DNA from: Halopelagius longus
GTDB taxonomy: Archaea > Halobacteriota > Halobacteria > Halobacteriales > Haloferacaceae
Assembly: GCF_900100875.1 (NCBI RefSeq)
Contig: NZ_FNKQ01000002.1
Span: 310,001 to 374,000 of the forward strand
DNA: 64,000 nt
Direction of reading: 5' to 3'
The notes under the pieces were generated by a model. The model was not told the origin of the DNA and did not search any database. It saw only the letters and a list, made by a program, of their open reading frames with translations. Of the stretch, positions 1 to 64,000 are shown piece by piece. Position 1 is the first letter of the stretch. Each line of letters starts with the position of its first letter. The position numbers were made by a program, and so were the translations under genes.

Positions 1-269
1 AGGCTAATGCCATCTGAACAACTGCAAAGGATTGTCTAAGGACTTTCATACAGTGGGTTCTTTTTATTCGCTTACAACTCACCTCATGAATTGTGACTTG
101 AAACTGTACTTCTCTCAAAGGCCACAGCCTGCTTCACATTGGATTCTTTGATTGAGATAATGGAAACCATTCATAACAAATCCAAAGCGAATGTGACGCC
201 AGCCAGACGCCTTAGAATGGAATCTAAGTGGTAATCACCCCCGAATCTTCTCCTGAGTTCCTCTCTCAA

Positions 270-510
270 TATACAGTACCTTAGCAGGTCGTAGTATACC
301 TTACTGTAGTACCGTACAGCACCGCACCGCATCCTCGGGAGATATTCCGCCTAAACCGCAACCACTACCGCAACAGCACAGCAACCGCCCTATTACAGTA
401 CACTGTTAACAGCTGTAATGACACAGTATGCTGTAACACAGTTTCCTATTATAATAATGGAACTGTAGTAAGTAAACAGTGTCGTTCATTGAAACTCTGA
501 CTGTTAACTA
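270..510. repeat. Cluster of short ACAGT/ACTGT motifs in both orientations
   Basis: Copies of TACAGTA or TACTGTA occur near 272, 302 and 394. The palindrome CTGTTAACAG lies at 403-412, with a further CTGTTAAC near 500. TTACAG near 393 faces CTGTAA near 413, and ACTGT near 462 faces ACAGT near 476. The motifs sit in AT-rich, gene-free DNA. Such clusters are often binding sites for a replication or regulatory protein, but no partner can be named here. Confidence 0.4.
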
Positions 511-625
511 TTAGCACTCTCCCATTTTTAAGGGTAAAAAGCACATATGAGTTAGTGTAACGAAACGTCCTAATAGAGGCTCTACAAGAGGGATTATTGA
601 AAGAAAATTAGATTTCATGACTCCT

Positions 626-653
626 GTCACCCCCACACAAGGCGGGGGATGAC
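626..653. terminator. Strong hairpin, terminator-like
   Basis: GTCACCCCC (626-634) pairs with GGGGG plus TGAC (644-648 and 650-653), leaving a single bulged A at 649 and a nine-base loop. It lies downstream of the leftward gene chain ending at 1066. It could stop or protect that transcript, or one arriving from outside the window. No clear T tract follows on either strand, so the role is uncertain. Confidence 0.35.
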
Positions 654-1065
654 GGTCGTCTACAAACGAATATCTAACCCCAGTGAACAGAAGTAATTAA
701 ACTTAAGCCCTGTTCTACACCTCGAAGGTGTTTTGAGAAGTTAGTACGTTGATTCGAGGTTACAGAGTCTGAAATAGGTGAATAATATTCTGACTGTTGC
801 TATCTCTGGTGCCGTTATGCTGTCTATCCCCCGAGATGCGGTAGCGGATAGTAGAAATGGTCGGAATTATAGAGATATTCCACCTCTAAGATTCCTTCCG
901 CCATTTAAATAGATAAACCAACATATGAACTATACGCAGGGGTCATTCCCTGTCTACCAATCTGGAACGTCACCTGAATATTGAACTCGTCCTCTATTGT
1001 TGATATGGAAAGGTGTGCGGAATCAAGTTCCTTTACCGCTTCACCTTTCCAGAGAAGTAGTTGAA

Positions 1066-1785
1066 TCAGTTTACCTGTTCTTTCACCTGCTTCATACTTG
1101 CGTACCAGTCTACGTCATGACGGTCAGCTATTTCTTTGAACAACGGCTTGTCTCCGTCATGCCGCTCAAATTCTCTTACTTGGATTCGTACCTCATATTC
1201 TTCTGGAGTCTCTATCATCCGATTCTGAGCAACTGCTAAACAACCAAGTGCAAGAGCTATTGGAGCAGAATTCGGTTCCTCGTTATCGTCATCGTCTATG
1301 TTTCCCTTGATATTTCCAAGACGATTGAAAGCGCGAGCATCGACCTTCATAACAAGCCGCTTTGCGTCTCTAACGATAGCATCAGAAAGATTGAGCGTAT
1401 CTCCAAGGGCTTCAGTCAGTGACAGCTTATCCTTAATTGCACTCTTCTTTCCACCGTCTCCGTAGTACCCATGCTGCCACATCCACATCCGCTTCCTCTG
1501 GGCTTTCAAATCTCTTCCATCCATCGCGGTTGTTGGAAGAGGATTTCCATGTGCGTCTTTCCGATTTGCATTGAACGTCGTCTCGCTTGGACGGCGCTTC
1601 CATCCTTGCGACGTTCGACCGCTGATTTCAGGCTCGTCATACCGATGTTTCGGCCTGGTCGCATCGATAAACGCTTCATCAACGCTACCATCGCCTGATG
1701 ATGCTACAACTGGCTGTCCGTCTGCAGTTTTCCCAATCTGTTCACCGACTTCATAGTCATGTCTGTATGTGTTTGTTGTTGACAT
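1066..1785 (-). CDS. TFIIB-like (TFB-related) protein of the integrated element
   Basis: This 239-residue protein shows an order of segments like archaeal TFB but lacks its N-terminal zinc ribbon: the only cysteine is at about residue 182. Residues 60-103 resemble the B-linker region, with KDAHGNPLPT followed by a basic and tryptophan-rich segment (QRKRMWMWQ) where TFB has KDAYGxxL and RLRKWQ. Residues 118-190 resemble the first cyclin repeat (LxLSDAIVRDAKRLVMKVDAR, then APIALALGCLAVAQN). Residues 213-238 resemble its last helices (FKEIADRHDVD). There is no room for a second full cyclin repeat. It is the last gene of the leftward chain, 52 bp after the previous stop. The fold assignment is by eye; a promoter-selecting or host-interfering role is inference. 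Confidence 0.5.
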   Translation of the reverse strand: MSTTNTYRHDYEVGEQIGKTADGQPVVASSGDGSVDEAFIDATRPKHRYDEPEISGRTSQGWKRRPSETTFNANRKDAHGNPLPTTAMDGRDLKAQRKRMWMWQHGYYGDGGKKSAIKDKLSLTEALGDTLNLSDAIVRDAKRLVMKVDARAFNRLGNIKGNIDDDDNEEPNSAPIALALGCLAVAQNRMIETPEEYEVRIQVREFERHDGDKPLFKEIADRHDVDWYASMKQVKEQVN

Positions 1786-1837
1786 GGACCCAACCCCGCA
1801 AGTTCCAACTACGAGGAAAACATCAGGATTTTGCTAT

Positions 1838-2512
1838 CTACCGTGCTTTTCGTCTCGGCTCCTCGATAGTGACGGTCGGGCCACCGAATTGCAAGTCATC
1901 CTCTTCAACAGTTTTCGTGGTGCCTTTTGACCGCTCTCCATCAATGAAACCGACTTCAATGAGTGCCTGACGTACTTCTGCAGGCTTGACATTCCACACT
2001 CTCTTAGGGCCGTCAAGAGTGGCCTTCAGTTCCTTGGTGAGATAGTCCGCAATCTCGTTGGTTCCCATTCCGCAATCAACGTATAGATGGTGCAGAATAC
2101 GTGCATCTTCAAATACTGGTTCTCGTAGGTTCTCAAGTGGGATATCTTCTTCAAAGGGCAGTGATATGGTCTCTCTTGAGACTTCTATATCAAAACTCCC
2201 CTCGTCAGGCAATTGGATTCCATGCAGTTTGACCGCTTTTCCAATCCTGTCTGCATTCGTCCCAATTTCATCGGCCAAATCCTCTTCTGTATTGATTAAC
2301 TCATTGTCCGCTAATTCTCGGAGTTTGTCCCCTGCTGTAGGTTGAAGGAGAGAATCACCTTGGGGGTAGTCGTCATAATCATCTCCGACCAGAGGAAGGC
2401 CTTGGTTGTATCCTAATTCAGGGATAGGAGGGATTGCTTCCTCGACCTCTTTCGGTCGGTTCTCACTGGGGTTGCCATCCCTCTTCCGAGCTTGAGTAAT
2501 CCCTTCGAACAT
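1838..2512 (-). CDS. Helix-turn-helix protein of the integrated element
   Basis: This protein has 224 residues if it starts at the ATG at 2512. That ATG overlaps the upstream stop as TGATG and is preceded by a clear GGAGG a few bases away, so it was preferred to a longer frame opening at 2554. The N-terminal third is acidic and proline-containing. About residues 60-90 (LADNELINTEEDLADEIG) and 130-180 (ARILHHLYVDCGMGTNEIADYL, ending VRQALIEVGFIDG) look like two helix-turn-helix segments of the type seen in haloarchaeal virus and plasmid proteins. It is translationally coupled to the 98-residue gene upstream. The likely role is DNA binding; the target is unknown. Confidence 0.55.
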   Translation of the reverse strand: MFEGITQARKRDGNPSENRPKEVEEAIPPIPELGYNQGLPLVGDDYDDYPQGDSLLQPTAGDKLRELADNELINTEEDLADEIGTNADRIGKAVKLHGIQLPDEGSFDIEVSRETISLPFEEDIPLENLREPVFEDARILHHLYVDCGMGTNEIADYLTKELKATLDGPKRVWNVKPAEVRQALIEVGFIDGERSKGTTKTVEEDDLQFGGPTVTIEEPRRKAR

Positions 2513-2808
2513 CACTCTCCTCCCCCGTAGTTGGAAAGCGGAGTAAGGTACCAAAGACTGGGCTCTCCGAAAGAGGACTCGGGGGCCGCGATTCCGAGTA
2601 CCACGGACCCAGTAGGTAGTTCAACTGTACTGCTATCCTCTATATTGGCCGTAAGAACAGCATACGACTCTTTCTCACCTCCCTCTATAGCAGTCAACTG
2701 AATTGAATTACCCGTATTGTGCTCAATATTTTTGCACTTCAATTCACCTAATTCAGTTATATCGCCAGATTCGACTGTTTTACTAACAGTATTATATTCG
2801 GTAGTCAC
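2512..2808 (-). CDS. Small hypothetical protein of the integrated element
   Basis: A 98-residue, Ser/Thr/Glu-rich, probably beta-rich protein with no motif I recognise. It begins with GTG at 2808, inside the last codons of the 41-residue gene (GTGA overlap). Its own stop overlaps the next start as TGATG. This double coupling is the main support that it is expressed. There is no signal peptide or membrane segment. Confidence 0.5.
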   Translation of the reverse strand: MTTEYNTVSKTVESGDITELGELKCKNIEHNTGNSIQLTAIEGGEKESYAVLTANIEDSSTVELPTGSVVLGIAAPESSFGEPSLWYLTPLSNYGGGE

Positions 2809-2930
2809 GCTTTGTACCCTCGATTGAACGTCTGTCGGTCTGTCTCCTCATTCTTCTCTCTACTCTGTTCATCAGTCTCTTCTCCACAATCGACAACTGT
2901 CTCGTCAATTTCGAACTCTTCAGTTGCCAT
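2805..2930 (-). CDS. 41-residue acidic microprotein
   Basis: The frame starts MATEEFEIDETVV and ends NRGYKA. It is dominated by Glu, Asp, Thr and Lys and has one cysteine. Its ATG at 2930-2928 overlaps the stop of the 56-residue gene (TGATG), and its stop overlaps the GTG start of the 98-residue gene. A GGGGGTGA sequence lies just before the start. The size is too small for family assignment; the evidence is the continuous coupled arrangement. Confidence 0.45.
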   Translation of the reverse strand: MATEEFEIDETVVDCGEETDEQSREKNEETDRQTFNRGYKA

Positions 2931-3100
2931 CAGAACGTCACCCCCTCTTCATTATTCGAAGATTTTTCCGTCAGAAGAGCATGACATGCTTCTCTCACAA
3001 CAACGCCATATGGTACATTCTCATCACCGAATGATTCTTGTCGAGTGGTGCGGAGAAGGTCCTTTTCTTCGGCTGACAATCGAATTCGCTTGTTTCTCAT
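2930..3100 (-). CDS. 56-residue basic N-terminus protein, first gene of the element's leftward chain
   Basis: The frame begins MRNKRIRLSAEEKDLLRTTR, followed by FGDENVPYGVVVREACHALL and an acidic tail. This pattern (basic beta strand, helix, then a VPYG-type turn and helix) resembles short haloarchaeal plasmid and virus proteins that may be ribbon-helix-helix-like. It leads the chain 56-41-98-224 residues, all coupled by overlaps, so a regulatory role over the chain is plausible. The function is not established. Confidence 0.5.
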   Translation of the reverse strand: MRNKRIRLSAEEKDLLRTTRQESFGDENVPYGVVVREACHALLTEKSSNNEEGVTF

Positions 3101-3115
3101 TACTTTCTATGAGGT

Positions 3116-3133
3116 GTGGTCACCAGCGACCAC
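3116..3133. promoter_or_regulatory. Inverted repeat upstream of the leftward gene chain
   Basis: GTGGTC (3116-3121) faces GACCAC (3128-3133) across six bases, immediately upstream of the 56-residue gene. It lies between that gene and the rightward gene at 3320, so it could be an operator for either. No TATA-like element is obvious close to it. Confidence 0.3.
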
Positions 3134-3319
3134 TTCCCTCACTAATGTAGTAGTCAGAGTGCGAAACTCAAAATTGCTCTAAGCGATTCTAAGGCCGTCT
3201 CATTTCTATCGATTTTTGCCTGTAGTCGCTGACGGCTACTATTTGGATTAGAACCCACTATACAAACTTATCCACCAATCTCTACGAACATTCTTGTGTT
3301 ATGGGTGTCAAATACAAGC

Positions 3320-3724
3320 ATGTCTGGTTTAGAAGTGGCCATTATGGGTGCTGTAGCGTCCCAGGTTTCCAAAACTGCGCTTGAATGGTTGCAAAGCCAA
3401 GGGTCTGAAATCAGCGAGGAGGAGTGGAAGCAGGTTGGTTATCAAATCGGGATTGAAATCCAAAGTATCGACAGACAATCTCAGAGGAATCCCGAGGAAC
3501 TCAAAACGTTAGAAAGGGAATTAACCAATGCCGCCAAGGTATATCAGAAACTTGAAATATTTGGTGAGGATTTCGACTTTGATTCAGATGTTGTGTCACT
3601 ATATTCGAATTTGGCAGATATTTGTGGTGAGTGGGCTGTAGATATGAAGTTTAATACATCTATGGAGGAGCACAGAAGTAATTTCGAAGAACTACATAAG
3701 GAATATAAAGAGACGGTAATGTAA
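3320..3724 (+). CDS. Hypothetical helical protein of the integrated element
   Basis: A 134-residue protein starting at MSGLEVAIMGAV; the frame is open from 3296, so a slightly longer product is possible. It is predicted almost entirely helical and acidic, with a short hydrophobic N-terminus and a middle segment of heptad character (PEELKTLERELTNAAKVYQKL). I recognise no family. It is divergent from the leftward chain and has the same low-G+C character as the rest of the element. Confidence 0.5.
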   Translation: MSGLEVAIMGAVASQVSKTALEWLQSQGSEISEEEWKQVGYQIGIEIQSIDRQSQRNPEELKTLERELTNAAKVYQKLEIFGEDFDFDSDVVSLYSNLADICGEWAVDMKFNTSMEEHRSNFEELHKEYKETVM

Positions 3725-4248
3725 GTACGTGTTTCTGCTGAATAGATTCTCTGTATTCAGCACGCTATTTCTATCACGTTCTGAGGTTTCAACAGAGCTG
3801 CCACTACTACTAACGGTCCGCGGTAATGCGGTCTATCTCTCCGAGAATGCGGAGGCTGAGGCGGAGGGAAAGCGAACTAAAGTGAGAGATACGGTGCTCG
3901 TGGAATTCTCCAGGTAGACAAATCGAGTCTGTGGAGATGCTCAGTGGGCTGCCTCACTTGATAAGCGAAATGGGATACTATGAATTACAATCCATCCGAT
4001 ATTACCTGAAATTACCACCAAACAATCTACACAGCCTTGCTTTGCGTGCGTAGGTCTGCGGAGATACCCCCGACAAGGGCTCAAATTCCCTTAGGAAAGG
4101 TAGAATTTCTATTAGGGCGAATTCCTGAGGTAATGAAGCTCCAACACAAGAATTTTGATAGCGTTCAGACGGAGTACACTGTCCTATGAGACATTTCGGT
4201 GGTTGATGGCGTAAAGTTCAACGGTCACAGAAATTCACTTAGGAGAGA
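3725..4248. other. Gene-free stretch between element genes
   Basis: About 520 bp of AT-rich DNA separate the 134-residue gene from the recombinase. One 62-codon frame exists here, but nothing supports its translation. I see no clear repeat, tRNA-like segment or terminator. Confidence 0.4.
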
Positions 4249-4863
4249 TTAGCGCATAGCAGCACCAATCCGCTTCTCTGTGGGAGCATCTAAGTAAGGT
4301 TCAATAGCCGAATAAGATGACCACCCGCCCACAGCCATCATCGTTCTAACGTCTACTGGGTCAGGCCGCTCTACGAGGTGCCACGTAGCCCAAGAGCGGC
4401 GTAAGTCGTGAGAGGAGACATTATTCCAGCGATTGTTCTCGGCCTCCTCAGCAATCGTCTGAGCCGCTTCACGGACCCACCGTCGCACTGAGGACGGTGA
4501 GACAGAGACAAGCGGCTCTTCATCGCTCAGGCCTCGCTCACGGACGTACTTCGAGACATTTCGCTCAGTCTCCTCTGGCATCCAGGCGTCACGCTTCTTC
4601 GGTTTCCCGCCATCTGTATTCTTCCCCGCTATCTCGAATAACCAGCACTCTCCTTCCTCCGACCAACGTATATCTTCCATCGCTACTTTCGGTACTTCAT
4701 CAGAACGCAAACCACACTGAGTCATCAGTTGAATAGCTATCTCGCGTTTCCAATCCACAGTACCTGCTGCGTGTTCTAACTTCGAACATTCGTCCCGTGA
4801 GAGCCAACACTTCACTTGCCCACTACCAGCTTCTTGGAGAGAGACCATACACAAATTGTCCAA
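4249..4863 (-). CDS. Tyrosine recombinase (integrase), catalytic domain only
   Basis: The product is 204 residues, and the catalytic residues are readable: Arg53 in GLRSDEV, His152 and Arg155 in SHDLRRSW, Trp181 in GGWSS at the usual H/W position, and Tyr190 in EPYLD as the nucleophile. Lysines around 88-90 may supply the beta-hairpin lysine. Most phage-type integrases exceed 300 residues, so the N-terminal SAM-like core-binding domain is missing. Either the protein is a minimal integrase of the kind found in some haloarchaeal temperate viruses, or it is truncated. No upstream frame continues it. It lies about 2 kb from the tRNA-Arg that ends the element. The start is taken at 4863; MVSLQEAG at 4848 is an alternative. 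Confidence 0.8.
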   Translation of the reverse strand: MDNLCMVSLQEAGSGQVKCWLSRDECSKLEHAAGTVDWKREIAIQLMTQCGLRSDEVPKVAMEDIRWSEEGECWLFEIAGKNTDGGKPKKRDAWMPEETERNVSKYVRERGLSDEEPLVSVSPSSVRRWVREAAQTIAEEAENNRWNNVSSHDLRRSWATWHLVERPDPVDVRTMMAVGGWSSYSAIEPYLDAPTEKRIGAAMR

Positions 4864-5078
4864 ACTATCTACGTATAGTTTTGGCGGTCATTCCCCCGAG
4901 ACGGCGGTAGTTTATAAACTACTGTGTGCTGAGACGGTGCTCGTAGCCAAGTTGTATAACAAAGTGTCTATGAGGTAGAGGGGGGATTTGTACCCCATCA
5001 AAATCAGATTCAGTAGGTTCTCTATTCCAGCATGGTGGGGGTCCATTATTCCCCGCTACGTGAATGGAATTCTCTCAG

Positions 5079-5525
5079 TCAATCTCTCCAGTTGAAGTCT
5101 TGGTACTGATTGTGGTGCTGGTAGACGTGCCAAGAGCCATTGCCATTTTCACGGTATTCCTCTGCTACGATTGATTCCTGTTCTCTCGCCTGTTCTTTAG
5201 AATTGTACCATCGTAGCTCAACTAACTCAATCGGTCGATATTGTTGTGTAAACTTTGCTGCTCCTGTGAGGCCTCTATTGTGCTCATACAGTCTTTCAAT
5301 TATTCGAATAGATGAACCTACGTAGAACAGACGTTTGCTTGTTAGACCTTCGCCAACTCGGACCATTGGACCCTCATGTGGCTGTTCGATATTAGATATT
5401 TTATTGGGGCACTTGCATTCTATAATATAGACACAGGGTCGTAACCTATCGACAAGATATCTAATTTTATCCATTTGTTCTGATTTTCTCGCTTCTCTGT
5501 CGGGGAGTGGGTAGTTATCGCTCAC
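5079..5525 (-). CDS. GIY-YIG domain protein
   Basis: This 148-residue protein has the GIY-YIG nuclease core. CVYIIEC is the first strand, FYVGSS the second (YIG-like), and R-x5-L-x2-HN follows with the conserved arginine and histidine region. Next come AAKFTQQYRPIELVEL and a QAREQESIV helix that includes the metal-binding glutamate. The first 30 residues are charged. This is a stand-alone domain as in small mobile-element nucleases rather than UvrC. Location beside an integrase suggests a role in the biology of the element, for example DNA cleavage, but the substrate is unknown. Confidence 0.7.
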   Translation of the reverse strand: MSDNYPLPDREARKSEQMDKIRYLVDRLRPCVYIIECKCPNKISNIEQPHEGPMVRVGEGLTSKRLFYVGSSIRIIERLYEHNRGLTGAAKFTQQYRPIELVELRWYNSKEQAREQESIVAEEYRENGNGSWHVYQHHNQYQDFNWRD

Positions 5526-5683
5526 ACTGGTTCACTATCCTCCAACATAATTTATTTTTTCACCAAATACTATGAAGAATACTACCAAGAACACGCCCGA
5601 TATTGACAGGATTGCAACCGTGTACTTCTCATAGGGTCCAAAGATAGGAGAATTTTTGACAGTAGGTGATATTCTATCATATA

Positions 5684-6595
5684 ATGAAAAGTAACCACGA
5701 ACATTATTTCAGTAACTCTTATGAGAATTATATTTTGGACGACGATGACGTAATTGTGTATGAAAAATCAAAGAAACTGGCTAAATATACCGACTATCCT
5801 GGTATGGTCGCTGCAGCAGGTCTTTCTCTTGGAGTACTAGGACTGGGGGTAAATATTCTATCTTACCTTCGTCACTTTTTAGCAAGTGAATTCTCAATAT
5901 TAACATTCATTAACACTACCCCTGCTCCACTTTCAGAGATTATCCGTTTCGGTGGCCTTCTCATAGTGAGCTTTGTTTTCACTACCGCATTGGTTATGGT
6001 TGGTTTGAAATTTCAGTCCACTGCCAAAGGTACTGATATAACTCAAAAGAAATATCGTCTTAATATTCTTGCAAGAGGGCTCTCTAAATTTCATGAAGGT
6101 AGCCACGAACAAGCAATCTCTCAATTATCTAAATTTGATGAATTAGAAAATACGCATATTTCCTCTTTTATTGAATCCAACGTAGAACAGTATCTCAAAA
6201 ACTTAGAGAAGGAAGATAGTGATGAATATCTTGAGAAGACCTTTGAAGATTTCCTCTGTCTGCTTATGGAAGAAGTGTCAAGTAAAAAGACCCCACGTGA
6301 GGCGCAATTAGAAATCATTACTAATTCAGATTCACTTGAGTACTACAATATTCAAAACGAGGACAAACAGCGTTCTGTAACCTACCTCAGTATCATCAAG
6401 GAATCACTTTCTGAACTTGCTCTCAAAAGCTTCGTTCCTAACTTCTGGTTATTATATCTCTGCTCGGCAGTTGTTGGGATTGCAACTTTCAATTTCATAG
6501 ACAAAACCCTCGGTATTCTGACTGTGACTATACTATTAACTGGACTACAAATCCACGATAGGAGGAATAGGACTGGTGAAGAAGATGACCAATAG
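5684..6595 (+). CDS. Hypothetical membrane protein of the integrated element
   Basis: The start is taken at MKSNHEHYF (5684), six codons inside the open frame, giving 303 residues. There are hydrophobic segments near residues 42-63 and 86-107, then a roughly 150-residue polar, acidic, helical middle (about 110-255). One or two further membrane segments lie near residues 260-290, before a charged C-terminus. The topology suggests a cytoplasmic middle domain held between membrane hairpins. I recognise no family. It is the last gene of the AT-rich element before the tRNA. Confidence 0.55.
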   Translation: MKSNHEHYFSNSYENYILDDDDVIVYEKSKKLAKYTDYPGMVAAAGLSLGVLGLGVNILSYLRHFLASEFSILTFINTTPAPLSEIIRFGGLLIVSFVFTTALVMVGLKFQSTAKGTDITQKKYRLNILARGLSKFHEGSHEQAISQLSKFDELENTHISSFIESNVEQYLKNLEKEDSDEYLEKTFEDFLCLLMEEVSSKKTPREAQLEIITNSDSLEYYNIQNEDKQRSVTYLSIIKESLSELALKSFVPNFWLLYLCSAVVGIATFNFIDKTLGILTVTILLTGLQIHDRRNRTGEEDDQ

Positions 6596-6875
6596 AGTAT
6601 GAGTCTGAGAATTCACTGACTGAAGTCGAGTGGTCTGTATATTCAACGCACGTTTTGTGGTCTCAACCCTGTTTGTGGGGATTTCCCCAGGAGCGGTGCA
6701 GTACATTAGGCACATGAGGAAATCCCATCGGCGTGATGCGCCTCATATGTGTGTTGGTTGAGTCAGAGTAAGATACCCGCTGTAGATGGAGAGATTTTTA
6801 TTGGTGGGTACACTGAGTTAGGATGCGAAGGACAGAGAACTGCCAGACGGCATGTGAATGTCCTAAAATAGACGA

Positions 6876-6950
6876 GGGCGCTTAGCTCAGTCTGGACAGA
6901 GTGCTTGGCTTCGGACCAAGTTGCCGTGGGTTCAAATCCTGCAGCGCCCA
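6876..6950 (+). tRNA. tRNA-Arg (anticodon TCG)
   Basis: The acceptor stem GGGCGCT (6876-6882) pairs with AGCGCCC (6943-6949), followed by discriminator A6950. The anticodon arm is CTTGG-CTTCGGA-CCAAG, giving anticodon TCG for CGA codons. The T arm has loop TTCAAAT. CCA is not encoded. The 280 bp before it (6596-6875) hold no gene; an AT-rich stretch near 6862-6870 and another near 6792-6800 could be promoter elements. Base composition rises sharply right after the gene, so it marks the edge of the AT-rich element. Confidence 0.93.
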
Positions 6951-7045
6951 TCATTCTGCGACGAACGAAGTGAGGAGCGAATGATGTACCGCGAAGGATT
7001 TGAACGAGACCGAGGTTCTGCGCGAAGCGCAGGTTCTCGGGCGTA

Positions 7046-7067
7046 GTTCACAATCCTGCAGTGCCCA
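7046..7067 (+). repeat. Degenerate copy of the tRNA-Arg 3' end
   Basis: This 22-bp segment closely matches the T-arm and acceptor end of the tRNA (6930-6950), including CAATCCTGCAGTGCCCA against AAATCCTGCAGCGCCCA. It sits about 100 bp downstream in the same orientation. The interval 6951-7273 has no gene; it holds this remnant and the first copy of the repeat listed at 9831. Such remnants are the usual trace of recombination at a tRNA attachment site. Confidence 0.65.
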
Positions 7068-7273
7068 CTTCTCGATTGGAATCCACTACTAGCGGAGACG
7101 CATCGCTCCCACGTCTCGTGAGACGCATACGGGTTCAACATCGGTACTCACCGCCGGAAACGCACCCGGTCCGCCGTCGATGACCTACCGGTACGTTCGG
7201 CGCTCGGCCGAGGACGGGTCCGGCCCGGAACGGTCAAAAATACGTCGAACGGAACCGTCCTCCGCGACCGCCG

Positions 7274-9754
7274 TTACGTTCCCGACGAACCCCCTTCGCT
7301 GTCCTTCTTCTTCTCGTCGTGACCGTTCTTCCTGCCGGTCGTGCTATTGTCTTCGATCGGAATGTTCTCCTCGCCGTCGAGCCCGTGCCAGACGCCGTTA
7401 TCGCCGACGATATCGGCGCGGCCTCGGTCGTTGTCGACGAACAGTCGGACGATCGACGCCGGTCCGACCTCGAGTGTCACCGTGCCGTCGCCGGCGACGT
7501 CTTCGACCGCGTGCTCGACCGCGTGGTTCGTCGGTTCGTCCCACGAGGACGGTAGCTCGTGGGGCAGCGGACGTTCCGCGGTGGCCGGTTTGAGCTGGAC
7601 GATTTCGACCGACGCGTCGGCGTACCGGTCGCCCAGTTCGACCGTCACCTCGCTCGACGCGCGGAGGTTGCGGTTGGTCAGGAACACGGCCAGTTCCTTT
7701 CCGCGTCGGTTCTGCATCGCGGCGGCGTCGACGTACGAGACGTCGTCCATCGGACCGACCCGCGGTCCGGTGTCGGGGAGGTCACGGCTAGCGCCGCTCG
7801 TGGCGACGTCGACGGCGTGCCACTCGGCGTCGAGTTCGAAGACGGCGGAGTACAGTCCGGTCACGGAGCCGTCGGGACGGAGGGGATTCGGGTCCGGCGG
7901 ATGATCGACCGTTTTCATCGGAACCCACGACTTGATCGGAACCCACGTCTGTGCGGCCCACTTGACGGTATCGGTCTCCCGAATGCACGCGTTGAGGACG
8001 CCCGCGACGTAGGAGGCGCCGGGCATCGTCTCCGGACCCGGATACGGCGCGCCGTCAGCGACGGTCGGGAAGATTCCGACTTCGCTGAGGTTGACGTAGA
8101 AGTCGTCGCCGTAGCCGTGTTCGTCGGCGAGCGCTCCGAGCTCGCCGAGTTGTTCGCCCAACTGGGTCGCGGCCATCACGATCACTTCGCTGTAGTCCCA
8201 GTCGTCGGCGTCGTGTTCGTCTTTCCACGCTTCGACGTCCTCGGCGCTGTCTAAGCCCCACTGGTAGCGGTGGATGTTCAGCCCGTCGAGCTGATCGGGC
8301 GACAGTTCGTCCAACAGCGTTTCGTTCCACGGGTTGTCGTTGTGTTCGGCCTCGGCCGGGTCCCAGCCGCTCGCGATGATCGTGATCGAATCGTCGACCT
8401 CGCGCATCGCCGCGGCGTACTCGTCGAAGCCGATCCGCTCGTCGGAGCCGGTGGCGTACTCCGAAGCGTCGGACGTATGACCGAACTGCCAGTCGCCCCA
8501 GACCTCGTTTCCGACGCCCCAGTGTTCGACGTTCCAGGCGTCAGTGAAGCCGTGTTCGGCCCGTAACGCCCCCAGCTCGGTGTCGGTCGAGCCGTTGACG
8601 TACTCGACCCAGTCGGCGGCGTCCTCGGGGAGGATCTGCCGTTCTTGGCCCCACTCCGGCGCGTTGTCGTGCCAGCCGATCGTGATTTCGGGAACGAGGT
8701 CGGCCACCTCGCAGAGTTCGAGGTACTCGGCGGTCCCGAAGAAGTTCGGCTGCATCCCCTGCCAGGCGTGATTGAACCGAGGCGTCCGCTCCTCGAGCGG
8801 GCCGATCCCGTCGCGCCAGTTGTACTGGCTGGTGACGTTGCCGCCGGGCCACTTCAGCCACGTGCCGTTTTGGTCTTCGAGGAGTTCGATCGTGAGCGGG
8901 TTGAACTTGCCGTTGACGGCGTCGTCGGCGGCGAGTTCGATGAAGTCGATGTCGAAGTGTCCCTCACCCTCGGCCGTGAACTCCACGGCGTACTGGCCGT
9001 ACGGCGTCTCGACGTCGGCGACGGCGCCGCCCACGTATTCGTCGCCGCTCTTCTCCTCGAGTTCGAGCGTCGGCTCGTGGCGCGTCCACTCGCCGGTGAC
9101 GTCCACCTCCGTCGAAGCGAGGACGTCGCCCTCGAGCGTCGTGATCGAGGCCGCGACGGCGTCTACGTCGCCGCGCACCGAGAAGCCGAGGTCGTAGCCC
9201 AGCGTCCGGTAGTCCGGCAGGACGATTCGCTGTTTGATACCGCCGGTCGAGCCGTCATCGACGGCGATGCGCTCGTAGCCGACCGCCCCGTGGGAGGCCG
9301 ACCCGCCTGCGACGCGCTCGCCGTCGGTCCGGTGTTCGAGGCTCACTCCGGTCTCTCCCACCGGCTCCCACGGGTACGGGAGCGTGTCGTGACGCTCGAC
9401 CTCGTAGAACGTATCGACCTCGTTCGCGTCGAACCACTCGTCGGGCGTCCGCCAGAACGTCGGGTTCATCACGTGCAGCGAGTAGACGCCCGGATAGATC
9501 GTCGCGTCGCCGTAGTGTTCGTTCAGACGGCCGAACAACGTATCGGGGACCGCATCCGCCGACCGAGCGTCGGTATCGACGGTCACCGTGTTCTCGACCG
9601 CGTCCCCTGACGTCGCCGACACGAGGCCGGACCCTAGCCCGACCGCCGACCCGGCGACCAGCATCGATTGTGCCGCGAGAACCTGTCGCCGAGAAACGCC
9701 GTTTCCGTCCGTCTCACTGTCTACGTCGTCGTCGTTCGTTGGATCTACCGTCAT
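7274..9754 (-). CDS. Secreted GH51-type alpha-L-arabinofuranosidase
   Basis: This 826-residue protein has a Tat-type signal (SRRQVL at 21-26, then a hydrophobic stretch to about residue 46), so it is probably exported folded. A beta-rich carbohydrate-binding-like segment spans about 120-275. The catalytic barrel follows, with WPGGN and YNWRDGIGP at 302-319, GVGNEVWG at 413-420 (Glu417, predicted acid/base) and LSEVG at 557-561 (Glu558, predicted nucleophile). A C-terminal beta-sandwich and an acidic, lysine-containing tail end the protein. This arrangement fits family GH51, which releases arabinofuranose from plant polysaccharides. No sugar transporter or arabinose pathway gene is adjacent. 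It stands alone between tRNA-remnant repeats, which suggests acquisition by transfer. Confidence 0.82.
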   Translation of the reverse strand: MTVDPTNDDDVDSETDGNGVSRRQVLAAQSMLVAGSAVGLGSGLVSATSGDAVENTVTVDTDARSADAVPDTLFGRLNEHYGDATIYPGVYSLHVMNPTFWRTPDEWFDANEVDTFYEVERHDTLPYPWEPVGETGVSLEHRTDGERVAGGSASHGAVGYERIAVDDGSTGGIKQRIVLPDYRTLGYDLGFSVRGDVDAVAASITTLEGDVLASTEVDVTGEWTRHEPTLELEEKSGDEYVGGAVADVETPYGQYAVEFTAEGEGHFDIDFIELAADDAVNGKFNPLTIELLEDQNGTWLKWPGGNVTSQYNWRDGIGPLEERTPRFNHAWQGMQPNFFGTAEYLELCEVADLVPEITIGWHDNAPEWGQERQILPEDAADWVEYVNGSTDTELGALRAEHGFTDAWNVEHWGVGNEVWGDWQFGHTSDASEYATGSDERIGFDEYAAAMREVDDSITIIASGWDPAEAEHNDNPWNETLLDELSPDQLDGLNIHRYQWGLDSAEDVEAWKDEHDADDWDYSEVIVMAATQLGEQLGELGALADEHGYGDDFYVNLSEVGIFPTVADGAPYPGPETMPGASYVAGVLNACIRETDTVKWAAQTWVPIKSWVPMKTVDHPPDPNPLRPDGSVTGLYSAVFELDAEWHAVDVATSGASRDLPDTGPRVGPMDDVSYVDAAAMQNRRGKELAVFLTNRNLRASSEVTVELGDRYADASVEIVQLKPATAERPLPHELPSSWDEPTNHAVEHAVEDVAGDGTVTLEVGPASIVRLFVDNDRGRADIVGDNGVWHGLDGEENIPIEDNSTTGRKNGHDEKKKDSEGGSSGT

Positions 9755-9830
9755 CCACCGGCGAATAGATCATTATAGTACTAAATGATTACTAGATGTC
9801 ATAAAAGACGAATACGAGACCGGAGCCTTC

Positions 9831-9879
9831 CTGCGACGAACGAAGTGAGGGGCGGAAGATGTGCCGCGACGGATTCGAA
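9831..9879 (+). repeat. Second copy of the tRNA-downstream repeat
   Basis: The first 20 bases (9831-9850) are identical to 6956-6975, directly after the tRNA, and the next 29 differ at about six positions from 6976-7004. Both copies are in the same orientation and bracket the GH51 gene. They read as duplicated attachment-site flank. The surrounding interval 9755-10075 has no gene. Confidence 0.7.
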
Positions 9880-9910
9880 TCGAGGAGCGAGCGGTAGCGA
9901 GCGACCGAGG

Positions 9911-9947
9911 TTCGAACTCTGAAGCGCTCATCATTCTGCGAGGAACG
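9911..9947 (+). repeat. Degenerate tRNA-Arg 3' end with its downstream flank
   Basis: This segment matches 6931-6967 (tRNA T-loop to 17 bases beyond the gene) at 31 of 37 positions by my alignment, including an unbroken TCATCATTCTGCGA-like block beyond the acceptor stem. It is in the same orientation as the tRNA. With the copy at 7046 it suggests at least two past recombination events at this tRNA. Confidence 0.7.
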
Positions 9948-10075
9948 GACGTGATGCGTCAAAATTGGGCCAACGGCGTGCGCCCTGACGAGGGAAGCCC
10001 GCACAGCGGAGCGAGCAGGAATCTTCGGCGTGGAATCGAGAATATACGCACGATGGTGGATTCCGTTCTGGCTCG

Positions 10076-11467
10076 TTATGATTTGGAGACTCGCATTCGG
10101 ATATCCTCAGCGGGCCGCAGCGTCGTCGCCATGTCTAATTCGGGCTCGGGGTCGGACAGGAGTTCGAACTCGACCGACTGTGCGACGATTGCGAGAACTA
10201 TTTTCAACTCCAGCATCGCGAACCGCATCCCGATACAGTGGCGCGGTCCGCCGCCGAACGGGAAGTACGCGTAATCCGGCAGTGAATCCTCGAATCCTTC
10301 GGTCCAGCGGCTGGGATCGAAGCTCTCGGGGGCGTCGTACCAACGCTCGTCGGTGTGAACGTAGAACGGAGGGAGGGTGAGCCTCGTTCCCTTTGGAATT
10401 CTGTATCCACCGAGTTCGGTGTCTTCCGTGGCTTTTCGTAAGAGAATGAACGCTGGCGGGTACAACCGAAGGGACTCTTGAATCACTCGTTCGGAGTACG
10501 AGAGGTTATCGAGGTCCCCTAGTTCGGGCGCTCCCCCGCCGAGGACGGAACTGTGCTCCGCGTCGAGACGGTCACGCACTGACGGGTTCTTCGCCAGTTC
10601 GAGGAACGTGTAGGTTAGTGCCAGTGAAGTGGTCTCGTGGCCGGCGAAGAGAAACGTCACCATCTGGTCGCGGATCTCCGTCTCGGACATGACGTTCCCG
10701 TCGTCGTCCTCGGCGGTCAACAGTAGCGACAGTAGGTCGTCGTACTCGTCTGCCCGTCCGCGCCGTTCGTCGATCAGCCCTTCGACGAAGGAGCGAAACT
10801 CCGAGAGGACCCGTTTGTACCTCCGGTTCTCGGGCGTCGGAATCCACATCGGGAGGAACGTCGAGACGCCGTCGATACTGCCTCGGTCGTTGAACGTCTC
10901 AGCGAATTCGGTCACGATACCGGTCTCCTCGCTCAGTTTTAGATCGAACAGTGACCGAGTCAGCACGTCGAGTGTGAGCTTCGAGAACGCTCGGTTGAGG
11001 GCTATCTCCTCGCCGTCGTCCCACTCGTTTATCATCTCGGTAGCCCCTCGTGCCATCGTATCGCCGTAGCTCCGAATCCGCTCGACCGTGAAGGCGTTCT
11101 GGATCGTCGTTCGCTGGCGGCGCCACTGTTCACCGTCGGTCAATACGAGGCCCTCCGGGGCGAACTCTCCCCCGAAATCCTCGAAACCCCACTTGGCGTA
11201 CCGGTCGTAGTCGACCATCAACACGCGTTCGATGAGTTCCGGGTGGAGGACCGTACAGAACTTCATCCCGGGGAGGCGATAGCTGACGACGTTCCCGTAC
11301 TCGCTCATCTCGTCGTAAAACCCTCTGGGGTCCCGTACGAGTGAGCGAACGTTGCCGACCACCGGGAGGCCGTCGGGACCGGGAGGCGTCTTCGAGGGGA
11401 GGTCTTCGCCGCCTCTCGGTGCTGACCCTTCGGAGGAGTCGCTGGACCCTGAGCCTATATTAGACAT
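10076..11467 (-). CDS. Cytochrome P450
   Basis: The start is taken at MSNIGSGSSD (11467), giving 463 residues; an open upstream extension lacks P450 character. Standard motifs are present: proline-rich hinge TPPGPDGLPVVG (28-39), oxygen-binding I helix AGHETT (275-280), K helix ESLR (331-334), and heme loop FGGGPRHCIG (404-413) with axial ligand Cys411. There is no membrane anchor, so it should be cytoplasmic. It resembles the haloarchaeal/bacterial CYP type that acts on lipids or terpenoids, but the substrate cannot be deduced. No ferredoxin or reductase gene is adjacent. It stands alone between the repeat zone and a pseudogene. Confidence 0.92.
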   Translation of the reverse strand: MSNIGSGSSDSSEGSAPRGGEDLPSKTPPGPDGLPVVGNVRSLVRDPRGFYDEMSEYGNVVSYRLPGMKFCTVLHPELIERVLMVDYDRYAKWGFEDFGGEFAPEGLVLTDGEQWRRQRTTIQNAFTVERIRSYGDTMARGATEMINEWDDGEEIALNRAFSKLTLDVLTRSLFDLKLSEETGIVTEFAETFNDRGSIDGVSTFLPMWIPTPENRRYKRVLSEFRSFVEGLIDERRGRADEYDDLLSLLLTAEDDDGNVMSETEIRDQMVTFLFAGHETTSLALTYTFLELAKNPSVRDRLDAEHSSVLGGGAPELGDLDNLSYSERVIQESLRLYPPAFILLRKATEDTELGGYRIPKGTRLTLPPFYVHTDERWYDAPESFDPSRWTEGFEDSLPDYAYFPFGGGPRHCIGMRFAMLELKIVLAIVAQSVEFELLSDPEPELDMATTLRPAEDIRMRVSKS

Positions 11468-11677
11468 AGTAGAATAGTGGCCTTCCGAGTGAACAGAGGT
11501 TTCCCCGATACACTTCGCCTGTTTAAATACCCAGAGCGGAATATCGCACGACTTGCGGTGCGTTACTTGTACGACAGACTGAACCAGTCCACGTGGATGC
11601 GGCATCCGATGTGAAATTTCCTCACCGCTTCGGAGATAACGAACCGAGCAGAACTGTACGCGTAGAATCTATCTCGG

Positions 11678-12203
11678 GAGGACGTGCAGTTCGCCCTGTT
11701 CTACGTCGACGGCGATATCGACGCCTATCGCGGCCGTATCGACGAAGTCGACCCGGTCCGGTGGTGCGAGCTCACTCCGATCAAGGAGAACGAGTTTTAT
11801 TCGTGCGTCTGTCAGAAGTACACCGAGTGAGAGACGGCGTTCTTTCGGGCGTTCGCCGATCTGAGCCTCGTCGTTCTTCCTCTCCTCGTGTACAGCGCCG
11901 AGGGGTGGCTCGACGTGACTGCTGTCGGGAGAGACGAGGCGCAGACGAAGCTGGTCGACACGCTTGAGCGACGCGCGAGCATCGAAGTGGACGTTCGAGA
12001 AATCGGCACGACCGCCGAATAGGGACGGTGACGGGGTGCTTGACGGAGCGCCAGTTCGAGGCGATCAAACCCCCGACCGAGATAGGGTAGTACTCGGTAC
12101 CGCGCCGGGCGGCGTTGTCGGCCGTCGCGGCGGAACTCGGGGCCGCCCACTCGACTACTTCGGAGCTACCGCGGCGTGGAGAATCGAGCCCGATGTTTCG
12201 AGT
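11678..12203 (+). pseudogene. Broken Bat/HTH-10 family transcriptional regulator
   Basis: Reading from 11678 gives EDVQFALFYVDGDIDAYRGR, continuing to VCQKYTE, then an in-frame TGA. The same frame resumes with ETAFFRAFADLSLVVLPLLV through to IGTTAE and a TAG. After a frame change, TTG at 12040 opens LTERQFEAIKPPTEIG, stop, then YSVPRRAALSAVAAELGAAH and ELPRRGE. This is the C-terminal HTH-10 domain of bacterioopsin-activator-like regulators, where intact proteins read LTDRQxEAL...GYYEVPR...VAAELGV. At least three stops and one frameshift, with no intact N-terminus, show that the gene is dead. The preceding interval 11468-11677 holds nothing else I can support. Confidence 0.85.
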
Positions 12204-12466
12204 GATCGATTCCTCCGACTCGTTCCGTGGCGTAACCGATGTCGCCCGAGACTCTCGAGTGGTGGTGCGTGCGTTACCGAAATGACGGTTGATACTCCCG
12301 CGGCGAGTCACGGGTACTATTCATGACACGATATCCGACAAAAATTCGGCGCTGAGTGCGCGCTGTGTGTACAGTCGGTCGACACCGGTCGCTACAGGAC
12401 GGAGCGAACTACATCACACCGACCGGCATCCGAATCCCTAAATGATAGAAAACAGTGAAATTAGCT

Positions 12467-13624
12467 ATGGGGGAGAGTCGAATGCGGAGGACGCCGTCGC
12501 GTATCATCGCGGCTCTCGGCGCGTTGTTGTTTCTCTCGGCCGTCATCCACCACTCGTTCGAGATTCTTCGCATCGACGAATTCGTCGGTCCGATAGCCGC
12601 ACTTCTCGTGGACGGTCTCCCCGCACTCGGCATCGTCTACGCGGGATACTGGCTCTCGAAGACGGATCTCACAGAAGAGAACCAGCGGACGGTCGTTACG
12701 TGGTGTCTCATCGGCCTCGCCCTCTTCGTCACCGTGATCGGATTGACCCTCCTCATCCGCTGGATCGAGGACCGGACCGTAATCGAACCCCAGTTTACCC
12801 TCCTGATCGCCGCCAACGTGGGTAGCCTCGCCGGGTTCACCGCCGGCTATTACAAAGCCCGAATGGAGTTGGAAGCCAGACAAGCACGGAGAGCAAAGCG
12901 GGAACTGGAGGAGGTAAACCGCCGACTCGAAGCGTCGAACGAGCGTCTCGACCAGTTCGCGTACGTCCTCTCCCACGACCTGCGGGAGCCGCTACGTATG
13001 GTGTCCAACTACCTCCAGCTGCTTGAGGATCGTTACGCGGACGACTTAGACGAGGACGCCCGGGAGTTCGTCGCCTTCGCTGACGACGGTGCCGACCGAA
13101 TGCGGTCGATGATCGACAGTCTGCTCGAATACTCCCGTATCAGCACGCGTGGCAACCCACTGGAGCAGACCGACGCCGACGCGGTTCTCGACGACGCCCT
13201 CACCGACCTCCAACTGCGGATAGCGGAGACCGATGCGAGAGTTACGGCCGACGACCTGCCGACAGTGCGTGCGGATCCGGACCAACTCGCGCAGGTGTTC
13301 CGCAACCTTCTCACGAACGCGCTTCGGCACAGCGGGGATGAGCCCCCGCGAGTTCACATCGGAGTGGAACGTCTGGAAGACGCGTGGCGGTTCTCGGTCC
13401 GCGACGAAGGAGTCGGCATCGATCCGGAGTCTCAAGACCGGATTTTCCAGATGTTCGAGCAAGCCGACGGCGAGGAAGGGAACACGGGCGCAGGTGGCGT
13501 CGGACTGGCCATCTGCGAGCGCATCGTCGACCGTCACGGCGGTGACATCTGGGTCGAGTCCGAACCCGGTGAGTGGACGACGTTCTCGTTTACGCTTCCC
13601 GGGGCTCACGACGGTGAAGGGTAA
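12467..13624 (+). CDS. Membrane-anchored sensor histidine kinase
   Basis: The ATG at 12467 was preferred to an upstream GTG (12455) because a TATA-like CCTAAAT lies about 27 bp before it, fitting a leaderless transcript; the product is 385 residues. Four hydrophobic segments (about 12-32, 43-61, 78-97 and 110-130) form the N-terminal half with no PAS or GAF domain. A short coiled coil leads to the H box SHDLREPLRMV (phospho-acceptor His170), then the N box NLLTNALRHS, G1 DEGVGI and G2 GAGGVGLAI. No response regulator is adjacent, as is common for orphan haloarchaeal kinases. The stimulus is unknown; the compact membrane part suggests sensing within the bilayer. Confidence 0.88.
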   Translation: MGESRMRRTPSRIIAALGALLFLSAVIHHSFEILRIDEFVGPIAALLVDGLPALGIVYAGYWLSKTDLTEENQRTVVTWCLIGLALFVTVIGLTLLIRWIEDRTVIEPQFTLLIAANVGSLAGFTAGYYKARMELEARQARRAKRELEEVNRRLEASNERLDQFAYVLSHDLREPLRMVSNYLQLLEDRYADDLDEDAREFVAFADDGADRMRSMIDSLLEYSRISTRGNPLEQTDADAVLDDALTDLQLRIAETDARVTADDLPTVRADPDQLAQVFRNLLTNALRHSGDEPPRVHIGVERLEDAWRFSVRDEGVGIDPESQDRIFQMFEQADGEEGNTGAGGVGLAICERIVDRHGGDIWVESEPGEWTTFSFTLPGAHDGEG

Positions 13625-13710
13625 CCGCTTGCTGTGAAATTCCGGAGCCGAACCCGAGCCTGCAGCGCCTCTGCTCCTTCGCCGAACGAGGCGCTAAGAC
13701 GTTCTCCTTC

Positions 13711-14346
13711 TCACTCCCCTAGCGGATTCTCCAACGCCTCCGCTATCGGTTCGTCGCCGGAGCCGAGTTCGAACGTCTTCCCGTGCGTGCTTTCGGCCGT
13801 GAGCGACGCGGCGAGCGTTCGAGCCACGTCCTCGCGCGGAATCTCCGCGCTCTCGCGGTCGATCGTCTCCCCGACTTCGACCCGTCCGGTTCCCTCGTCG
13901 TTCGTCAGAGGGCCGGGGCGGACGATAGTGTACGTCAGGTCGCTGTCGCGGAGGTACTCGTCGGCTTCGGCCTTCGCGCGCAGGTACTCCCGGAGCGCTT
14001 CGGGACTGTTCTCGGGTTGGTCGGCGTTGATGGAACTCAACATCACGAACCGCTCTGCGCCCTCCGCTTCCGCGGCGTCGACGATGTTCATCGCGCCGTC
14101 GCGGTCGACGCCCCACACGTCGTCGCCGCCGGACCCCGCGGCGAAGATAACCGCGTCGCGCCCTTCGACGGCGTGGGTCACGTCCTCGGTCAGGTCGGCG
14201 ACGACCGGTTCGGCGCCGAGCGATTCGATGTCTTCGACCTGCGCCTCCTCGCGGACCATCCCGTAGGCGTCGTGGTCGCTCTCGGCGAGGACTCTCGTCA
14301 GATGTTGCCCCACCTGCCCGTGCGACCCTGCGACGAGCACGTTCAT
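13711..14346 (-). CDS. Atypical SDR / NAD(P)-binding oxidoreductase
   Basis: This 211-residue Rossmann protein starts MNVLVAGSHGQVGQHL, the GxxGxxG nucleotide-binding loop of extended or atypical short-chain dehydrogenases (NmrA-like). ADLTED and VIFAAGSGG mark the next cofactor-contacting strands. YLRAKAEAD contains the Tyr-x3-Lys pair, and IVRPGPLTN follows as in SDR a5 proteins. It should be a soluble NAD(P)H-dependent reductase or redox-sensing protein. The substrate cannot be told. It lies on the same strand as, and about 130 bp downstream of, the methyltransferase gene. Confidence 0.85.
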   Translation of the reverse strand: MNVLVAGSHGQVGQHLTRVLAESDHDAYGMVREEAQVEDIESLGAEPVVADLTEDVTHAVEGRDAVIFAAGSGGDDVWGVDRDGAMNIVDAAEAEGAERFVMLSSINADQPENSPEALREYLRAKAEADEYLRDSDLTYTIVRPGPLTNDEGTGRVEVGETIDRESAEIPREDVARTLAASLTAESTHGKTFELGSGDEPIAEALENPLGE

Positions 14347-14480
14347 ACTCCGGAATTCGACCGGAGTTCCGAAGAACCTGTTGCCCGGTCACGCGCCGGG
14401 TCGTAACCGCTCTCGACCCGTCCGTCTCCCGCGTTCGGCGAGCGCAGTCCGGCGTTCGGCAGATTGCCGACGGCTCTCCC

Positions 14481-15137
14481 CTACCGCGGGCGCGCCTCTA
14501 TCGTGGTGATGATTCCGAAGATGGCGGTGTCGGACCGGACGACGGGCAGATCCGCCGCCGCGACGAGTTCCAACGGCTCTTGGGTCCACCGACAGCCCAT
14601 CTTCCGGTAGTGGGCGTCGGCGCGCCACTCTTGGAAGCGCGCGAACGGCCCGAAGTCGCTCTTGCCGTGTTCGACGAGCAGAATCCGCCCGGAGGGCTTA
14701 CAGACGCGACTCATCTCCCGAAGCGCGGCGACGGGGTCGGGGAACGTGCAGGTCGAGAGCGACGAGACGACGGTGTCGAACTCGTCGTCGTCGAAATCGA
14801 GGTCCTGCGCGTCCATCTCGCGGAGAGTTCCGTCGCGTCCGAGTTCGTCGAGTTTCGCTCGGGCGTTCGCCAGCATCTCGGGACTGACGTCGATGCCCAC
14901 CAACTCGACGGACTCCGGCAGGTACCGGAAGTTCGCGCCCGTGCCGCAGGCCACGTCGAGAACGCGACCCTGTGCGGTGCCGAACTGCCGCCGGCGGTAC
15001 CGGCCGGTGAGAAACCGGTCGAGCCAGTCCATCCGCGCCATCCAGTCGGCGTACTCCGCGTACGACGCCCGAATCTCCTCGACGGACATCGGTCGCCGCT
15101 CCGCCGGCGCGGAGTCTGCCGGTTCGGTCGGACTCAC
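14481..15137 (-). CDS. Class I SAM-dependent methyltransferase
   Basis: The start is GTG at 15137 with GAGAGGA just upstream; the product is 218 residues. Motif I, VLDVACGTGANFRYLP, binds S-adenosylmethionine. VGIDVSPEML is the acidic post-I strand, and DTVVSSLSTCTFPDP plus a LLVEHGKSDFGP loop follow, as in UbiE/MenG-like and other small-molecule methyltransferases. The N-terminal helix SVEEIRASYAEYADWMARMD resembles the quinone or phospholipid methyltransferase group. Menaquinone modification is possible but not shown by the sequence. Confidence 0.85.
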   Translation of the reverse strand: MSPTEPADSAPAERRPMSVEEIRASYAEYADWMARMDWLDRFLTGRYRRRQFGTAQGRVLDVACGTGANFRYLPESVELVGIDVSPEMLANARAKLDELGRDGTLREMDAQDLDFDDDEFDTVVSSLSTCTFPDPVAALREMSRVCKPSGRILLVEHGKSDFGPFARFQEWRADAHYRKMGCRWTQEPLELVAAADLPVVRSDTAIFGIITTIEARPR

Positions 15138-15280
15138 GAGTGATTCCTCTCTTCCCTAAGGGGTCTACGGGCGCATAAAGATTGACGGGAAGTTGACAGA
15201 CGTTCACGTTTCGGCGGTCGTTCCGCGGGGCGGAGACGACGAGACGCGCGAACGGGGCGCCTCAAGGGTGACGGCGTCGG

Positions 15281-16696
15281 TTAGAGGAACGGAAGGATTC
15301 TCGCCACCACCGGAAGGACGCTCGACAGCACCACCGTCACGACGAGCCCGGTGAGGGAGATAATCGTCGTGAGGGCGGTCCACGTCCGGAGCGTCTCGCC
15401 GATGGTGAGGCCGCCGATCTCCTTGACCAGCCAGAACCCGGAGTCGTTGTACCACGAGAAGATGTTCCCGCCGGCCCCGATGGCCATCACGAGGAACGCC
15501 GGGTGCACGTCCAGTTGCGACACCTGCGGAGCCATGATGCCGGCGGTGGTGAGCATCGCCGCCGTCGCCGACCCCTGCGCGATGCGCACGATGGCGGCGA
15601 TGAGCCACGCGCTGACTATCAGCGGGATGCCGATGCCCGCGAGGACGCCGGTGATGTAGTCGCCGATGCCGGACGCCGCCAGCAGCGCGCCGAACGCGCC
15701 ACCCGCGGCGGTAATCGCGGCGATGTTGCCACCGCTTCGCAGCGCCTCGGTCAGCTCCTCGGTCCACTCCTCGCGGTCCAAGTCGTTGTGACGGTAGTAC
15801 GTGTGCGCGGCCGCCATCGCCGCGATGGTGAGCGCCACGTTCTTGTTGCCGATGAATTGGACGTACGGCCGAATCGCCTCCAGCGTCGGGAGCACGTCCC
15901 GGAAGGAGTTGACGAACGTCAGCGCGCCGACCAGCACGACGGCGAGCAGAATCGGAAGCAGCGACTCGAACATGCCCGGAAGCGAACTCGTGTTCCGGTT
16001 GGCCAGCTCCTCCAGTTCCTCCGTCGTCGTCGCCATCGTGTCGCGGAGGGGGATGTCGAGCCGCCTGTTTATCCAGCGCCCGTACACGATGCCGGCCAGA
16101 AACGCCGCCGGAAGGGCGGTGGCGACGCCGACGAGAATCGTCATCCCGAGGTTGACGCCGATTTCGGCCGCCACCGCGAGGGGGCCCGGCGTCGGCGGGA
16201 CGAACACGTGCGTCGTCGCCGCGCCCGCGCCGACCACGACGATGAACAGGGTGTAGTCGCGGCCGACCCGAGCGCGCATCGACCGCGCGAGGGGTGCCAT
16301 CAGGTAGAATACGCTGTCGAAGAAGACGGGGACCGCGAGCACGGTACTGCTCCCCCAGAGGGCGATGTCGGAGTTCTCCCGACCGAGTGCGCTCTGGAAC
16401 CCGCGGACGACGCGCTGGGCGGACCCGCTTTCGAGCATCGACTTTCCGATTATCGCGGCCATCAGAATCGGTATGCCGATGCCGGCCATGTTCTCGCCGA
16501 ACGCGGCGGCGACTCGGCTGGCGGCGTCGGCCCACGCGAAGTCGGGCACGAACACCGCGTTGATGATGCCGACGAAGAACGCGGCGATGATTAGCCCGAC
16601 GAACGCCGGGAGGTCCCACACGACCAACAGTAGTATGACCGCCGCCAACGCCAGGATGAACGTCAACAGCGGACTGTGTGCAAACTCTATTGCCAT
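15281..16696 (-). CDS. GntP family gluconate-type permease
   Basis: The start is MAIEFAHSP at 16696 (471 residues). There are about twelve to fourteen membrane segments. A GntP signature region includes FVPPTPGPLAVAAEIGVNLG, and GSATAAMLTTAGIMAPQ and GNIFSWYNDSGFWLVKEIGG lie near the C-terminus. This family imports gluconate or related sugar acids with protons. No gluconate kinase or dehydratase lies nearby, so the substrate is open. A TATA-like AATTATACTT about 40 bp before the start on the minus strand fits a promoter in the AT-rich divergent region. Confidence 0.88.
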   Translation of the reverse strand: MAIEFAHSPLLTFILALAAVILLLVVWDLPAFVGLIIAAFFVGIINAVFVPDFAWADAASRVAAAFGENMAGIGIPILMAAIIGKSMLESGSAQRVVRGFQSALGRENSDIALWGSSTVLAVPVFFDSVFYLMAPLARSMRARVGRDYTLFIVVVGAGAATTHVFVPPTPGPLAVAAEIGVNLGMTILVGVATALPAAFLAGIVYGRWINRRLDIPLRDTMATTTEELEELANRNTSSLPGMFESLLPILLAVVLVGALTFVNSFRDVLPTLEAIRPYVQFIGNKNVALTIAAMAAAHTYYRHNDLDREEWTEELTEALRSGGNIAAITAAGGAFGALLAASGIGDYITGVLAGIGIPLIVSAWLIAAIVRIAQGSATAAMLTTAGIMAPQVSQLDVHPAFLVMAIGAGGNIFSWYNDSGFWLVKEIGGLTIGETLRTWTALTTIISLTGLVVTVVLSSVLPVVARILPFL

Positions 16697-16872
16697 GGTT
16701 TGTTGTGATACTCTTTCCACTGCACGTTCGAAGTATAATTATCTATTGGGCGATAGTATTATATGTGGTAATTATTGTAACACCAATCCATGAACTGGCT
16801 GGAAAATAATGAAAGAACTTCACTTTTTGCGCCTCCGAGGGAGGGCGTGCGTCTCCGAAGATAGACATTGAA

Positions 16873-16915
16873 CAATTGGATCCATTTTCGAATTTACTGC
16901 CTGTACGTCCAATTG
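16873..16915. promoter_or_regulatory. Inverted repeat in the divergent GntP / MFS intergenic region
   Basis: CAATTGGA (16873-16880) is the exact inverse of TCCAATTG (16908-16915), with 27 bases between. It lies midway in a 426-bp AT-rich interval (16697-17122) that otherwise has no gene and must hold the promoters of both transporters. Paired half-sites could bind a dimeric regulator, possibly looping; the regulator is not encoded nearby. Confidence 0.35.
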
Positions 16916-17122
16916 ATTCTTTTATAGTGGTCGAACGGACGAATTCTCCTAGTATCGGTTAATACACACCCAACAATCGAATCTCCATTGGTGTCTCTAC
17001 ACACGTCTCAGGAGTAGCCTTATACCGGTCGAATGTGCGCTTCGAGTCGGAATGTGCGCGATACTGGCGCAGAAAGTGCGGAGAAAAGTATATGATTGTC
17101 CACTATTCGGGGGCGGTCGGAG

Positions 17123-18439
17123 ATGGGCCTGATACGGATGACGAAGTGGCGGACGCTGCTTCTCGCCACCGTCGGGTTCAACTTCTCCTTTCTCGTCTGG
17201 TTCTCCTTCGCCCCCTTCACGGGTCCGATGGCGGAGGAGTTCGGACTGTCGCTCGGCGAAATCGGCGTCCTCGCGAGCGCGGCGATATGGCTGGCCCCGT
17301 TCGGACGCATCCTCACCGGGTGGCTCTCCGACAAGTACGGCGCGCCGTCGGTGTTCGCCATCGTCCTCGCCTACGTCGGCGTCTTCTCGATGGCGAGCGC
17401 GTTCGCACAGAGCTACGCGGTGTTCTTCGTCGAACGCCTCGTCGTCGCCACCGCGGGGATAACGTTCGTCGTCGGCATCCAACACGTCTCCGAGTGGTTC
17501 GACGAGGAGAACCTCGGCACCGCCGAAGGCGTCTACGCCGGCGTCGGAAACGCCGGTGCCGCGGGGGGCGCGCTCGTCCTCCCGCGCGTCTTCGGACCGG
17601 AGTGGAGCGGACCGCTGTTTCAGACGAACTGGCGCGCGGCGTTCTTCTACACGGGCGTCGTCTCGGTTCTGTTGGCGGCGACGTACTACCTCCTCGGCGA
17701 GGCCGCCGCGACCGAAGAGCGTCGGCAAGCAACCGCCGAAAGCGCGACACTGAAGCAGTGGGTCCACACCGCGACGCGGTACGGGACGGTCGCACTCGCC
17801 CTCGCGTACGTCATGAGCTTCGGACTCGAACTGTCGATGAACGGCTGGTTGGCGACGTACTACCGCGAGGCGTTCGACACGAACAACCTCGTGTTGGCGA
17901 GTACGTTCGCGGCGACGTTCTCCGTCGCGGCGGGACTACTCCGTCCCATCGGCGGGTACGTCAGCGACTACCTCGCCCGCGAGGAGAAGAACATCCTCCC
18001 CGTCTTCGAGGGCCGGTACCGCGAGCAGTGGACGTTCGTCGCGCTCTCGTTCATCGTCGTCGCGATGGGGGTGATGACCCTCGCAGGACTCTCGGGCGAC
18101 GTGCTGATAGCCGTCGCCGCCGGGTTCCTCGTCGGCATGTCCTGTGCGTTCGCCGAGGGGGCCATCTTCGCGCAGGTGCCCGCCATGTTCCCGAACAGTT
18201 CGGGGGCCGTCGCGGGCGTCGTCGGCGGCGTCGGCACCGTCGGCGGTATCGTCTACCCCCTCGTGTACTCGTCGGCCCTCCTGCCGAACCTCCACGTCGG
18301 GTACGCCGTCGTCGGGGCGGTGATGGTCCCCATCGTCCTCCTGAACGCGTGGGTCTACCGCCCGCACGTCGCCTCCCGCGCCACCGTGGACGGGTTCCTC
18401 GGGTCGACCGGCGGACCGACGACGACCGACGACGACTGA
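17123..18439 (+). CDS. MFS transporter of the nitrate/nitrite (NNP, NarK-like) family
   Basis: The start is taken at ATG 17123 ([10 protein letters not shown]), giving 438 residues; a TTG at 17096 is less likely. There are twelve membrane segments. NNP features are visible: [15 protein letters not shown] in helix 1, [12 protein letters not shown] in the 2-3 loop, [20 protein letters not shown] in helix 5 (the glycine-rich NNP signature), [14 protein letters not shown] in the 8-9 loop and [16 protein letters not shown] in helix 11. Known members import nitrate or exchange nitrate and nitrite. No nitrate or nitrite reductase gene flanks it, so substrate assignment rests on family alone. It is divergent from GntP. 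Confidence 0.8.
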
Positions 18440-18532
18440 CGCCGAAGCTGTTCGGAACCGTACCTGTATCCGGCGGACACTCTCGCTTTCGGCGGCCATA
18501 GCGCCCTTACGGATAATCGCCTTGGTGTCGGT

Positions 18533-19807
18533 ATGGCGGCGTCATATTATGTCGCGCTGATCGTCGTGAGTCTCGCCATTCTCGGAGCGGCGGTCCTCCC
18601 GCGGGTGTTCAACGACAAGCCGATATCGCTCCCGATGATATACGTGGTTTCGGGGGCCGCTCTGTTCTTCGTCGCCGGGATGGATGTCCCGCACCCGGTG
18701 GACCACCCCGAACTCACCGAACGCATCACCGAACTCGTCGTCATCATCGCGCTGATGGGCGCGGGACTCAAACTCGACCGACCGTTCGACTGGAGCGCGT
18801 GGTCCTCGACGTGGCGACTGCTCGCGATTACGATGCCGCTCTCCATCGCGGGCACCGCCCTCCTCGGGTGGTGGGTCCTCGGCGCGCAGGTGGCGACGGC
18901 GGTTCTCATGGGCGCGGTCATCGCCCCCACTGATCCGGTTCTCGCGGCGGACGTCCAGACTGGCCCCCCGGCGGAGGGCACCGACGAGGAGATAGACCCC
19001 GAGAAACAGGAGGGGACGATTCGGTTCGCGCTCACCTCGGAGGCCGGACTCAACGACGGACTGGCGTTCCCCTTCACCAATCTCGCCATCGCCCTCGCCG
19101 GCGCGGCGTCGCTGGCGGCGGGCGAGTGGGCCCGAGAGTGGGTGCTCGTCGACGTGCTGTACAAGATACTCGTCGGCGTCGTCGTCGGCTACCTCGTCGG
19201 GCAACTCATCGCTCGGTTCGTCTTCGGGGAACCCGCGAGCACGAGACTCGCCGTGGTGATGGAGGGCGCGGAGGCGTTGGCGGCGACGCTTCTGGCCTAC
19301 GGCGCGGCCGAACTGGTCAACAGTTACGGGTTCATCGCCGTCTTCGTCGCCGCACTCGTCCTCCGGCACTACGAGTGGGAACACGGCTACTACGAACACC
19401 TCCACGACTTCGCGGTCATGACCGAACGCCTGCTGATGGCCGGCATCTTGGTCCTGTTCGGCGGCACCCTCGTCGGCGGACTGCTGGACTCTCTCACCCT
19501 ACCGATGATAGGCGTCGGCCTCCTGATTCTGTTCGTCGTGCGACCGATAGCGGGGATAATCGGACTGCTCGGACACTCCGCGCACTGGGACGAACGCGCG
19601 GTCATCGCGACGTTCGGAATCCGAGGCATCGGGTCGTTCTACTACCTCGCGCACGCGCTGAACGAGGCGACGTTCAAAGAGCAGGAACTGCTCGTCGCCG
19701 CCGAGGAACTGTGGGCGATAGTCGGCTTCATCGTCGTCACCTCGACGTTCGTCCACGGAATCGCCGCGTCGCCGGTGATGGACTGGTTGGACAAACGCCG
19801 CACGTAG
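18533..19807 (+). CDS. nhaP: NhaP-type Na+(K+)/H+ antiporter (CPA1)
   Basis: A 424-residue membrane protein with about twelve segments. APTDPVLAADVQ carries the conserved aspartate of the CPA1 ion site. SEAGLNDGLAFPFTNLA carries the paired Asn-Asp that defines electroneutral cation/proton antiporters, and TFGIRGIGSFYYL is the arginine-containing helix near the end. The product exports sodium or potassium for protons and would help ion and pH balance in high salt. It lacks the long C-terminal regulatory (TrkA) domain found in some relatives. It lies 93 bp after the NNP transporter on the same strand; co-transcription is possible. Confidence 0.88.
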   Translation: MAASYYVALIVVSLAILGAAVLPRVFNDKPISLPMIYVVSGAALFFVAGMDVPHPVDHPELTERITELVVIIALMGAGLKLDRPFDWSAWSSTWRLLAITMPLSIAGTALLGWWVLGAQVATAVLMGAVIAPTDPVLAADVQTGPPAEGTDEEIDPEKQEGTIRFALTSEAGLNDGLAFPFTNLAIALAGAASLAAGEWAREWVLVDVLYKILVGVVVGYLVGQLIARFVFGEPASTRLAVVMEGAEALAATLLAYGAAELVNSYGFIAVFVAALVLRHYEWEHGYYEHLHDFAVMTERLLMAGILVLFGGTLVGGLLDSLTLPMIGVGLLILFVVRPIAGIIGLLGHSAHWDERAVIATFGIRGIGSFYYLAHALNEATFKEQELLVAAEELWAIVGFIVVTSTFVHGIAASPVMDWLDKRRT

Positions 19808-19958
19808 CGCGTCGCTCCCGTTCGACCGCTCGGACCGCGGAGTCGCCCCGGCGCGTCGTCGGCCGCGCGATGGGTCCGAGCACGGACCGTCGGCAGGAGT
19901 GACTATTCTGCAACGGAAATGACATACAAGTGCGTGGCCCCCGAACGGTGCGTTCACC

Positions 19959-21035
19959 GTGCCACGTGAACGCTCAGTCGATTTTTCGATAGACTACGTG
20001 CAGGTACTCGCTCCCGACGGGTCCGCGGACGCGGAACTCGACCCGGACCTTTCGGAGGACCGCCTGTTGGAGTTGTACCGGACGATGAAACGCTCGCGGC
20101 GACTCGACGAACGGGCCGTCTCCCTCCAGCGACGGGGCGAACTCGGGACGTACGCGCCGGCCATCGGACAGGAGGCCGCGCAGGTCGGAAGCGCGGGCGC
20201 CCTCGACGAGACGGACTGGATGGTGACGTCGTTCCGCGAGACGCCCGCGTACCTCGCGCGCGGGACGCCGCCGCGGGCGATTCTCAAGTACGCGATGGGG
20301 ATGGAGGAGGGCGCGGCCACCCCGCGCGAGGAGCGCAACTTCCCGCCCTCCGTCCCCGTCGGGTCGCAAGCCCTGCACGCGGCGGGACTTGGGTGGGCCC
20401 AAGAGATAACCGGCGAGGACGCCGCGACCATCGGCTACTTCGGCGACGGCGCGACCAGCGAAGGCGACGTGTACGAGGCGCTCAACCTCTCCGGCGTGTT
20501 CGACTGCCACACCGTCTTCCTCTGTCAGAACAACCAGTACGCCATCTCCGTCCCGCGGGAACGACAGACCCGCGCGGAGACGCTCGCGCAGAAGGCCATC
20601 GCGGCGGGAATCGACGGCATTCAGGTGGACGGTAACGACGTGCTCGGCACGTACGCGGCGGTTCGAGAGGCCTTAGAGAGCGCTCGGAACGGCGACCCGG
20701 TGTTCGTCGAGGCGTTGACGTACCGTCGCTCGATTCACACCACCTCCGACGACCCCTCGGTGTACCGCAAGGCTGAGGAGGAAGACGAGTGGGAGGAACG
20801 CGACCCGATAGTCCGGTTCGAGACGTACCTCCGCGAGCGCGACATCTTGGACGACGACCGAATCGAGGAGATACAGGAGGAGATAGAGGAGGAACTCCGC
20901 GAGGAGATTCGACTCGCCAACGAGGCGCGGGAGGCCCTCGCGGTGGCCGACATGTTCGACCACGTCTACGAGTCGCGCACGCCGGAGTTAGACGCACAGC
21001 GCGCGGCGTTTACGGGGGAGGATAATGGCCGATAA
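19959..21035 (+). CDS. 2-oxoacid dehydrogenase E1 component, alpha subunit
   Basis: The start is GTG at 19959 (358 residues). The thiamine diphosphate motif reads GYFGDGATSEGDVYEALNLS, then FLCQNNQYAISVPRERQT. The phosphorylation-loop region YRRSIHTTSDDPSVYR is conserved in sequence. With the beta subunit it forms the E1 of pyruvate or branched-chain 2-oxoacid dehydrogenase, decarboxylating the oxoacid and passing the acyl group to a lipoyl domain. It overlaps the beta gene by 11 bp. Substrate choice (pyruvate or branched-chain) cannot be read with confidence. Confidence 0.9.
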   Translation: MPRERSVDFSIDYVQVLAPDGSADAELDPDLSEDRLLELYRTMKRSRRLDERAVSLQRRGELGTYAPAIGQEAAQVGSAGALDETDWMVTSFRETPAYLARGTPPRAILKYAMGMEEGAATPREERNFPPSVPVGSQALHAAGLGWAQEITGEDAATIGYFGDGATSEGDVYEALNLSGVFDCHTVFLCQNNQYAISVPRERQTRAETLAQKAIAAGIDGIQVDGNDVLGTYAAVREALESARNGDPVFVEALTYRRSIHTTSDDPSVYRKAEEEDEWEERDPIVRFETYLRERDILDDDRIEEIQEEIEEELREEIRLANEAREALAVADMFDHVYESRTPELDAQRAAFTGEDNGR

Positions 21036-21993
21036 ACTCCGGTTGGTCGAGGCGATTCGGGAGACGCTGTTCGAGGAGATGGACCGCGACGAGGGCGTCG
21101 TCGTCTACGGGCAGGACGTGGGCGTCAACGGCGGCGTCTTCCGCGCGACGCAGGGCCTCATCGAGGAGTACCCGAACCGAGTGTACGACGCGCCCGTCGC
21201 GGAGGCGGGCATCGTCGGCCTCGGCGTCGGCCTCGGGGCGTACGGGTTGACGCCGGTGCCGGAAATCGAGTTCTCGGGCTTCATGCATCAGGCGTTCCAC
21301 CAGATTCAACAGCACGTCGCCCGCATCCGGAGTCGGACGCGCGGGGAACTCAACTGCCCGATGACGATTCGCGCGCCGTACGGCGGCGGCATCCGCGCGT
21401 TGGAGCACCACTCCGAAAGTTTCGAGGCCGGATACGCCCACACGCCCGGCCTGAAAGTCGTCGTCCCTGCGACGCCCGCGGACGCGAAGGGCTTGCTGGC
21501 GTCGGCGATACGCGACCCGGACCCGGTCGTCTACTTCGAACCGACGCGACTGTACCGCGCGTTCCGCGAGGACGTGCCCGAGGGCGACTACACCGTCCCC
21601 CTCGGCGAGGCGGACGTGGCGCAGGAGGGCGAGGACGTGACCGTCGTCGCGTGGGGCGCGATGCGACATCGCTCGATCGACGCCGCGGCGGACGTTGACG
21701 CGAGCGTGGAGATAATCGACCCCAGAACCGTCGCCCCCCTCGATTCGGAGACGATTCTGGAGTCGGTCCGGAAGACCGGTCGCTGCGTCGTCGTCCACGA
21801 AGCGCCGAAGACGGCGGGCATGGCCGCCGAGATAATCGCCCAGATAAACGACGAGGCGCTCTACTACCTCGAGTCGCCGGTCCAACGGGTCACCGGGTAC
21901 GACGTGCCGTATCCGCTGTTCGCCCGCGAGGACGAGTACATCCCCGGCGAGGAGCGCATTCGAGAGGGTATCGAGCGGGCGTTGTCGGAATAA
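21025..21993 (+). CDS. 2-oxoacid dehydrogenase E1 component, beta subunit
   Basis: A 322-residue protein with the transketolase-type pyrimidine-binding domain. GQDVGVNGGVFRATQGL is at the start, APVAEAGIVGLGVGLGAYGL contains the catalytic-site glutamate that activates thiamine diphosphate, and EIEFSGFMHQAFHQIQQHVA follows. The C-terminal transketolase domain (about 190-322) contains VTVVAWGAM and VVHEAPKTAGMAAEI. It is coupled to the alpha gene by overlap. No lipoyl E2 or dihydrolipoamide dehydrogenase E3 gene follows; the next gene is on the opposite strand. Confidence 0.92.
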   Translation: MADKLRLVEAIRETLFEEMDRDEGVVVYGQDVGVNGGVFRATQGLIEEYPNRVYDAPVAEAGIVGLGVGLGAYGLTPVPEIEFSGFMHQAFHQIQQHVARIRSRTRGELNCPMTIRAPYGGGIRALEHHSESFEAGYAHTPGLKVVVPATPADAKGLLASAIRDPDPVVYFEPTRLYRAFREDVPEGDYTVPLGEADVAQEGEDVTVVAWGAMRHRSIDAAADVDASVEIIDPRTVAPLDSETILESVRKTGRCVVVHEAPKTAGMAAEIIAQINDEALYYLESPVQRVTGYDVPYPLFAREDEYIPGEERIREGIERALSE

Positions 21994-22016
21994 GAGACGG
22001 TGCGACGGCGGGGGTG

Positions 22017-22283
22017 CTACCCGTCGGTGTTCTCCGCCATGTACTCCTGCGCCGCCGAGAGTGCGCCGTCGCGGTCGGTCGGTTCCTCCGTCAGGGGGAC
22101 CTGATTCGACGTTCCGAGTTCGCCGCGCGGTTGCGAGTACACTATCCACTCGTCCCCCCGGCCGGCCTTCTCGGTGCAGACGACCCGTTCCTGCGGACCC
22201 AACCACGAGTGTACGTCGTCGTCGGTCTCTTCTGTCGTCCACCCGGGCGGAGCGTCGTCGGGCGCGTCGGTAGCGGAACTCAT
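22017..22283 (-). CDS. Small conserved haloarchaeal-type hypothetical protein
   Basis: The start is taken at MSSATDAPDD (22283), giving 88 residues; the open extension upstream is arginine-rich antisense-like sequence. The protein is acidic, with GWTTEETDDDVHSWL, RVVCTEKAGRGDEWIVYSQP and a C-terminal amphipathic helix AALSAAQEYMAE-like. It looks like a small soluble single-domain protein with a beta-hairpin followed by a helix. Function unknown. It converges on the E1-beta gene 23 bp away. Confidence 0.6.
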   Translation of the reverse strand: MSSATDAPDDAPPGWTTEETDDDVHSWLGPQERVVCTEKAGRGDEWIVYSQPRGELGTSNQVPLTEEPTDRDGALSAAQEYMAENTDG

Positions 22284-22537
22284 CGTGAGACACCACGCCC
22301 CCGAGTGACATAGATGTTCACCGACCGCCACGTTTTCCGACGAGTCCGGTCGTCTCGCTTCGCTCGACTCCCTCCCTCGTCGGCGTCCCACTCGCTACGC
22401 CCGCGGGACTTCCGACGAGTTCTCACCCGCCCGTCGTTCGACTCACCCGCCCGTCGGATTCGAAGTCGTTTCGCCGCCGGCGAAACTCTCTCTCGTCGGC
22501 CCAATCTCACATCCCTCTGACCCCCCTCGATTCGAGT

Positions 22538-22954
22538 ATGCGCGACGATAGTCGATACGACGACTCTCGAGACGACTACGGCCACGACGAGATGAACGAC
22601 CGGTCGACGTCGGGGTCCAGACTCCCGGTACCCACCATCCCGTGGGGGTGGGCCCCCGCCTCCTTCCGAAGCGGAGACGACCACGTGACCGGCGACGAGG
22701 ACCACGACACCGTCGCCCCCGAGACCGAGCGATACCGAGACGAGGGACCGAACGACGACCGACTCGCGGGCGAGGGCCACGACGACCGCCCGTCCGGGAA
22801 CGACGGCGATTCGTGGTTGGACGAGGGACTCATCACCCTCCTCATCGTCGGCGGCGCGTTGCTGTTCCTCTTCCCGGAACCGGCGACGTCCGCGGTCGGT
22901 ATCGTTCTCCTCGGCATCGGCATCATCGCGTGGGTGGCCGACATCATGCTGTGA
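22538..22954 (+). CDS. Hypothetical protein with acidic N-terminus and two C-terminal membrane helices
   Basis: A 138-residue protein. The first 90 residues are dominated by Asp, Arg, Gly and Ser. They are followed by LITLLIVGGALLFLFPEP and VGIVLLGIGIIAWVADIML, two helices with a short proline turn. This is a common haloarchaeal small membrane protein layout with a disordered, acidic, probably cytoplasmic tail. The function is unknown and no operon partner is evident. The preceding interval (22284-22537) has no gene. Confidence 0.6.
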   Translation: MRDDSRYDDSRDDYGHDEMNDRSTSGSRLPVPTIPWGWAPASFRSGDDHVTGDEDHDTVAPETERYRDEGPNDDRLAGEGHDDRPSGNDGDSWLDEGLITLLIVGGALLFLFPEPATSAVGIVLLGIGIIAWVADIML

Positions 22955-23117
22955 GAACTCGCCCCGCGACGAACGCGCGAGGCCCGTCGTCGGGCCTCGT
23001 TTCGGTGTCCCTTCGCGGACCGTAGACGGAGTGAAACAACGGTTTTACCGCGGTTAACTCCCGAATAACTCCGATAGCGGCTACATACTATTAACCCGAT
23101 ATGTCCAAATCCGGCCC

Positions 23118-23915
23118 ATGGTAGACGTCTCCGTAATCATCCCGACGCTGAAGTCACCGGGGGAGATAGAGGCAGTCGAGTATCTGAAGCGCGGGACGTT
23201 CGACGACTACGAGGTCGTCGTCTCGAACGCGTACCCCGTCACGCGGGCGCGAAACGAGGGCATCGAACACGCGAAGGCGGACAAACTGGTGTTCCTCGAC
23301 GACGACTCCCGCCCGCGGGAGAACTACCTCGAACGCGCTTCGGAGACGCTCGAAGAGCAGTACGCCGTCGCCGGGCGCATCTTCCACCCGCGCGACGACA
23401 TCTTCGCGCGCTACTTCACCGCACACTACGGTCACGGCGACGACCCGAAGACCGTAGACCGCTTCTGGGGATGTAACATGGCTCTGCGGCGAGAGGTGAT
23501 AGAGTCCGTCGGCGGGTGGGACGAACAGATGGGGTGGGGTCACGAGGAGAAGGAACTCGCCGAGCGAGTGAAAGAGGAGTACGACATCTACTACGACCCC
23601 GAGATGGTCGTCGACCACCCCTACGCCGACGGTATCTTAGACTACTGGCGCAAGCGCTACCAACTGGCGAAGCAGACGCCCTACTACTGGGAGACGCAGG
23701 GTCTGTCGCCGTCGGCGCAGGTGAAAGAGACGCTGAAGTCGCTCGCGAACCCGCTCAACTACCTCGGCCGCACCCCCACCGCCGCCCTCACGAGAACCGG
23801 CGGAACCGTCGCGCAGGTCGTCGGGCAGGTGCAGGGGTTGTTCGAAAACCGGCGGCGCGACTCCTCGAAGACGCCGCCGACCGAGTACAAAGAGCCCGTG
23901 GGGGGGAAACAATGA
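23118..23915 (+). CDS. Family 2 glycosyltransferase
   Basis: This 265-residue protein begins VDVSVIIPTLKSPGEI, the nucleotide-binding strand of GT-A enzymes. RARNEGIEHAKADKLVFLDDDSRP contains the DxD-type metal site (DDDS). WGCNMALRREVIESVGGWDEQMGWGHEEKELAERV is the acceptor-side segment with the ED/EE catalytic region. A C-terminal amphipathic segment may touch the membrane. It transfers a sugar from a nucleotide donor, probably in polysaccharide or glycan synthesis. Its stop overlaps the start of the next gene (ATGA), so it works with the oxidoreductase downstream. It is short for a GT2 and has no membrane helices. Confidence 0.88.
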   Translation: MVDVSVIIPTLKSPGEIEAVEYLKRGTFDDYEVVVSNAYPVTRARNEGIEHAKADKLVFLDDDSRPRENYLERASETLEEQYAVAGRIFHPRDDIFARYFTAHYGHGDDPKTVDRFWGCNMALRREVIESVGGWDEQMGWGHEEKELAERVKEEYDIYYDPEMVVDHPYADGILDYWRKRYQLAKQTPYYWETQGLSPSAQVKETLKSLANPLNYLGRTPTAALTRTGGTVAQVVGQVQGLFENRRRDSSKTPPTEYKEPVGGKQ

Positions 23916-25078
23916 GCTACGACGTCGCCGTCGTCGGCACCGGCGCGAACCCCGAGGAGAAGGACACCGACGGGTTCGCCATGGCGTACCGCCACGCGGA
24001 GGCGTACGACCGCCTCGACGACTGCGAACTGGTCGCCTGCACCGACATCGTCCCCGAGAACGCCGAGGCGTTCGCCGACTACTGGGACATCGCCGACGGG
24101 AACGTCTACACGGAACTCGACCGGATGCTCCGCGAGGTGAAGCCGGACGTGGTCAGCGTCTGCGTCCCGCCGGCGTTCCACGCGGACATCGTCGTTCAGT
24201 GCGCCGAGAGCGACGTCGTCTCCGCGATTCACTGCGAGAAGCCGATGGCGAAGACGTGGGAGGGGTGCCGCCGGATGGTCGAACGCTGCGACGCCCACGA
24301 CGTGCAACTCACGTTCAACCACCAGCGACGCTTCGGCGGGCCGTTCCGCCGGGCGAAGGAACTCCTCGATTCGGGCGAGATAGGCTCGCTCCGGCGCATC
24401 GAACTCGGCGGGAAGAACCTCTACGACTACGGCTCGCACTACTTCGACCTCTGCGGGTTCTTCACCGATCAGAGCGACCCCCTCTGGGCGATGGCCGGCA
24501 TCGACTACTCCGAGGAGAACGTCCAGTTCGGCGTCCACAACGAGAACGGGGCCATCGCGCAGTGGCGCTACGAGAACGGCGTCCACGGGCTCGCTTCGAC
24601 GGGCGAGTCGAGCATCATCCCCTGCGAGATTCGGCTCACCGGCACCGAGGGGATGATAGACATCGGCGTCGACGACGGCCCGACGCTCCGGATGTTCAAC
24701 GAGTCCTCGGGCGGGTGGACGACGGTGGACGCCGACGGCGACGACATCCACTCGCCGAACTGGTCGAAACCCCGAATGGCGGCGCTGAAAATCGCAGAGC
24801 GCGTCTCATTCCTCCCCGAGGAATGGGTGAAGCAACCGACGTTCATCGACCGCGCGATAGCCGACGTGGTGGACGCCCTCGACTCCGGCAGAAAACCCGA
24901 GTTGGCCGCCGAGAACGTCGTCCAATCGACGGAACTGATATTCGCCTGCTGGGAGGCCGCCCGGCGGCGGACGAAGGTCGAACTCCCCCTCGAGGTGGAC
25001 GGTAACCCCCTCGAAGAGATGGTCGAAGACGGCGAACTGCTGGCCGACGAACCCGAGAAGCAGAAACAGACGCCGTAA
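23912..25078 (+). CDS. Gfo/Idh/MocA family oxidoreductase
   Basis: The product is 388 residues, starting MSYDVAVVGTGANPEE (Rossmann GxG), at an ATG that overlaps the glycosyltransferase stop by four bases. VVSVCVPPAFHADIV and HCEKPMAKTWEGCRRM carry the EKP motif of this family, in which the lysine acts in catalysis. ELGGKNLYDYGSHYFDLCGFF is the conserved GxH/D substrate region. These enzymes oxidise or reduce sugars and inositols with NAD(P). Coupling to a GT2 suggests synthesis or modification of a nucleotide sugar or a sugar in a surface glycan. Confidence 0.88.
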   Translation: MSYDVAVVGTGANPEEKDTDGFAMAYRHAEAYDRLDDCELVACTDIVPENAEAFADYWDIADGNVYTELDRMLREVKPDVVSVCVPPAFHADIVVQCAESDVVSAIHCEKPMAKTWEGCRRMVERCDAHDVQLTFNHQRRFGGPFRRAKELLDSGEIGSLRRIELGGKNLYDYGSHYFDLCGFFTDQSDPLWAMAGIDYSEENVQFGVHNENGAIAQWRYENGVHGLASTGESSIIPCEIRLTGTEGMIDIGVDDGPTLRMFNESSGGWTTVDADGDDIHSPNWSKPRMAALKIAERVSFLPEEWVKQPTFIDRAIADVVDALDSGRKPELAAENVVQSTELIFACWEAARRRTKVELPLEVDGNPLEEMVEDGELLADEPEKQKQTP

Positions 25079-25186
25079 CCGGCCGAGGGAACGAATCGAG
25101 CGGCGACGCACCTCTCCTTGACGGCCCGACGCACCGGACGTCTCGTCGGCCGTTTCGGACGTAACCGTCATCCGAGAGACGGTCGT

Positions 25187-25945
25187 ATGCGACGCATGGA
25201 GTGGACACCGCTCGTCGCGGAACCGGTGGCGCGGTTCCCCGTTCTCACCCCCATCCTCGCCGTCGTCCTCGCGGCGGTTCACGTCTTCACGGTGTACGTC
25301 CCCCACGAGACGTCGCTGCGCGGCAGGCAGTTGCTCTCCATGGGCGCGGGAACGTCCGTCGCGTACGTGTTCGTGCTCCTCTTTCCGGAAGTCGCGAGCG
25401 CGGCCGCCGAGGTGCGCACGATGTACGAGGGGCGGTTCTTCGCCGAGCAACTCGTCTTTCTCGCCGCGTTGGCCGGCCTCGTCGCCTTCTACGGGCTGGA
25501 AGTGTACGCGGCGCACCGCATCGACGGCCGGTTCGAGTCGTCCCGCGGCGGGTACACCATCCACCTCGGGAGTTTCACCGCCTACTCCGCGCTCATCGGC
25601 TACCTCCTCTTCCACCAGGAGGTGGCGGGCGCGGTCAACCTCGTGTTGTACACGGTGGCGATGGGGCTGCACTTCCTGAACTTCGACAGGGGGTTGGACC
25701 GCCGGCACGGGGAGCGGTTCAGGGCCACCGGTCGCTGGATTCTGGCCGGTGCGACCCTCGTGGGCGCCGGCGCCGGAATCGTGACGCACGTCGGCGAACT
25801 CGCCCTCGGGATGCTGCTGGCGTTCCTCTCCGGGGGACTGGTGTTCAACACGTTCAAAGAGGAGGTGCCCGAGGCCGAGAAGGGACTCTTTTTCCCGTTC
25901 CTGGTGGGTGCGAGCGCCTACTCCGCCATCGTGCTCTTCATCTGA
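25187..25945 (+). CDS. Polytopic membrane protein of unknown function
   Basis: The start is taken at MRRMEWTPL (25187), giving 252 residues with about seven or eight hydrophobic segments. LSMGAGTSVAYVFVLLFPEV near the start and AFLSGGLVFNTFKEEVPE near the end are faintly like ZIP metal transporters (glycine-rich helix plus an acidic FxEEVP turn). However, the histidines expected in the ZIP helices 4-5 are not convincingly placed, although HLGSFTAYSALIGYLLFHQE does hold two. It should be treated as an integral membrane protein with a possible transport role. Confidence 0.6.
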   Translation: MRRMEWTPLVAEPVARFPVLTPILAVVLAAVHVFTVYVPHETSLRGRQLLSMGAGTSVAYVFVLLFPEVASAAAEVRTMYEGRFFAEQLVFLAALAGLVAFYGLEVYAAHRIDGRFESSRGGYTIHLGSFTAYSALIGYLLFHQEVAGAVNLVLYTVAMGLHFLNFDRGLDRRHGERFRATGRWILAGATLVGAGAGIVTHVGELALGMLLAFLSGGLVFNTFKEEVPEAEKGLFFPFLVGASAYSAIVLFI

Positions 25946-26005
25946 GTCCCGCGGAGAGCGGCTCGCCACCACTCTTATGCGACCCCTCGCCGAACCACCG
26001 AACAT

Positions 26006-26458
26006 ATGAACCGTCCGCTCGCCGCCATCGGGGGTGGGTTCGTGGGAACGGTCGCGTTGAGTCTCCTGTTGCTTCTGTTCGAGGTGGAGACGCGGTCGCG
26101 AATCCGCATGTTCGACGCCGTCGCCCGGTTCGTCGGCGTCCCCGGCGACACCGCGATCGGATTCCTGCTGTTCGTCGTCGCCGGCGTCGTCGCGTGGCCG
26201 CTTCTGTTCGCCGCCGTCGAGCAGTCGCTTCCGGGCGACGACCCCGCGATGAAGGGGATGGCCCTCGGCATCCTGCTTTGGGTCGCGTTCGTCCTCCTCG
26301 GCCGCGGCGACCTCTCGGGGCCGATAATCGCCGCCTTCGCCGGCCTGACGCTCATGGCGCACCTCGCGTACGGGTTCGTCCTCGGGAGCGCCTACGCCCG
26401 GTTCACCGGTTCGACGCCCGTCCACGACGCCGGTACCGAATCGGAGATGAGGTGGTGA
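26006..26458 (+). CDS. Small four-helix membrane protein next to cytochrome oxidase
   Basis: A 150-residue protein with four hydrophobic segments (about 7-27, 50-72, 85-101 and 106-128). The GGGFVGTVALSLLLL start and HLAYGFVLGSAYARF end are typical of a haloarchaeal family carried next to oxidase subunit I genes (from memory, DUF6789-like). It lies 38 bp before the oxidase gene on the same strand. An assembly or accessory role in the oxidase is a reasonable inference, not shown by the sequence. Confidence 0.6.
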   Translation: MNRPLAAIGGGFVGTVALSLLLLLFEVETRSRIRMFDAVARFVGVPGDTAIGFLLFVVAGVVAWPLLFAAVEQSLPGDDPAMKGMALGILLWVAFVLLGRGDLSGPIIAAFAGLTLMAHLAYGFVLGSAYARFTGSTPVHDAGTESEMRW

Positions 26459-26496
26459 GAGACGTTCTCGGAAGCCTATAACTGCCCTTTGAACTT

Positions 26497-28491
26497 ATGC
26501 CCGTGTTGTCCTTACTGCCCGAATACGCACTTCGTGCGATGCTCCCGATGAATATTTCCCCCTTCGTCGTTCTCGTCGTCGTCAGTCTCCTCGTTGCGAG
26601 TGCGGCGTACTGGCGTCGACGGCGGAACGACGCGACGGCCGCGACCGAACTACTCACCGACCGACTGCGTACGGACGGCGGCGGCGAACGGCGTTCGTCC
26701 GACGAGACGGAGAGCACGTCCGCAACCGACGGGGGCGTCCCCCCGGCGGCGGGAATGCTGTTCAAGCGAGAGCACAAGACGAGCAAGCCCTACGGCCTGA
26801 TGCGGTGGTTCACCACCGTCGACCACAAGGACATCGGCTTTCTCTACCTCGTCTTCGGACTCTCGGCGGCGCTTTGGGGCGCGACCGACGCGTTCATGGT
26901 CCGGACGGAGCTCATCACCCCGAGTATCGACGTCTGGGACGCCAACACGTACAACGCGCTCTTCACGACCCACGGACTGACGATGCTTCTGTTCTTCGTG
27001 ACGCCCGTGTTCAACGGCTTCGCGAACTACTTCCTCCCGCTTCTCCTCGACGCCGACGACATGGCGTACCCGCGCATCAACGCCATCGCCTTCTGGCTCG
27101 TCCCCTTCTCGTTCGTGATGGTCCGGGCGGGCCTGCTGACCGAAGTCCTCGCGAAGGTCGTCGACGTGTTCGGGCCGAGCATCGAGTTCCTCTACGCGTT
27201 GGAACCGCCGACGACGGGGTGGACGATGTACGTTCCGCTGTCGGCGACGCTACCGAACCCGCAGATAGACCTGATGCTCCTCGGCTTGCACCTCTCGGGG
27301 ATAGCCACGGTCATCGGTGCGATAAACATCATCGTCACCGTGTTCACCGAACGCGGCGAGGGCGTCACGTGGGCGGACATGGACATCTTCACGTGGTCGA
27401 TGCTCACCGCCAGCGGTCTCATCCTCTTCGCGTTCCCCCTGCTGGGGAGTGCGCTCCTGATGCTCGTCGCGGACCGCAACTTCGGGACTGCGTTCTACGC
27501 GCTTGAGGCCAACGGCCCGATACTGTGGCAGCACCTGTTTTGGTTCTTCGGCCACCCGGAGGTGTACATCCTCGTGTTGCCCGCGTTCGGCCTGACGAGC
27601 CAGATTCTCCCGAAGTTCAGCGGTCGGACGCTGTTCGGCTACAAGTTCATCGTCTACTCGACGCTCGCCATCGGCGTCCTCTCGTTCGGCGTCTGGGCGC
27701 ACCACATGTTCACCACGGGCATCGACCCGCGGATTCGCGCCTCCTTCATGGTGGTCACGGTCTCCATCGCCGTCCCCTCGGCGGTGAAGACGTTCAACTG
27801 GATATCGACGATGTGGAACGGCGACGTGAGACTCGCCGCGCCGATGCAGTTCCTCGTCGGCGGCATCGGCCTCTTCATCGTCGGCGGCGTCACCGGCGTC
27901 TTCCTCGCGTCGATTCCGGTGGACCTTCTCGTCCACGGGACGTACTACGTCGTCGCGCACTTCCACTTCTTCGTCGCCGGCATCATCGCCTTCTCGATGT
28001 TCGCCGCGTCGTACTACTGGTACCCGCTCTTCACCGGCCGGTGGTACAGCAGACGCCTCGCGAACCTCCACGCGGCCCTGAGCATCTCGGGCGTCATCGT
28101 GACGTTCACGCCGCTTTTCGTCATCGGGATGATGGGACTCCCCCGCCGTTCGGCGTCGTACCCCGCACGGTTCGCGCCGTTGCAACAGGTCGCCTCGTTC
28201 GGCGCACTCCTCATCGCCATCAGCGTCGGCGTCTGGTTGTTCAACATGGTCCAGTCGTACCGCGTCGGACCGCGCATCCGGAGCGCCGACCCCTGGAATC
28301 TCAAGGCGACGGGGCAGTTCTCCAACGAGTGGCAGTGGTTCGAGCGACGACTCGAACAGGAGTTCGACTACGTCGTCCCCGACGACGGTTCGGACCTCGG
28401 CACGGGCCGGAACCGGACGGACAACCCCGAACGCGAGTCCGAAGGGCAAAGCGAGGGGAGCGAGGGGGCGTCGGCCGAAGAGGACTACTGA
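26497..28491 (+). CDS. Heme-copper oxidase subunit I (cytochrome c oxidase type)
   Basis: A 664-residue protein with an extra N-terminal membrane helix (about 20-38) and a polar linker before the core. Core ligands are visible. His159 (TTHGLTM) and His490 bind the low-spin heme, and His488 (VVAHFHF) binds the active-site heme. His353, His402 and His403 bind CuB, and Tyr357 lies in GHPEVY. Glu355 is the proton-channel glutamate of A-type oxidases. It reduces oxygen to water while pumping protons. No subunit II or III gene is adjacent. The C-terminus is an acidic, Ser/Glu-rich tail. A TATA-like CCTATAAC lies about 20-25 bp before the start. Confidence 0.93.
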   Translation: MPVLSLLPEYALRAMLPMNISPFVVLVVVSLLVASAAYWRRRRNDATAATELLTDRLRTDGGGERRSSDETESTSATDGGVPPAAGMLFKREHKTSKPYGLMRWFTTVDHKDIGFLYLVFGLSAALWGATDAFMVRTELITPSIDVWDANTYNALFTTHGLTMLLFFVTPVFNGFANYFLPLLLDADDMAYPRINAIAFWLVPFSFVMVRAGLLTEVLAKVVDVFGPSIEFLYALEPPTTGWTMYVPLSATLPNPQIDLMLLGLHLSGIATVIGAINIIVTVFTERGEGVTWADMDIFTWSMLTASGLILFAFPLLGSALLMLVADRNFGTAFYALEANGPILWQHLFWFFGHPEVYILVLPAFGLTSQILPKFSGRTLFGYKFIVYSTLAIGVLSFGVWAHHMFTTGIDPRIRASFMVVTVSIAVPSAVKTFNWISTMWNGDVRLAAPMQFLVGGIGLFIVGGVTGVFLASIPVDLLVHGTYYVVAHFHFFVAGIIAFSMFAASYYWYPLFTGRWYSRRLANLHAALSISGVIVTFTPLFVIGMMGLPRRSASYPARFAPLQQVASFGALLIAISVGVWLFNMVQSYRVGPRIRSADPWNLKATGQFSNEWQWFERRLEQEFDYVVPDDGSDLGTGRNRTDNPERESEGQSEGSEGASAEEDY

Positions 28492-28511
28492 CTCGGGCCG
28501 CCGACCGCCGA

Positions 28512-28835
28512 CTACCGGCCGCCGGGGGTTCGGGGGTCGGCCCGTCCCTCCGGGATGCGTTCGTCGTCCACGAACCGGTGGCTGTCGGTGCGCCGATCGA
28601 CGAGGAGCGCCACGTCGGCCGAATCGTACAGCGTGAAGAAGGTGTCCCAGTCGACGGCCCTGCTGGCGTCCGCCTCGTCCGCGAAGTCGAGGCGCATCGA
28701 CCCGCCGGGCGTCGCCGCGACGACGGGACGCTTCCCGGCGTCGTCGGCCCACCCTTCGATTTCGCTCCGGTCCGAGAGCGCGTGTTCGGCTGACGGGTCC
28801 CTCGCCTGTCTGTCGGTGTCGTTCTCGGGAAGCAT
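28512..28835 (-). CDS. Conserved haloarchaeal-type hypothetical protein beside oxidase gene
   Basis: A 107-residue acidic protein with no membrane helix. HALSDRSEIEGWADDAGKRPVVAATPG and DWDTFFTLYDSADVALLVD suggest a compact alpha/beta domain. The central part is well formed, while both ends look disordered. It converges on the oxidase gene 20 bp away. The family is not identified and the function is unknown. Confidence 0.55.
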   Translation of the reverse strand: MLPENDTDRQARDPSAEHALSDRSEIEGWADDAGKRPVVAATPGGSMRLDFADEADASRAVDWDTFFTLYDSADVALLVDRRTDSHRFVDDERIPEGRADPRTPGGR

Positions 28836-28958
28836 CGTCTTCGTTGGTTACCCCGGCACGGTGACGGTTCTCCTGCTTGCGTTGGCAAGCGCGCGCTGTC
28901 GCGGGAGGGTCCCCTTCTCTGCGGTCCGAGCAGTTCAGAACGCGCACGCTCGCGGCGT

Positions 28959-30098
28959 TCAGCCGTCCGTTCGGACGCCGAGTTCCTCCTCGGCCAGTTC
29001 CGCGGCTTGCCGAATCGACCCGATAGAGGTGAGATGTCCAGCGCCGACGGACGTCTTCATCGCCTTCGCGGGCGCGCCGGTGAACACCTTCGGCCCGAGT
29101 TGCGCTACCGCGCCGTCGCCGACGGACACTATCCACCCCGGCACGTCGAACCGGTAGGGGTCGAGTCGCGGGGCGAAGTCGTCGCCGCCGCCCCGTTCGT
29201 GTTCGACCAGTCTGGAGAGGTTCGTCGCCACCGTCCGCGCCTCGCGGATGGCCGCCGAGGCGGAGGCGGGGACGGCCTCCCCGTCGGCGTCGACGGCGCG
29301 GGCGGCGTCGCCGACGACGAACGTCCGGTCGTCGAGTCGCAGGTCGCTCCTGACGAGGGGTCGGTCCCCGCCCATCGCGTCCGCGCCGGTGATGCCGCCG
29401 GTCCAGACGAACACGTCCGCCGGGAGCGTCTCTCCGTCCGTCTCCACGGCGTCGTCGGTGGCGCGGACGACGGGCGTCTCCGTCCGCACCTCGACGCCGC
29501 GGGCGGTCAGTTCCTCCCGCACCGCGTCGCGGAAGTTCTCCGGGAAGTTTGGGGCCACGTCGCCGAGTCGTTCGAGGACGGTCACGTCGGCGTCGAGGTT
29601 CTCCTCGCGCGCGAGTGCGGCCAGTTCGCCCGCCGTCTGGATGCCCGAAAGGCCCGCCCCGCCGACGACGACGTTCGCCCCCTCGCCGGAATCGAGGACC
29701 GCCTCCCGAATCGCGAGGGCGTCGTCGACCCGCTTCAGCGGGTAGGAGTGTTCCTCGACGCCCGGAAGTCCGTAGTACGCCGTCTCCGCGCCGAGGCAGA
29801 CGGCGGCGTAGTCGTACGAGACGGCGTCGCCGCTCTCGAAGGACACCTCGCGGGCGTCCCTGTCGAGGCGTTCGACGCGGGCCACCCGCGGTTCGGCCCG
29901 GTCGAACATCTCGGTCAGGGGGACGCGGATGGCGTCGGCGACGCTCGGTCTGCGGATGACGCGGTGGACCTCGTGTTGGACGAGGTGGGCGTCCGATTCG
30001 TCCACGACGACGAGTTCGGCCTCGGACGGGAGGTTCGATTCGAGTCGACGAGCGAGCGTCACGCCGGCGTAGCCCGCGCCGAGTACCAGAATTCGCAT
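28959..30098 (-). CDS. FAD-dependent NADH dehydrogenase-like oxidoreductase (NDH-2 type)
   Basis: A 379-residue protein starting MRILVLGAGYAGVTLARRL, an FAD-binding GxGxxG motif. VVVGGAGLSGIQTAGELAAL is the second, NADH-binding, Rossmann motif, and DVFVWTGGI plus TFVVGDAARA form the C-terminal FAD contact. This order fits type II NADH dehydrogenases and sulfide:quinone-reductase relatives, which pass electrons to menaquinone. No redox-active cysteine pair typical of sulfide:quinone reductase is seen. It would feed the respiratory chain that includes the nearby oxidase. Confidence 0.85.
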   Translation of the reverse strand: MRILVLGAGYAGVTLARRLESNLPSEAELVVVDESDAHLVQHEVHRVIRRPSVADAIRVPLTEMFDRAEPRVARVERLDRDAREVSFESGDAVSYDYAAVCLGAETAYYGLPGVEEHSYPLKRVDDALAIREAVLDSGEGANVVVGGAGLSGIQTAGELAALAREENLDADVTVLERLGDVAPNFPENFRDAVREELTARGVEVRTETPVVRATDDAVETDGETLPADVFVWTGGITGADAMGGDRPLVRSDLRLDDRTFVVGDAARAVDADGEAVPASASAAIREARTVATNLSRLVEHERGGGDDFAPRLDPYRFDVPGWIVSVGDGAVAQLGPKVFTGAPAKAMKTSVGAGHLTSIGSIRQAAELAEEELGVRTDG

Positions 30099-30175
30099 GC
30101 GGTCGCTAGGCGCGCCGCGACCAAAGAGCGTGCGGGTCGGCCGGACCCAAGGGCGTCGGTCGGCGCGGGACCGCC

Positions 30176-31150
30176 TCAGAAGAGGGCGTCGGACTCGGGG
30201 AGAATCTCGGCGGGGCCGCCGACGCGCCAGACGTCCGTCTCCACGTCGCAGTCGGCGACGGCGGACTCGACGCGTTCGACGTGTTCCTCCGTCGTGTTCA
30301 CGTAGACGCTCGCGCCCGTGTCCGTCGAGAAGTACACCGGTACGTCCTCCTCCTCCCGGAGTTCGCGCACGGCGTTGAAGACGGCGATGGTCCGCGGTTG
30401 CCAGTACACCCACCCCGCGGGGCCGGTCATCGTCGTCGCCGTCAGGGACAGCGAGTCGTGTTCGGCCAACTCGAACGTGCGGTCGAAGTCCGCCTCGCGG
30501 AGGGCGTCGCGCATCGTCTGTAACTGCTCGTGGACGTGCGCCATCCGCGCCTCGAACATGTGGCTCTCGGCGGCCTCCTCGTGGGCCTGTTCGGTCTCCT
30601 TGTAGGCGGGGACGTGCGCCGCGACGATTCGCAGGTCGTCTTCGAGGTCCGACTCGATGCGTTCTGACCGGCAGTCCTCGTCGTTGAGTCCGGCGTAGAG
30701 GTGGGAGAACGCGCCGGTCACCGCGCGCGCGGCCGACGACGACCCGCGGCGGGCGATAGTCGAGACGTCGGGGCGAGAGAGGTCCAACCCCGCGGCCTCC
30801 GCGAGGGCCATCGCCGCGGCGGCGAACCCCGAGGACGAGGACCCGAACCCGATGTTCGAGGGGAAGGAGTTCTCGCTCTCCAGTCGGACCGCGTGGTCGA
30901 ACTCCGCGAGACTCCGAACGTGGTCCACGACGGCGTCGATGCGTTCCGCGCCGCGGCCGGTCACTTCCTCGCCGTCGATGCGGTAGACGTCCTCCGCGGC
31001 GTCGGGTTGGAACTCCACCGTCGTCTTCGTGTGCGTCGGCGCGGTGCAGACGCTGATACTGTCGTGGTACGGGAGTCGTAGCTCCTCGTCTCGCATCCCG
31101 TGGTACTTTACGAGACCCTGAATCGGGTGTGCCTTCGCGGTGGCTTTCAT
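30176..31150 (-). CDS. mvaD: Phosphomevalonate decarboxylase / diphosphomevalonate decarboxylase homologue
   Basis: A 324-residue GHMP-superfamily protein starting MKATAKAHPIQGLVKYHGM. The motif SFPSNIGFGSSSSGFAAAAM is the ATP-binding GLGSS-type loop. VYFSTDTGASVYVNTT holds the conserved aspartate-threonine catalytic segment near the end. In haloarchaea this family is known to act on phosphomevalonate, giving isopentenyl phosphate in the modified mevalonate pathway (Haloferax volcanii enzyme). It supplies isoprenoid precursors for archaeal ether lipids. It is on the same strand as, and 77 bp upstream of, the NDH-2-like gene. Confidence 0.9.
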   Translation of the reverse strand: MKATAKAHPIQGLVKYHGMRDEELRLPYHDSISVCTAPTHTKTTVEFQPDAAEDVYRIDGEEVTGRGAERIDAVVDHVRSLAEFDHAVRLESENSFPSNIGFGSSSSGFAAAAMALAEAAGLDLSRPDVSTIARRGSSSAARAVTGAFSHLYAGLNDEDCRSERIESDLEDDLRIVAAHVPAYKETEQAHEEAAESHMFEARMAHVHEQLQTMRDALREADFDRTFELAEHDSLSLTATTMTGPAGWVYWQPRTIAVFNAVRELREEEDVPVYFSTDTGASVYVNTTEEHVERVESAVADCDVETDVWRVGGPAEILPESDALF

Positions 31151-31209
31151 GCTCCAACGCGGGAGTGACTCCCGGTTAAACGTCCCGATGGGTCACGAGG
31201 AAGAGTCGC

Positions 31210-31353
31210 TCAGTCGTCGGCCGGTTGTTCCGCTTTCGCCTCCGCCTCTGCGGCCGCCTCCGCTTTCGGCCCGCGTTGCCAGATGTTCGTGACTGCGTCG
31301 CCGGACGGCGGTGTGTGACTGACGTGCTTCATCGAGGTTCGGTCCGAGTTCAT
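31210..31353 (-). CDS. 47-residue Ala/Glu-rich small protein
   Basis: The start is chosen at MNSDRTSMKHVSHTPPSGDA (31353), since the region further upstream on that strand is AT-rich promoter-like sequence. The core THPPSGDAVTNIWQRG-like segment is followed by an alternating Ala/Glu/Lys tail that ends QPADD. Codon use matches neighbouring genes. No function can be assigned; a TATA-like TTAA lies some 25-30 bp before the ATG. Confidence 0.5.
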   Translation of the reverse strand: MNSDRTSMKHVSHTPPSGDAVTNIWQRGPKAEAAAEAEAKAEQPADD

Positions 31354-31516
31354 CGTGGTAATTCTTCGCACGAGATGGCTTAACGTTTCGCTGGATATTC
31401 CTAGTACCTTCATTAGCATACTTAGGTGTATAAGGTGCTTGAGACGCGGTCACTCGTCGCTCTCCGCGTCGCGAGGGAGGGGATGGGGAAGGGACGAGAG
31501 GGGGAGGTGTGGCCGT

Positions 31517-31960
31517 CTACAGGCCGACGCCGAGGGCGTAGGGCCACGAGGTGCCGGCGAGTGCGAGGAACAGAAGCGCGCCGCCGAGCATGACGGTGTT
31601 CTTCAGGAAGTCGGTCATCTCGGACTGCTGTTGGTCCTCGGGGACGGCCCAGAAGGCGTGAAAGAGGGGCGTCGCCACGAGGAGGAAGGCGGCGACGGCA
31701 CCCGCCGCGAGTGCGGGGAAGACGCCGAGGACGATGGCGGCGCCGGCGACGAGGAGGAGTCCGCCGGACCCGAGGACGCCGAGACGCGCCGCCGGGACGC
31801 CCTTCGCCTGCGCGTACCCCGTCATCGCGTCGGCGTTCAGGAAGTGATTGAGGCCCATGAACGCCAGAACGCCCCCGAAGAGGACGCGAGCGAGGAGGAA
31901 GACGATACCGGCACCGGTACTTTCGAACTGAAGCGCTATCGAAGTGATTTCTGGTAACAT
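31517..31960 (-). CDS. DoxX family membrane protein
   Basis: The start is MLPEITSIAL at 31960 (147 residues). A TATA element centred about 27-30 bp upstream supports this start as leaderless. Four membrane segments are visible. RVLFGGVLAFMGLNHFLN is the DoxX hallmark first helix with its asparagine-histidine, followed by GSGGLLLVAGAAIVLG and a C-terminal helix. DoxX proteins are subunits or relatives of quinol-linked redox membrane proteins and are often induced by oxidative stress. A palindrome covers its TATA box, and a regulator gene lies divergently, implying control. Confidence 0.82.
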   Translation of the reverse strand: MLPEITSIALQFESTGAGIVFLLARVLFGGVLAFMGLNHFLNADAMTGYAQAKGVPAARLGVLGSGGLLLVAGAAIVLGVFPALAAGAVAAFLLVATPLFHAFWAVPEDQQQSEMTDFLKNTVMLGGALLFLALAGTSWPYALGVGL

Positions 31961-31981
31961 CACGTCACTGCCTACTCTCCC

Positions 31982-31999
31982 GAAGTAATATATCACTTC
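31982..31999. promoter_or_regulatory. Palindrome over the DoxX promoter TATA box
   Basis: GAAGTAATATATCACTTC reads the same on both strands except for one mismatched pair, and its centre ATATAT is the TATA box of the DoxX gene. A dimeric repressor bound here would block TBP. The divergent winged-helix regulator at 32233 is the obvious candidate partner (inference). Confidence 0.55.
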
Positions 32000-32055
32000 C
32001 CGGACAATGACGTAACCGGGTGACGCGGGTGTTACGTGGTCACGACTACGAAACT

Positions 32056-32080
32056 TTGATTATGGATTGGCCTTAATCAA
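32056..32080. promoter_or_regulatory. Inverted repeat upstream of the winged-helix regulator
   Basis: TTGATTA (32056-32062) is the exact inverse of TAATCAA (32074-32080), with an 11-bp spacer. A TATA-like AAATTTAT lies just downstream at about 32095-32102, so the repeat is where a haloarchaeal activator or repressor would sit. The gene start at 32233 would then have a roughly 100-base, unusually C-rich leader. Confidence 0.45.
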
Positions 32081-32232
32081 CGCGGCACATTCCGAAATTT
32101 ATCCCCTGAGCGTGCGAATCACGGCAATCTCCGAGCGGAGTGGTATTCAAATGAAAACCTGCCCCCACCGTCAAACCCCCTATCGAACCGCCCTCATGAG
32201 TTGTACCCCAACCAACAAGAACCCTCCAGAAC

Positions 32233-32895
32233 ATGTCTGAAACGTGGGACGCCGCGGGATACATCGCAAGTTCCCGCTACCGACTCGCGGTCTGTAAGTT
32301 ACTCTCGCGGAGCGGGCCGGACCTGCCCTCGCGGATAGCCGAGGAACTGGACTTGGCCCAACCGCACGTCTCGCGCGCGCTTTCGGAACTGCGCGAGAGA
32401 GATATCGTCGAACTGCTCGTCCCCGAATCCCAACAGAAGGGACGACTGTACGGCCTCACCGCCGACGGTCAGGCCGCCCTCGCCCGACTGCGCGGACAGG
32501 CGGTAAACGTCGAGTTCGTCGACGAGTCGCGCTTCCCTTACGAGAACCTCCTCGACTACCTCCGAGAGACGCACAACTCCGAGTTCCGCTTCGCCATCGC
32601 GCACGACGAGGACCGGACCGACGTGTACCTCGCCGCCGACGCCGCCGCACGGACCCACGACGAGGAGTCGATTTCGAGCCTCGTCGCGTCGCTGGAAACC
32701 GACGGCCGCGACGGCGTCGAGTCCTCCACCGTCGGACAGACGCAGTTCGTCGTCCGCGGACTCGAACGCGCGACGCTCGTCCAACTCCCCACGGACCGCG
32801 ACGAAGACGTGTTCCTCTCCCTCGAACGGGGAGCCGACGTCTCAGTCGAATCGTTCGTCGAGAACTGCCGAGCGTATCTCTCCGCCGAGCGGTAA
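32233..32895 (+). CDS. Winged-helix transcriptional regulator (ArsR/MarR-like)
   Basis: A 220-residue protein. Residues 15-80 form a winged helix-turn-helix: RLAVCKLLSRSGPDLPSRIAEELDLAQPHVSRALSELRERDI, then a GRLYGLTADG wing. The remaining 130 residues (about 90-220) form a separate acidic alpha/beta domain with EFRFAIAHDEDRTDVYLAADAA and are probably sensory. It is divergent from DoxX, with inverted repeats between the two genes, so autoregulation and control of DoxX are likely. The ligand is unknown. Confidence 0.8.
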   Translation: MSETWDAAGYIASSRYRLAVCKLLSRSGPDLPSRIAEELDLAQPHVSRALSELRERDIVELLVPESQQKGRLYGLTADGQAALARLRGQAVNVEFVDESRFPYENLLDYLRETHNSEFRFAIAHDEDRTDVYLAADAAARTHDEESISSLVASLETDGRDGVESSTVGQTQFVVRGLERATLVQLPTDRDEDVFLSLERGADVSVESFVENCRAYLSAER

Positions 32896-33270
32896 CCGTC
32901 GCCCGCCTCGAAGCGGGCTCATTCTTCGAAGCGTGATGGTCTATCAGTGTAGAATTTATTCGAAGCCACGGATAATACTAAGACGAGAAGGTGTTTAATT
33001 ACGTAACAGACGTAGGGACGTGTATTATAACAACGGCTTCGTGTTCGGTACTCCCCCGACCACTCGGCGTGGACCGCCGCTCCGTCCGCGAGTCAGTATC
33101 GAGTGCCGTCCTCGCCGGGGTCACCCGTCGACGATGCCACGTGCGCGCAGGCGGCCGTTCGTCGCGGTCGCCGAATCTCCTCGTTTCTCGCTACTCGGGC
33201 CCTGAAACTGCGTTTTCTCTCCTGCGACGCGTCCGATTCGCGGAAACTTCCGTTCGGCGGCGACCGGTTG

Positions 33271-33323
33271 TTGTACTATTCTACTACAAGACAAACGCCG
33301 AGATAGTTTGTAGAAATTTACAA
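33271..33323. promoter_or_regulatory. Two TTGTA...TACAA inverted repeats upstream of the COG1361-MMPL-TrmB operon
   Basis: Site 1 is TTGTA-N9-TACAA (33271-33289) and site 2 is TTGTA-N6-TACAA (33308-33323, centre AAATTT). They lie about 110-160 bp before the operon in a 535-bp interval (32896-33430) that has no supported gene. Site 2 overlaps an AT-rich TATA-like core. The operon ends with a TrmB-type regulator, so autoregulation through these sites is a testable inference. Confidence 0.5.
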
Positions 33324-33430
33324 CACCTTATGTAGCGTCCACCCGTTTCGGAGTCCAAGAACCATCGGAGCGTCCGGTGGGTGACCGGTCGCCCGGTACC
33401 GGTCAGGACGACAAACCCGGGACCTCCATC

Positions 33431-34987
33431 ATGATACGCAAGGTACTCGCGGTAGTCCTCGTCGGCGCACTGATTTCGAGTGCAGTTCCGGTCGCCGCAC
33501 AGACGGTCGAGCCGGAACTTCGGACGTACGTCGCCTCGCCGACGCTGACTCCCGGTCAGGTGAACGAGGTACAGGTGCAGTTGGTGAACGACGCGAGCGA
33601 CTTCGACGACACGGCGAGCACGGCGAAGAACATCAACATCAATCCGAAGGACACGGGCCGCCTCGACGTGCAGACGGGGAGTCTGTTCCTCCCCTCGTTG
33701 GCGGACCCGAACGCGGCACAACAGGGGTCGGCCGCGTCGAGGGAGATAACCCTCGCGGTGAAGGTACCCTCCGACATCGAGGCGGGAACGTACAGGATTC
33801 CGATCGACGTAGAGTACGAGTGGGACAGCGAGAACGGACCCAACGAACGTAGTACCACCGAGTACGCCACCGTTCGCGTCGAGGAGGGCCCGCGCTTCGC
33901 CGTCGTCGATACGAACTCGACTGCCACCGTCGGCGGAAGCGGGACGTTCGAGGTGACGATGGAGAACGTCGGCGAACAGGCCGCGAGGGACTCCACGCTG
34001 ACGCTCTCCTCGCAGAGCGGCGACGTCGCAATCAGCGGCGGCCAACAGGGCAATCGGTACGTGGACCGCTGGGAGACGGGCGAGAGGCGGACGTTCGAGT
34101 TCGACACCAGCCTCACCAACACGGCCCGCCCCGGAAACTACACGCTCAACGCCTTGGTGTCGTACAAGGACGCCAACGGCAACGACGGCCGGAGTCCGAA
34201 CATCTCGGTCGGGATGAACGCGCTCCCCGAACAGACGTTCGATATCGGCGGCGTGAACAGTTCACTCCGCGTCGGCGAGGAGGGAACGCTCACCGCCGAG
34301 GTGACGAACAACGGCCCGCAACCGGCGCGGAACGCCGTCGTCGTCATCGACCAACCGGGGCAGACGGTGACGCCCATCGAGACGGAGTACGCCGTCGGCG
34401 ACTTAGCGCCCGGCGAGTCCGCGTCGTTCTCGTTCGACGTGGAGGTGTCGTCGGAAGCGACCTCCGGCCCGCGTCAACTCGGCATGTCGGTCAAGTACCG
34501 CGGCGACAACGGCAAGCAGCGACAGTCCGACACCATCGACGTCCGGGCCGAAGTCGCCCCGCAGGCAGACGAGTTCGACGTCGAACCCGTGAACTCGACG
34601 TTCGCGGCGGGTGACGGCGGAACGCTCGAACTCACGGTGACGAACACCCGCAACGAGACGCTGACCGACATCTCGGCGAAGATATACCCCGAGTCGCCGC
34701 TCTCTTCGTCCAACTCCGAGGCGTTCATCGAGGAACTCGGCCCCGGCGAGTCCGAGACCATCCGCTTCCAGACGAGTGCGGGCGGCGACGCGATGCCGAA
34801 GACGTACCCGATGAAACTCGACTTCCAGTACGACGACGCCGACGGTGACACCCTCATCTCCGACACGTACCAAGTCCCCGTCCGGGTGACCGAATCCGAA
34901 GGCGGCGGCCTGCCGTTCGTCGTCGTGGGCGTCGCACTCGCCCTCCTCGGCGCTGGCGGAGCGCTCATCTACCGCCGGCGGGACTGA
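33431..34987 (+). CDS. COG1361-type surface/secreted protein with CARDB-like repeats
   Basis: The start is MIRKVLAVVLVGALISS at 33431 (518 residues). A Sec signal peptide ends near VAAQ. The exported part holds repeated Ig-like (CARDB/NEW3-type) units. Each has a motif such as GGSGTFEVTMENVGEQAARD, GEEGTLTAEVTNNGPQPARN or GDGGTLELTVTNTRNETLTD, followed by LxPGES. A C-terminal membrane helix (VVVGVALALLGAGGALI) ends with RRRD, anchoring it with the domain outside. It lies 3 bp before the RND/MMPL gene, so it is probably its extracytoplasmic partner. Confidence 0.82.
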   Translation: MIRKVLAVVLVGALISSAVPVAAQTVEPELRTYVASPTLTPGQVNEVQVQLVNDASDFDDTASTAKNININPKDTGRLDVQTGSLFLPSLADPNAAQQGSAASREITLAVKVPSDIEAGTYRIPIDVEYEWDSENGPNERSTTEYATVRVEEGPRFAVVDTNSTATVGGSGTFEVTMENVGEQAARDSTLTLSSQSGDVAISGGQQGNRYVDRWETGERRTFEFDTSLTNTARPGNYTLNALVSYKDANGNDGRSPNISVGMNALPEQTFDIGGVNSSLRVGEEGTLTAEVTNNGPQPARNAVVVIDQPGQTVTPIETEYAVGDLAPGESASFSFDVEVSSEATSGPRQLGMSVKYRGDNGKQRQSDTIDVRAEVAPQADEFDVEPVNSTFAAGDGGTLELTVTNTRNETLTDISAKIYPESPLSSSNSEAFIEELGPGESETIRFQTSAGGDAMPKTYPMKLDFQYDDADGDTLISDTYQVPVRVTESEGGGLPFVVVGVALALLGAGGALIYRRRD

Positions 34988-34990
34988 TCT

Positions 34991-37534
34991 ATGGACCTCG
35001 ACCACCAACGCGTCGTCGACTGGGCCGACGACCACATCGTCGAGCGACCGGGGAAGGTGATGCTCGCCTTCTTCGTCGTCACCGCGGTGTTCATGGTCGG
35101 TCTGGGAAACGTCTCGACGGAAGCCGGAACGCAGCAGTTCGCCGAAGACATCCCCGCCCAAGAGGCGCTCGATAAGGTCAACGACGAGTTCAGCTCGTCG
35201 TTCGGCGAGGACACCGGCAGCACGCAACTCATCCAACGCGACCAGAACGTCCTCTCGAAGCAGTCGATGCTGAACATGCTCCGGTTGCAGCAGAAGTTAT
35301 CGGAGCGACCGGAGATGCGCGTCAGCAGTACGTCTTCGGCCGCTTCCGTCGTCGCACAGACCATCGACCCGAACGCGACGACGCTGGACCAGCAGATAAC
35401 GACCCTCGAACGAGCGACGCAGACCGACGTCCGGCAGGCGGTCCGGCAGAACGCCGACAATCCGGCGTTCACGGGAACGCTGAGTAACGACTTCAACGAG
35501 GAGGACGCGTCCGCCTCGGCGACCATCGGCGTCGTCCAGCACACCCTCCCGGCCGGCCTCTCGGGGTCGTCGGCGGGGCAGTCCGGCAGCAGTCCGCTCA
35601 CCCCGATTCAGACGCAGGCGCAGCGTATCGCGGCCACCTCCGGCGGCGACATCACCGTCTTCGGGAGCGGCATCATCTCGCAGGAGTTCTCGACGGTCAC
35701 GACGGACTCGCTTCTCATCGTCACGCCCGCGGCGGTGCTTCTCATCGTCATGTTCCTCGTCATCGCCTACCGCGACCTCGTGGACCTCCTCTTGGGCGCG
35801 TTCGCGCTGGCGATGGCGGTCATCTGGACGTTCGGCTTCCTCGGGCTGGCGGGCATCCCGTTCAACCAGATAATGATCGCCGTCCCGCCGTTGCTGCTGG
35901 CGGTGGGCATCGACTTCGGCATCCACGCGGTGAACCGCTACCGCGAGGACCGCGAGACCGGACTCGGCATCGACGAGGCGATGCGGGTGGCGACGGACCA
36001 ACTGCTCGTCGCCTTCTTCATCGTCACGGGGACGACGGTCATCGGCTTCCTGTCGAACCTCGCCTCCGACTTGGCGCCCATCCGCGACTTCGGCGTCGTC
36101 GCGGGCGTCGGCATCACCTTCACCTTCCTCATCTTCGGGGTGTTCCTCCCCGCGGCGAAGGTGTGGATAGACCACAAGCGCGAGCGGTACCCCATCCCGA
36201 CGTTCAGCGAGTCGCCGCTCGGACAGGAGGGGTCGGCCCTCGGCGACGTACTGAGCGTCGGCGTCGGCATCGCCGACAAAGCGCCGGTCGTCTTCCTCGT
36301 CGCGACGCTGCTTCTCAGCGCCGGCGCGGGCGCGTACGCGACGGGCGTGGACACCTCGTTCTCCCAAGAGGACTTCCTCCCGCCGGAGGAGGTGCCCGCC
36401 TACCTGCAGGCGCTTCCCGAACCGTTCGCGCCGAGCGACTACTCCGTCGTCTCGCAGTTGAACTTCCTCGAAGACAAGTTCACCAGCACGCAGGGGGGGT
36501 CGGTCACCATCTACGTCGAGGGCAGGATGGAGAACGACGCCGCCCTCGAAGAGGTGTACCGCGCGGGCGAGAACCCGCCGGACTCGTTCGTCTCGGAGGA
36601 CCGCCGCGCCGAATCCGAGAGCATCGTGACGGTCATCCAGTCGTTGGCCGAACAGGACGAGGAGTTCGCGGCCCTCGTCGAACGCAACGACGCGGACGAC
36701 AACGGCGTCCCCGACGACAACCTCGGCGAAATCTACGACTACCTCGAATCCTCGCCGATGTCGTCGCAGGCGTCGCAGTATCTCGCGGAGGACCACCGGA
36801 GCACCCGCGTCGTCTACACCGTCTCCGCGGACGCCTCGGACCGCGAGGCGACGAACGACGCCCGACACGTCGCGAGCAAGTTCCGCGGGAACTACGACGC
36901 CATCGCCACCGGGAGCACCATCGTCTTCCTGGAGGTGTCGGACCTCATCTTCACCTCGGCGGTGACGAGTCTGGCGCTCGCTCTCGGGGGCACCGTCGTC
37001 TTCCTCGTGTTCATCTACTGGCTCTTGGAGGATCTGCCCTCCATCGCCATCGCCAACCTCGTCCCCATCGTCGCCTCCGTGGCGTTCGTCGCCGCGACGA
37101 TGCGACTGCTCGGCATCTCCTTCAACGCCTTCACGGCGACGATTCTGTCGCTCACCATCGGCCTCGGCATCGACTACTCCGTCCACGTCGTCCACCGGTT
37201 CATCGACGAACGCAAGGAGACGGACGTGATGACGGCGCTCCGCCGCACCGTCGTCGGGACGGGCGGGGCCCTGATGGGGAGCATGTTCACCACGGCGTTC
37301 GGCATCGGCGTCCTCGTCCTCTCGGTCCTCTCCGTCCTCGGGCAGTTCGGGGTGCTGACGGCCATCTCCATCGTCTACTCGTTCGTCACCTCGCTCGTGG
37401 TCCTCCCGCCGGCCCTCGTCATCTGGGACCGCTTTGCGAACGACGACCCGAACGAACCGATGGGCGGCGGCCGCGACTCGCCGCCGGACTCCGACAGTCC
37501 TATGAACGCGACGGCGGACGGTGAGTTGCTGTGA
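34991..37534 (+). CDS. RND superfamily (MMPL-type) exporter
   Basis: An 847-residue protein with twelve membrane helices in two halves. Each half has one leading helix, a large outside domain, and five helices. The proton-relay-like motifs AVGIDFGIHAVNRYRED (half 1) and GLGIDYSVHVVHRFIDE (half 2) are clear. The outside domains lie at about 45-230 and 450-650. The family exports lipids, hopanoids or other hydrophobic molecules with the proton motive force; in haloarchaea the substrate is unknown. It shares an operon with the COG1361 protein and a TrmB regulator. Gene order suggests a tripartite unit of partner, pump and regulator. Confidence 0.88.
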   Translation: MDLDHQRVVDWADDHIVERPGKVMLAFFVVTAVFMVGLGNVSTEAGTQQFAEDIPAQEALDKVNDEFSSSFGEDTGSTQLIQRDQNVLSKQSMLNMLRLQQKLSERPEMRVSSTSSAASVVAQTIDPNATTLDQQITTLERATQTDVRQAVRQNADNPAFTGTLSNDFNEEDASASATIGVVQHTLPAGLSGSSAGQSGSSPLTPIQTQAQRIAATSGGDITVFGSGIISQEFSTVTTDSLLIVTPAAVLLIVMFLVIAYRDLVDLLLGAFALAMAVIWTFGFLGLAGIPFNQIMIAVPPLLLAVGIDFGIHAVNRYREDRETGLGIDEAMRVATDQLLVAFFIVTGTTVIGFLSNLASDLAPIRDFGVVAGVGITFTFLIFGVFLPAAKVWIDHKRERYPIPTFSESPLGQEGSALGDVLSVGVGIADKAPVVFLVATLLLSAGAGAYATGVDTSFSQEDFLPPEEVPAYLQALPEPFAPSDYSVVSQLNFLEDKFTSTQGGSVTIYVEGRMENDAALEEVYRAGENPPDSFVSEDRRAESESIVTVIQSLAEQDEEFAALVERNDADDNGVPDDNLGEIYDYLESSPMSSQASQYLAEDHRSTRVVYTVSADASDREATNDARHVASKFRGNYDAIATGSTIVFLEVSDLIFTSAVTSLALALGGTVVFLVFIYWLLEDLPSIAIANLVPIVASVAFVAATMRLLGISFNAFTATILSLTIGLGIDYSVHVVHRFIDERKETDVMTALRRTVVGTGGALMGSMFTTAFGIGVLVLSVLSVLGQFGVLTAISIVYSFVTSLVVLPPALVIWDRFANDDPNEPMGGGRDSPPDSDSPMNATADGELL

Positions 37535-38382
37535 ACCCACTTCGACCGGACGGCGGCAGTCCGCGGGACGGGGACGACGCGGCCGTCGACGCCGAAGACG
37601 CGTCGGTCGATGCGCCCGGCGCGGCCGCCGACGGCGAACACGAGGCGGTCGAATCGCTCGAAGCGTTGGGACTGTCGAACTACGCCGCCCGCGTCTTCGT
37701 CGCGCTACAGAAACTCGGCGCGGGGACGGCCAAGGAGATCCACGACCTCGCGAACGTGCCGCGGTCGCAGGTGTACGGCGCGGCCGAGGAGTTGGAGTCG
37801 CTCGGCTTGGTCGAACTCCAACAGGCCACGCCGAAGCGGTACCGCCCCGTGGGACTGGACGCCGCCCGGCGGCGACTCGCCGAGGAACTGAAGAGCGAAG
37901 CCGACCGGGCGTTCGACTACTTGGAGGCGGCGCGGCGACAGCGCACGTCGGGCGAGACGCGCGACGACGTCTGGACCGTCCGCGGGCGCGAACCGGCCAA
38001 CAACCGCCTCATCGAGCTCGCGGAACAGGCCCAAGAGCGGGTCGTCTTCGCCGCGCCCGACACCGACCTCGTCCCGACGGAGTTGGTCGCCGTCCTCGCG
38101 GAGCTAGCAGACGAGGGCATCGCGGTCCTCGTCGTCAGCGAGAGCGAAGCGGTGCGAACCCGCTTCGAGGAGGCGGCGTCGTCGGTCACCGTCTTTGAAC
38201 CGCCGAACGAACCCCCGGGGTCGGACTTCACCGGACGGGTGTTGCTCGTCGACGGCCGCGTGGTCTTTCTCTCAGTCGCGCCGGAGGCCGACGCGGGCGA
38301 GGAGACGGCCATCTGGAGCGCGGATACGCCGATGGCCGACATGCTCTCTCGGATCATCGAAGGAACGCTGGTCGAACGCTGA
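37531..38382 (+). CDS. TrmB family transcriptional regulator
   Basis: The start is GTG at 37531, overlapping the pump's stop by four bases (283 residues). A 40-residue acidic Ala/Asp/Gly-rich leader precedes the winged helix: ESLEALGLSNYAARVFVALQKLGAGTAKEI, then VPRSQVYGAAEELESLGLVEL. A C-terminal PLD-like/regulatory domain (about 150-283) includes RVVFAAPDTDLVPTEL and DFTGRVLLVDGRVVFLSV. TrmB proteins sense sugars or other metabolites. Being last in the operon, it probably regulates it. The ligand is unknown. Confidence 0.85.
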   Translation: MNPLRPDGGSPRDGDDAAVDAEDASVDAPGAAADGEHEAVESLEALGLSNYAARVFVALQKLGAGTAKEIHDLANVPRSQVYGAAEELESLGLVELQQATPKRYRPVGLDAARRRLAEELKSEADRAFDYLEAARRQRTSGETRDDVWTVRGREPANNRLIELAEQAQERVVFAAPDTDLVPTELVAVLAELADEGIAVLVVSESEAVRTRFEEAASSVTVFEPPNEPPGSDFTGRVLLVDGRVVFLSVAPEADAGEETAIWSADTPMADMLSRIIEGTLVER

Positions 38383-38408
38383 CGGCCCTCGCGGACGGCG
38401 AATCTCGC

Positions 38409-38654
38409 TTACGACCCCACGCCGACGGCGCGCGTCGCCCCCCACGTCAGGACGACGATGCCGACGACGAACCCGCAGAGGGCGACGAGCATCGGGATGG
38501 GGTCGAGCAGTTTCTGCCCGAGGAACGGCCCGCGGACGAGGAGGAACCCCGTGGCGACGGTCGCCGCGAGGCCGACGGCCGTCACGAATCCGTAGAAGTA
38601 GGTCAACACGCCGAGGCCGGCGCGGTCCGTCCCGAACTGCGAGGAGCGAGGCAT
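38409..38654 (-). CDS. Small two-helix membrane protein
   Basis: The start is MPRSSQFGTDRAGLGV at 38654 (81 residues); upstream in-frame sequence is arginine-rich and not protein-like. Helices VLTYFYGFVTAVGLAATVATGFLLV and MLVALCGFVVGIVVLTWGATR are separated by a polar turn with RGPFLGQKLLDP. It is a small haloarchaeal membrane protein of unknown function, convergent with TrmB. Confidence 0.6.
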   Translation of the reverse strand: MPRSSQFGTDRAGLGVLTYFYGFVTAVGLAATVATGFLLVRGPFLGQKLLDPIPMLVALCGFVVGIVVLTWGATRAVGVGS

Positions 38655-38745
38655 ACTCGAACCTGTATATTCGGGGGACTTAGCCCTTCTCGTACGTGTC
38701 AGACGGCGCATCGGTGTCGGACGCGCGTCCGACCTCGACCCCGAC

Positions 38746-39033
38746 TCACCAGCGAATCTCGAAGCCCGCCTCGCCCTCGGGGTCGTCGTAGGTGACATCT
38801 ACGTCCTCCACCTCGGCGGCGCTACTCCCGGTGTGACACCACTCGACCATCTCCTCGACCGCCGGGCGCGGCCCCTCGAAGACGGCCTCGACGCGGCCGT
38901 CGTCGAGGTTTCGAACCCACCCGTCCACGCCGCGTTCCCTGGCGGCGTCTCGGGTGCTCGCTCGGTAGTAGACGCCCTGTACCGTTCCGGAGACGAAGAC
39001 GTGCGCGCGGACGCGGTCGTCTGTGGAACTCAT
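38746..39033 (-). CDS. acyP: Acylphosphatase
   Basis: A 95-residue protein matching the full fold. The signature VSGTVQGVYYRASTRDAARE holds the anion-binding loop and catalytic arginine, and GWVRNLDDGRVEAVFEG holds the catalytic asparagine (Asn in VRN). It hydrolyses carboxyl phosphates such as acetyl phosphate or 1,3-bisphosphoglycerate in the cytoplasm. It is divergent from the phosphohexomutase. Confidence 0.93.
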   Translation of the reverse strand: MSSTDDRVRAHVFVSGTVQGVYYRASTRDAARERGVDGWVRNLDDGRVEAVFEGPRPAVEEMVEWCHTGSSAAEVEDVDVTYDDPEGEAGFEIRW

Positions 39034-39185
39034 ACGTCGCCGTACGGATTCCCGCCGGAAATATCGCCGGGGAACCGCGGAACCGGGGAGCGACGAATCG
39101 GCGGACGCGACGGGATGACCGGAGGTCGGTCGGACGCCGCGTCGGAATTGAAGGAATCTAAGTGGGGGCCGTCCAACTCTCTCGT

Positions 39186-40550
39186 ATGGAACTCTTCGGA
39201 ACCGCGGGTATCCGCGGCGACGTCACGTCTCGGGTGACCCCGGAGCTCGCACTCTCCGTGGGTCGCGCCGTGGGTCTCGACGTCGTGGAGTCCGGCGGAC
39301 GGCCGGACGTGGTCGTGGGGCGCGACGGGCGAACGACGGGGGCGGGTCTCGCCGCGGCGGTGGAGTCCGGTCTGGAGTCCGCCGGCGCGAACGTCCTCAG
39401 GGTGGGCGTCGTCCCCACGCCGGCCCTCGCGTACGCCTCGCAGGGACGCCGCGGCGTGATGCTCACCGCCTCGCACAACCCGCCGACGGACAACGGGATC
39501 AAGCTGTTCGTGGACGGCGAGGAGTACGACAGAACGCTCGAACGCGCCGTCGAGGACCGCGTGGAGGCGGGCACCTCGCCCGCCGCGTGGGACGAGTGGG
39601 GCGACGCCTACTCGATGGAGCTCATGCCCGAGTACCGCGAGGCCGTCGCGTCGTACGCGCGCGAGTACGGCGCGTCCTGCGAGGGCCTCCGCGTCGCCGT
39701 CGACTGCGGCAACGGCGTCTCCGCGCTCGCGACGCCGCGCGTCCTCGACGAACTCGGCGCGCACGTCGTCACCCTCAACGGACAGATAGACGGCCACTTC
39801 CCCGGTCGGGAGTCGAAACCGACGCCCGAGACGCTGAAAGACCTCCGGGCGTTCGTCGCCGACTCCGACTGCGACTTCGGCATCGGACACGACGGCGACT
39901 CCGACCGGATCGTCGTCGTCGACCCGGACGGCGACGTGGTCCACGAGGACACCGTCGTGGCTATCCTCGCGGAACACTACGTCCGCGCGAGCGACGTTTC
40001 GGACCCCGTGGTCGTGACGACGCCGAACGCGTCGGGTCGCATCGACGAACGGGTTTCGGCGGCGGACGGACGAGTCGAACGCGTCCGCCTCGGCGCACTC
40101 CACGAGGGCATCGCCGCGGCCAGAGAGGGGGGCGGCGACGTGGTGTTCGCCGCGGAACCGTGGAAGCACGTCCACACCGCGTTCGGCGGGTGGATAGACG
40201 GCGTCGCCTCGGCGGCGGTGTTCGCCCGACTCGTCGCCGAGTCCGGCCTCGACGGCCTCCGCGAACCCGTGACCGAACGCCCCTACCGGAAGGTGAGCGT
40301 CTCCTGTCCGGACGCGGCGAAGGAGGAGACGATGCGGACGCTCGAATCGACGCTCCCGGCGGCGTTCCCCGAGGCGTCGGCGAACACCGACTACGGCGTC
40401 CGAATCGAACGCCCCGACAACTCGTGGGTGCTCGTCCGACCGTCCGGAACGGAACCGTACGTCCGGGTGTACGCCGAGGCCGACGACGTGGACGCCCTCG
40501 TAGACGCGGCCACCGACGCCGTCGAAGAGGCGGTCGAGTCGGCGTCGTGA
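39186..40550 (+). CDS. glmM: Phosphoglucosamine/phosphohexo-mutase
   Basis: The start is MELFGTAGIRGDV at 39186 (454 residues). The active-site serine loop TASHNPP has Ser96, which carries the phosphate. GHDGDSDR at 235-241 has the metal-binding aspartates 236, 238 and 240. RPSGTEPYVRVY near the C-terminus binds the substrate phosphate. Domain order matches the alpha-D-phosphohexomutase family. The GlmM-like form interconverts glucosamine 1- and 6-phosphate, but archaeal homologues may also act on mannose or glucose phosphates. The symbol is a family guess. Confidence 0.85.
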   Translation: MELFGTAGIRGDVTSRVTPELALSVGRAVGLDVVESGGRPDVVVGRDGRTTGAGLAAAVESGLESAGANVLRVGVVPTPALAYASQGRRGVMLTASHNPPTDNGIKLFVDGEEYDRTLERAVEDRVEAGTSPAAWDEWGDAYSMELMPEYREAVASYAREYGASCEGLRVAVDCGNGVSALATPRVLDELGAHVVTLNGQIDGHFPGRESKPTPETLKDLRAFVADSDCDFGIGHDGDSDRIVVVDPDGDVVHEDTVVAILAEHYVRASDVSDPVVVTTPNASGRIDERVSAADGRVERVRLGALHEGIAAAREGGGDVVFAAEPWKHVHTAFGGWIDGVASAAVFARLVAESGLDGLREPVTERPYRKVSVSCPDAAKEETMRTLESTLPAAFPEASANTDYGVRIERPDNSWVLVRPSGTEPYVRVYAEADDVDALVDAATDAVEEAVESAS

Positions 40551-40671
40551 ACGGCGACCCGGCGGACGGGAAGCGGGACCGAATCGACGGTCGGACGGCC
40601 GACCGCGGAGATAACCGGTCGTACGCGGAACGAGTCTTCCGTTTTCGAACGTATCAAACAGAAAGGAAACG

Positions 40672-40711
40672 GTGCATTTATGCACATCTCCGAGACCTAT
40701 CCTCAATAGGT
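40672..40711 (+). promoter_or_regulatory. Two palindromes at the promoter of the nucleoside transporter operon
   Basis: GTGCAT-TT-ATGCAC (40672-40685) overlaps the AT-rich TATA core. ACCTAT-N5-ATAGGT (40695-40711) lies just before the ATG at 40722. Spacing of about 40 bp from TATA to ATG fits a short leader. One or both could be operators that sense nucleosides or nitrogen; no regulator gene is adjacent. Confidence 0.5.
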
Positions 40712-40721
40712 GACCACAGTC

Positions 40722-41849
40722 ATGGATAGACGGACGTTCATCAAGGCGACCGGCCTCGCGGGCGCGGTGGGCCTCGCGGGTTGTACAGGCGGACCGAGCG
40801 GAGACGGCGGCACCGAGACGACGGGGTCGTCGGGCGAGGGCGGCGAGTCGGAGACCCAACAGACGACGGGGGCCTCCGAACCGGAAGCGCACGTCGGCGT
40901 CGTGTACGCCACGGGCGGCCTCGGCGACGGGTCGTTCAACGACCAAGCCCAACAGGGTATCCAGCAGGCCGCAGACGAGTACGGCGTCGCGTACAACGAG
41001 GCGCAACCGGACGAGGTTTCGCAGTTCCAAAACTTCCAGCAGCAGTTCGCTAGCTCGACGAATCCGAACTACGACCTCGTCGCCTGTATCGGCTACCTGC
41101 AGGCGGACTCCCTCTCGCAGACGGCGCAGTCGTACCCCGACCAGGAGTTCATGATCGTCGACAGCACCGTCGACGCCGACAACGTCGCGAGCTACGTGTT
41201 CAAGGAGCACCAAGGCTCGTTCCTCGCCGGTCAGATGGCCGGTCTGCTGACGACGCAGGAGTTCAGCGCGGGCGACGGCCAGACGAACCCCGACCAGAAG
41301 ACGGTCGGCTTCGTCGGCGGCGTCGAGGGCGGCCTCATCGCCAAGTTCGAGGCCGGCTTCAAGGCGGGCGTCAAGAACGCGGACGACTCCGTCGAAGTCC
41401 AGTCCACGTACGTGGGCAGCTTCAACGACCCCTCCGCGGGGAAGGAGGCGGCGCTGTCGATGTACAACAGCGGTGCTGACATCGTCTACCACGCCGCGGG
41501 TAACACCGGCACCGGCGTCTTCCAAGCCGCGAAAGAGCAGGGCGCGTTCGCCATCGGCGTCGACCGCGACCAGTCGCTCACGAAGCCCTCCTTCGCGGGC
41601 GTCATCCTCGGGAGCATGGTCAAGCGCGTCGACACCGCGGTGTACAACGCCGTGGAGTCCGTCGTCAACGGCGAGTTCGAGGGCGGTTCCACCGTCACGC
41701 TCGGTCTGGAGCAAGACGGCGTCGCCCTCGTCTACGGCGACTCGCTCGGCTCCGAGATTCCGTCCGACGTGAAAGACTCCGTCAGTTCCGTCCGCGAGGA
41801 GATAATCAGCGGCTCCATCTCCGTGCCGACGGACCCCTCCGAAGTCTAA
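40722..41849 (+). CDS. BMP family substrate-binding lipoprotein (nucleoside ABC transporter)
   Basis: The start is MDRRTFIKATGLAGAVGLAGC at 40722 (375 residues). The RRTFIK Tat motif and LAGC lipobox mark a Tat-exported lipoprotein anchored at its cysteine. A Gly/Ser/Thr/Glu spacer follows. The mature domain shows BMP features: VGVVYATGGLGDGSFNDQAQQGIQQA, FLAGQMAGLL, VGFVGGVEGGLIAKFEAGF and GVDRDQS. This family captures purine nucleosides. It opens the four-gene operon with an ATPase and two permeases. Confidence 0.92.
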   Translation: MDRRTFIKATGLAGAVGLAGCTGGPSGDGGTETTGSSGEGGESETQQTTGASEPEAHVGVVYATGGLGDGSFNDQAQQGIQQAADEYGVAYNEAQPDEVSQFQNFQQQFASSTNPNYDLVACIGYLQADSLSQTAQSYPDQEFMIVDSTVDADNVASYVFKEHQGSFLAGQMAGLLTTQEFSAGDGQTNPDQKTVGFVGGVEGGLIAKFEAGFKAGVKNADDSVEVQSTYVGSFNDPSAGKEAALSMYNSGADIVYHAAGNTGTGVFQAAKEQGAFAIGVDRDQSLTKPSFAGVILGSMVKRVDTAVYNAVESVVNGEFEGGSTVTLGLEQDGVALVYGDSLGSEIPSDVKDSVSSVREEIISGSISVPTDPSEV

Positions 41850-41894
41850 CGTCGAATCGGCGGAACTAAACTATTCCTCGATCATTTACCCACA

Positions 41895-43466
41895 ATGTCA
41901 ACAGCCGTTCGACTCGCCGGGATAACGAAGTGGTTCCCGGGGGTCATCGCGAACGACGACGTAGACATGTCCGTCGAGGGTGGGACGGTGCATGCGCTTC
42001 TCGGTGAGAACGGGGCCGGGAAGACGACTTTGATGAACGTCCTCTACGGGCTGTACGAACCGACCGAAGGAACGGTGTACATCGACGGAACGCCGCGCTC
42101 GTTCGATTCGCCGCGGGTCGCCATCGACGCCGGCATCGGCATGATTCACCAGCACTTCATGCTGGTCGACCCGATGACCGTCACCGAGAACATCACGCTC
42201 GGCAACGAACCGCGGAAGTGGGGCGGGTTGGCCACCGACCGCAAGACGGCCCGGGAAGAGGTCGTCGAACTGTCGGAACGGTACGGGTTCGACGTCGACC
42301 CCGACGCCCGCATCGAAGACATCTCCGTCGGCGCACAACAACGCGTCGAGATTCTGAAGGCGATATACCGCGGCGCGGACGTTCTCATCCTCGACGAACC
42401 GACCGCCGTCCTGACGCCGCAGGAGGTCGAGGAACTGTTCGCCGTCCTCGAAGAACTCACCGCGCAGGGGAAGACGATCATCTTCATCTCGCACAAGCTC
42501 GGCGAGGTGCTGGAGGCGGCCGACGAGGTGACCGTCCTCCGCGACGGGAAGAACGTCGGCACCGTCGCCACAGACGAGACGACGCGGGAGGAACTCGCGG
42601 AGTTGATGGTGGGGCGGGAAGTGCTGATGGAAGTGGACAAACCGGCGATAGACGCCGGCGACTCCCTGCTCTCGGTCCGCGACCTGTCGGTCGAGGACGA
42701 ACGCGACGTGGAAGTCGTCGAGGACGTGTCGTTCGAGGTTCGCTCCGGCGAGGTGTTCGGAATCGCGGGCGTCGACGGCAACGGACAGGCCGAACTCGTC
42801 GAGGCCATCACCGGTCTGCGGCCCCAAGAGTCCGGCACTGTCTCCTTCGAGGGCGAACCCATCGACGAGTGGTCCCGCCGAAAGCGCATCCGCGAGGGGA
42901 TGGCCTACATCCCGGAGGACCGCCAAGAGCGCGGACTCGTGATGGAGTTCGACCTCGTGGAGAACGGCATCCTCGGGAGCCAACACGCCGAACCGTTCGC
43001 CTCCGACGGCCGAATCGACTGGGACACCTCGCGGTCGCACGCCGAGGACATCATCCAGAAGTACGACGTTCGCCCGCCGAACGCCGACGCCGACGCCGTC
43101 TCCTTCTCCGGCGGCAACCAACAGAAGTTCATCGTCGGCCGGGAGTTCGAACGCGACCCCTCCGTGGTGGTCGCGACGCACCCGACGCGCGGCGTCGACA
43201 TCGGGTCGACCGAGTTCATCCACGAACGACTGCTCGACCTCAGACGCGAGGGGAAGGGAGTGCTCCTGATCTCCTCGAAGTTAGAGGAGGTACAGGGCCT
43301 CTCGGACCGCCTCGCGGTCATGTACGAGGGGAAGATAATGGACGTGGTGGACCCGGAGACGGTGACCGAAGAGGAACTCGGCCTGCTGATGGCCGGGGAG
43401 TACCCCGACTCCTACGAGTCGTCGCGTCGAGCGGACGCCGCGGAACCCGCGGGTGAGCGTCGATGA
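41895..43466 (+). CDS. ABC transporter ATPase with two nucleotide-binding domains (nucleoside/sugar uptake)
   Basis: A 523-residue protein with a fused pair of ATPase domains. The first has GENGAGKTTLMNVLYG (Walker A), SVGAQQRVEIL (signature), and LILDEPTAVLTPQE (Walker B). The second has the degenerate P-loop GVDGNGQAEL, FSGGNQQKFIVGREF, and VVATHPTRGVDIGS in place of a canonical Walker B. This is typical of the RbsA/YufO-like type. It powers the BMP-system permeases. It lies 45 bp after the lipoprotein gene and overlaps the next permease gene by four bases. Confidence 0.92.
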   Translation: MSTAVRLAGITKWFPGVIANDDVDMSVEGGTVHALLGENGAGKTTLMNVLYGLYEPTEGTVYIDGTPRSFDSPRVAIDAGIGMIHQHFMLVDPMTVTENITLGNEPRKWGGLATDRKTAREEVVELSERYGFDVDPDARIEDISVGAQQRVEILKAIYRGADVLILDEPTAVLTPQEVEELFAVLEELTAQGKTIIFISHKLGEVLEAADEVTVLRDGKNVGTVATDETTREELAELMVGREVLMEVDKPAIDAGDSLLSVRDLSVEDERDVEVVEDVSFEVRSGEVFGIAGVDGNGQAELVEAITGLRPQESGTVSFEGEPIDEWSRRKRIREGMAYIPEDRQERGLVMEFDLVENGILGSQHAEPFASDGRIDWDTSRSHAEDIIQKYDVRPPNADADAVSFSGGNQQKFIVGREFERDPSVVVATHPTRGVDIGSTEFIHERLLDLRREGKGVLLISSKLEEVQGLSDRLAVMYEGKIMDVVDPETVTEEELGLLMAGEYPDSYESSRRADAAEPAGERR

Positions 43467-44680
43467 GCGTCAAGGACGTCGTCGAACGACTCGTCGGCGC
43501 GTCGGCGTTCGAGCGGTTCCTCATAAGCGGGGCCGCGTTGCTCCTCTCCATCGCCGTCGGGTTCGTGCTCATCCTCGCGGCGGGGCGGATGACGACGTGC
43601 GGGACCGCCGCCGCGACGTACTTCGGCGTCGGGTTCTGTTACGACCCGTTCCTGATATACGACCGCCTGTTCCTCGGCGCGTTCGGCAACCTGAGCGCGA
43701 ACCCGCTCAACGGGCAGTTCGCCACGACGCTCTCGGAGACGACGATACTGATGTTCACCGGCGTCGCCGTCGCCGTCGCCTTCCGCGCCGGCATCTTCAA
43801 CATCGGGACGCAGGGACAACTCGTCGTCGGCGGCCTCGTGACCGCCGTGGCGCTTCCCGCCGTCGCGACGACGATACCCGCCGGTATCGGCGCGTTCGTC
43901 CTCCTGCCGTTCGGTCTCCTCCTCGGTGCCCTCACCGGCGGCATCTACGGCGCGATACCGGGCGCGCTGAAGGCGTACGCCGACGCGAACGAGGTCATCA
44001 CGACCATCATGCTCAACTTCGTCGCCACCTCGGTGGCGCTGTACCTCGCGCAGAGTCACTTCAAGGACCCCGAGAGCTTCGCGACGCAGACGGTGGCGAT
44101 TCCGGACCGAGCGCTGTTCCCGTCGGTCGTGTTCAACCCGCGCGACGACTTCTCGCTCGTCGCGTTCGGCCTCGCCGTCGTCCTCCTCGTGGCCGTCTAC
44201 CTGATCCTCGAACGCACGTCGTTCGGGTACGACCTGCGGACGAGCGGTCTGCAGGCGGAGGCCGCCGAGTACGGCGGCGTCGACGCCGCCCGAACCGTCG
44301 TCGCGAGCATGACGTTCTCCGGCGCGCTCGCGGGCATCGGCGGCGCGATATACGTCCTCATGGTCTTAGGGAACTTCCAGCCGGGCGTCCCCGACTACGG
44401 GTTCGACGGCATCACCGTCTCCATCCTCGCGGGGAACAACCCGCTCGGCGTCGGCTTGGCCGCGTTGCTGTTCGGCGTCCTCAAGAGCGGGTCCATCGTC
44501 GTGGACGTCGCGACGGACGTGCCGCCTCAACTCGTCGGCGTCCTCCGCGGCCTCATCATCCTCTTCGTCGCCATGCCCGAGTTCTTCCGACTCATCGGCA
44601 GACGCATCTGGACGTTCGAAGACGAATCGACCGGCCGCCCGGTCACCGACGGCGGCGTAGGAGGTGAGAGCGATGAGTGA
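43463..44680 (+). CDS. ABC transporter permease (nucleoside uptake), first subunit
   Basis: A 405-residue membrane protein with eight to ten helices in the branched-chain-amino-acid-permease-like fold. FRAGIFNIGTQGQLVVGGLVT and ALKAYADANEVITTIMLNFVA are diagnostic; the second holds the EVIxTIMxN coupling segment that contacts the ATPase. GNNPLGVGLAALLFGVLKSG is near the end. It forms a heterodimer with the next permease. Its start overlaps the ATPase stop (ATGA). Confidence 0.9.
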   Translation: MSVKDVVERLVGASAFERFLISGAALLLSIAVGFVLILAAGRMTTCGTAAATYFGVGFCYDPFLIYDRLFLGAFGNLSANPLNGQFATTLSETTILMFTGVAVAVAFRAGIFNIGTQGQLVVGGLVTAVALPAVATTIPAGIGAFVLLPFGLLLGALTGGIYGAIPGALKAYADANEVITTIMLNFVATSVALYLAQSHFKDPESFATQTVAIPDRALFPSVVFNPRDDFSLVAFGLAVVLLVAVYLILERTSFGYDLRTSGLQAEAAEYGGVDAARTVVASMTFSGALAGIGGAIYVLMVLGNFQPGVPDYGFDGITVSILAGNNPLGVGLAALLFGVLKSGSIVVDVATDVPPQLVGVLRGLIILFVAMPEFFRLIGRRIWTFEDESTGRPVTDGGVGGESDE

Positions 44681-45740
44681 GGCGACCCTCCGGTCCGGCC
44701 TGACGAGGGGCATCGACTCGCGACTGCTCGTCGCCGGAATCGCCCTCTTCGGTCTCGCCGTCATCGGCGTCCTCGGGGTGCTGTTCCCGTCGTCGGACGC
44801 CGGGCAACTGCTCTCGATCATGACCTCGAAGAGCACGATGTCCGCGACGCTGCGGCTCTCGGTCCCCATCGCGTTCGCCGCCCTCGGCGGTATCTTCGCG
44901 GAGAAAAGCGGCGTCATCAACATCGGACTCGAAGGCCTCCTCATCATCTCCGCGTTCGGCGGCGTCTACTTCACCGACGTGACCGGAAGCCCGTGGCTCG
45001 GCGTCGCCGCGGGCGTCGCCGCCAGCACCCTGCTGGCCGCGGTGTTCGCCGTCGTCTGCATCGAGTTCCGCGCCGACCAGATCATCGCCGGCCTCGCCAT
45101 CTGGCTCATCGCGCTCGGGTTGGCCCCCTTCGCGTCGCAGGTAGTCTACGGCGGGCCGAACACCACGAACGTTCCGACGGTGGGGACGATCACGGTTCCG
45201 TACCTCTCGGAGCTCGGCATGGTCGGCGCGTTCTTCGACGCGACGCCGTTCGTCTACCTGATGTTCGTCGCCGTCGCCCTCTCGTGGTGGACGCTCAACC
45301 GCACCGCGTTCGGTCGGTGGGTCCGCGCCAGCGGCGAGAACCCGAAGGCGCTCGACACCGCGGGCGTGGACGTGCAACGCGTCCGCTACGCCGCGGCCAT
45401 CCTCTCGGGTATCCTCGCGGGTATCGGCGGCGCGGCGCTGTCGCTCAGCCTCGGACAGTTCACGGGGAACGGCCCGACGATGGTCAACGGCAAGGGGTTC
45501 ATCGCCATCGTCGCCTACCTGTTCGGCAACTACAACCCCATCGGCGCGATGCTCTCGACGATGCTGTTCGCCGGACTGGACGCGCTTCAACTGACGCTGC
45601 AGGCGCGCGACGTGTTCGCGATTCCGCAACCCCTCGTGCGGACCATCCCGTACGTGACGGTCATCATCGTCCTCGCCCTCGTCGGTCGGACTCGCATCCC
45701 GGAGGCCGCGGGCGACCACTACGAGTCGGGCGAAGACTGA
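44673..45740 (+). CDS. ABC transporter permease (nucleoside uptake), second subunit
   Basis: The start is ATG at 44673, preceded by GGAGGTGA six bases upstream and overlapping the first permease by eight bases (355 residues). LGGIFAEKSGVINIGLEGLL is the family hallmark, followed by EFRADQIIAGLAIWLIALGL as coupling loop and AYLFGNYNPIGAMLSTMLFAG near the end. It completes the BMP-type nucleoside importer encoded from 40722. A T-rich stretch after the gene (about 45765) may end transcription. Confidence 0.9.
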   Translation: MSEATLRSGLTRGIDSRLLVAGIALFGLAVIGVLGVLFPSSDAGQLLSIMTSKSTMSATLRLSVPIAFAALGGIFAEKSGVINIGLEGLLIISAFGGVYFTDVTGSPWLGVAAGVAASTLLAAVFAVVCIEFRADQIIAGLAIWLIALGLAPFASQVVYGGPNTTNVPTVGTITVPYLSELGMVGAFFDATPFVYLMFVAVALSWWTLNRTAFGRWVRASGENPKALDTAGVDVQRVRYAAAILSGILAGIGGAALSLSLGQFTGNGPTMVNGKGFIAIVAYLFGNYNPIGAMLSTMLFAGLDALQLTLQARDVFAIPQPLVRTIPYVTVIIVLALVGRTRIPEAAGDHYESGED

Positions 45741-45850
45741 GCGTCACGTCGCCGCGGAACGTCTCTTTTCGGATAGGTTTACTTTCATGACACTTATGAT
45801 TCTCTAACACGTCTGGGGGATTTATTACCGGGAACGGTGATGCGCCGCAT

Positions 45851-46828
45851 ATGCGCCCGCGAGACGCTGTTCGAAGTGCCGCCCGGTACCACCTCCGAGC
45901 GTTCGTCCCGACGGTCGTCGGCGTGGGCCTCGCCGGCGTCGGCCTCTGGTACGGACTCCGCGGGGGCGGGACACCGCTCTCCGTGACCGCCCTCGCCGCT
46001 TCCGAGCGTGCGGTCCCCGCCGCCCTCCTCGTCGGCGTCGGCCTCCTCGTCGCCGTGTTCGGCCGAACCGCCGCCCGCCTCACCGCCACCGCCGACCTCG
46101 TCGCGGTCGAAGTCGAGGACGCGCAGGACGACGACGGAATCGACCCCGACGACCTGCGCGAGACGGTGTCGCTCGCGGTGCAACACGCCGTCGCCGACAC
46201 GATGGACGTCGCCTCGGACCAGATAGAGAAGAACGTCGAAGACGCCGTCTCGCGCGCCATCGAGGAACGCGGCGAGTCCGGGACGGCCGACCCGACCCGG
46301 AAAGTCGTCGATCCGACGGGCGAACGGGAGGTCCGTGACCTCGACACGCAGAGTGCGTCTCCCGACCCTTCGTCCGAGAGCGTGGACGGGGACGTCCCCG
46401 CGGACGGAACCCTCGCCGACCCCCTCGCCGGTCGCTCGCGCGACGACGAGGAGGCGCGCGACCCGCTCGCGGAGGCGTCCCGGCAGGCCAGCGAACGGAT
46501 GCAGTCGCTCCTCGACGGCGACGACAGCGAGTTCCCGGCGGAGGCGTCGCCCGACGCGCCCGCCGAACGGGATTCGACGCCCGAGAGCGATGTCGACGAA
46601 CGGAGTTCGTCGGCCCGTCGGACGCAGTCCGACGACGGCGCGGAGATACTCACCGACGACGGCGCGGGCGACGAGGCGGCCGAGCAGTCGCAGCTTCCGG
46701 ACGGTTCGACGGCGGACGACGCGGAGATCATCGACGGGGACCGAAACGCCGGCGCGTCGGACGAGGAGACGGAGAGGGACGCCGACGCGGGGATGGTGTT
46801 CGGTACGGACCTGAAGGACGCGGAGTGA
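45851..46828 (+). CDS. Membrane-anchored protein with long acidic tail
   Basis: A 325-residue protein. Two hydrophobic segments lie near residues 18-36 and 51-69. A helical region (about 90-140) with VSLAVQHAVADTMDVASDQIEKNVEDAVSRAIEE may be coiled coil. The remaining 180 residues are low-complexity Asp/Glu/Ser/Ala, probably disordered and cytoplasmic. A TATA-like TTTATTA lies about 30 bp before the start. It is of a kind common in haloarchaea, and its function is unknown. Confidence 0.6.
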   Translation: MRPRDAVRSAARYHLRAFVPTVVGVGLAGVGLWYGLRGGGTPLSVTALAASERAVPAALLVGVGLLVAVFGRTAARLTATADLVAVEVEDAQDDDGIDPDDLRETVSLAVQHAVADTMDVASDQIEKNVEDAVSRAIEERGESGTADPTRKVVDPTGEREVRDLDTQSASPDPSSESVDGDVPADGTLADPLAGRSRDDEEARDPLAEASRQASERMQSLLDGDDSEFPAEASPDAPAERDSTPESDVDERSSSARRTQSDDGAEILTDDGAGDEAAEQSQLPDGSTADDAEIIDGDRNAGASDEETERDADAGMVFGTDLKDAE

Positions 46829-46952
46829 ACCGCGACAGTCGGTCTCGTTCGCCCGTCCGAGGCGTTTGCGCCCGCTCCGTAGAACTGTCGCCTCAAAGGC
46901 GACCGAATCGGGCATAAAGAGTTTTCCTGCCACGGCGGAGAAATGCGAACCA

Positions 46953-48326
46953 ATGAGTACGACCCACGAGTACGACGTCGTCGTCGTCGGCGCGGGCACC
47001 GCCGGATGCTACGCCGCCGCGACCGTCGCGGGTGAGGGTCTCGACGCCGTCGTCGTCGAGCGAAAGACCGCCGACGAGGCGGGCCACATCGCCTGTGGCG
47101 ACGCCCTGAAGGGCGCAGACGAGTTCCCCGACGCGATCCCCAAATCGCAGATAGAACCGGCGTTCACGAACACCGACGTGGACCACGGGCGCTTCGAGAT
47201 ACCCAAGGAGGACTCGGTCCTCGATATTCCGGTCCCCGGCGAACTCGCCGTCATCGACCGCTGGGAGTACGGCCGCCGCATCATCGAGGGCGCCGAGAAC
47301 GCCGGCGCGGAGTTCCACTACGACACCGTCGTCCAGGACGTGACGCAGGCCGACGACGGCACCGTCACCGGCGTCGCCGGCAAGCGAAAGGGCGAGGAAG
47401 TCGAGTACGACGCCGACATCGTCATCGACGGTGCGGGTGCGCTGTCGATTCTGCAGGACAAGGCGGACTTCTCCGAGGCGACGTTCGACACCAACGTCTC
47501 GTACTCGCAGTTCTGTTCTGCTTACCGCGAAATCGTCGAAGTCGAGGAACCGGTCGAGTGGTCCGACGCACTCGTGTTCAAGCCCGCGGAAGTCGCCGCG
47601 GGGTACGTCTGGTACTTCCCGCGGACGGAGACGACCATCAACGCGGGTCTCGGCTTCCAGATGAACGAGGAGCCGATGAAGCTGGTGGACGACCTGAAAG
47701 ACGACCTGCGGAACCGCGAGGAGTTCGCGGACGCGGAGGTCACCGACAAACTCGGCGCGGCCCTGCCGACGCGCCGCCCCTACGACTCCGCCGTCGCGCC
47801 GGGCTTTATCGCCGCGGGCGACTCCGCGGCCCACGTCAACCCGACCACCGGCGGCGGCATCGCGGGCGCGGCGTACGCCGGCGAGTACGCGGGCGAACAG
47901 GCCGTCGAGGCCGTCACGTCCGGCGACGTCTCCGAGGAGACACTCTGGCGGTACAACGAACGCGTCATGTCGCACTTCGGCGCGCGGTACGCCGGCCTCG
48001 ACGTGTACAACATCCTCTCGACGGCCATCAACGTGGACGAGCTGATGAGCCTCTTGGCCGCGCTTCCGGGCGAGAAACTCGCCGAAGCACTCTACTCGGG
48101 CACCACCTCGTTCGGTCCGGGCCTCGCCCTCAAGACGGTCAAAGAGAGCTACGGCTACTGGGGACTCATCTACGACTTCTACAAGACGAAGAACCTCGCG
48201 GACGAACTGATGGACCACTACAAGCGGTACCCCGGCCGCCCCGGCGCACTCGAAGGGTGGCAGGACGAACGTGACCGTCTGATGGAGGAAATCTACGAGG
48301 TCACGGGCGCGGAAGCGAAGTACTGA
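46953..48326 (+). CDS. Geranylgeranyl reductase family flavoprotein
   Basis: The start is MSTTHEYDVVVVGAGTAGCY at 46953 (457 residues). An N-terminal FAD dinucleotide fold is followed by HIACGDALKGADEF, the family motif near the isoalloxazine. VDGAGALSILQDKADF-like and FIAAGDSAAHVNPTTGGGIAGAAYAG form the GD FAD-binding motif. The C-terminal helical domain is typical. The family saturates the isoprenoid chains of archaeal lipids or of menaquinone. Which substrate this paralogue uses cannot be told. Confidence 0.88.
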   Translation: MSTTHEYDVVVVGAGTAGCYAAATVAGEGLDAVVVERKTADEAGHIACGDALKGADEFPDAIPKSQIEPAFTNTDVDHGRFEIPKEDSVLDIPVPGELAVIDRWEYGRRIIEGAENAGAEFHYDTVVQDVTQADDGTVTGVAGKRKGEEVEYDADIVIDGAGALSILQDKADFSEATFDTNVSYSQFCSAYREIVEVEEPVEWSDALVFKPAEVAAGYVWYFPRTETTINAGLGFQMNEEPMKLVDDLKDDLRNREEFADAEVTDKLGAALPTRRPYDSAVAPGFIAAGDSAAHVNPTTGGGIAGAAYAGEYAGEQAVEAVTSGDVSEETLWRYNERVMSHFGARYAGLDVYNILSTAINVDELMSLLAALPGEKLAEALYSGTTSFGPGLALKTVKESYGYWGLIYDFYKTKNLADELMDHYKRYPGRPGALEGWQDERDRLMEEIYEVTGAEAKY

Positions 48327-48359
48327 AAAAAAGGCGCAGACGGTTCGGAACTCGTTTTC

Positions 48360-50321
48360 TTACACTTCGACGGTCGCGTTACCGCCGGATTCGGTCGTCG
48401 TGGTGTTCTCAACCGTCGTCTCGTTCTCGGCCGTGGTGGTTTCTTCGGTCGTCGTTTCTTCGGTCGTCGTTTCCTCAGTCGTCGTGGTCTCCTCGGCCGT
48501 GGTAGTTTCCTCGGTCGTCGTGGTCTCCTCGGCCGTGGTAGTTTCCTCGGTCGTCGTCTCGTCCTCGACCGTATCGTTCTCGACGGTGTCGTTCTCGTCG
48601 GAGTCCGTATCGTTGACGATCACGGTGTCGTTCGTCTCGATCGTGTCGTTCTCGACGGTGTCGTTCTCGTCGGTGTCGTTCACGTCGGTGTCCGTATCGT
48701 TGACGACAACGGTGTCGTTCGTCTCGTTCGTCTCGTTATCGACACTCGTGTCGGTTTCCGTCTCGTTCGTCTCGTTCTCGGTGTCGCCGGTCGGCGCCGT
48801 CTCGTCCTCTTCCGCCGTCTCGCTGACGAGGGCGTAGGTGCCGTCTCCGTCGACCATCGCCGTCACGTTGTTAGTCACCATGTCGACGACCGTATCGTCA
48901 ACGCGGTCCCACGAGTCACCGGTGACTTCGTAGATGGTGAGAGAGAGTTCGTCGGTTCCGGCTTCTTCCAGGTCGGCGTCCTCGTAGAGGAACGACAGCT
49001 GGAGGTTGGCGTTCTCGGACGTGGCTTCGGTCTGGAGGGGTTCACCGAGGACGACGGCGTTCTGGGGCGCGTCCGGGTAGTCCGCCGCCGGACCGATGTT
49101 CACGTCTTGGAACGTCGCGGAGAACGTCGTCTCGTTGACGGTGACGTTCCGGACGGAGTTGTTCGCGTTAGCGTCCGTCGTGTTCTCGGCGTCGGTCGTC
49201 GTTTCGTTCTCGAGGGCGTCGTCCGTCTCGTTCGCGTCCGTCTCGTTCGCGTCCGTGTCGTTGGCACTCTGGCTGTAGACCGTCCAACCGGTCGTGTCGT
49301 TGACGACGGCGTTGCTGACGGTGTTGTTACTCGAGTTCACGAAGACGAACGCTCCGGAGAACGTCTCGTTCGACGCGTTCGTGTCCGTCTCGTTCGACGC
49401 GTTCATCTCCGTCTCGTTCGTGTCCGTCTCGTTCGACGCGTTCGTCTCCGTCTCGTTCATCTCCGTCCAGTCGGTGGAGACGTTCTCCGCCGTGACGTTC
49501 TGGACGGTGCTGTCGGACGCGCCGGCGAAGACGACTGCGGCGCGTTCGGTGTCGCTCGCTTCGAGGTTGTTCACCGAGGCGTTCGAAGCGCCGGCGAGGT
49601 GGACGCCGACGTCGAAGTCCGAGAGGGCCGGGTACTGGACCGTAGCGTTGTCGCCGGCGACGGCGATGCCGACGCTGAGCGACTCGTTGCTCGTCTCGTT
49701 CGGGGCGCTGATTCCGATGTCCTGCGCGTCGAGGGTCACGTCGTCCGCGGCGATGACGATGCAGGCGGACGCGTTAGCGTCGACGCCGGGGTCAGACACG
49801 TCCTGCAGTTCGTCGGCCGAGAAGTTCTCGGAGACGGTGTACGTCCCCGACTCGTCGATGACCGTACAGGACTCGATGGTCTGGTCGGTCGTCTCTTCGG
49901 TCGGAGTCTCCGTCTCGTTCTCCTCAGCCGGGGTTTCCGTTTCGGTCTCCTCGGTCGTGGTCTCCGTTTCGGTCTCCTCGGTCGTGGTCTCCGTTTCGGT
50001 TTCCGTGGCCGTGGTAGTTTCCTCGGTCGTCGTGGTCTCCTCGGCCGTGGTTTCCGTTTCGGTCTCCTCTGTCGTTGTTTCCTCAGTCGGAGTCGCCGTG
50101 TCCGTCTCCTCGGTCGTCGTCTCCGTATCTGTGGCGTTGTCCGTCTCGTCGGTCGGCGTCTCCGTAGCCGCCTCTTCGACCGGAGTCGCCGTGGCGGTGT
50201 CTGTTGCTGTTTCGTTCTCTGTCGTCTCCTGTGCGACCACGGGGCCGGCGAATAAGCCGACCGGCGTGGCCACCAAGACCAGAAGAGCGACCGCAACGGT
50301 AACCGTTCGTCTACGTGTCAT
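48360..50321 (-). CDS. Thr/Glu-rich, heavily sequon-bearing surface protein with beta-helix core
   Basis: A 653-residue protein with a Sec signal (VTVAVALLVLVATPVGLFAG...VVAQ). Residues about 30-150 are a TTEETTT/ETETPTEE low-complexity stalk. A central domain (about 150-420) resembles a parallel beta-helix of the NosD type, with ACIVIAADDVTLDAQ, VGIAVAGDNATVQ, VGVHLAGASNASVNNLEAS and AAVVFAGASDSTVQNVTAENVS turns. A beta domain (about 420-520) leads to a second Thr/Glu/Asn stalk to the end. By my count there are about 47 N-x-S/T sequons, so it should be densely N-glycosylated. There is no C-terminal membrane helix or PGF-CTERM anchor; how it stays at the surface is unclear. The stop codon of the upstream gene is followed by a run of seven A. 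Confidence 0.78.
   Translation of the reverse strand: MTRRRTVTVAVALLVLVATPVGLFAGPVVAQETTENETATDTATATPVEEAATETPTDETDNATDTETTTEETDTATPTEETTTEETETETTAEETTTTEETTTATETETETTTEETETETTTEETETETPAEENETETPTEETTDQTIESCTVIDESGTYTVSENFSADELQDVSDPGVDANASACIVIAADDVTLDAQDIGISAPNETSNESLSVGIAVAGDNATVQYPALSDFDVGVHLAGASNASVNNLEASDTERAAVVFAGASDSTVQNVTAENVSTDWTEMNETETNASNETDTNETEMNASNETDTNASNETFSGAFVFVNSSNNTVSNAVVNDTTGWTVYSQSANDTDANETDANETDDALENETTTDAENTTDANANNSVRNVTVNETTFSATFQDVNIGPAADYPDAPQNAVVLGEPLQTEATSENANLQLSFLYEDADLEEAGTDELSLTIYEVTGDSWDRVDDTVVDMVTNNVTAMVDGDGTYALVSETAEEDETAPTGDTENETNETETDTSVDNETNETNDTVVVNDTDTDVNDTDENDTVENDTIETNDTVIVNDTDSDENDTVENDTVEDETTTEETTTAEETTTTEETTTAEETTTTEETTTEETTTEETTTAENETTVENTTTTESGGNATVEV
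48484..48555 (-). repeat. Two exact tandem 36-bp units in the Thr/Glu-rich stalk coding sequence
   Basis: The unit at 48484-48519 is repeated without change at 48520-48555, encoding two 12-residue (TTEETTTAEETT-like) blocks in frame. Related partial units recur near 50010-50040 in the N-terminal stalk. Unit number can change by slippage or recombination without breaking the frame. Confidence 0.85.
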
Positions 50322-50356
50322 GCAATACTCACGTCTCCGTCTGCGTTGATAAAAAT

Positions 50357-50372
50357 TGTAAGTGGGTTTACA
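50357..50372. promoter_or_regulatory. TGTAA...TTACA inverted repeat in the surface protein / amidohydrolase intergenic region
   Basis: TGTAA (50357-50361) faces TTACA (50368-50372) with six bases between, and AAATT / AATTT lie outside them. It is 36 bp before the surface protein start on its strand. The sequence resembles the TTGTA-N6-TACAA site at 33308, so a shared regulator is possible. The interval 50322-50492 has no gene. Confidence 0.4.
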
Positions 50373-50492
50373 TAATTTCCTGCAAGAATGAATATATTAT
50401 TATCTATCCTAAACCGTCGATTATTACGGTGAAAGCGTTCGAGTCGGTCGAATACTAATGATATGTAACGGTAAGTAAATTACTGCCCGTGG

Positions 50493-51764
50493 TCAGGGTC
50501 GGCGCTTCGAGAGTTCCCGGACGGACCGAGAGAGGACGTCGATACCGAGGCCGATGCTATCTTCGTCCACGTCGAACGTGCTTGTGTGGTGTCCGCCGGG
50601 GTGGTCGGTTCCGACGCCGATGTAGGCCGCTTTGCCGCCGTTGGCTTGCACCTCCTGCATCAGGTAGGTGGCGTCCTCGCTTCCGCCGAGGGAGTCGCGT
50701 TCGACTAAGGACGTCACGTCGGCGTTCTCGCCCGCGACGTCGCTCACGATATCGACGAGTTCGTCGTCGCTCCGCGCCGAGGGGGCTTTCCCCTCCGTCG
50801 TAATCTCCACCTCACAGCCGTGCATCTCCGCCGCCGACCGGAGGACGCGGCGGGACTTCTCCTCCATGTACTCCATCAGTTCGGTCGTCTCGCCGCGGAC
50901 TTCGCCCTCGATGAACGCCTCCTCGGGGACGATGTTCGTCGCGGTGCCGCCGCCGACCATCCCGGCGTTGACCCGCGTCGCGCCGTCGGCGTGCCGCGGG
51001 ATGCCGTAGAGGTTCTGGACGGCCGTCGCCATCGCCTGCACCGCGTTGTCGCCCGCCTCCGGACGCGCCCCCGCGTGGGACGGCGCGCCCGTGAACTCCG
51101 CGCGGAAGTGCGAGACGGCGAGGAAGTCGTCGATGCCCGCGACGACTTCGCCGGAGGGGTGGTCGAGTCCGATGTGGACGCCGTAGAGGTAGTCCACGTC
51201 GTCGAGGAGTCCCGACTTCGACATCGCCCGCCCGCCGGCGACGAGTTCCTCGCCGGGTTGGAAGAACACCTTCAGCGTCCCCTCGAAGTCGCTTTCGAGG
51301 ACCGAATCGAGGACGCCCAGTCCGATGGCCGCGTGGGCGTCGTGCCCGCAGGCGTGCATGTACCCCTCGTGCTCCGACCGGAACCCCGCCGCCGTCGGCG
51401 CGTGGTCCTCGCCCTCGGACTCGGTGATGGGGAGGCCGTCGATGTCGACGCGGAGGGCGACAGTCGGCCCCTCGCCGCGTTCGACCACCGCCACCGCGCC
51501 GGTGTACCCCCCGCGGAGGGCTTCGAGAACGTCCTCGCGTGCGCCCTCTCGGCGGGCGCGGTCGTACCACTCGTCGAGTTCGGCCTCGTCGGGGACGGCC
51601 ATCCGTTCTTCCTCCGCGAGAACCTCGCGCCCGACGTACAGGGCGTCTAAGTCCCGCGTCTCCAATTCGTCTACGAGGCGCGCGGTGGTGTAGAACTCCC
51701 GCCACGCCGGTTCGGGGTGTCGGTGCAAGTCGCGTCGAAGGCTGACGAGGTCGGACGTCGTCAT
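50493..51764 (-). CDS. M20 family amidohydrolase (aminoacylase / AbgB-like)
   Basis: A 423-residue protein starting MTTSDLVSLRRDLHRHPEPA. VALRVDIDGLPITES and YMHACGHDAHAAIGLG give the metal-binding Cys-His-Asp-His cluster of M20D enzymes, with the FFQPGEE catalytic glutamates following. TGAPSHAGARPEAGDNAVQAM lies in the dimerisation domain, and GVGTDHPGGHHTSTFDVDE carries the last metal histidine. The family removes acyl groups from amino acids or splits p-aminobenzoyl-glutamate-like amides. It is divergent from the NhaC antiporter. Confidence 0.9.
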   Translation of the reverse strand: MTTSDLVSLRRDLHRHPEPAWREFYTTARLVDELETRDLDALYVGREVLAEEERMAVPDEAELDEWYDRARREGAREDVLEALRGGYTGAVAVVERGEGPTVALRVDIDGLPITESEGEDHAPTAAGFRSEHEGYMHACGHDAHAAIGLGVLDSVLESDFEGTLKVFFQPGEELVAGGRAMSKSGLLDDVDYLYGVHIGLDHPSGEVVAGIDDFLAVSHFRAEFTGAPSHAGARPEAGDNAVQAMATAVQNLYGIPRHADGATRVNAGMVGGGTATNIVPEEAFIEGEVRGETTELMEYMEEKSRRVLRSAAEMHGCEVEITTEGKAPSARSDDELVDIVSDVAGENADVTSLVERDSLGGSEDATYLMQEVQANGGKAAYIGVGTDHPGGHHTSTFDVDEDSIGLGIDVLSRSVRELSKRRP

Positions 51765-51927
51765 TGTCGGTCGGTGGCGGTGGACGGTGATAAACCTCGC
51801 CGAGTGCGTCGGGTTTGCCGAGACGCGGTCCGACTCGGACGCGACGCGCCCGCATCGTCGCCACGCTGACGGGTCTGCGCGCCCGTGTCGGGTCCCTTAT
51901 GTGGAACCGTCCTCCACCAGAGAGTGA

Positions 51928-53445
51928 ATGACCGACTCAGACGAAACTCGTGACCTGCGGTTTCGAGGCGGCCGCCTCGCGAGCGCCGTCCCGATAGCGT
52001 TCTTCGTCGCGTGGGCCATCGTACAGAGCGGACTACTGGGCATCGGCGACACGACGGGACTCATCGTCGGGATGCTCCTCGGACTCATCTTCGGGATGTT
52101 CCTCGTCGTCGGCAACTGGAAGGGGTACGCCGACGTGGTGTTCGACGGCATGACCGAACGGGTGGCCGCGACGGCCATCGTCGCGTGGTTGTGGGCCGGG
52201 ATGTTCGCCCAGACGATTCAGGCCGGCGGCTTCGTCGACGGACTCGTCTGGGCCGCCGACGCCATCAGCGTCGGCGCGGCGTTGTTCCCGGCGCTCACCT
52301 TCCTGCTCGCCGCCCTGCTCGCGACGGGCATCGGAACCGGGTACGGGACGGCAATCGCGTTCACCGCCCTCGTCTTCCCGGCGGGCGTCGTCCTCGGCGC
52401 GAGCCCCGTCCTCATGTTCGGGGCCATCCTCTCGGGCGCGGTGTTCGGCGACAACCTCGCACCCGTCAGCGACACCACCATCGTCAGCGCCGTGACGCAG
52501 AACGCCGACATCGGCGGCGTCGTCGCCTCGCGGTTGAAGTACGCCCTCGTCGCCGCCGCCTTCGCCTTCGTCGCCTACCTCGTCGCGGGAAGCGCGATGG
52601 CGAGGCAGCCGATCGACGCGGGTAACGTCGGCGGTCCCTCGACCGCACTCGGACTCGTCCACCTCCTCTCCATCGCCGTCGTCATCGTGACGGCGGTTCA
52701 GGGCCGACACATCATCGAAGCCGTCTCGTGGGGGCTCCTCATCTCCGTCGCGTTGAACCTCCTCCTCGGACTCGCCACGCCCGCCGAGATGGTCGCATTC
52801 GAGGCGTCGCGCGCCTCCGGACTCGTACAGACGATGGACGCGATACCCGTCGTCGGCGCGTTCGTCGTCCCGGTCGAACCCGGAAACACCGCCGTCTCGG
52901 GGAGTCTCTACACCGGCGCTTCGGACTTCTTCCCCCTCATCGTCCTCGTGTTGCTCATCGTCGCGGGCGCGGAGGTGATGCAGGTCGGCGGCGCGTTCGA
53001 GGCGATACAGACGTTCCTCCTCGAACGCGTGGCCACCACCGTCCGCCGCGCGGAGACGACGATGGTCCTCGGAACCGCGCTCGTCAACGCGATGATAACG
53101 ATCAACACCGCCGCCGAAATCGCCATCGCGCCGTACATCAAGACGCTCGGCCGCCGGTTCAACATCAACGGCTACCGACGGGCGAACATCCTCGACGCCA
53201 ACACCTCCGCGCTGGGGTACATCTTCCCGTGGGGCGGCGGCCTGCTCGCGGGCTACACCTCGATGACGGGGCTCCCCGAGCAGTACGAGTGGTTCACCCA
53301 GTCGATGCTCGTCAACCCCGCGAGCGTCTGGCCGTACGTGTTCCACGGCTGGTTCCTCGTCGCGGTGTTCCTCTTTGCTGCGTGGACCGGATACGGACGC
53401 GAGTACGTCTCCGACCGGGAGTCCAAGGAGGTGAGTCGCGTATGA
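51928..53445 (+). CDS. nhaC: NhaC family Na+/H+ antiporter-like transporter
   Basis: A 505-residue membrane protein with about twelve helices. GTGYGTAIAFTALVFP and GAILSGAVFGDNLAPVSDTTIVSAV hold the NhaC-family discontinuous-helix motif with the DNLAPVSDTT ion-site region. AMITINTAAEIAIAPYIKTLG and GGGLLAGYTSM are in the second repeat. Members exchange Na+ for H+, and some couple to organic acids or amino acids. A four-base overlap links it to the small protein at 53442. Divergence from the amidohydrolase hints at a link with uptake of an amide or amino acid, which is inference. Confidence 0.85.
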   Translation: MTDSDETRDLRFRGGRLASAVPIAFFVAWAIVQSGLLGIGDTTGLIVGMLLGLIFGMFLVVGNWKGYADVVFDGMTERVAATAIVAWLWAGMFAQTIQAGGFVDGLVWAADAISVGAALFPALTFLLAALLATGIGTGYGTAIAFTALVFPAGVVLGASPVLMFGAILSGAVFGDNLAPVSDTTIVSAVTQNADIGGVVASRLKYALVAAAFAFVAYLVAGSAMARQPIDAGNVGGPSTALGLVHLLSIAVVIVTAVQGRHIIEAVSWGLLISVALNLLLGLATPAEMVAFEASRASGLVQTMDAIPVVGAFVVPVEPGNTAVSGSLYTGASDFFPLIVLVLLIVAGAEVMQVGGAFEAIQTFLLERVATTVRRAETTMVLGTALVNAMITINTAAEIAIAPYIKTLGRRFNINGYRRANILDANTSALGYIFPWGGGLLAGYTSMTGLPEQYEWFTQSMLVNPASVWPYVFHGWFLVAVFLFAAWTGYGREYVSDRESKEVSRV

Positions 53446-53705
53446 GCTTCCTCGACTTCCTGTTCGCAGAGGAGACGTTCCGCGCGGCCAAACCCGCCTT
53501 CGAAGTCGGCGAGACGGTGACGGCGTTCGTCACCGGCAGGGAGGGCGACGCCGCCCTCGTCAGAGTCGGCGACACGATACTCGAACTGTCCGGCGCGGAG
53601 AACGTGCCCGTCGAGGGGCGCGTCCGACTCGAAATCGAGGAGTTCGACGCCGCGTCGAGTCGCGGCCGCGGCCGTCTACTCGAAGTCCTCGACGACAGAG
53701 GATAG
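53442..53705 (+). CDS. Small beta-rich protein coupled to NhaC
   Basis: An 87-residue protein starting MSFLDFLFAEETFRAAKPAF at an ATG overlapping the NhaC stop. After a short N-terminal helix, residues 22-70 read GETVTAFVTGREGDAALVRVGDTILELSGAENVPVEGRVRLEIEEFD. This spacing of strands and glycines resembles TRAM/S1-like OB folds. A nucleic-acid or ligand role is possible; a regulatory partner of the transporter is equally possible. No family is certain. Confidence 0.65.
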   Translation: MSFLDFLFAEETFRAAKPAFEVGETVTAFVTGREGDAALVRVGDTILELSGAENVPVEGRVRLEIEEFDAASSRGRGRLLEVLDDRG

Positions 53706-53793
53706 CCGGGACCGACCGCCGAGAGACGAATCGAAGCGATTCGGCGGGGCCGAGAGAAAAACGCGAGAGAGACAGAGTCGGACCGCGTGCCGC

Positions 53794-54126
53794 CTAGTCC
53801 CGTCGGTGGCCGAGCGGTTTCTTCTGTTCGACCTCTATCTCGACGTGGATGCTCTCGGGGAACGCCATGTGGCCGACTTCTCGCGCGATGTGGTCGTTGC
53901 CGTGAATCTCCAGTTTCCGCGAGTAGACGGTGTACTCCCACGGCGAGAACTCGTCGCCCGGCGCGAGATTCCTGTACTGCGGGACGCGGACGCTTTCGGG
54001 CGGTTGGGCGTGCGGGCCTTTGCACTCCGCGCCCTTCTTCTCGACGAGTTCTTTGAGACTCGACACTTCGTCTTCGAGTTCGTAGCGATTCCCGCTCTGG
54101 AAGGTGAGTTTGGTTACGAAGGTCAT
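53794..54126 (-). CDS. S10-like (uS10/mL48 fold) small protein
   Basis: A 110-residue protein starting MTFVTKLTFQSGNRYELEDEV. The last 60 residues, DEFSPWEYTVYSRKLEIHGNDH to HVEIEVEQKKPLG, resemble the alternating strands of ribosomal protein S10, although the canonical S10 loop residues are absent. From memory, haloarchaea carry such a paralogue, annotated in the uS10/mL48 family. It is probably not the ribosomal S10 itself. It stands alone, about 90 bp after the NhaC-coupled gene and convergent with it. Confidence 0.6.
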   Translation of the reverse strand: MTFVTKLTFQSGNRYELEDEVSSLKELVEKKGAECKGPHAQPPESVRVPQYRNLAPGDEFSPWEYTVYSRKLEIHGNDHIAREVGHMAFPESIHVEIEVEQKKPLGHRRD

Positions 54127-54302
54127 GGCTGGGTGGTGGCCGTTACACGCTTCGAGTGTACGGAGCGGTAAAAACGCACCTACACGCGGTATCCGTGCGC
54201 GGACGTGACAGACAGAGACGGCGACTCGTCGTCATCTTTCAAGAAGAAGAGAAGAACGAATCTCCGATACCCTCTTAAATCCCCGTATATATACATTCAC
54301 CA

Positions 54303-54761
54303 ATGACAGTGGAAGCGGTGAGCGCTGGAGCCATCCTCTTCCGCGACACCCGCGGCCGACGGGAGTACTTACTCCTGAAGAGCCGACCGGGGGACTGGGA
54401 GTTCCCCAAGGGCGGGGTCGAGGGAAACGAGGAGCTCCAGCAGACAGCGATACGCGAAATCAAAGAGGAGGCGGGAATCGAAGATTTCCGTCTCATCGAC
54501 GGGTTCCGCGAGGACTACGACTACGTGTTCGAGGCGAACGGCAAGACGATTCACAAGACGGTGCACCTGTTCATCGCGCGCTCCTTCGAGGCCAGCGCCG
54601 AACTCTCCCGAGAGCACCGCGACCTGCAGTGGCGCGACTACGAGCAGGCGATAAACACAATCACGCAGGACGGCCCGCGCGACATCCTGGAGAAGGCCCA
54701 CACGTTCCTCGACGACCTCCTCGCGGAGAACGACGAGGAGAACCGGCGGTACATCGCCTGA
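54303..54761 (+). CDS. Nudix hydrolase, Ap4A hydrolase-like
   Basis: A 152-residue protein. The Nudix box GGVEGNEELQQTAIREIKEE plus AGI (37-59) fits G-x5-E-x7-REUxEExGU, with the metal-binding glutamates in REIKEE. SAGAILFRDTRGRREYLLLKS and DWEFPKGGV match the dinucleoside tetraphosphatase subgroup. It should clean up Ap4A or related nucleotides in the cytoplasm. A TATA-like TATATATAC about 25 bp before the start suggests a short or absent leader. Confidence 0.88.
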   Translation: MTVEAVSAGAILFRDTRGRREYLLLKSRPGDWEFPKGGVEGNEELQQTAIREIKEEAGIEDFRLIDGFREDYDYVFEANGKTIHKTVHLFIARSFEASAELSREHRDLQWRDYEQAINTITQDGPRDILEKAHTFLDDLLAENDEENRRYIA

Positions 54762-54907
54762 ACGGGCAGACTGCCGTCGCAGAGCCGTAGCCTCCTCGCG
54801 GTCCGACTCGCCCGGAGTCGGCCCGTCCGCGTAGCGGCGGCCCTCTCTCTTCTCGGAGTCGACGCCGACCCGAAACCGTTTCCTCGCCCGACCGAAGACC
54901 ACCGGAC

Positions 54908-55912
54908 GTGTACCCCGCAGACGCCGAGTTCGGGTTCGAGTTGCTCGTCTGCCGGTGGGCCGAGGAGTCGTGGCCCCCGGACGGAGAGCGAGACTCGGCG
55001 GTTCTCGTCGCGCGCCAACTCGGGACGAAGCGCCGCCGGTGGGACACCGTCGTCGTCGAGTGCGACCCGGCGGGACTCGCCGCGCGCGCGCAGTTCGGCG
55101 ACCGGACGCTCGATTCGGACCTCCTGCACGTCGTCCGCAACGCGCCCGCGGAGTGGGAGTGGTACCGCGACGCCCTCCCGCATCCGGGCTACCCGTGGCG
55201 GTACGTCCGCGCCGCCGTCCACCGGGCCGCGGGACGCGGCGTCGTCGAGAAGCGTCGCCGCGGCAACCGCATCGAGATTCGGCGCGTCGCGCCGTACCCC
55301 GACTGGGTGCGTCGCATCGTCGCCGTCGAGAACAAGCCCGACTTGGACGCCTCCGCCGCCCGCGCCCTCTCGGACCAACTCGAACGCGACGTGGAGACGG
55401 GACTGGCCGACGAGGTGTGGGTCGCCACCGCCGCGACGGGCCGGCGCGTCGAACCCGCGCTTCTCGAAGACGTGCCCGTCGAGGTGGGTATCCTCACGGT
55501 GTCGTTCGACCCTGACCGCACGGACTGGGCCACCGCGGCGGTGGAGTGGCACCCGAGCGACGTGACGCCCGAGGACGCCGAAGACGACATCGAACGGGCG
55601 ACGACCCGCCTCGAACTGGCCGAACGCGCCTACGGCAAGGGCTGGCGGTCGTTCCACGAGACGATGCGGCCGGACTGCCGCCACTTCGAACTCCGGCGGT
55701 TCGGAGACGCGTTCGTCCCCCACTGCGCGGCGAAGGGGCGGTCACAGACCGCCGCGGAGTGCGCCGGGTCCTGCCCCGACTTCGAACCCGAACCGCCCGC
55801 GTGGCGGACGAAGGGGTGGCCGATAGCGGGCGGGCCGGGGAAGGCGATACGGCGACTGCTCGACGACAGGCGGGAACGCGTCCGACAGAGAGAAACCGAG
55901 CGCGCGGATTAG
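54908..55912 (+). CDS. Candidate PD-(D/E)XK nuclease-fold protein with four-cysteine C-terminus
   Basis: A 334-residue protein. Residues 44-52 (RWDTVVVEC) and 137-147 (IVAVENKPDLD) look like core strands of a restriction-endonuclease-like fold, with Glu141-x-Lys143 in the catalytic position. SDQLERDVETGLADEVWVAT forms the next helix and strand. A winged-helix-like segment lies near 95-128. The C-terminal part has Cys257, 273, 285 and 289 (spacing 15, 11 and 3), which could bind a Fe-S cluster or zinc as in Cas4/AddB-type nucleases. From memory this is a haloarchaeal DUF5787-type protein. Nuclease activity is inference. Confidence 0.6.
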   Translation: MYPADAEFGFELLVCRWAEESWPPDGERDSAVLVARQLGTKRRRWDTVVVECDPAGLAARAQFGDRTLDSDLLHVVRNAPAEWEWYRDALPHPGYPWRYVRAAVHRAAGRGVVEKRRRGNRIEIRRVAPYPDWVRRIVAVENKPDLDASAARALSDQLERDVETGLADEVWVATAATGRRVEPALLEDVPVEVGILTVSFDPDRTDWATAAVEWHPSDVTPEDAEDDIERATTRLELAERAYGKGWRSFHETMRPDCRHFELRRFGDAFVPHCAAKGRSQTAAECAGSCPDFEPEPPAWRTKGWPIAGGPGKAIRRLLDDRRERVRQRETERAD

Positions 55913-56412
55913 TCGGTCACTTCCACGTCCACCTCGTCGCGTTTGACGGCGAGGCGGAACGTCGGGACGGTGCGGTAGACGACTTCGACGACGCCCTTCC
56001 GGCGGAGACTCTGGAGGGCGCGGCGGACGTCCTCCACGTCCGGGTCGTCGTCGAACCGGTCCCGTATCTTGTTGAGGACGCTCACGACGCTCTCGGAGCG
56101 ATCCTCGGGGCCGGCGACGACTTCGAACACCTTCGATTCGAGCGCCGGGACGCGGATGACCGAGGGCACCTCCTCCTCGTCGGCGTCGGTTTCGACGCCC
56201 GGTTCCACGTCCACGAGTTCCGCCGCCTCCGCGGTGGCGCGGATGAGACTGTTGTCGTCGCGGTAGTAGTACTCCTTGAGGTTGTCCTCCAGATAGCGAT
56301 GCACGTCGCTCCCGGAGTCGAGCCCCCACCGTTCCTGTAGCTCTTTGTTCTTCGTCGGTTGGAGTCGAACGACGTCGGCGAGTCGTTCTTTCTCTTCGTC
56401 CGAGAGTGCCAT
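55909..56412 (-). CDS. Haloarchaeal conserved protein with winged-helix-like ends
   Basis: The start is MALSDEEKERLADVVRLQPT at 56412 (167 residues). The N-terminus (about 1-60) reads TKNKELQERWGLDSGSDVHRYLEDNLKEYYYRDDNSLIRA, like a helix-turn-helix. The C-terminus (about 100-160) ends with VEDVRRALQSLRRKGVVEVVYRTVPTFRLAVK, like a winged helix. An acidic linker joins them. From memory it matches a DUF5797-type haloarchaeal family. A DNA-binding role is likely. It converges on the previous gene with a four-base overlap of stops. Confidence 0.65.
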   Translation of the reverse strand: MALSDEEKERLADVVRLQPTKNKELQERWGLDSGSDVHRYLEDNLKEYYYRDDNSLIRATAEAAELVDVEPGVETDADEEEVPSVIRVPALESKVFEVVAGPEDRSESVVSVLNKIRDRFDDDPDVEDVRRALQSLRRKGVVEVVYRTVPTFRLAVKRDEVDVEVTD

Positions 56413-56535
56413 TGCGTCCAAATTTGCACCGGGGGATATAGACCTGTTTTCTCCGCGCGGAAACTGACTGTCCCGACGACGCGAACGAGACCGGGACGGG
56501 GGAACGCTTACCAGCGCTCCGTGCGTCGCGCCCCC

Positions 56536-57309
56536 ATGGCTTGGGATACCGTCCGACTGGAGTGGGACGACGAGGTGGCGACGCTCGTGATCGACCGTCC
56601 CGACCGGCTGAACGCCCTGAACCCCGAGACGCTGGACGCGGTCGAGGAGGCGGTCACCGAGGCCCGCAAAGCGGGCGCACGCGTCCTCGTCGTCACGGGC
56701 GCGGGCGAGAAGGCGTTCGTCGCCGGCGCGGACATCGAACGGATGCGGGAGTTCGACACCGCGGAGGCCCAGGCGTACGCCGAACAGGGCCACCGAATCG
56801 CCTCGGCCATCGAGTCGTTCCCTGCGCCGACTGTCGCCGCGGTCAACGGGTACGCCTTCGGCGGCGGGTGCGAACTCGCCGTGGCGTGCGACCTGCGCGT
56901 CGCCTCCGAACGGGCCGTCCTCGGACAGACCGAAATCGACCTCGGAATCATCCCCGGGTGGGGCGGCACCCAGAGACTCCCCGCACTCGTCGGCGACGAG
57001 ACGGCCCGCCGGATGATATTCTTCGGCGAACGCATCGACGCGACCGACGCGTACGAACGCGGACTCGTCGGCGAGGTGGTCGCCCACGACCAACTGCGCG
57101 ACCGGGTCGCGGAGACGGCCGCGGAACTCGCAGAGAAACCGCGGCACGCCCTCCACGCGGCGAAGGAGGCGATTAACGCCGGCCACGAAGCCCCGCGGTC
57201 GGCCGCCCTCGAACACGAGGCGCGGGCGTGGAGCGGACTGTTCGGGACGAAAGATCAGAGAGAAGGGATGGACGCGTTCGTCGAGAAACGCGACCCCGAG
57301 TTCGAGTAG
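56536..57309 (+). CDS. Enoyl-CoA hydratase/isomerase family protein
   Basis: The start is MAWDTVRLEWDDEVATLVID at 56536 (257 residues). Crotonase-fold hallmarks are present: NALNPETLDAVEEAV, the oxyanion loop KAFVAGADIERM, GYAFGGGCELAVACDLRVA, and QTEIDLGIIPGWGGTQRLP. The last two hold the catalytic glutamates of enoyl-CoA hydratases. It hydrates trans-2-enoyl-CoA in fatty acid or amino acid breakdown. No other beta-oxidation gene is adjacent. Confidence 0.92.
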   Translation: MAWDTVRLEWDDEVATLVIDRPDRLNALNPETLDAVEEAVTEARKAGARVLVVTGAGEKAFVAGADIERMREFDTAEAQAYAEQGHRIASAIESFPAPTVAAVNGYAFGGGCELAVACDLRVASERAVLGQTEIDLGIIPGWGGTQRLPALVGDETARRMIFFGERIDATDAYERGLVGEVVAHDQLRDRVAETAAELAEKPRHALHAAKEAINAGHEAPRSAALEHEARAWSGLFGTKDQREGMDAFVEKRDPEFE

Positions 57310-57311
57310 GG

Positions 57312-58793
57312 TTACGTCGCGTCGATAACGTCGGTTCCGTCTCCGGCGTCGATGGACGCCATCACAGATTCGAGTTCACGCGCCGACGCTTCGATATCCT
57401 CGACGACGGCCATCTGTTCGTCGTTGGCCGTCGCCGCCTCGGTCACCTCGGAGCGAACCGACTTCGAGCGTTCGGCGGCGGTATCGACCATACTGGCCAC
57501 CTCTTCCGTCCGGACGGCTTGGTCGTCCGTCGCGGCCGCGATGTCGTTCATCCCCGTCGACGTGGCGCGAACCTCGTCGGCGATGGCGTTTTGGTTCTCG
57601 ACCATCTCGCGGACGGCGTCCGCGGTCGAACGTACCTGCTCGGTGACCGATTCGATGCTCTCGACCGTCTCGCCGGCGTCGCCGCGCGTCTCGTGGATGA
57701 TCTCCTCGATTCGTTCAGATTCCTTCTGCACCTCGTTCGCCAGCGACTTCACCTCGTTCGCGACGACGGCGAAGCCTTCACCGGCCTCGCCCGCCCGCGC
57801 CGCCTCGATGTTGGCGTTGAGCGCGAGGATGTTCGTCTGGTCGGCGATGTCGTTGATGACCTCGACGATGTCGTCGATTTCGGCGACTTGCGCCGCCAGT
57901 TCACGGGTCTGTTCGGCCGCTTGGTCGCCGCTCTCCGCGACGTCCTCCATGGCGTAGACGGCGTCTTCGCCGGCCTCGGTGCTGTCTTCCGCGAGGCGTT
58001 CTGCCTCCTCGGAGCGTTCGTTGACCTCGTCGGCGGAGGCGGCAATCTCCTCGACGGTCGCCGACAGAGAGCCGACTTCCCCGGACACCTCGTCCATGTT
58101 CTCGGCCTGTTCGTCCGCGAGCGACGCCGCCTCGACGAGAGCGCCGTCCACGCGTTCGGCGGCGTCCGTCGCGTCCGCGATGACCTCGTCCAGCGTCTGT
58201 TCGACGTTCGTCTGCGCTTCGACTATCGCCTCGCGTTGGCGGACGATGTCACCCACCGAAGCCGCCGTCTCGAACCCGCCGACGGCGTTCCCCTCACGGT
58301 CGAAAAGCGGGACCGCGGCCGAGCGAATCCAATCGACGCCGTCGTCGGACTGAATCTTCCGGAACCCGTCCTCGCGGACCGCCTCGCCCCGCTTTCGGAC
58401 CGTCTGGGCGAGCGTCTCGTTGCCCTTCGAGAGGCGGAACCCGTCGTAGACGTTCCGCCCGACGACGTCGGTGGGGTCCTTGGCAAACCCCTGCTTTGCG
58501 ATGTCGTTGACGTACGCTATCGCGTCGTCCGCGTCGACGACGAACGTGGGTTGGGGAAACGCCTCGACGACCTGTTCGAAGAGGCCGCGCCAGTAGTCGC
58601 GTTCCTTCCGCAGTCGCTCCGTCTCGTTCGACGCGTCCACGTCGGGGTCGAGTCCCCCGGCGCGGTTCGACAGTTCCGTCTCCCCGAGGACCGACGACGC
58701 GCCCCCCTCGGCGGTGACGCCGCCGTCGGTACGTTTGCCGCTCGTTTCGTCCCCTCTCGCCCGTAACCGCCGGGCGAATCGACCGATATCCAT
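57312..58793 (-). CDS. Soluble PAS-containing methyl-accepting chemotaxis transducer (copy 1)
   Basis: A 493-residue protein without membrane helices. The order is a polar leader, an ERLRKERDYWRGLFEQVVE helix, a PAS domain (about 75-180, PTFVVDADDAIAYVNDIAKQ), then a long helical signalling region. The hairpin core, EVINDIADQTNILALNANIE then AARAGEAGEGFAVVANEVKS, is the CheA/CheW contact. EAERLAEDSTEAGEDA and related sites may be methylated. Stimulus is probably intracellular, sensed by the PAS domain. It is a paralogue of the next gene, 220 bp upstream on the same strand. Confidence 0.92.
   Translation of the reverse strand: MDIGRFARRLRARGDETSGKRTDGGVTAEGGASSVLGETELSNRAGGLDPDVDASNETERLRKERDYWRGLFEQVVEAFPQPTFVVDADDAIAYVNDIAKQGFAKDPTDVVGRNVYDGFRLSKGNETLAQTVRKRGEAVREDGFRKIQSDDGVDWIRSAAVPLFDREGNAVGGFETAASVGDIVRQREAIVEAQTNVEQTLDEVIADATDAAERVDGALVEAASLADEQAENMDEVSGEVGSLSATVEEIAASADEVNERSEEAERLAEDSTEAGEDAVYAMEDVAESGDQAAEQTRELAAQVAEIDDIVEVINDIADQTNILALNANIEAARAGEAGEGFAVVANEVKSLANEVQKESERIEEIIHETRGDAGETVESIESVTEQVRSTADAVREMVENQNAIADEVRATSTGMNDIAAATDDQAVRTEEVASMVDTAAERSKSVRSEVTEAATANDEQMAVVEDIEASARELESVMASIDAGDGTDVIDAT
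57718..57839 (-). repeat. 122-bp block identical to 59420-59541
   Basis: This segment, coding for the signalling-hairpin region of copy 1, is identical base for base to 59420-59541 in copy 2, by direct comparison. Flanking sequence differs at synonymous sites, so recent gene conversion or very recent duplication of this part is likely. Confidence 0.9.
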
Positions 58794-59013
58794 GATAGCT
58801 GTGCGCCGATACCCACCATAAAACTCCCACTCTAATTATCAGAGTAGATTCCCTCTCGTCGTCTCTCGCGCCAGTCTCCTCGGCGAACGACGGACCCCGC
58901 GGGACGGCGCGGGGCGACGACTCTCTGCGCTGATACGGAGATGCGCGTCCGGAGAGAAGAGGAGACGGACGCGTTCGTCGAGAAGTGGGTCCGCGTCGCC
59001 GCGGTGTCGTCGT

Positions 59014-60501
59014 TCAGTCGAGGTGGATGTCGTCGCTTCCGTCGGCGGAGTCGATGGACGACATCACCGATTCGAGTTCCCGCGCCGACGCCCCGATTTC
59101 CTCGACGACCGACATCTGCTCGTCGTTGGCCGTCGCCGCCTCCGTCACCTCGGAGCGCAGCGACTTCGAGCGTTCGGCGGCGGTGTCGACCATGCTCGCG
59201 ACTTCCTCCGTCCGGACGGCTTGGTCGTCCGTCGCGGCCGCGATGTCGTTCATCCCCGTCGAAGTCGCGCGCACTTCCTCGGCGATAGCGTTCTGGTTCT
59301 CGACCATCTCGCGGACGGCGTCGGCGTTCGAGCGCACCTCCTCCGTGACGGACTCGATGCTCGCCACCGTCTCGCTGGCGTCGCCGCGCGTCTCTTGGAT
59401 AATCTCCTCGATGCGCTCGGATTCCTTCTGCACCTCGTTCGCCAGCGACTTCACCTCGTTCGCGACGACGGCGAAGCCTTCACCGGCCTCGCCCGCCCGC
59501 GCCGCCTCGATGTTGGCGTTGAGCGCGAGGATGTTCGTCTGATCTGCGATTTCGTTGATGACCTCGACGATGTCGTCGATTTCGGCGACCTGTTCGGCGA
59601 GTTCGCGGGTCTGTTCGGCCGCTTGGTCGCCGCTCTCGGCGACGTCCTCCATCGCCTCGACGGCGTCCTCGCCCGCCTCGGTACTCGCCTCCGCGAGGCG
59701 TTCTGCCTCCTCGGAGCGTTCGTTGACCTCGTCGGCGGAGGCGGCAATCTCCTCGACGGTGGCGGAGAGAGAGCCGACCTCGCCGGACACCTCGTCCATG
59801 TTTTCCGCCTGTTCGCCCGCGAGCGACGCCGCCTCGCCGAGTGCGTCGTCGACGCGTTCGCTCGCGTCCGTCGCCTCGTCGACGGCGGACCGGAGCGTCT
59901 GTTCGACGCTCGTCTGCGCGCCGACTATCGCCTCGCGTTGCTCTACGAACTCCGTCACCGCGGACGTCGTCTCGAACGCGCCGACGATGTTCCCCTCGAC
60001 GTCGAAAAGCGGGACGGCGTTCGAGCGAACCCACTCCGTGCCGCCCGGCGTCTCGATTTCGCGGAACTCCTCTTCTTGGGCCGCCTCGCCGCGTCGGAGC
60101 GTCTCCTCGGCGAACGTCTCCTCGTTCTTCTTCTCCTGTTGGAACGCCTCCTCGAGGCTCAGTCCGAGCATCTCCTCTCTGTTTATCCCGTAGGCCGCCG
60201 CGGCGCTCTCGTTGAAGTACGCCACCCGGTCGTCGGAACTGATGACGAATCCGGGTTCGGGGTACGACTCCACGACCTGTTCGAAGAGGCCGCGCCAGTA
60301 GTCGCGTTCCTTCCGCAGTCGCTCCGTCTCGTTCGACGCGTCCACGTCGGGGTCCAACCCGCCCGCGCGGTTCGGCGTCTCCGAAGAGGGGTCCGCACTC
60401 GCCGCGGGTCCGTCGTCCGAAACGACGCCCCCGTCGGTCCGTTTCTCCCCCGCCTCCGTGTCTCTGTTTCGTAACCGCCGAGTGAGCCAACCGAAATCCA
60501 T
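59014..60501 (-). CDS. Soluble PAS-containing methyl-accepting chemotaxis transducer (copy 2)
   Basis: A 495-residue paralogue of the previous gene with the same layout: polar leader, RKERDYWRGLFEQVVE helix, PAS (about 77-185, PGFVISSDDRVAYFNESAAA) and signalling helices. The RDYWRGLFEQVVE helix and the hairpin core are virtually identical in the two proteins, while the PAS domains differ widely. This suggests two different stimuli feeding one signalling output. No che genes are adjacent. The two genes lie in tandem, 220 bp apart with no gene in between. Confidence 0.92.
   Translation of the reverse strand: MDFGWLTRRLRNRDTEAGEKRTDGGVVSDDGPAASADPSSETPNRAGGLDPDVDASNETERLRKERDYWRGLFEQVVESYPEPGFVISSDDRVAYFNESAAAAYGINREEMLGLSLEEAFQQEKKNEETFAEETLRRGEAAQEEEFREIETPGGTEWVRSNAVPLFDVEGNIVGAFETTSAVTEFVEQREAIVGAQTSVEQTLRSAVDEATDASERVDDALGEAASLAGEQAENMDEVSGEVGSLSATVEEIAASADEVNERSEEAERLAEASTEAGEDAVEAMEDVAESGDQAAEQTRELAEQVAEIDDIVEVINEIADQTNILALNANIEAARAGEAGEGFAVVANEVKSLANEVQKESERIEEIIQETRGDASETVASIESVTEEVRSNADAVREMVENQNAIAEEVRATSTGMNDIAAATDDQAVRTEEVASMVDTAAERSKSLRSEVTEAATANDEQMSVVEEIGASARELESVMSSIDSADGSDDIHLD
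59420..59541 (-). repeat. 122-bp block identical to 57718-57839
   Basis: Second copy of the identical block in the tandem transducer genes. A further near-identical stretch lies around 59698-59760, matching 58000-58060. Confidence 0.9.
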
Positions 60502-60717
60502 GTTCTTCTTTGAGTGAATGTGCCGTATAAATCCCCCATCCCCGTTATCAGAACTGATTACCGAAATTCGGGTTTCGGCGTCGTTCCGGCCCTCCCGAGG
60601 GCGGCGAAACCGACCGTCGTCCGGCCGAGACGGCCGCGGAGAGCGGACGCTCGAAGCAGACTGTCGTATTAGCTAACGTGGCACAAGGATAAGTCGCCTC
60701 GAACCCAACTAGGAACC

Positions 60718-60975
60718 ATGACTGAAAATGTCAAACTGAGTCGCGTCGAGCCGAGGTTGGAAGAGCTCTCCTACCCCATCTCCCGGTCCGACGCGGCGGC
60801 GGAGTGTTCCGACGTGGAGTTACAACTGGCCGACGGGGAGGTGAACCTCGGCGACGTCATCGCCGACACGGGGAGCGAATCGTTCGGCGGGTCGGGCGAA
60901 CTGTACGAGGAACTCCAGAACGCGCTCCCGATGGAGGCCCTCGGCGACCCGCGACAGTCCGACGGAGACGCCTGA
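60718..60975 (+). CDS. Small conserved haloarchaeal protein (DUF5789-like)
   Basis: An 85-residue protein. VKLSRVEPRLEELSYPISRSDAAAEC and VELQLADGEVNLGDVIADTGSESF are the recognisable core of a haloarchaeal family, from memory DUF5789/DUF2795-like. It has a small helix-strand-helix fold. A TATA-like GGATAAG lies about 30 bp before the ATG, fitting a leaderless transcript. Function unknown. It is followed by transcription factor S on the same strand. Confidence 0.65.
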   Translation: MTENVKLSRVEPRLEELSYPISRSDAAAECSDVELQLADGEVNLGDVIADTGSESFGGSGELYEELQNALPMEALGDPRQSDGDA

Positions 60976-61047
60976 TTCCGCCGACTTCCCGACTCTTCGG
61001 GTCGTTTCCGGACGTTTAAGTGCCAGAAGCGACTGTCTCTTGTAACA

Positions 61048-61371
61048 ATGGAGTTCTGCGACGAATGCGGTTCGATGATGAAGACGGACGGCGATAAGTG
61101 GGTCTGCGGGAGTTGCGACTACGAGAAGCTCCGCGACGAGGCCAAGGAGTCGCACATGACCTCCACCGCCTCGCGCGAGGACGGCGGAGTCGTGGACATG
61201 TCCGACGTCGACGACGCCGAAATCGGCCCCACGACCACGGTCATCTGCCCGAAGTGCGGACACGACAAGGCGCGCTACGAGATGAAGCAGATTCGCTCGG
61301 CCGACGAGTCCGAGACGCGCTTTTTCACCTGCGTCGAGTGCAGTCACAAGTGGCGCGAAGACGACCACTGA
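61048..61371 (+). CDS. tfs: Transcription factor S (TFIIS-like)
   Basis: A 107-residue protein with two zinc ribbons. The first is MEFCDECGSMM with VCGSCDYEK (Cys4, 7, 20, 23). The second is VICPKCGHDKARYEM with FFTCVECSHKW. The acidic hairpin in the second (RSADESETRFF) inserts into RNA polymerase and stimulates cleavage of backtracked RNA. Length and layout match archaeal TFS. A TATA-like GTTTAAG about 30 bp upstream fits a leaderless transcript. Confidence 0.95.
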   Translation: MEFCDECGSMMKTDGDKWVCGSCDYEKLRDEAKESHMTSTASREDGGVVDMSDVDDAEIGPTTTVICPKCGHDKARYEMKQIRSADESETRFFTCVECSHKWREDDH

Positions 61372-61425
61372 CCCCGTAGCCGTTTTCTCCGGCGAATTAA
61401 GTCCGCGCCGCCCGTAGCGGCGTCC

Positions 61426-62061
61426 ATGCGCCCGTCGGACGTGCCGCCGCCGACGGTTCCGTCGCCCGAGGGGTGGCGCGTCGTCTCCGAGGAGGCGACG
61501 ACGCCGTTCGACGCCCTCGTCGTCTCCGTCCGCGCCCGCACGGTGCTCCTCGCGGACGAACGCCTCCGCGAACGGGCGAACGCGACGGTGGACGCGGCGA
61601 CGGAGTCGCCCGCGGACGAGGACGGAGACGCGGAAACGGGCGGAGATGGGGACGATGCGACGTGGCGCTTTTTCTTCGCCAGTCGCCTCCGCCTCGACCC
61701 CGCCGCGCCGTCCTCCCGCGCGGTGACGCGACTCGTGACGAACCGAGCGAACGCCGGATTCTCGGACGTCCTCAGCGAGAGGGGGTTCGACGCCGTCCGC
61801 GCCGTCGAGTCCCGCCCGTTTCGGATCCGAGGCGAGGAGGCCGACCTGACGCGCTACCGGGCGCGCGTCTCGCTCCGCGAGTTCGCTCTCGTCGCCGAGG
61901 GGTACCTCGCGGTGTGGCCCGACGACGGCGGGTTCCTCGTCGCCGGCGGGGCGTACCCGCGGGCGGTCGAGTCCGGCCCCGCCGCCGATGAGCTGTCGGC
62001 GCTACTTGAGCCCGAGAGATTCAGAGAAGAGCTGTTCGAGATGGTGCGCGCGACGGCGTAG
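61426..62061 (+). CDS. Conserved haloarchaeal-type hypothetical protein
   Basis: A 211-residue protein. The N-terminal half has VSVRARTVLLADERLRERA and an acidic Asp/Gly loop (about 60-80). The C-terminal half has RVSLREFALVAEGYLAVWPDDGGFLVAGGAYP and a terminal helix. It looks like an alpha/beta globular protein, with FFFASRLRLDP as an inner strand. It follows tfs after 54 bp and converges end-to-end with the trmI gene (stops adjacent). Function unknown. Confidence 0.65.
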   Translation: MRPSDVPPPTVPSPEGWRVVSEEATTPFDALVVSVRARTVLLADERLRERANATVDAATESPADEDGDAETGGDGDDATWRFFFASRLRLDPAAPSSRAVTRLVTNRANAGFSDVLSERGFDAVRAVESRPFRIRGEEADLTRYRARVSLREFALVAEGYLAVWPDDGGFLVAGGAYPRAVESGPAADELSALLEPERFREELFEMVRATA

Positions 62062-62784
62062 TCACTCGTTCCGCGCGAACGTGAGATAGCCCGTGTGGCC
62101 GACGCCCGCGGTAGAGGGGCGCGACCCGCGTTCGCCGAAGTCCATCTCCCGCTGGATGGTCTCGAACGTCTCCACCTCCGAGAGACCCACTTCGCGGGCG
62201 GCCAGCGACGTCTCGCGACTCTGCTCGACGAACGGCGAGTAGACGGCGACGTAGCCGCCGCTTACGAGCAGTTCGGGCGCGTGGCGGACGACGTCCGCCG
62301 CGTCGCCGGTGTCGAGGGTGAGGAGGTCGAACCCGCCGTCGAGTCCGTCGAGTTCCTCCGTCAGGTCGCCCGTCCGAACGTCGACGTTCCCGGCGACGCC
62401 CGCCATCTCCATGTTCCCGCGGGCCACGTCGGCGAACTCCGCGTCGCGTTCGTACGTCGTCACCTCCGCGCCCATCCGGCCGAGGTACGCCGAGAGGACG
62501 CCCGTGCCGGTTCCGGCGTCGAGGACGCGGTCGCCCGCCGCCGCGCCGGTGTGGCCGACGATGAGGCCGATGTCGCGCGGCATCATCGGCGCGCCGGTGC
62601 GTTCGAGGTGGTTGAACAGGTCCGGGCCGCGCAGGCCGCGGACGAGGAACTCCTCGCCGAGATGCGTCTCCAGCGTATCGCCCGGTTCGGCGTCCTCGGG
62701 GACGTCGAGGACGCCGAGGTCGGTGTGGAGTTCCTCGCCCGGCCCGCGAAGGTACTCTCGGTCCCCGTGGACGAGCAGGTACAC
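62062..62784 (-). CDS. trmI: tRNA (adenine-N1)-methyltransferase TrmI
   Basis: The start is GTG at 62784, adjoining the NAC stop (240 residues). An N-terminal beta domain with PGEELHTDLGVLDV is followed by RGPDLFNHLERTGAPMMPRDIG, typical of TrmI. The SAM site is VLDAGTGTGVLSAYLGRMG, with TTYERD as the acidic post-I loop. It methylates adenine 57/58 in the T loop of tRNA. The gene is co-directional with NAC, with no gap, so the two are probably translated from one message. Confidence 0.9.
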   Translation of the reverse strand: MYLLVHGDREYLRGPGEELHTDLGVLDVPEDAEPGDTLETHLGEEFLVRGLRGPDLFNHLERTGAPMMPRDIGLIVGHTGAAAGDRVLDAGTGTGVLSAYLGRMGAEVTTYERDAEFADVARGNMEMAGVAGNVDVRTGDLTEELDGLDGGFDLLTLDTGDAADVVRHAPELLVSGGYVAVYSPFVEQSRETSLAAREVGLSEVETFETIQREMDFGERGSRPSTAGVGHTGYLTFARNE

Positions 62785-63198
62785 TTATTCGAGCCGCGAG
62801 ATAGCGGCCGCGAGGTCGCCGTTCTCGGCTTCGAGCGCGTCTCGCGCCTCGTCCTTGCCGACCTCCGCGCGCTGGGCGACGATTTTGATGTCGGAGTCGG
62901 GGATCTCGGCGCCGCCCTCCGAGGCGGACTCGTCGGCTTCCGATTCGCCGCCCGCACCGGACGCCTCGACGGCCCCGGCGTCGCCGCCTTCGAGCTCTCT
63001 CGATTCGGGTTGGCCGACGATCTGGTACGTCTCTTGGCCTTGGGCGTCCATCCGCGTGACCTGCGCGTCGGAGAAGACGAGCTCCTCGTCGGCCGTCTTG
63101 ATGACGACCTCCTCGGCGTCGAGCTCCGTCACGTCGATGCCCATCTGTTTCATCATCTGTTTCATCTTCCGCGGGTTCATACCGCCTCCGCCAAACAT
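62785..63198 (-). CDS. nac: Nascent polypeptide-associated complex protein
   Basis: The start is [20 protein letters not shown] at 63198 (137 residues). The methionine-rich N-terminal ribosome-contact segment leads to the NAC beta domain: [40 protein letters not shown] disordered acidic linker precedes the C-terminal UBA domain ([33 protein letters not shown]). It binds nascent chains at the ribosome exit. The first gene of the NAC-TrmI pair. Confidence 0.93.
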
Positions 63199-63305
63199 AC
63201 CCGAATCGTGGGAGTCCGGTAGCAAAAGCGTGGCGAACGCTACTCGGGGGGCGGTCCGGTCGGTCGATGGACGGCGTCGGGGTCCGACTGACGCCCGCGC
63301 TCGGT

Positions 63306-63986
63306 TCAGGCATCGGCGGCGGTCCGACCGGCGCGGACGCTGACGGCCAGTCCGCTACCGACCGGCAGCAGGACCGTCTCGTACTCCGGGTCGGCCCGCA
63401 CGGCGTCGAGGTACGACGCGATGCCCTTCGTCTGTTCGTCGGGGGCGTCGAGCGATTCGCCTTCGAGGTACCGGGCGAGCGCCGCCGCGTCCGCCGGGCC
63501 GTGCGTCACGTTGTCTGCGACGACGACGCCGCCGCGGGAGACTTTCGACCGCACGGCCCGAAACGCCTCCGCGTACCGCGACTTCTGGTGGTCCACGAGG
63601 ACGGCGTCGAACGGGCCGTCGTACTCCTCGATGGCCGAGAGCGCGTCGCCCTCGCGGAACTCCGTCCGGTCGGACAGGCCCGCGCGTTCGAAGAAATCCC
63701 GGGCCATGTCGAGTTCGTCTGTGTCGTGTTCGGTGAGGACGAACTGCGCGTCCGACGCGGCCCCCTTCGAGAACCAGTAGGCGGAGTAGCCGAATCCGGA
63801 CCCGAACTCGAACACGTGCGCGGCGTCGGTGAGGCGCGCGAGGAGTCTGAGCACTCCGCCCGCCTCCCGCCCGACGATGGGGAAGCCGTGCTCGTCGGCG
63901 TAGGCGGCCATCTCAGCGTGTATCTCGTCGTGTTCCGGAGCCAACCCCCGGACGAGCCTCCGAATCGTCTCGGCGTCGTCGCTCAT
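63306..63986 (-). CDS. O-methyltransferase family protein (COMT-like)
   Basis: A 226-residue protein. [20 protein letters not shown] is the SAM-binding motif [22 protein letters not shown] is post-I, and [17 protein letters not shown] carries the metal-binding DxxK-type aspartate. [15 protein letters not shown] has the Asp-Asn metal ligands of the cation-dependent catechol O-methyltransferase fold. It should methylate a small hydroxyl compound; the substrate is unknown. It is on the same strand as NAC, 107 bp upstream. Confidence 0.85.
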
Positions 63987-64000
63987 GGCTGACGCGTTCG

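Follow-up and report, generated by a model that had tools for sequence, protein, structure and literature searches.

Genes and features of the ORF239 locus

The window analysed here is a stretch of 64,000 nucleotides from the haloarchaeon Halopelagius longus (contig NZ_FNKQ01000002.1, positions 310,001 to 374,000). It includes part of an AT-rich island (41–53% GC, compared with 65–72% in the left flank) that holds ORF239, the subject of this analysis, together with the features listed in Table 1. The 5′ part of a tRNA-Arg gene, its first 49 nucleotides, occurs a second time at contig position 308156, beside an integrase of 386 amino acids; this copy and the integrase lie about 1.8 kb to the left of the window start. 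The tRNA-Arg duplication beside a recombinase therefore delimits an element of about 8.8 kb, extending approximately from window position -1845 to 6924. A proposal made earlier from the DNA letters alone (the sequence-only reading) had placed ORF239 on an integrated element, and the GC contrast and the duplication confirm that it is carried by an element integrated at the tRNA-Arg gene.

Several other genes of the element recur elsewhere. ORF223 has no match in Pfam, and tblastn finds it close to the TFB-like gene in two further genomes, hence in three in all; it could be a functional partner of that gene. The 204-residue recombinase, the second of the element, has no N-terminal domain.

Table 1. 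Positions of ORF239, its predicted parts and other features of the element (window coordinates unless a contig is named).
Feature	Position	Strand	Basis or remark
Full-length tyrosine recombinase/integrase, 386 aa	L002 12311-13471, left of window		Pfam PF00589, E 3e-13; adjoins attachment site
ORF239, putative zinc-ribbonless single-cyclin TFB/epsilon-like protein, 239 aa	1066..1785	-	sequence, alignment, hhalign, HMM
Predicted single cyclin-like helical repeat, residues 111-238	1072..1455	-	alignments, AlphaFold, Foldseek
TFB linker-like segment and basic/Trp helix, residues 69-104	1474..1581	-	hhalign, joint alignment, model
N-terminal GDGS...D motif, residues 31-41	1663..1695	-	resembles motif of annotated epsilon proteins; noticed post hoc
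ORF223, conserved neighbour	1838..2509	-	tblastn
ORF98, neighbour	2512..2808	-	tblastn; homologue near L116 copy
ORF56, small protein	2930..3100	-	tblastn; homologues near L115 copy and near zinc-ribbon-bearing copy (L121)
Short tyrosine recombinase (204 aa), the element's second	4249..4863	-	PF00589, E 9e-10; homologues
GIY-YIG nuclease of the element	5079..5525	-	PF01541, E 1e-9; homologue near zinc-ribbon form
tRNA-Arg(tcg), right attachment site	6876..6950	+	first 49 nt duplicated beside integrase

Homologues and their surroundings

A whole-genome search of 392 sampled genomes from the order of the host yielded six true homologues of ORF239, one with 52% identity in the alignment (P0001) and five with 28–34%. 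The reading frame proposed earlier for a product of 239 residues is present, and its conservation among these homologues shows ORF239 to be a real gene. The weaker matches of the same search (L009 onward, E >1e-4) were chance frames wherever they were inspected.

At least three of the homologues lie near integrases. One genome (G338, contig L115) carries homologues of ORF239, ORF223 and ORF56 as well as of both recombinases, flanked by two copies of tRNA-Ser; another (G104, L116) has homologues of ORF239, ORF223 and ORF98 with an integrase, and a third (G173, L118) has an ORF239 homologue with two short recombinases. In L115 the related element occupies positions 8597-17102 and has a tRNA-Ser(tga) gene on each side; its ORF239 homologue lies towards one end and its integrase towards the other, and its recombinases form the same long and short pair as in the ORF239 element. 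Neither tblastn against phage records nor scans of viral contigs returned a homologue, so at that sensitivity no known virus carries one.

Domain organisation of ORF239

In TFB, the zinc ribbon docks on the polymerase, the linker contacts the polymerase and helps promoter opening, and the two cyclin repeats bind the TBP-DNA complex, the second of them reading the BRE through a helix-turn-helix. ORF239 resembles TFB and TFIIB in a linker segment (ST/TT-I/F...DA-G...RLRKWQ) followed in register by a predicted first cyclin repeat; it differs from them in what lies on either side. A single Cys is found among its 239 residues and there is therefore no N-terminal zinc ribbon of the CxxC...CxxC type. 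The chain stops after one repeat, both in AlphaFold models and in the joint alignment, so that ORF239 has neither a second cyclin repeat nor the BRE-reading helix-turn-helix which that repeat carries in TFB. Both absences agree with the part list that the sequence-only reading had drawn up. The position taken in TFB by the zinc ribbon and reader is occupied in ORF239 by the GDGS...D motif, a reader not being clearly recognisable, and residues 90-104 form a helix in the AlphaFold model. An acidic insertion at about residues 160-172 is particular to ORF239, its homologues being without it.

Relationship to TFB

Profile searches lead from the ORF239 family to TFB. An HMM built from seven members was searched against 2,319 ORFs and found its own superfamily and epsilon-like proteins first, followed almost exclusively by TFBs, the best host TFB having an E value of 3.8e-4. 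Because this set of ORFs is enriched in TFBs, an unbiased search of the whole 3.87-Mb host genome was added, in which the best non-self match was also a TFB (C3:49049-49333, E 0.013). When the family was aligned by hhalign with 29 diverse archaeal TFBs, it scored 43.1 (E 1.8e-5); 100 column-permuted TFB profiles gave a null with a mean of 13.8, a standard deviation of 2.4 and a maximum of 22.9, and the match to the TFB-type linker thus exceeds 100 of 100 permuted controls. The aligned stretch comprises, in register, the TFB linker and, from cyclin repeat 1, helices H1-H2: TTFNANRKDAHGNPLP...RKRMWMWQHGYY in ORF239 corresponds to TTTIDWKDKDAYGRSLS...MHRLRKWQERIR in a host TFB, and H1-H2 follow. 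The order of parts that had been aligned by eye (a B-linker-like segment, a basic and Trp-rich helix, one cyclin repeat) is recovered by this alignment. Taken together, these comparisons make a strong case that ORF239 is homologous to TFB. In a tree, the branch that sets TFB apart has a length of 5 changes per site, which is too long to identify the TFB lineage of origin or to distinguish one ribbon loss from several.

Two further proteins, P0009 (L053 1447-2235, minus strand) and a relative in L065, carry a zinc ribbon ahead of one cyclin-like repeat. Their single-cyclin domain matches the ORF239 family in hhalign with an E value of 1.3e-9, above every permuted control, and their ribbon matches TFB zinc ribbons at 5.6e-9; in Pfam the same ribbon resembles two families without reaching their curated cut-offs, the A2L zinc ribbon (5e-4) and Zn_Ribbon_TF (3e-3). 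By these profile matches the two proteins bridge the ORF239 family to TFB. They share the ORF239-type single-cyclin domain with the family but differ from ORF239 in having kept a TFIIB-type ribbon and in lacking the RLRKWQ-like linker helix. The L065 copy (L121) lies near homologues of two genes of the ORF239 element, ORF56 and the GIY-YIG nuclease. The L053 and L065 proteins stand midway from TFB to the epsilon-like family, and such an intermediate is unlisted.

The predicted fold was compared separately. A scan of genome contigs found only two eligible homologues (Haloferax elongans and Natrialba swarupiae), so the alignments given to AlphaFold had three rows. The resulting ORF239 model is weak (pLDDT 52, pTM 0.45), with helices that follow the order of a cyclin repeat before the chain ends; the homologous domain of Haloferax elongans is modelled at pLDDT 72 and pTM 0.65, most helices reaching 78-89. 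Foldseek searches of the PDB with both models were led by TFIIB, TFB and Brf2, with cyclins next, at a best E value of 0.06. For 5wh1 the probability was 0.99-1.00 and the TMq of the Haloferax elongans model 0.52, with no E value passing 0.001. The structural comparison suggested by the sequence-only reading thus returned the anticipated TFIIB/TFB lead and cyclin helix order, but fell short of a match below 0.001. We hold the predicted cyclin fold of ORF239 with moderate confidence. On its own, the fold evidence is suggestive of a TFIIB/TFB-type cyclin repeat; the fold ranking, the HMM and hhalign results and the zinc-ribbon bridge are together convincing for kinship with TFB.

Relationship to RNA polymerase subunit epsilon

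A tblastn search with one of the homologues reached a Halorussus plasmid protein annotated as 'DNA-directed RNA polymerase subunit epsilon', and profile comparisons place proteins of this annotation among the nearest relatives of ORF239. In hhalign, the ORF239 family matches annotated haloarchaeal epsilon (rpoeps; e.g. WP_253521611.1) at E 3.8e-13, over the linker, the cyclin region and beyond, and a second epsilon-like group (group B) at 1.3e-16, in both cases above all permuted controls. A separate profile comparison with annotated epsilon gave 4.8e-10, annotated epsilon and group B match each other at 3e-31, and an independent epsilon profile reciprocally recovers a member of the ORF239 family at 3.9e-7. 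Aligned directly with TFB, annotated epsilon scores 16.9 in hhalign, which is inside the null and not significant, so the chain from epsilon through the ORF239 family to TFB hangs on its middle links. Throughout, the homologues are called 'epsilon' after their database annotation, and their tie to the purified Halobacterium protein OE_1279R rests on names.

Like ORF239, annotated epsilon has a single cyclin-like repeat, no zinc ribbon and a similar N-terminal motif of the GDG-x-[KR]D kind. A motif of the type GDG[SAQ]...[KR]D is common to many epsilon-like and family proteins and absent in TFB; in its strict form, GDG[SAQ]-x(6-9)-[KR]D, it occurs in four homologues and in the L050 protein, ORF239 having GDGS...D without the basic residue. 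The motif was chosen post hoc in both forms. In contrast, identity to ORF239 is only about 25%, and a C-terminal extension of epsilon, GRNPxRDPNLP, is absent from ORF239 and its homologues in the alignments. ORF239 is not an epsilon orthologue, because of this low identity and the missing extension, nor is it a TFB, because two defining parts are missing; by sequence it represents a new form, carried by a mobile element, of the TFB-derived kind.

Epsilon-like proteins of about 250 amino acids are widespread across other haloarchaeal families. A search of the genome of the ORF239 host found no epsilon, and a close epsilon-like protein occurs in only 3 of 99 sampled genomes of its family. Epsilon has been described from a subset of haloarchaea, rpoeps of Hbt. 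salinarum being OE_1279R; Halobacterium polymerase is efficient on native templates when epsilon is among its subunits but not otherwise, and the biological relevance of the subunit has been called enigmatic (PMC8305020). Co-purification with polymerase and stimulation on native templates are known only for Halobacterium epsilon; ORF239, in contrast, sits on an integrated element in an epsilon-free host and is known here from its sequence.

Possible functions of ORF239

We propose, with a probability of about 0.6, that ORF239 is a TFB-derived member of the epsilon superfamily that acts as an epsilon-like accessory factor of RNA polymerase. An ancestral TFB would have shed both the zinc ribbon and the second cyclin repeat while retaining its linker and one repeat, giving rise to ORF239 within a haloarchaeal superfamily to which the proteins annotated as epsilon also belong. 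The protein may contact the host polymerase near the site of the TFB linker and first cyclin repeat, and the element may thereby supply an epsilon-less host with a stand-in epsilon-like subunit. Such a subunit would help the polymerase to open promoters, or redirect that opening, most likely in favour of the element's own genes and promoters.

The main rival is a decoy, in which the linker and cyclin repeat take the place of TFB on TBP-DNA or on the polymerase and host promoters are shut or biased. A TFB without its ribbon and BRE-reading repeat does look like a dominant-negative form, and ORF239 is carried by a mobile element. The list of parts thus suits a decoy. The record of epsilon does not: the widespread haloarchaeal relatives are annotated as a polymerase subunit that is reported to be stimulatory (PMC8305020). 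With the BRE-reading repeat lost, promoter targeting alone would also be hard to explain, and we consider a decoy unlikely. The sequence-only reading had leaned this way, towards a protein that binds promoters or TBP without recruiting polymerase. Its description of a zinc-ribbonless, single-cyclin TFB relative on an element is upheld by the HMM, hhalign, fold and bridge results, but its functional idea is not supported, the second repeat being absent; a direct role at the polymerase is at least as likely, given that the closest relatives bear the annotation of a polymerase subunit. The epsilon kinship, the zinc-ribbon bridges and the epsilon-less host therefore lead us to favour an accessory factor over a decoy acting on TBP only. 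Less probable again is a regulator specific to the element, in which the cyclin repeat serves to bind DNA or proteins and the core transcription machinery is left untouched: cyclin repeats are general scaffolds and the conserved ORF223 is nearby, but a retained, polymerase-contacting TFB linker would be unexpected in a free DNA-binding module.

Two deflationary explanations have very little probability. Searches with ORF239 alone gave nothing usable in Pfam, NCBIfam, PHROGs, PADLOC or direct comparison with PDB sequences; the lack of any Pfam, NCBIfam or PDB sequence match above threshold, with Foldseek E values above 0.05, could be read as a chance or compositional likeness of an unrelated helical protein to TFB. 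Against this stand an in-register profile match far beyond shuffled controls, the top non-self rank of TFB in the host genome, the zinc-ribbon-bearing homologues and a fold ranking headed by TFIIB, TFB and cyclins. TFB is about 320 amino acids long, and the shorter ORF239 might be taken for the decaying remnant of a full TFB; the same architecture is, however, conserved in open frames at 28–52% identity in seven genomes, each of a different genus, and because of this conservation we regard decay as refuted.

More tentatively, and with the odds somewhat against it, the accessory-factor reading of ORF239 may be extended to epsilon itself. Epsilon might be a TFB minus zinc ribbon and second cyclin repeat that turned into a polymerase subunit, and mobile epsilon-like versions, some of them ribbon-bearing, might reprogram polymerase in epsilon-less hosts. 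The open-access literature that was searched, subscription journals being mostly outside its scope, holds no statement of epsilon as a TFB-like protein or reduced TFB. To judge by its title, a 1983 study by Madon and Zillig that is cited in PMC2121645 reportedly dealt with Halobacterium polymerase epsilon and native-template transcription. The proposal would offer a testable answer to the question, dating from 1983, of what the extra epsilon subunit of this polymerase is, and also bears on how epsilon could let polymerase transcribe native DNA: this activity would be understandable in a protein that kept the linker of TFB, the part associated with promoter opening. A mobile element with a stripped general transcription factor would be an uncommon route to the takeover of archaeal transcription.

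Further members and neighbouring genes

The haloarchaeal plasmid records NZ_CP119793.1, NZ_CP035121.1 and NZ_CP100002.1 contain divergent proteins that bear the name RNA polymerase subunit epsilon, so epsilon-like genes are plasmid-borne too. A divergent member of the family with the GDGS motif, P0010 (L050 1372-2121, minus strand), lies in the single-contig genome G336; its linker starts ARTTFYAEDA. In Haloferax elongans (L113; 8755-9834 on the plus strand and 6278-7230 on the minus strand), the gene immediately before the homologue encodes a 5-hmdU DNA kinase (HMUDK_hel, E 9e-69) and is a DNA modification gene of the viral type; a TIR protein resembling ThsB and a SLATT/2TM-like protein are encoded nearby.
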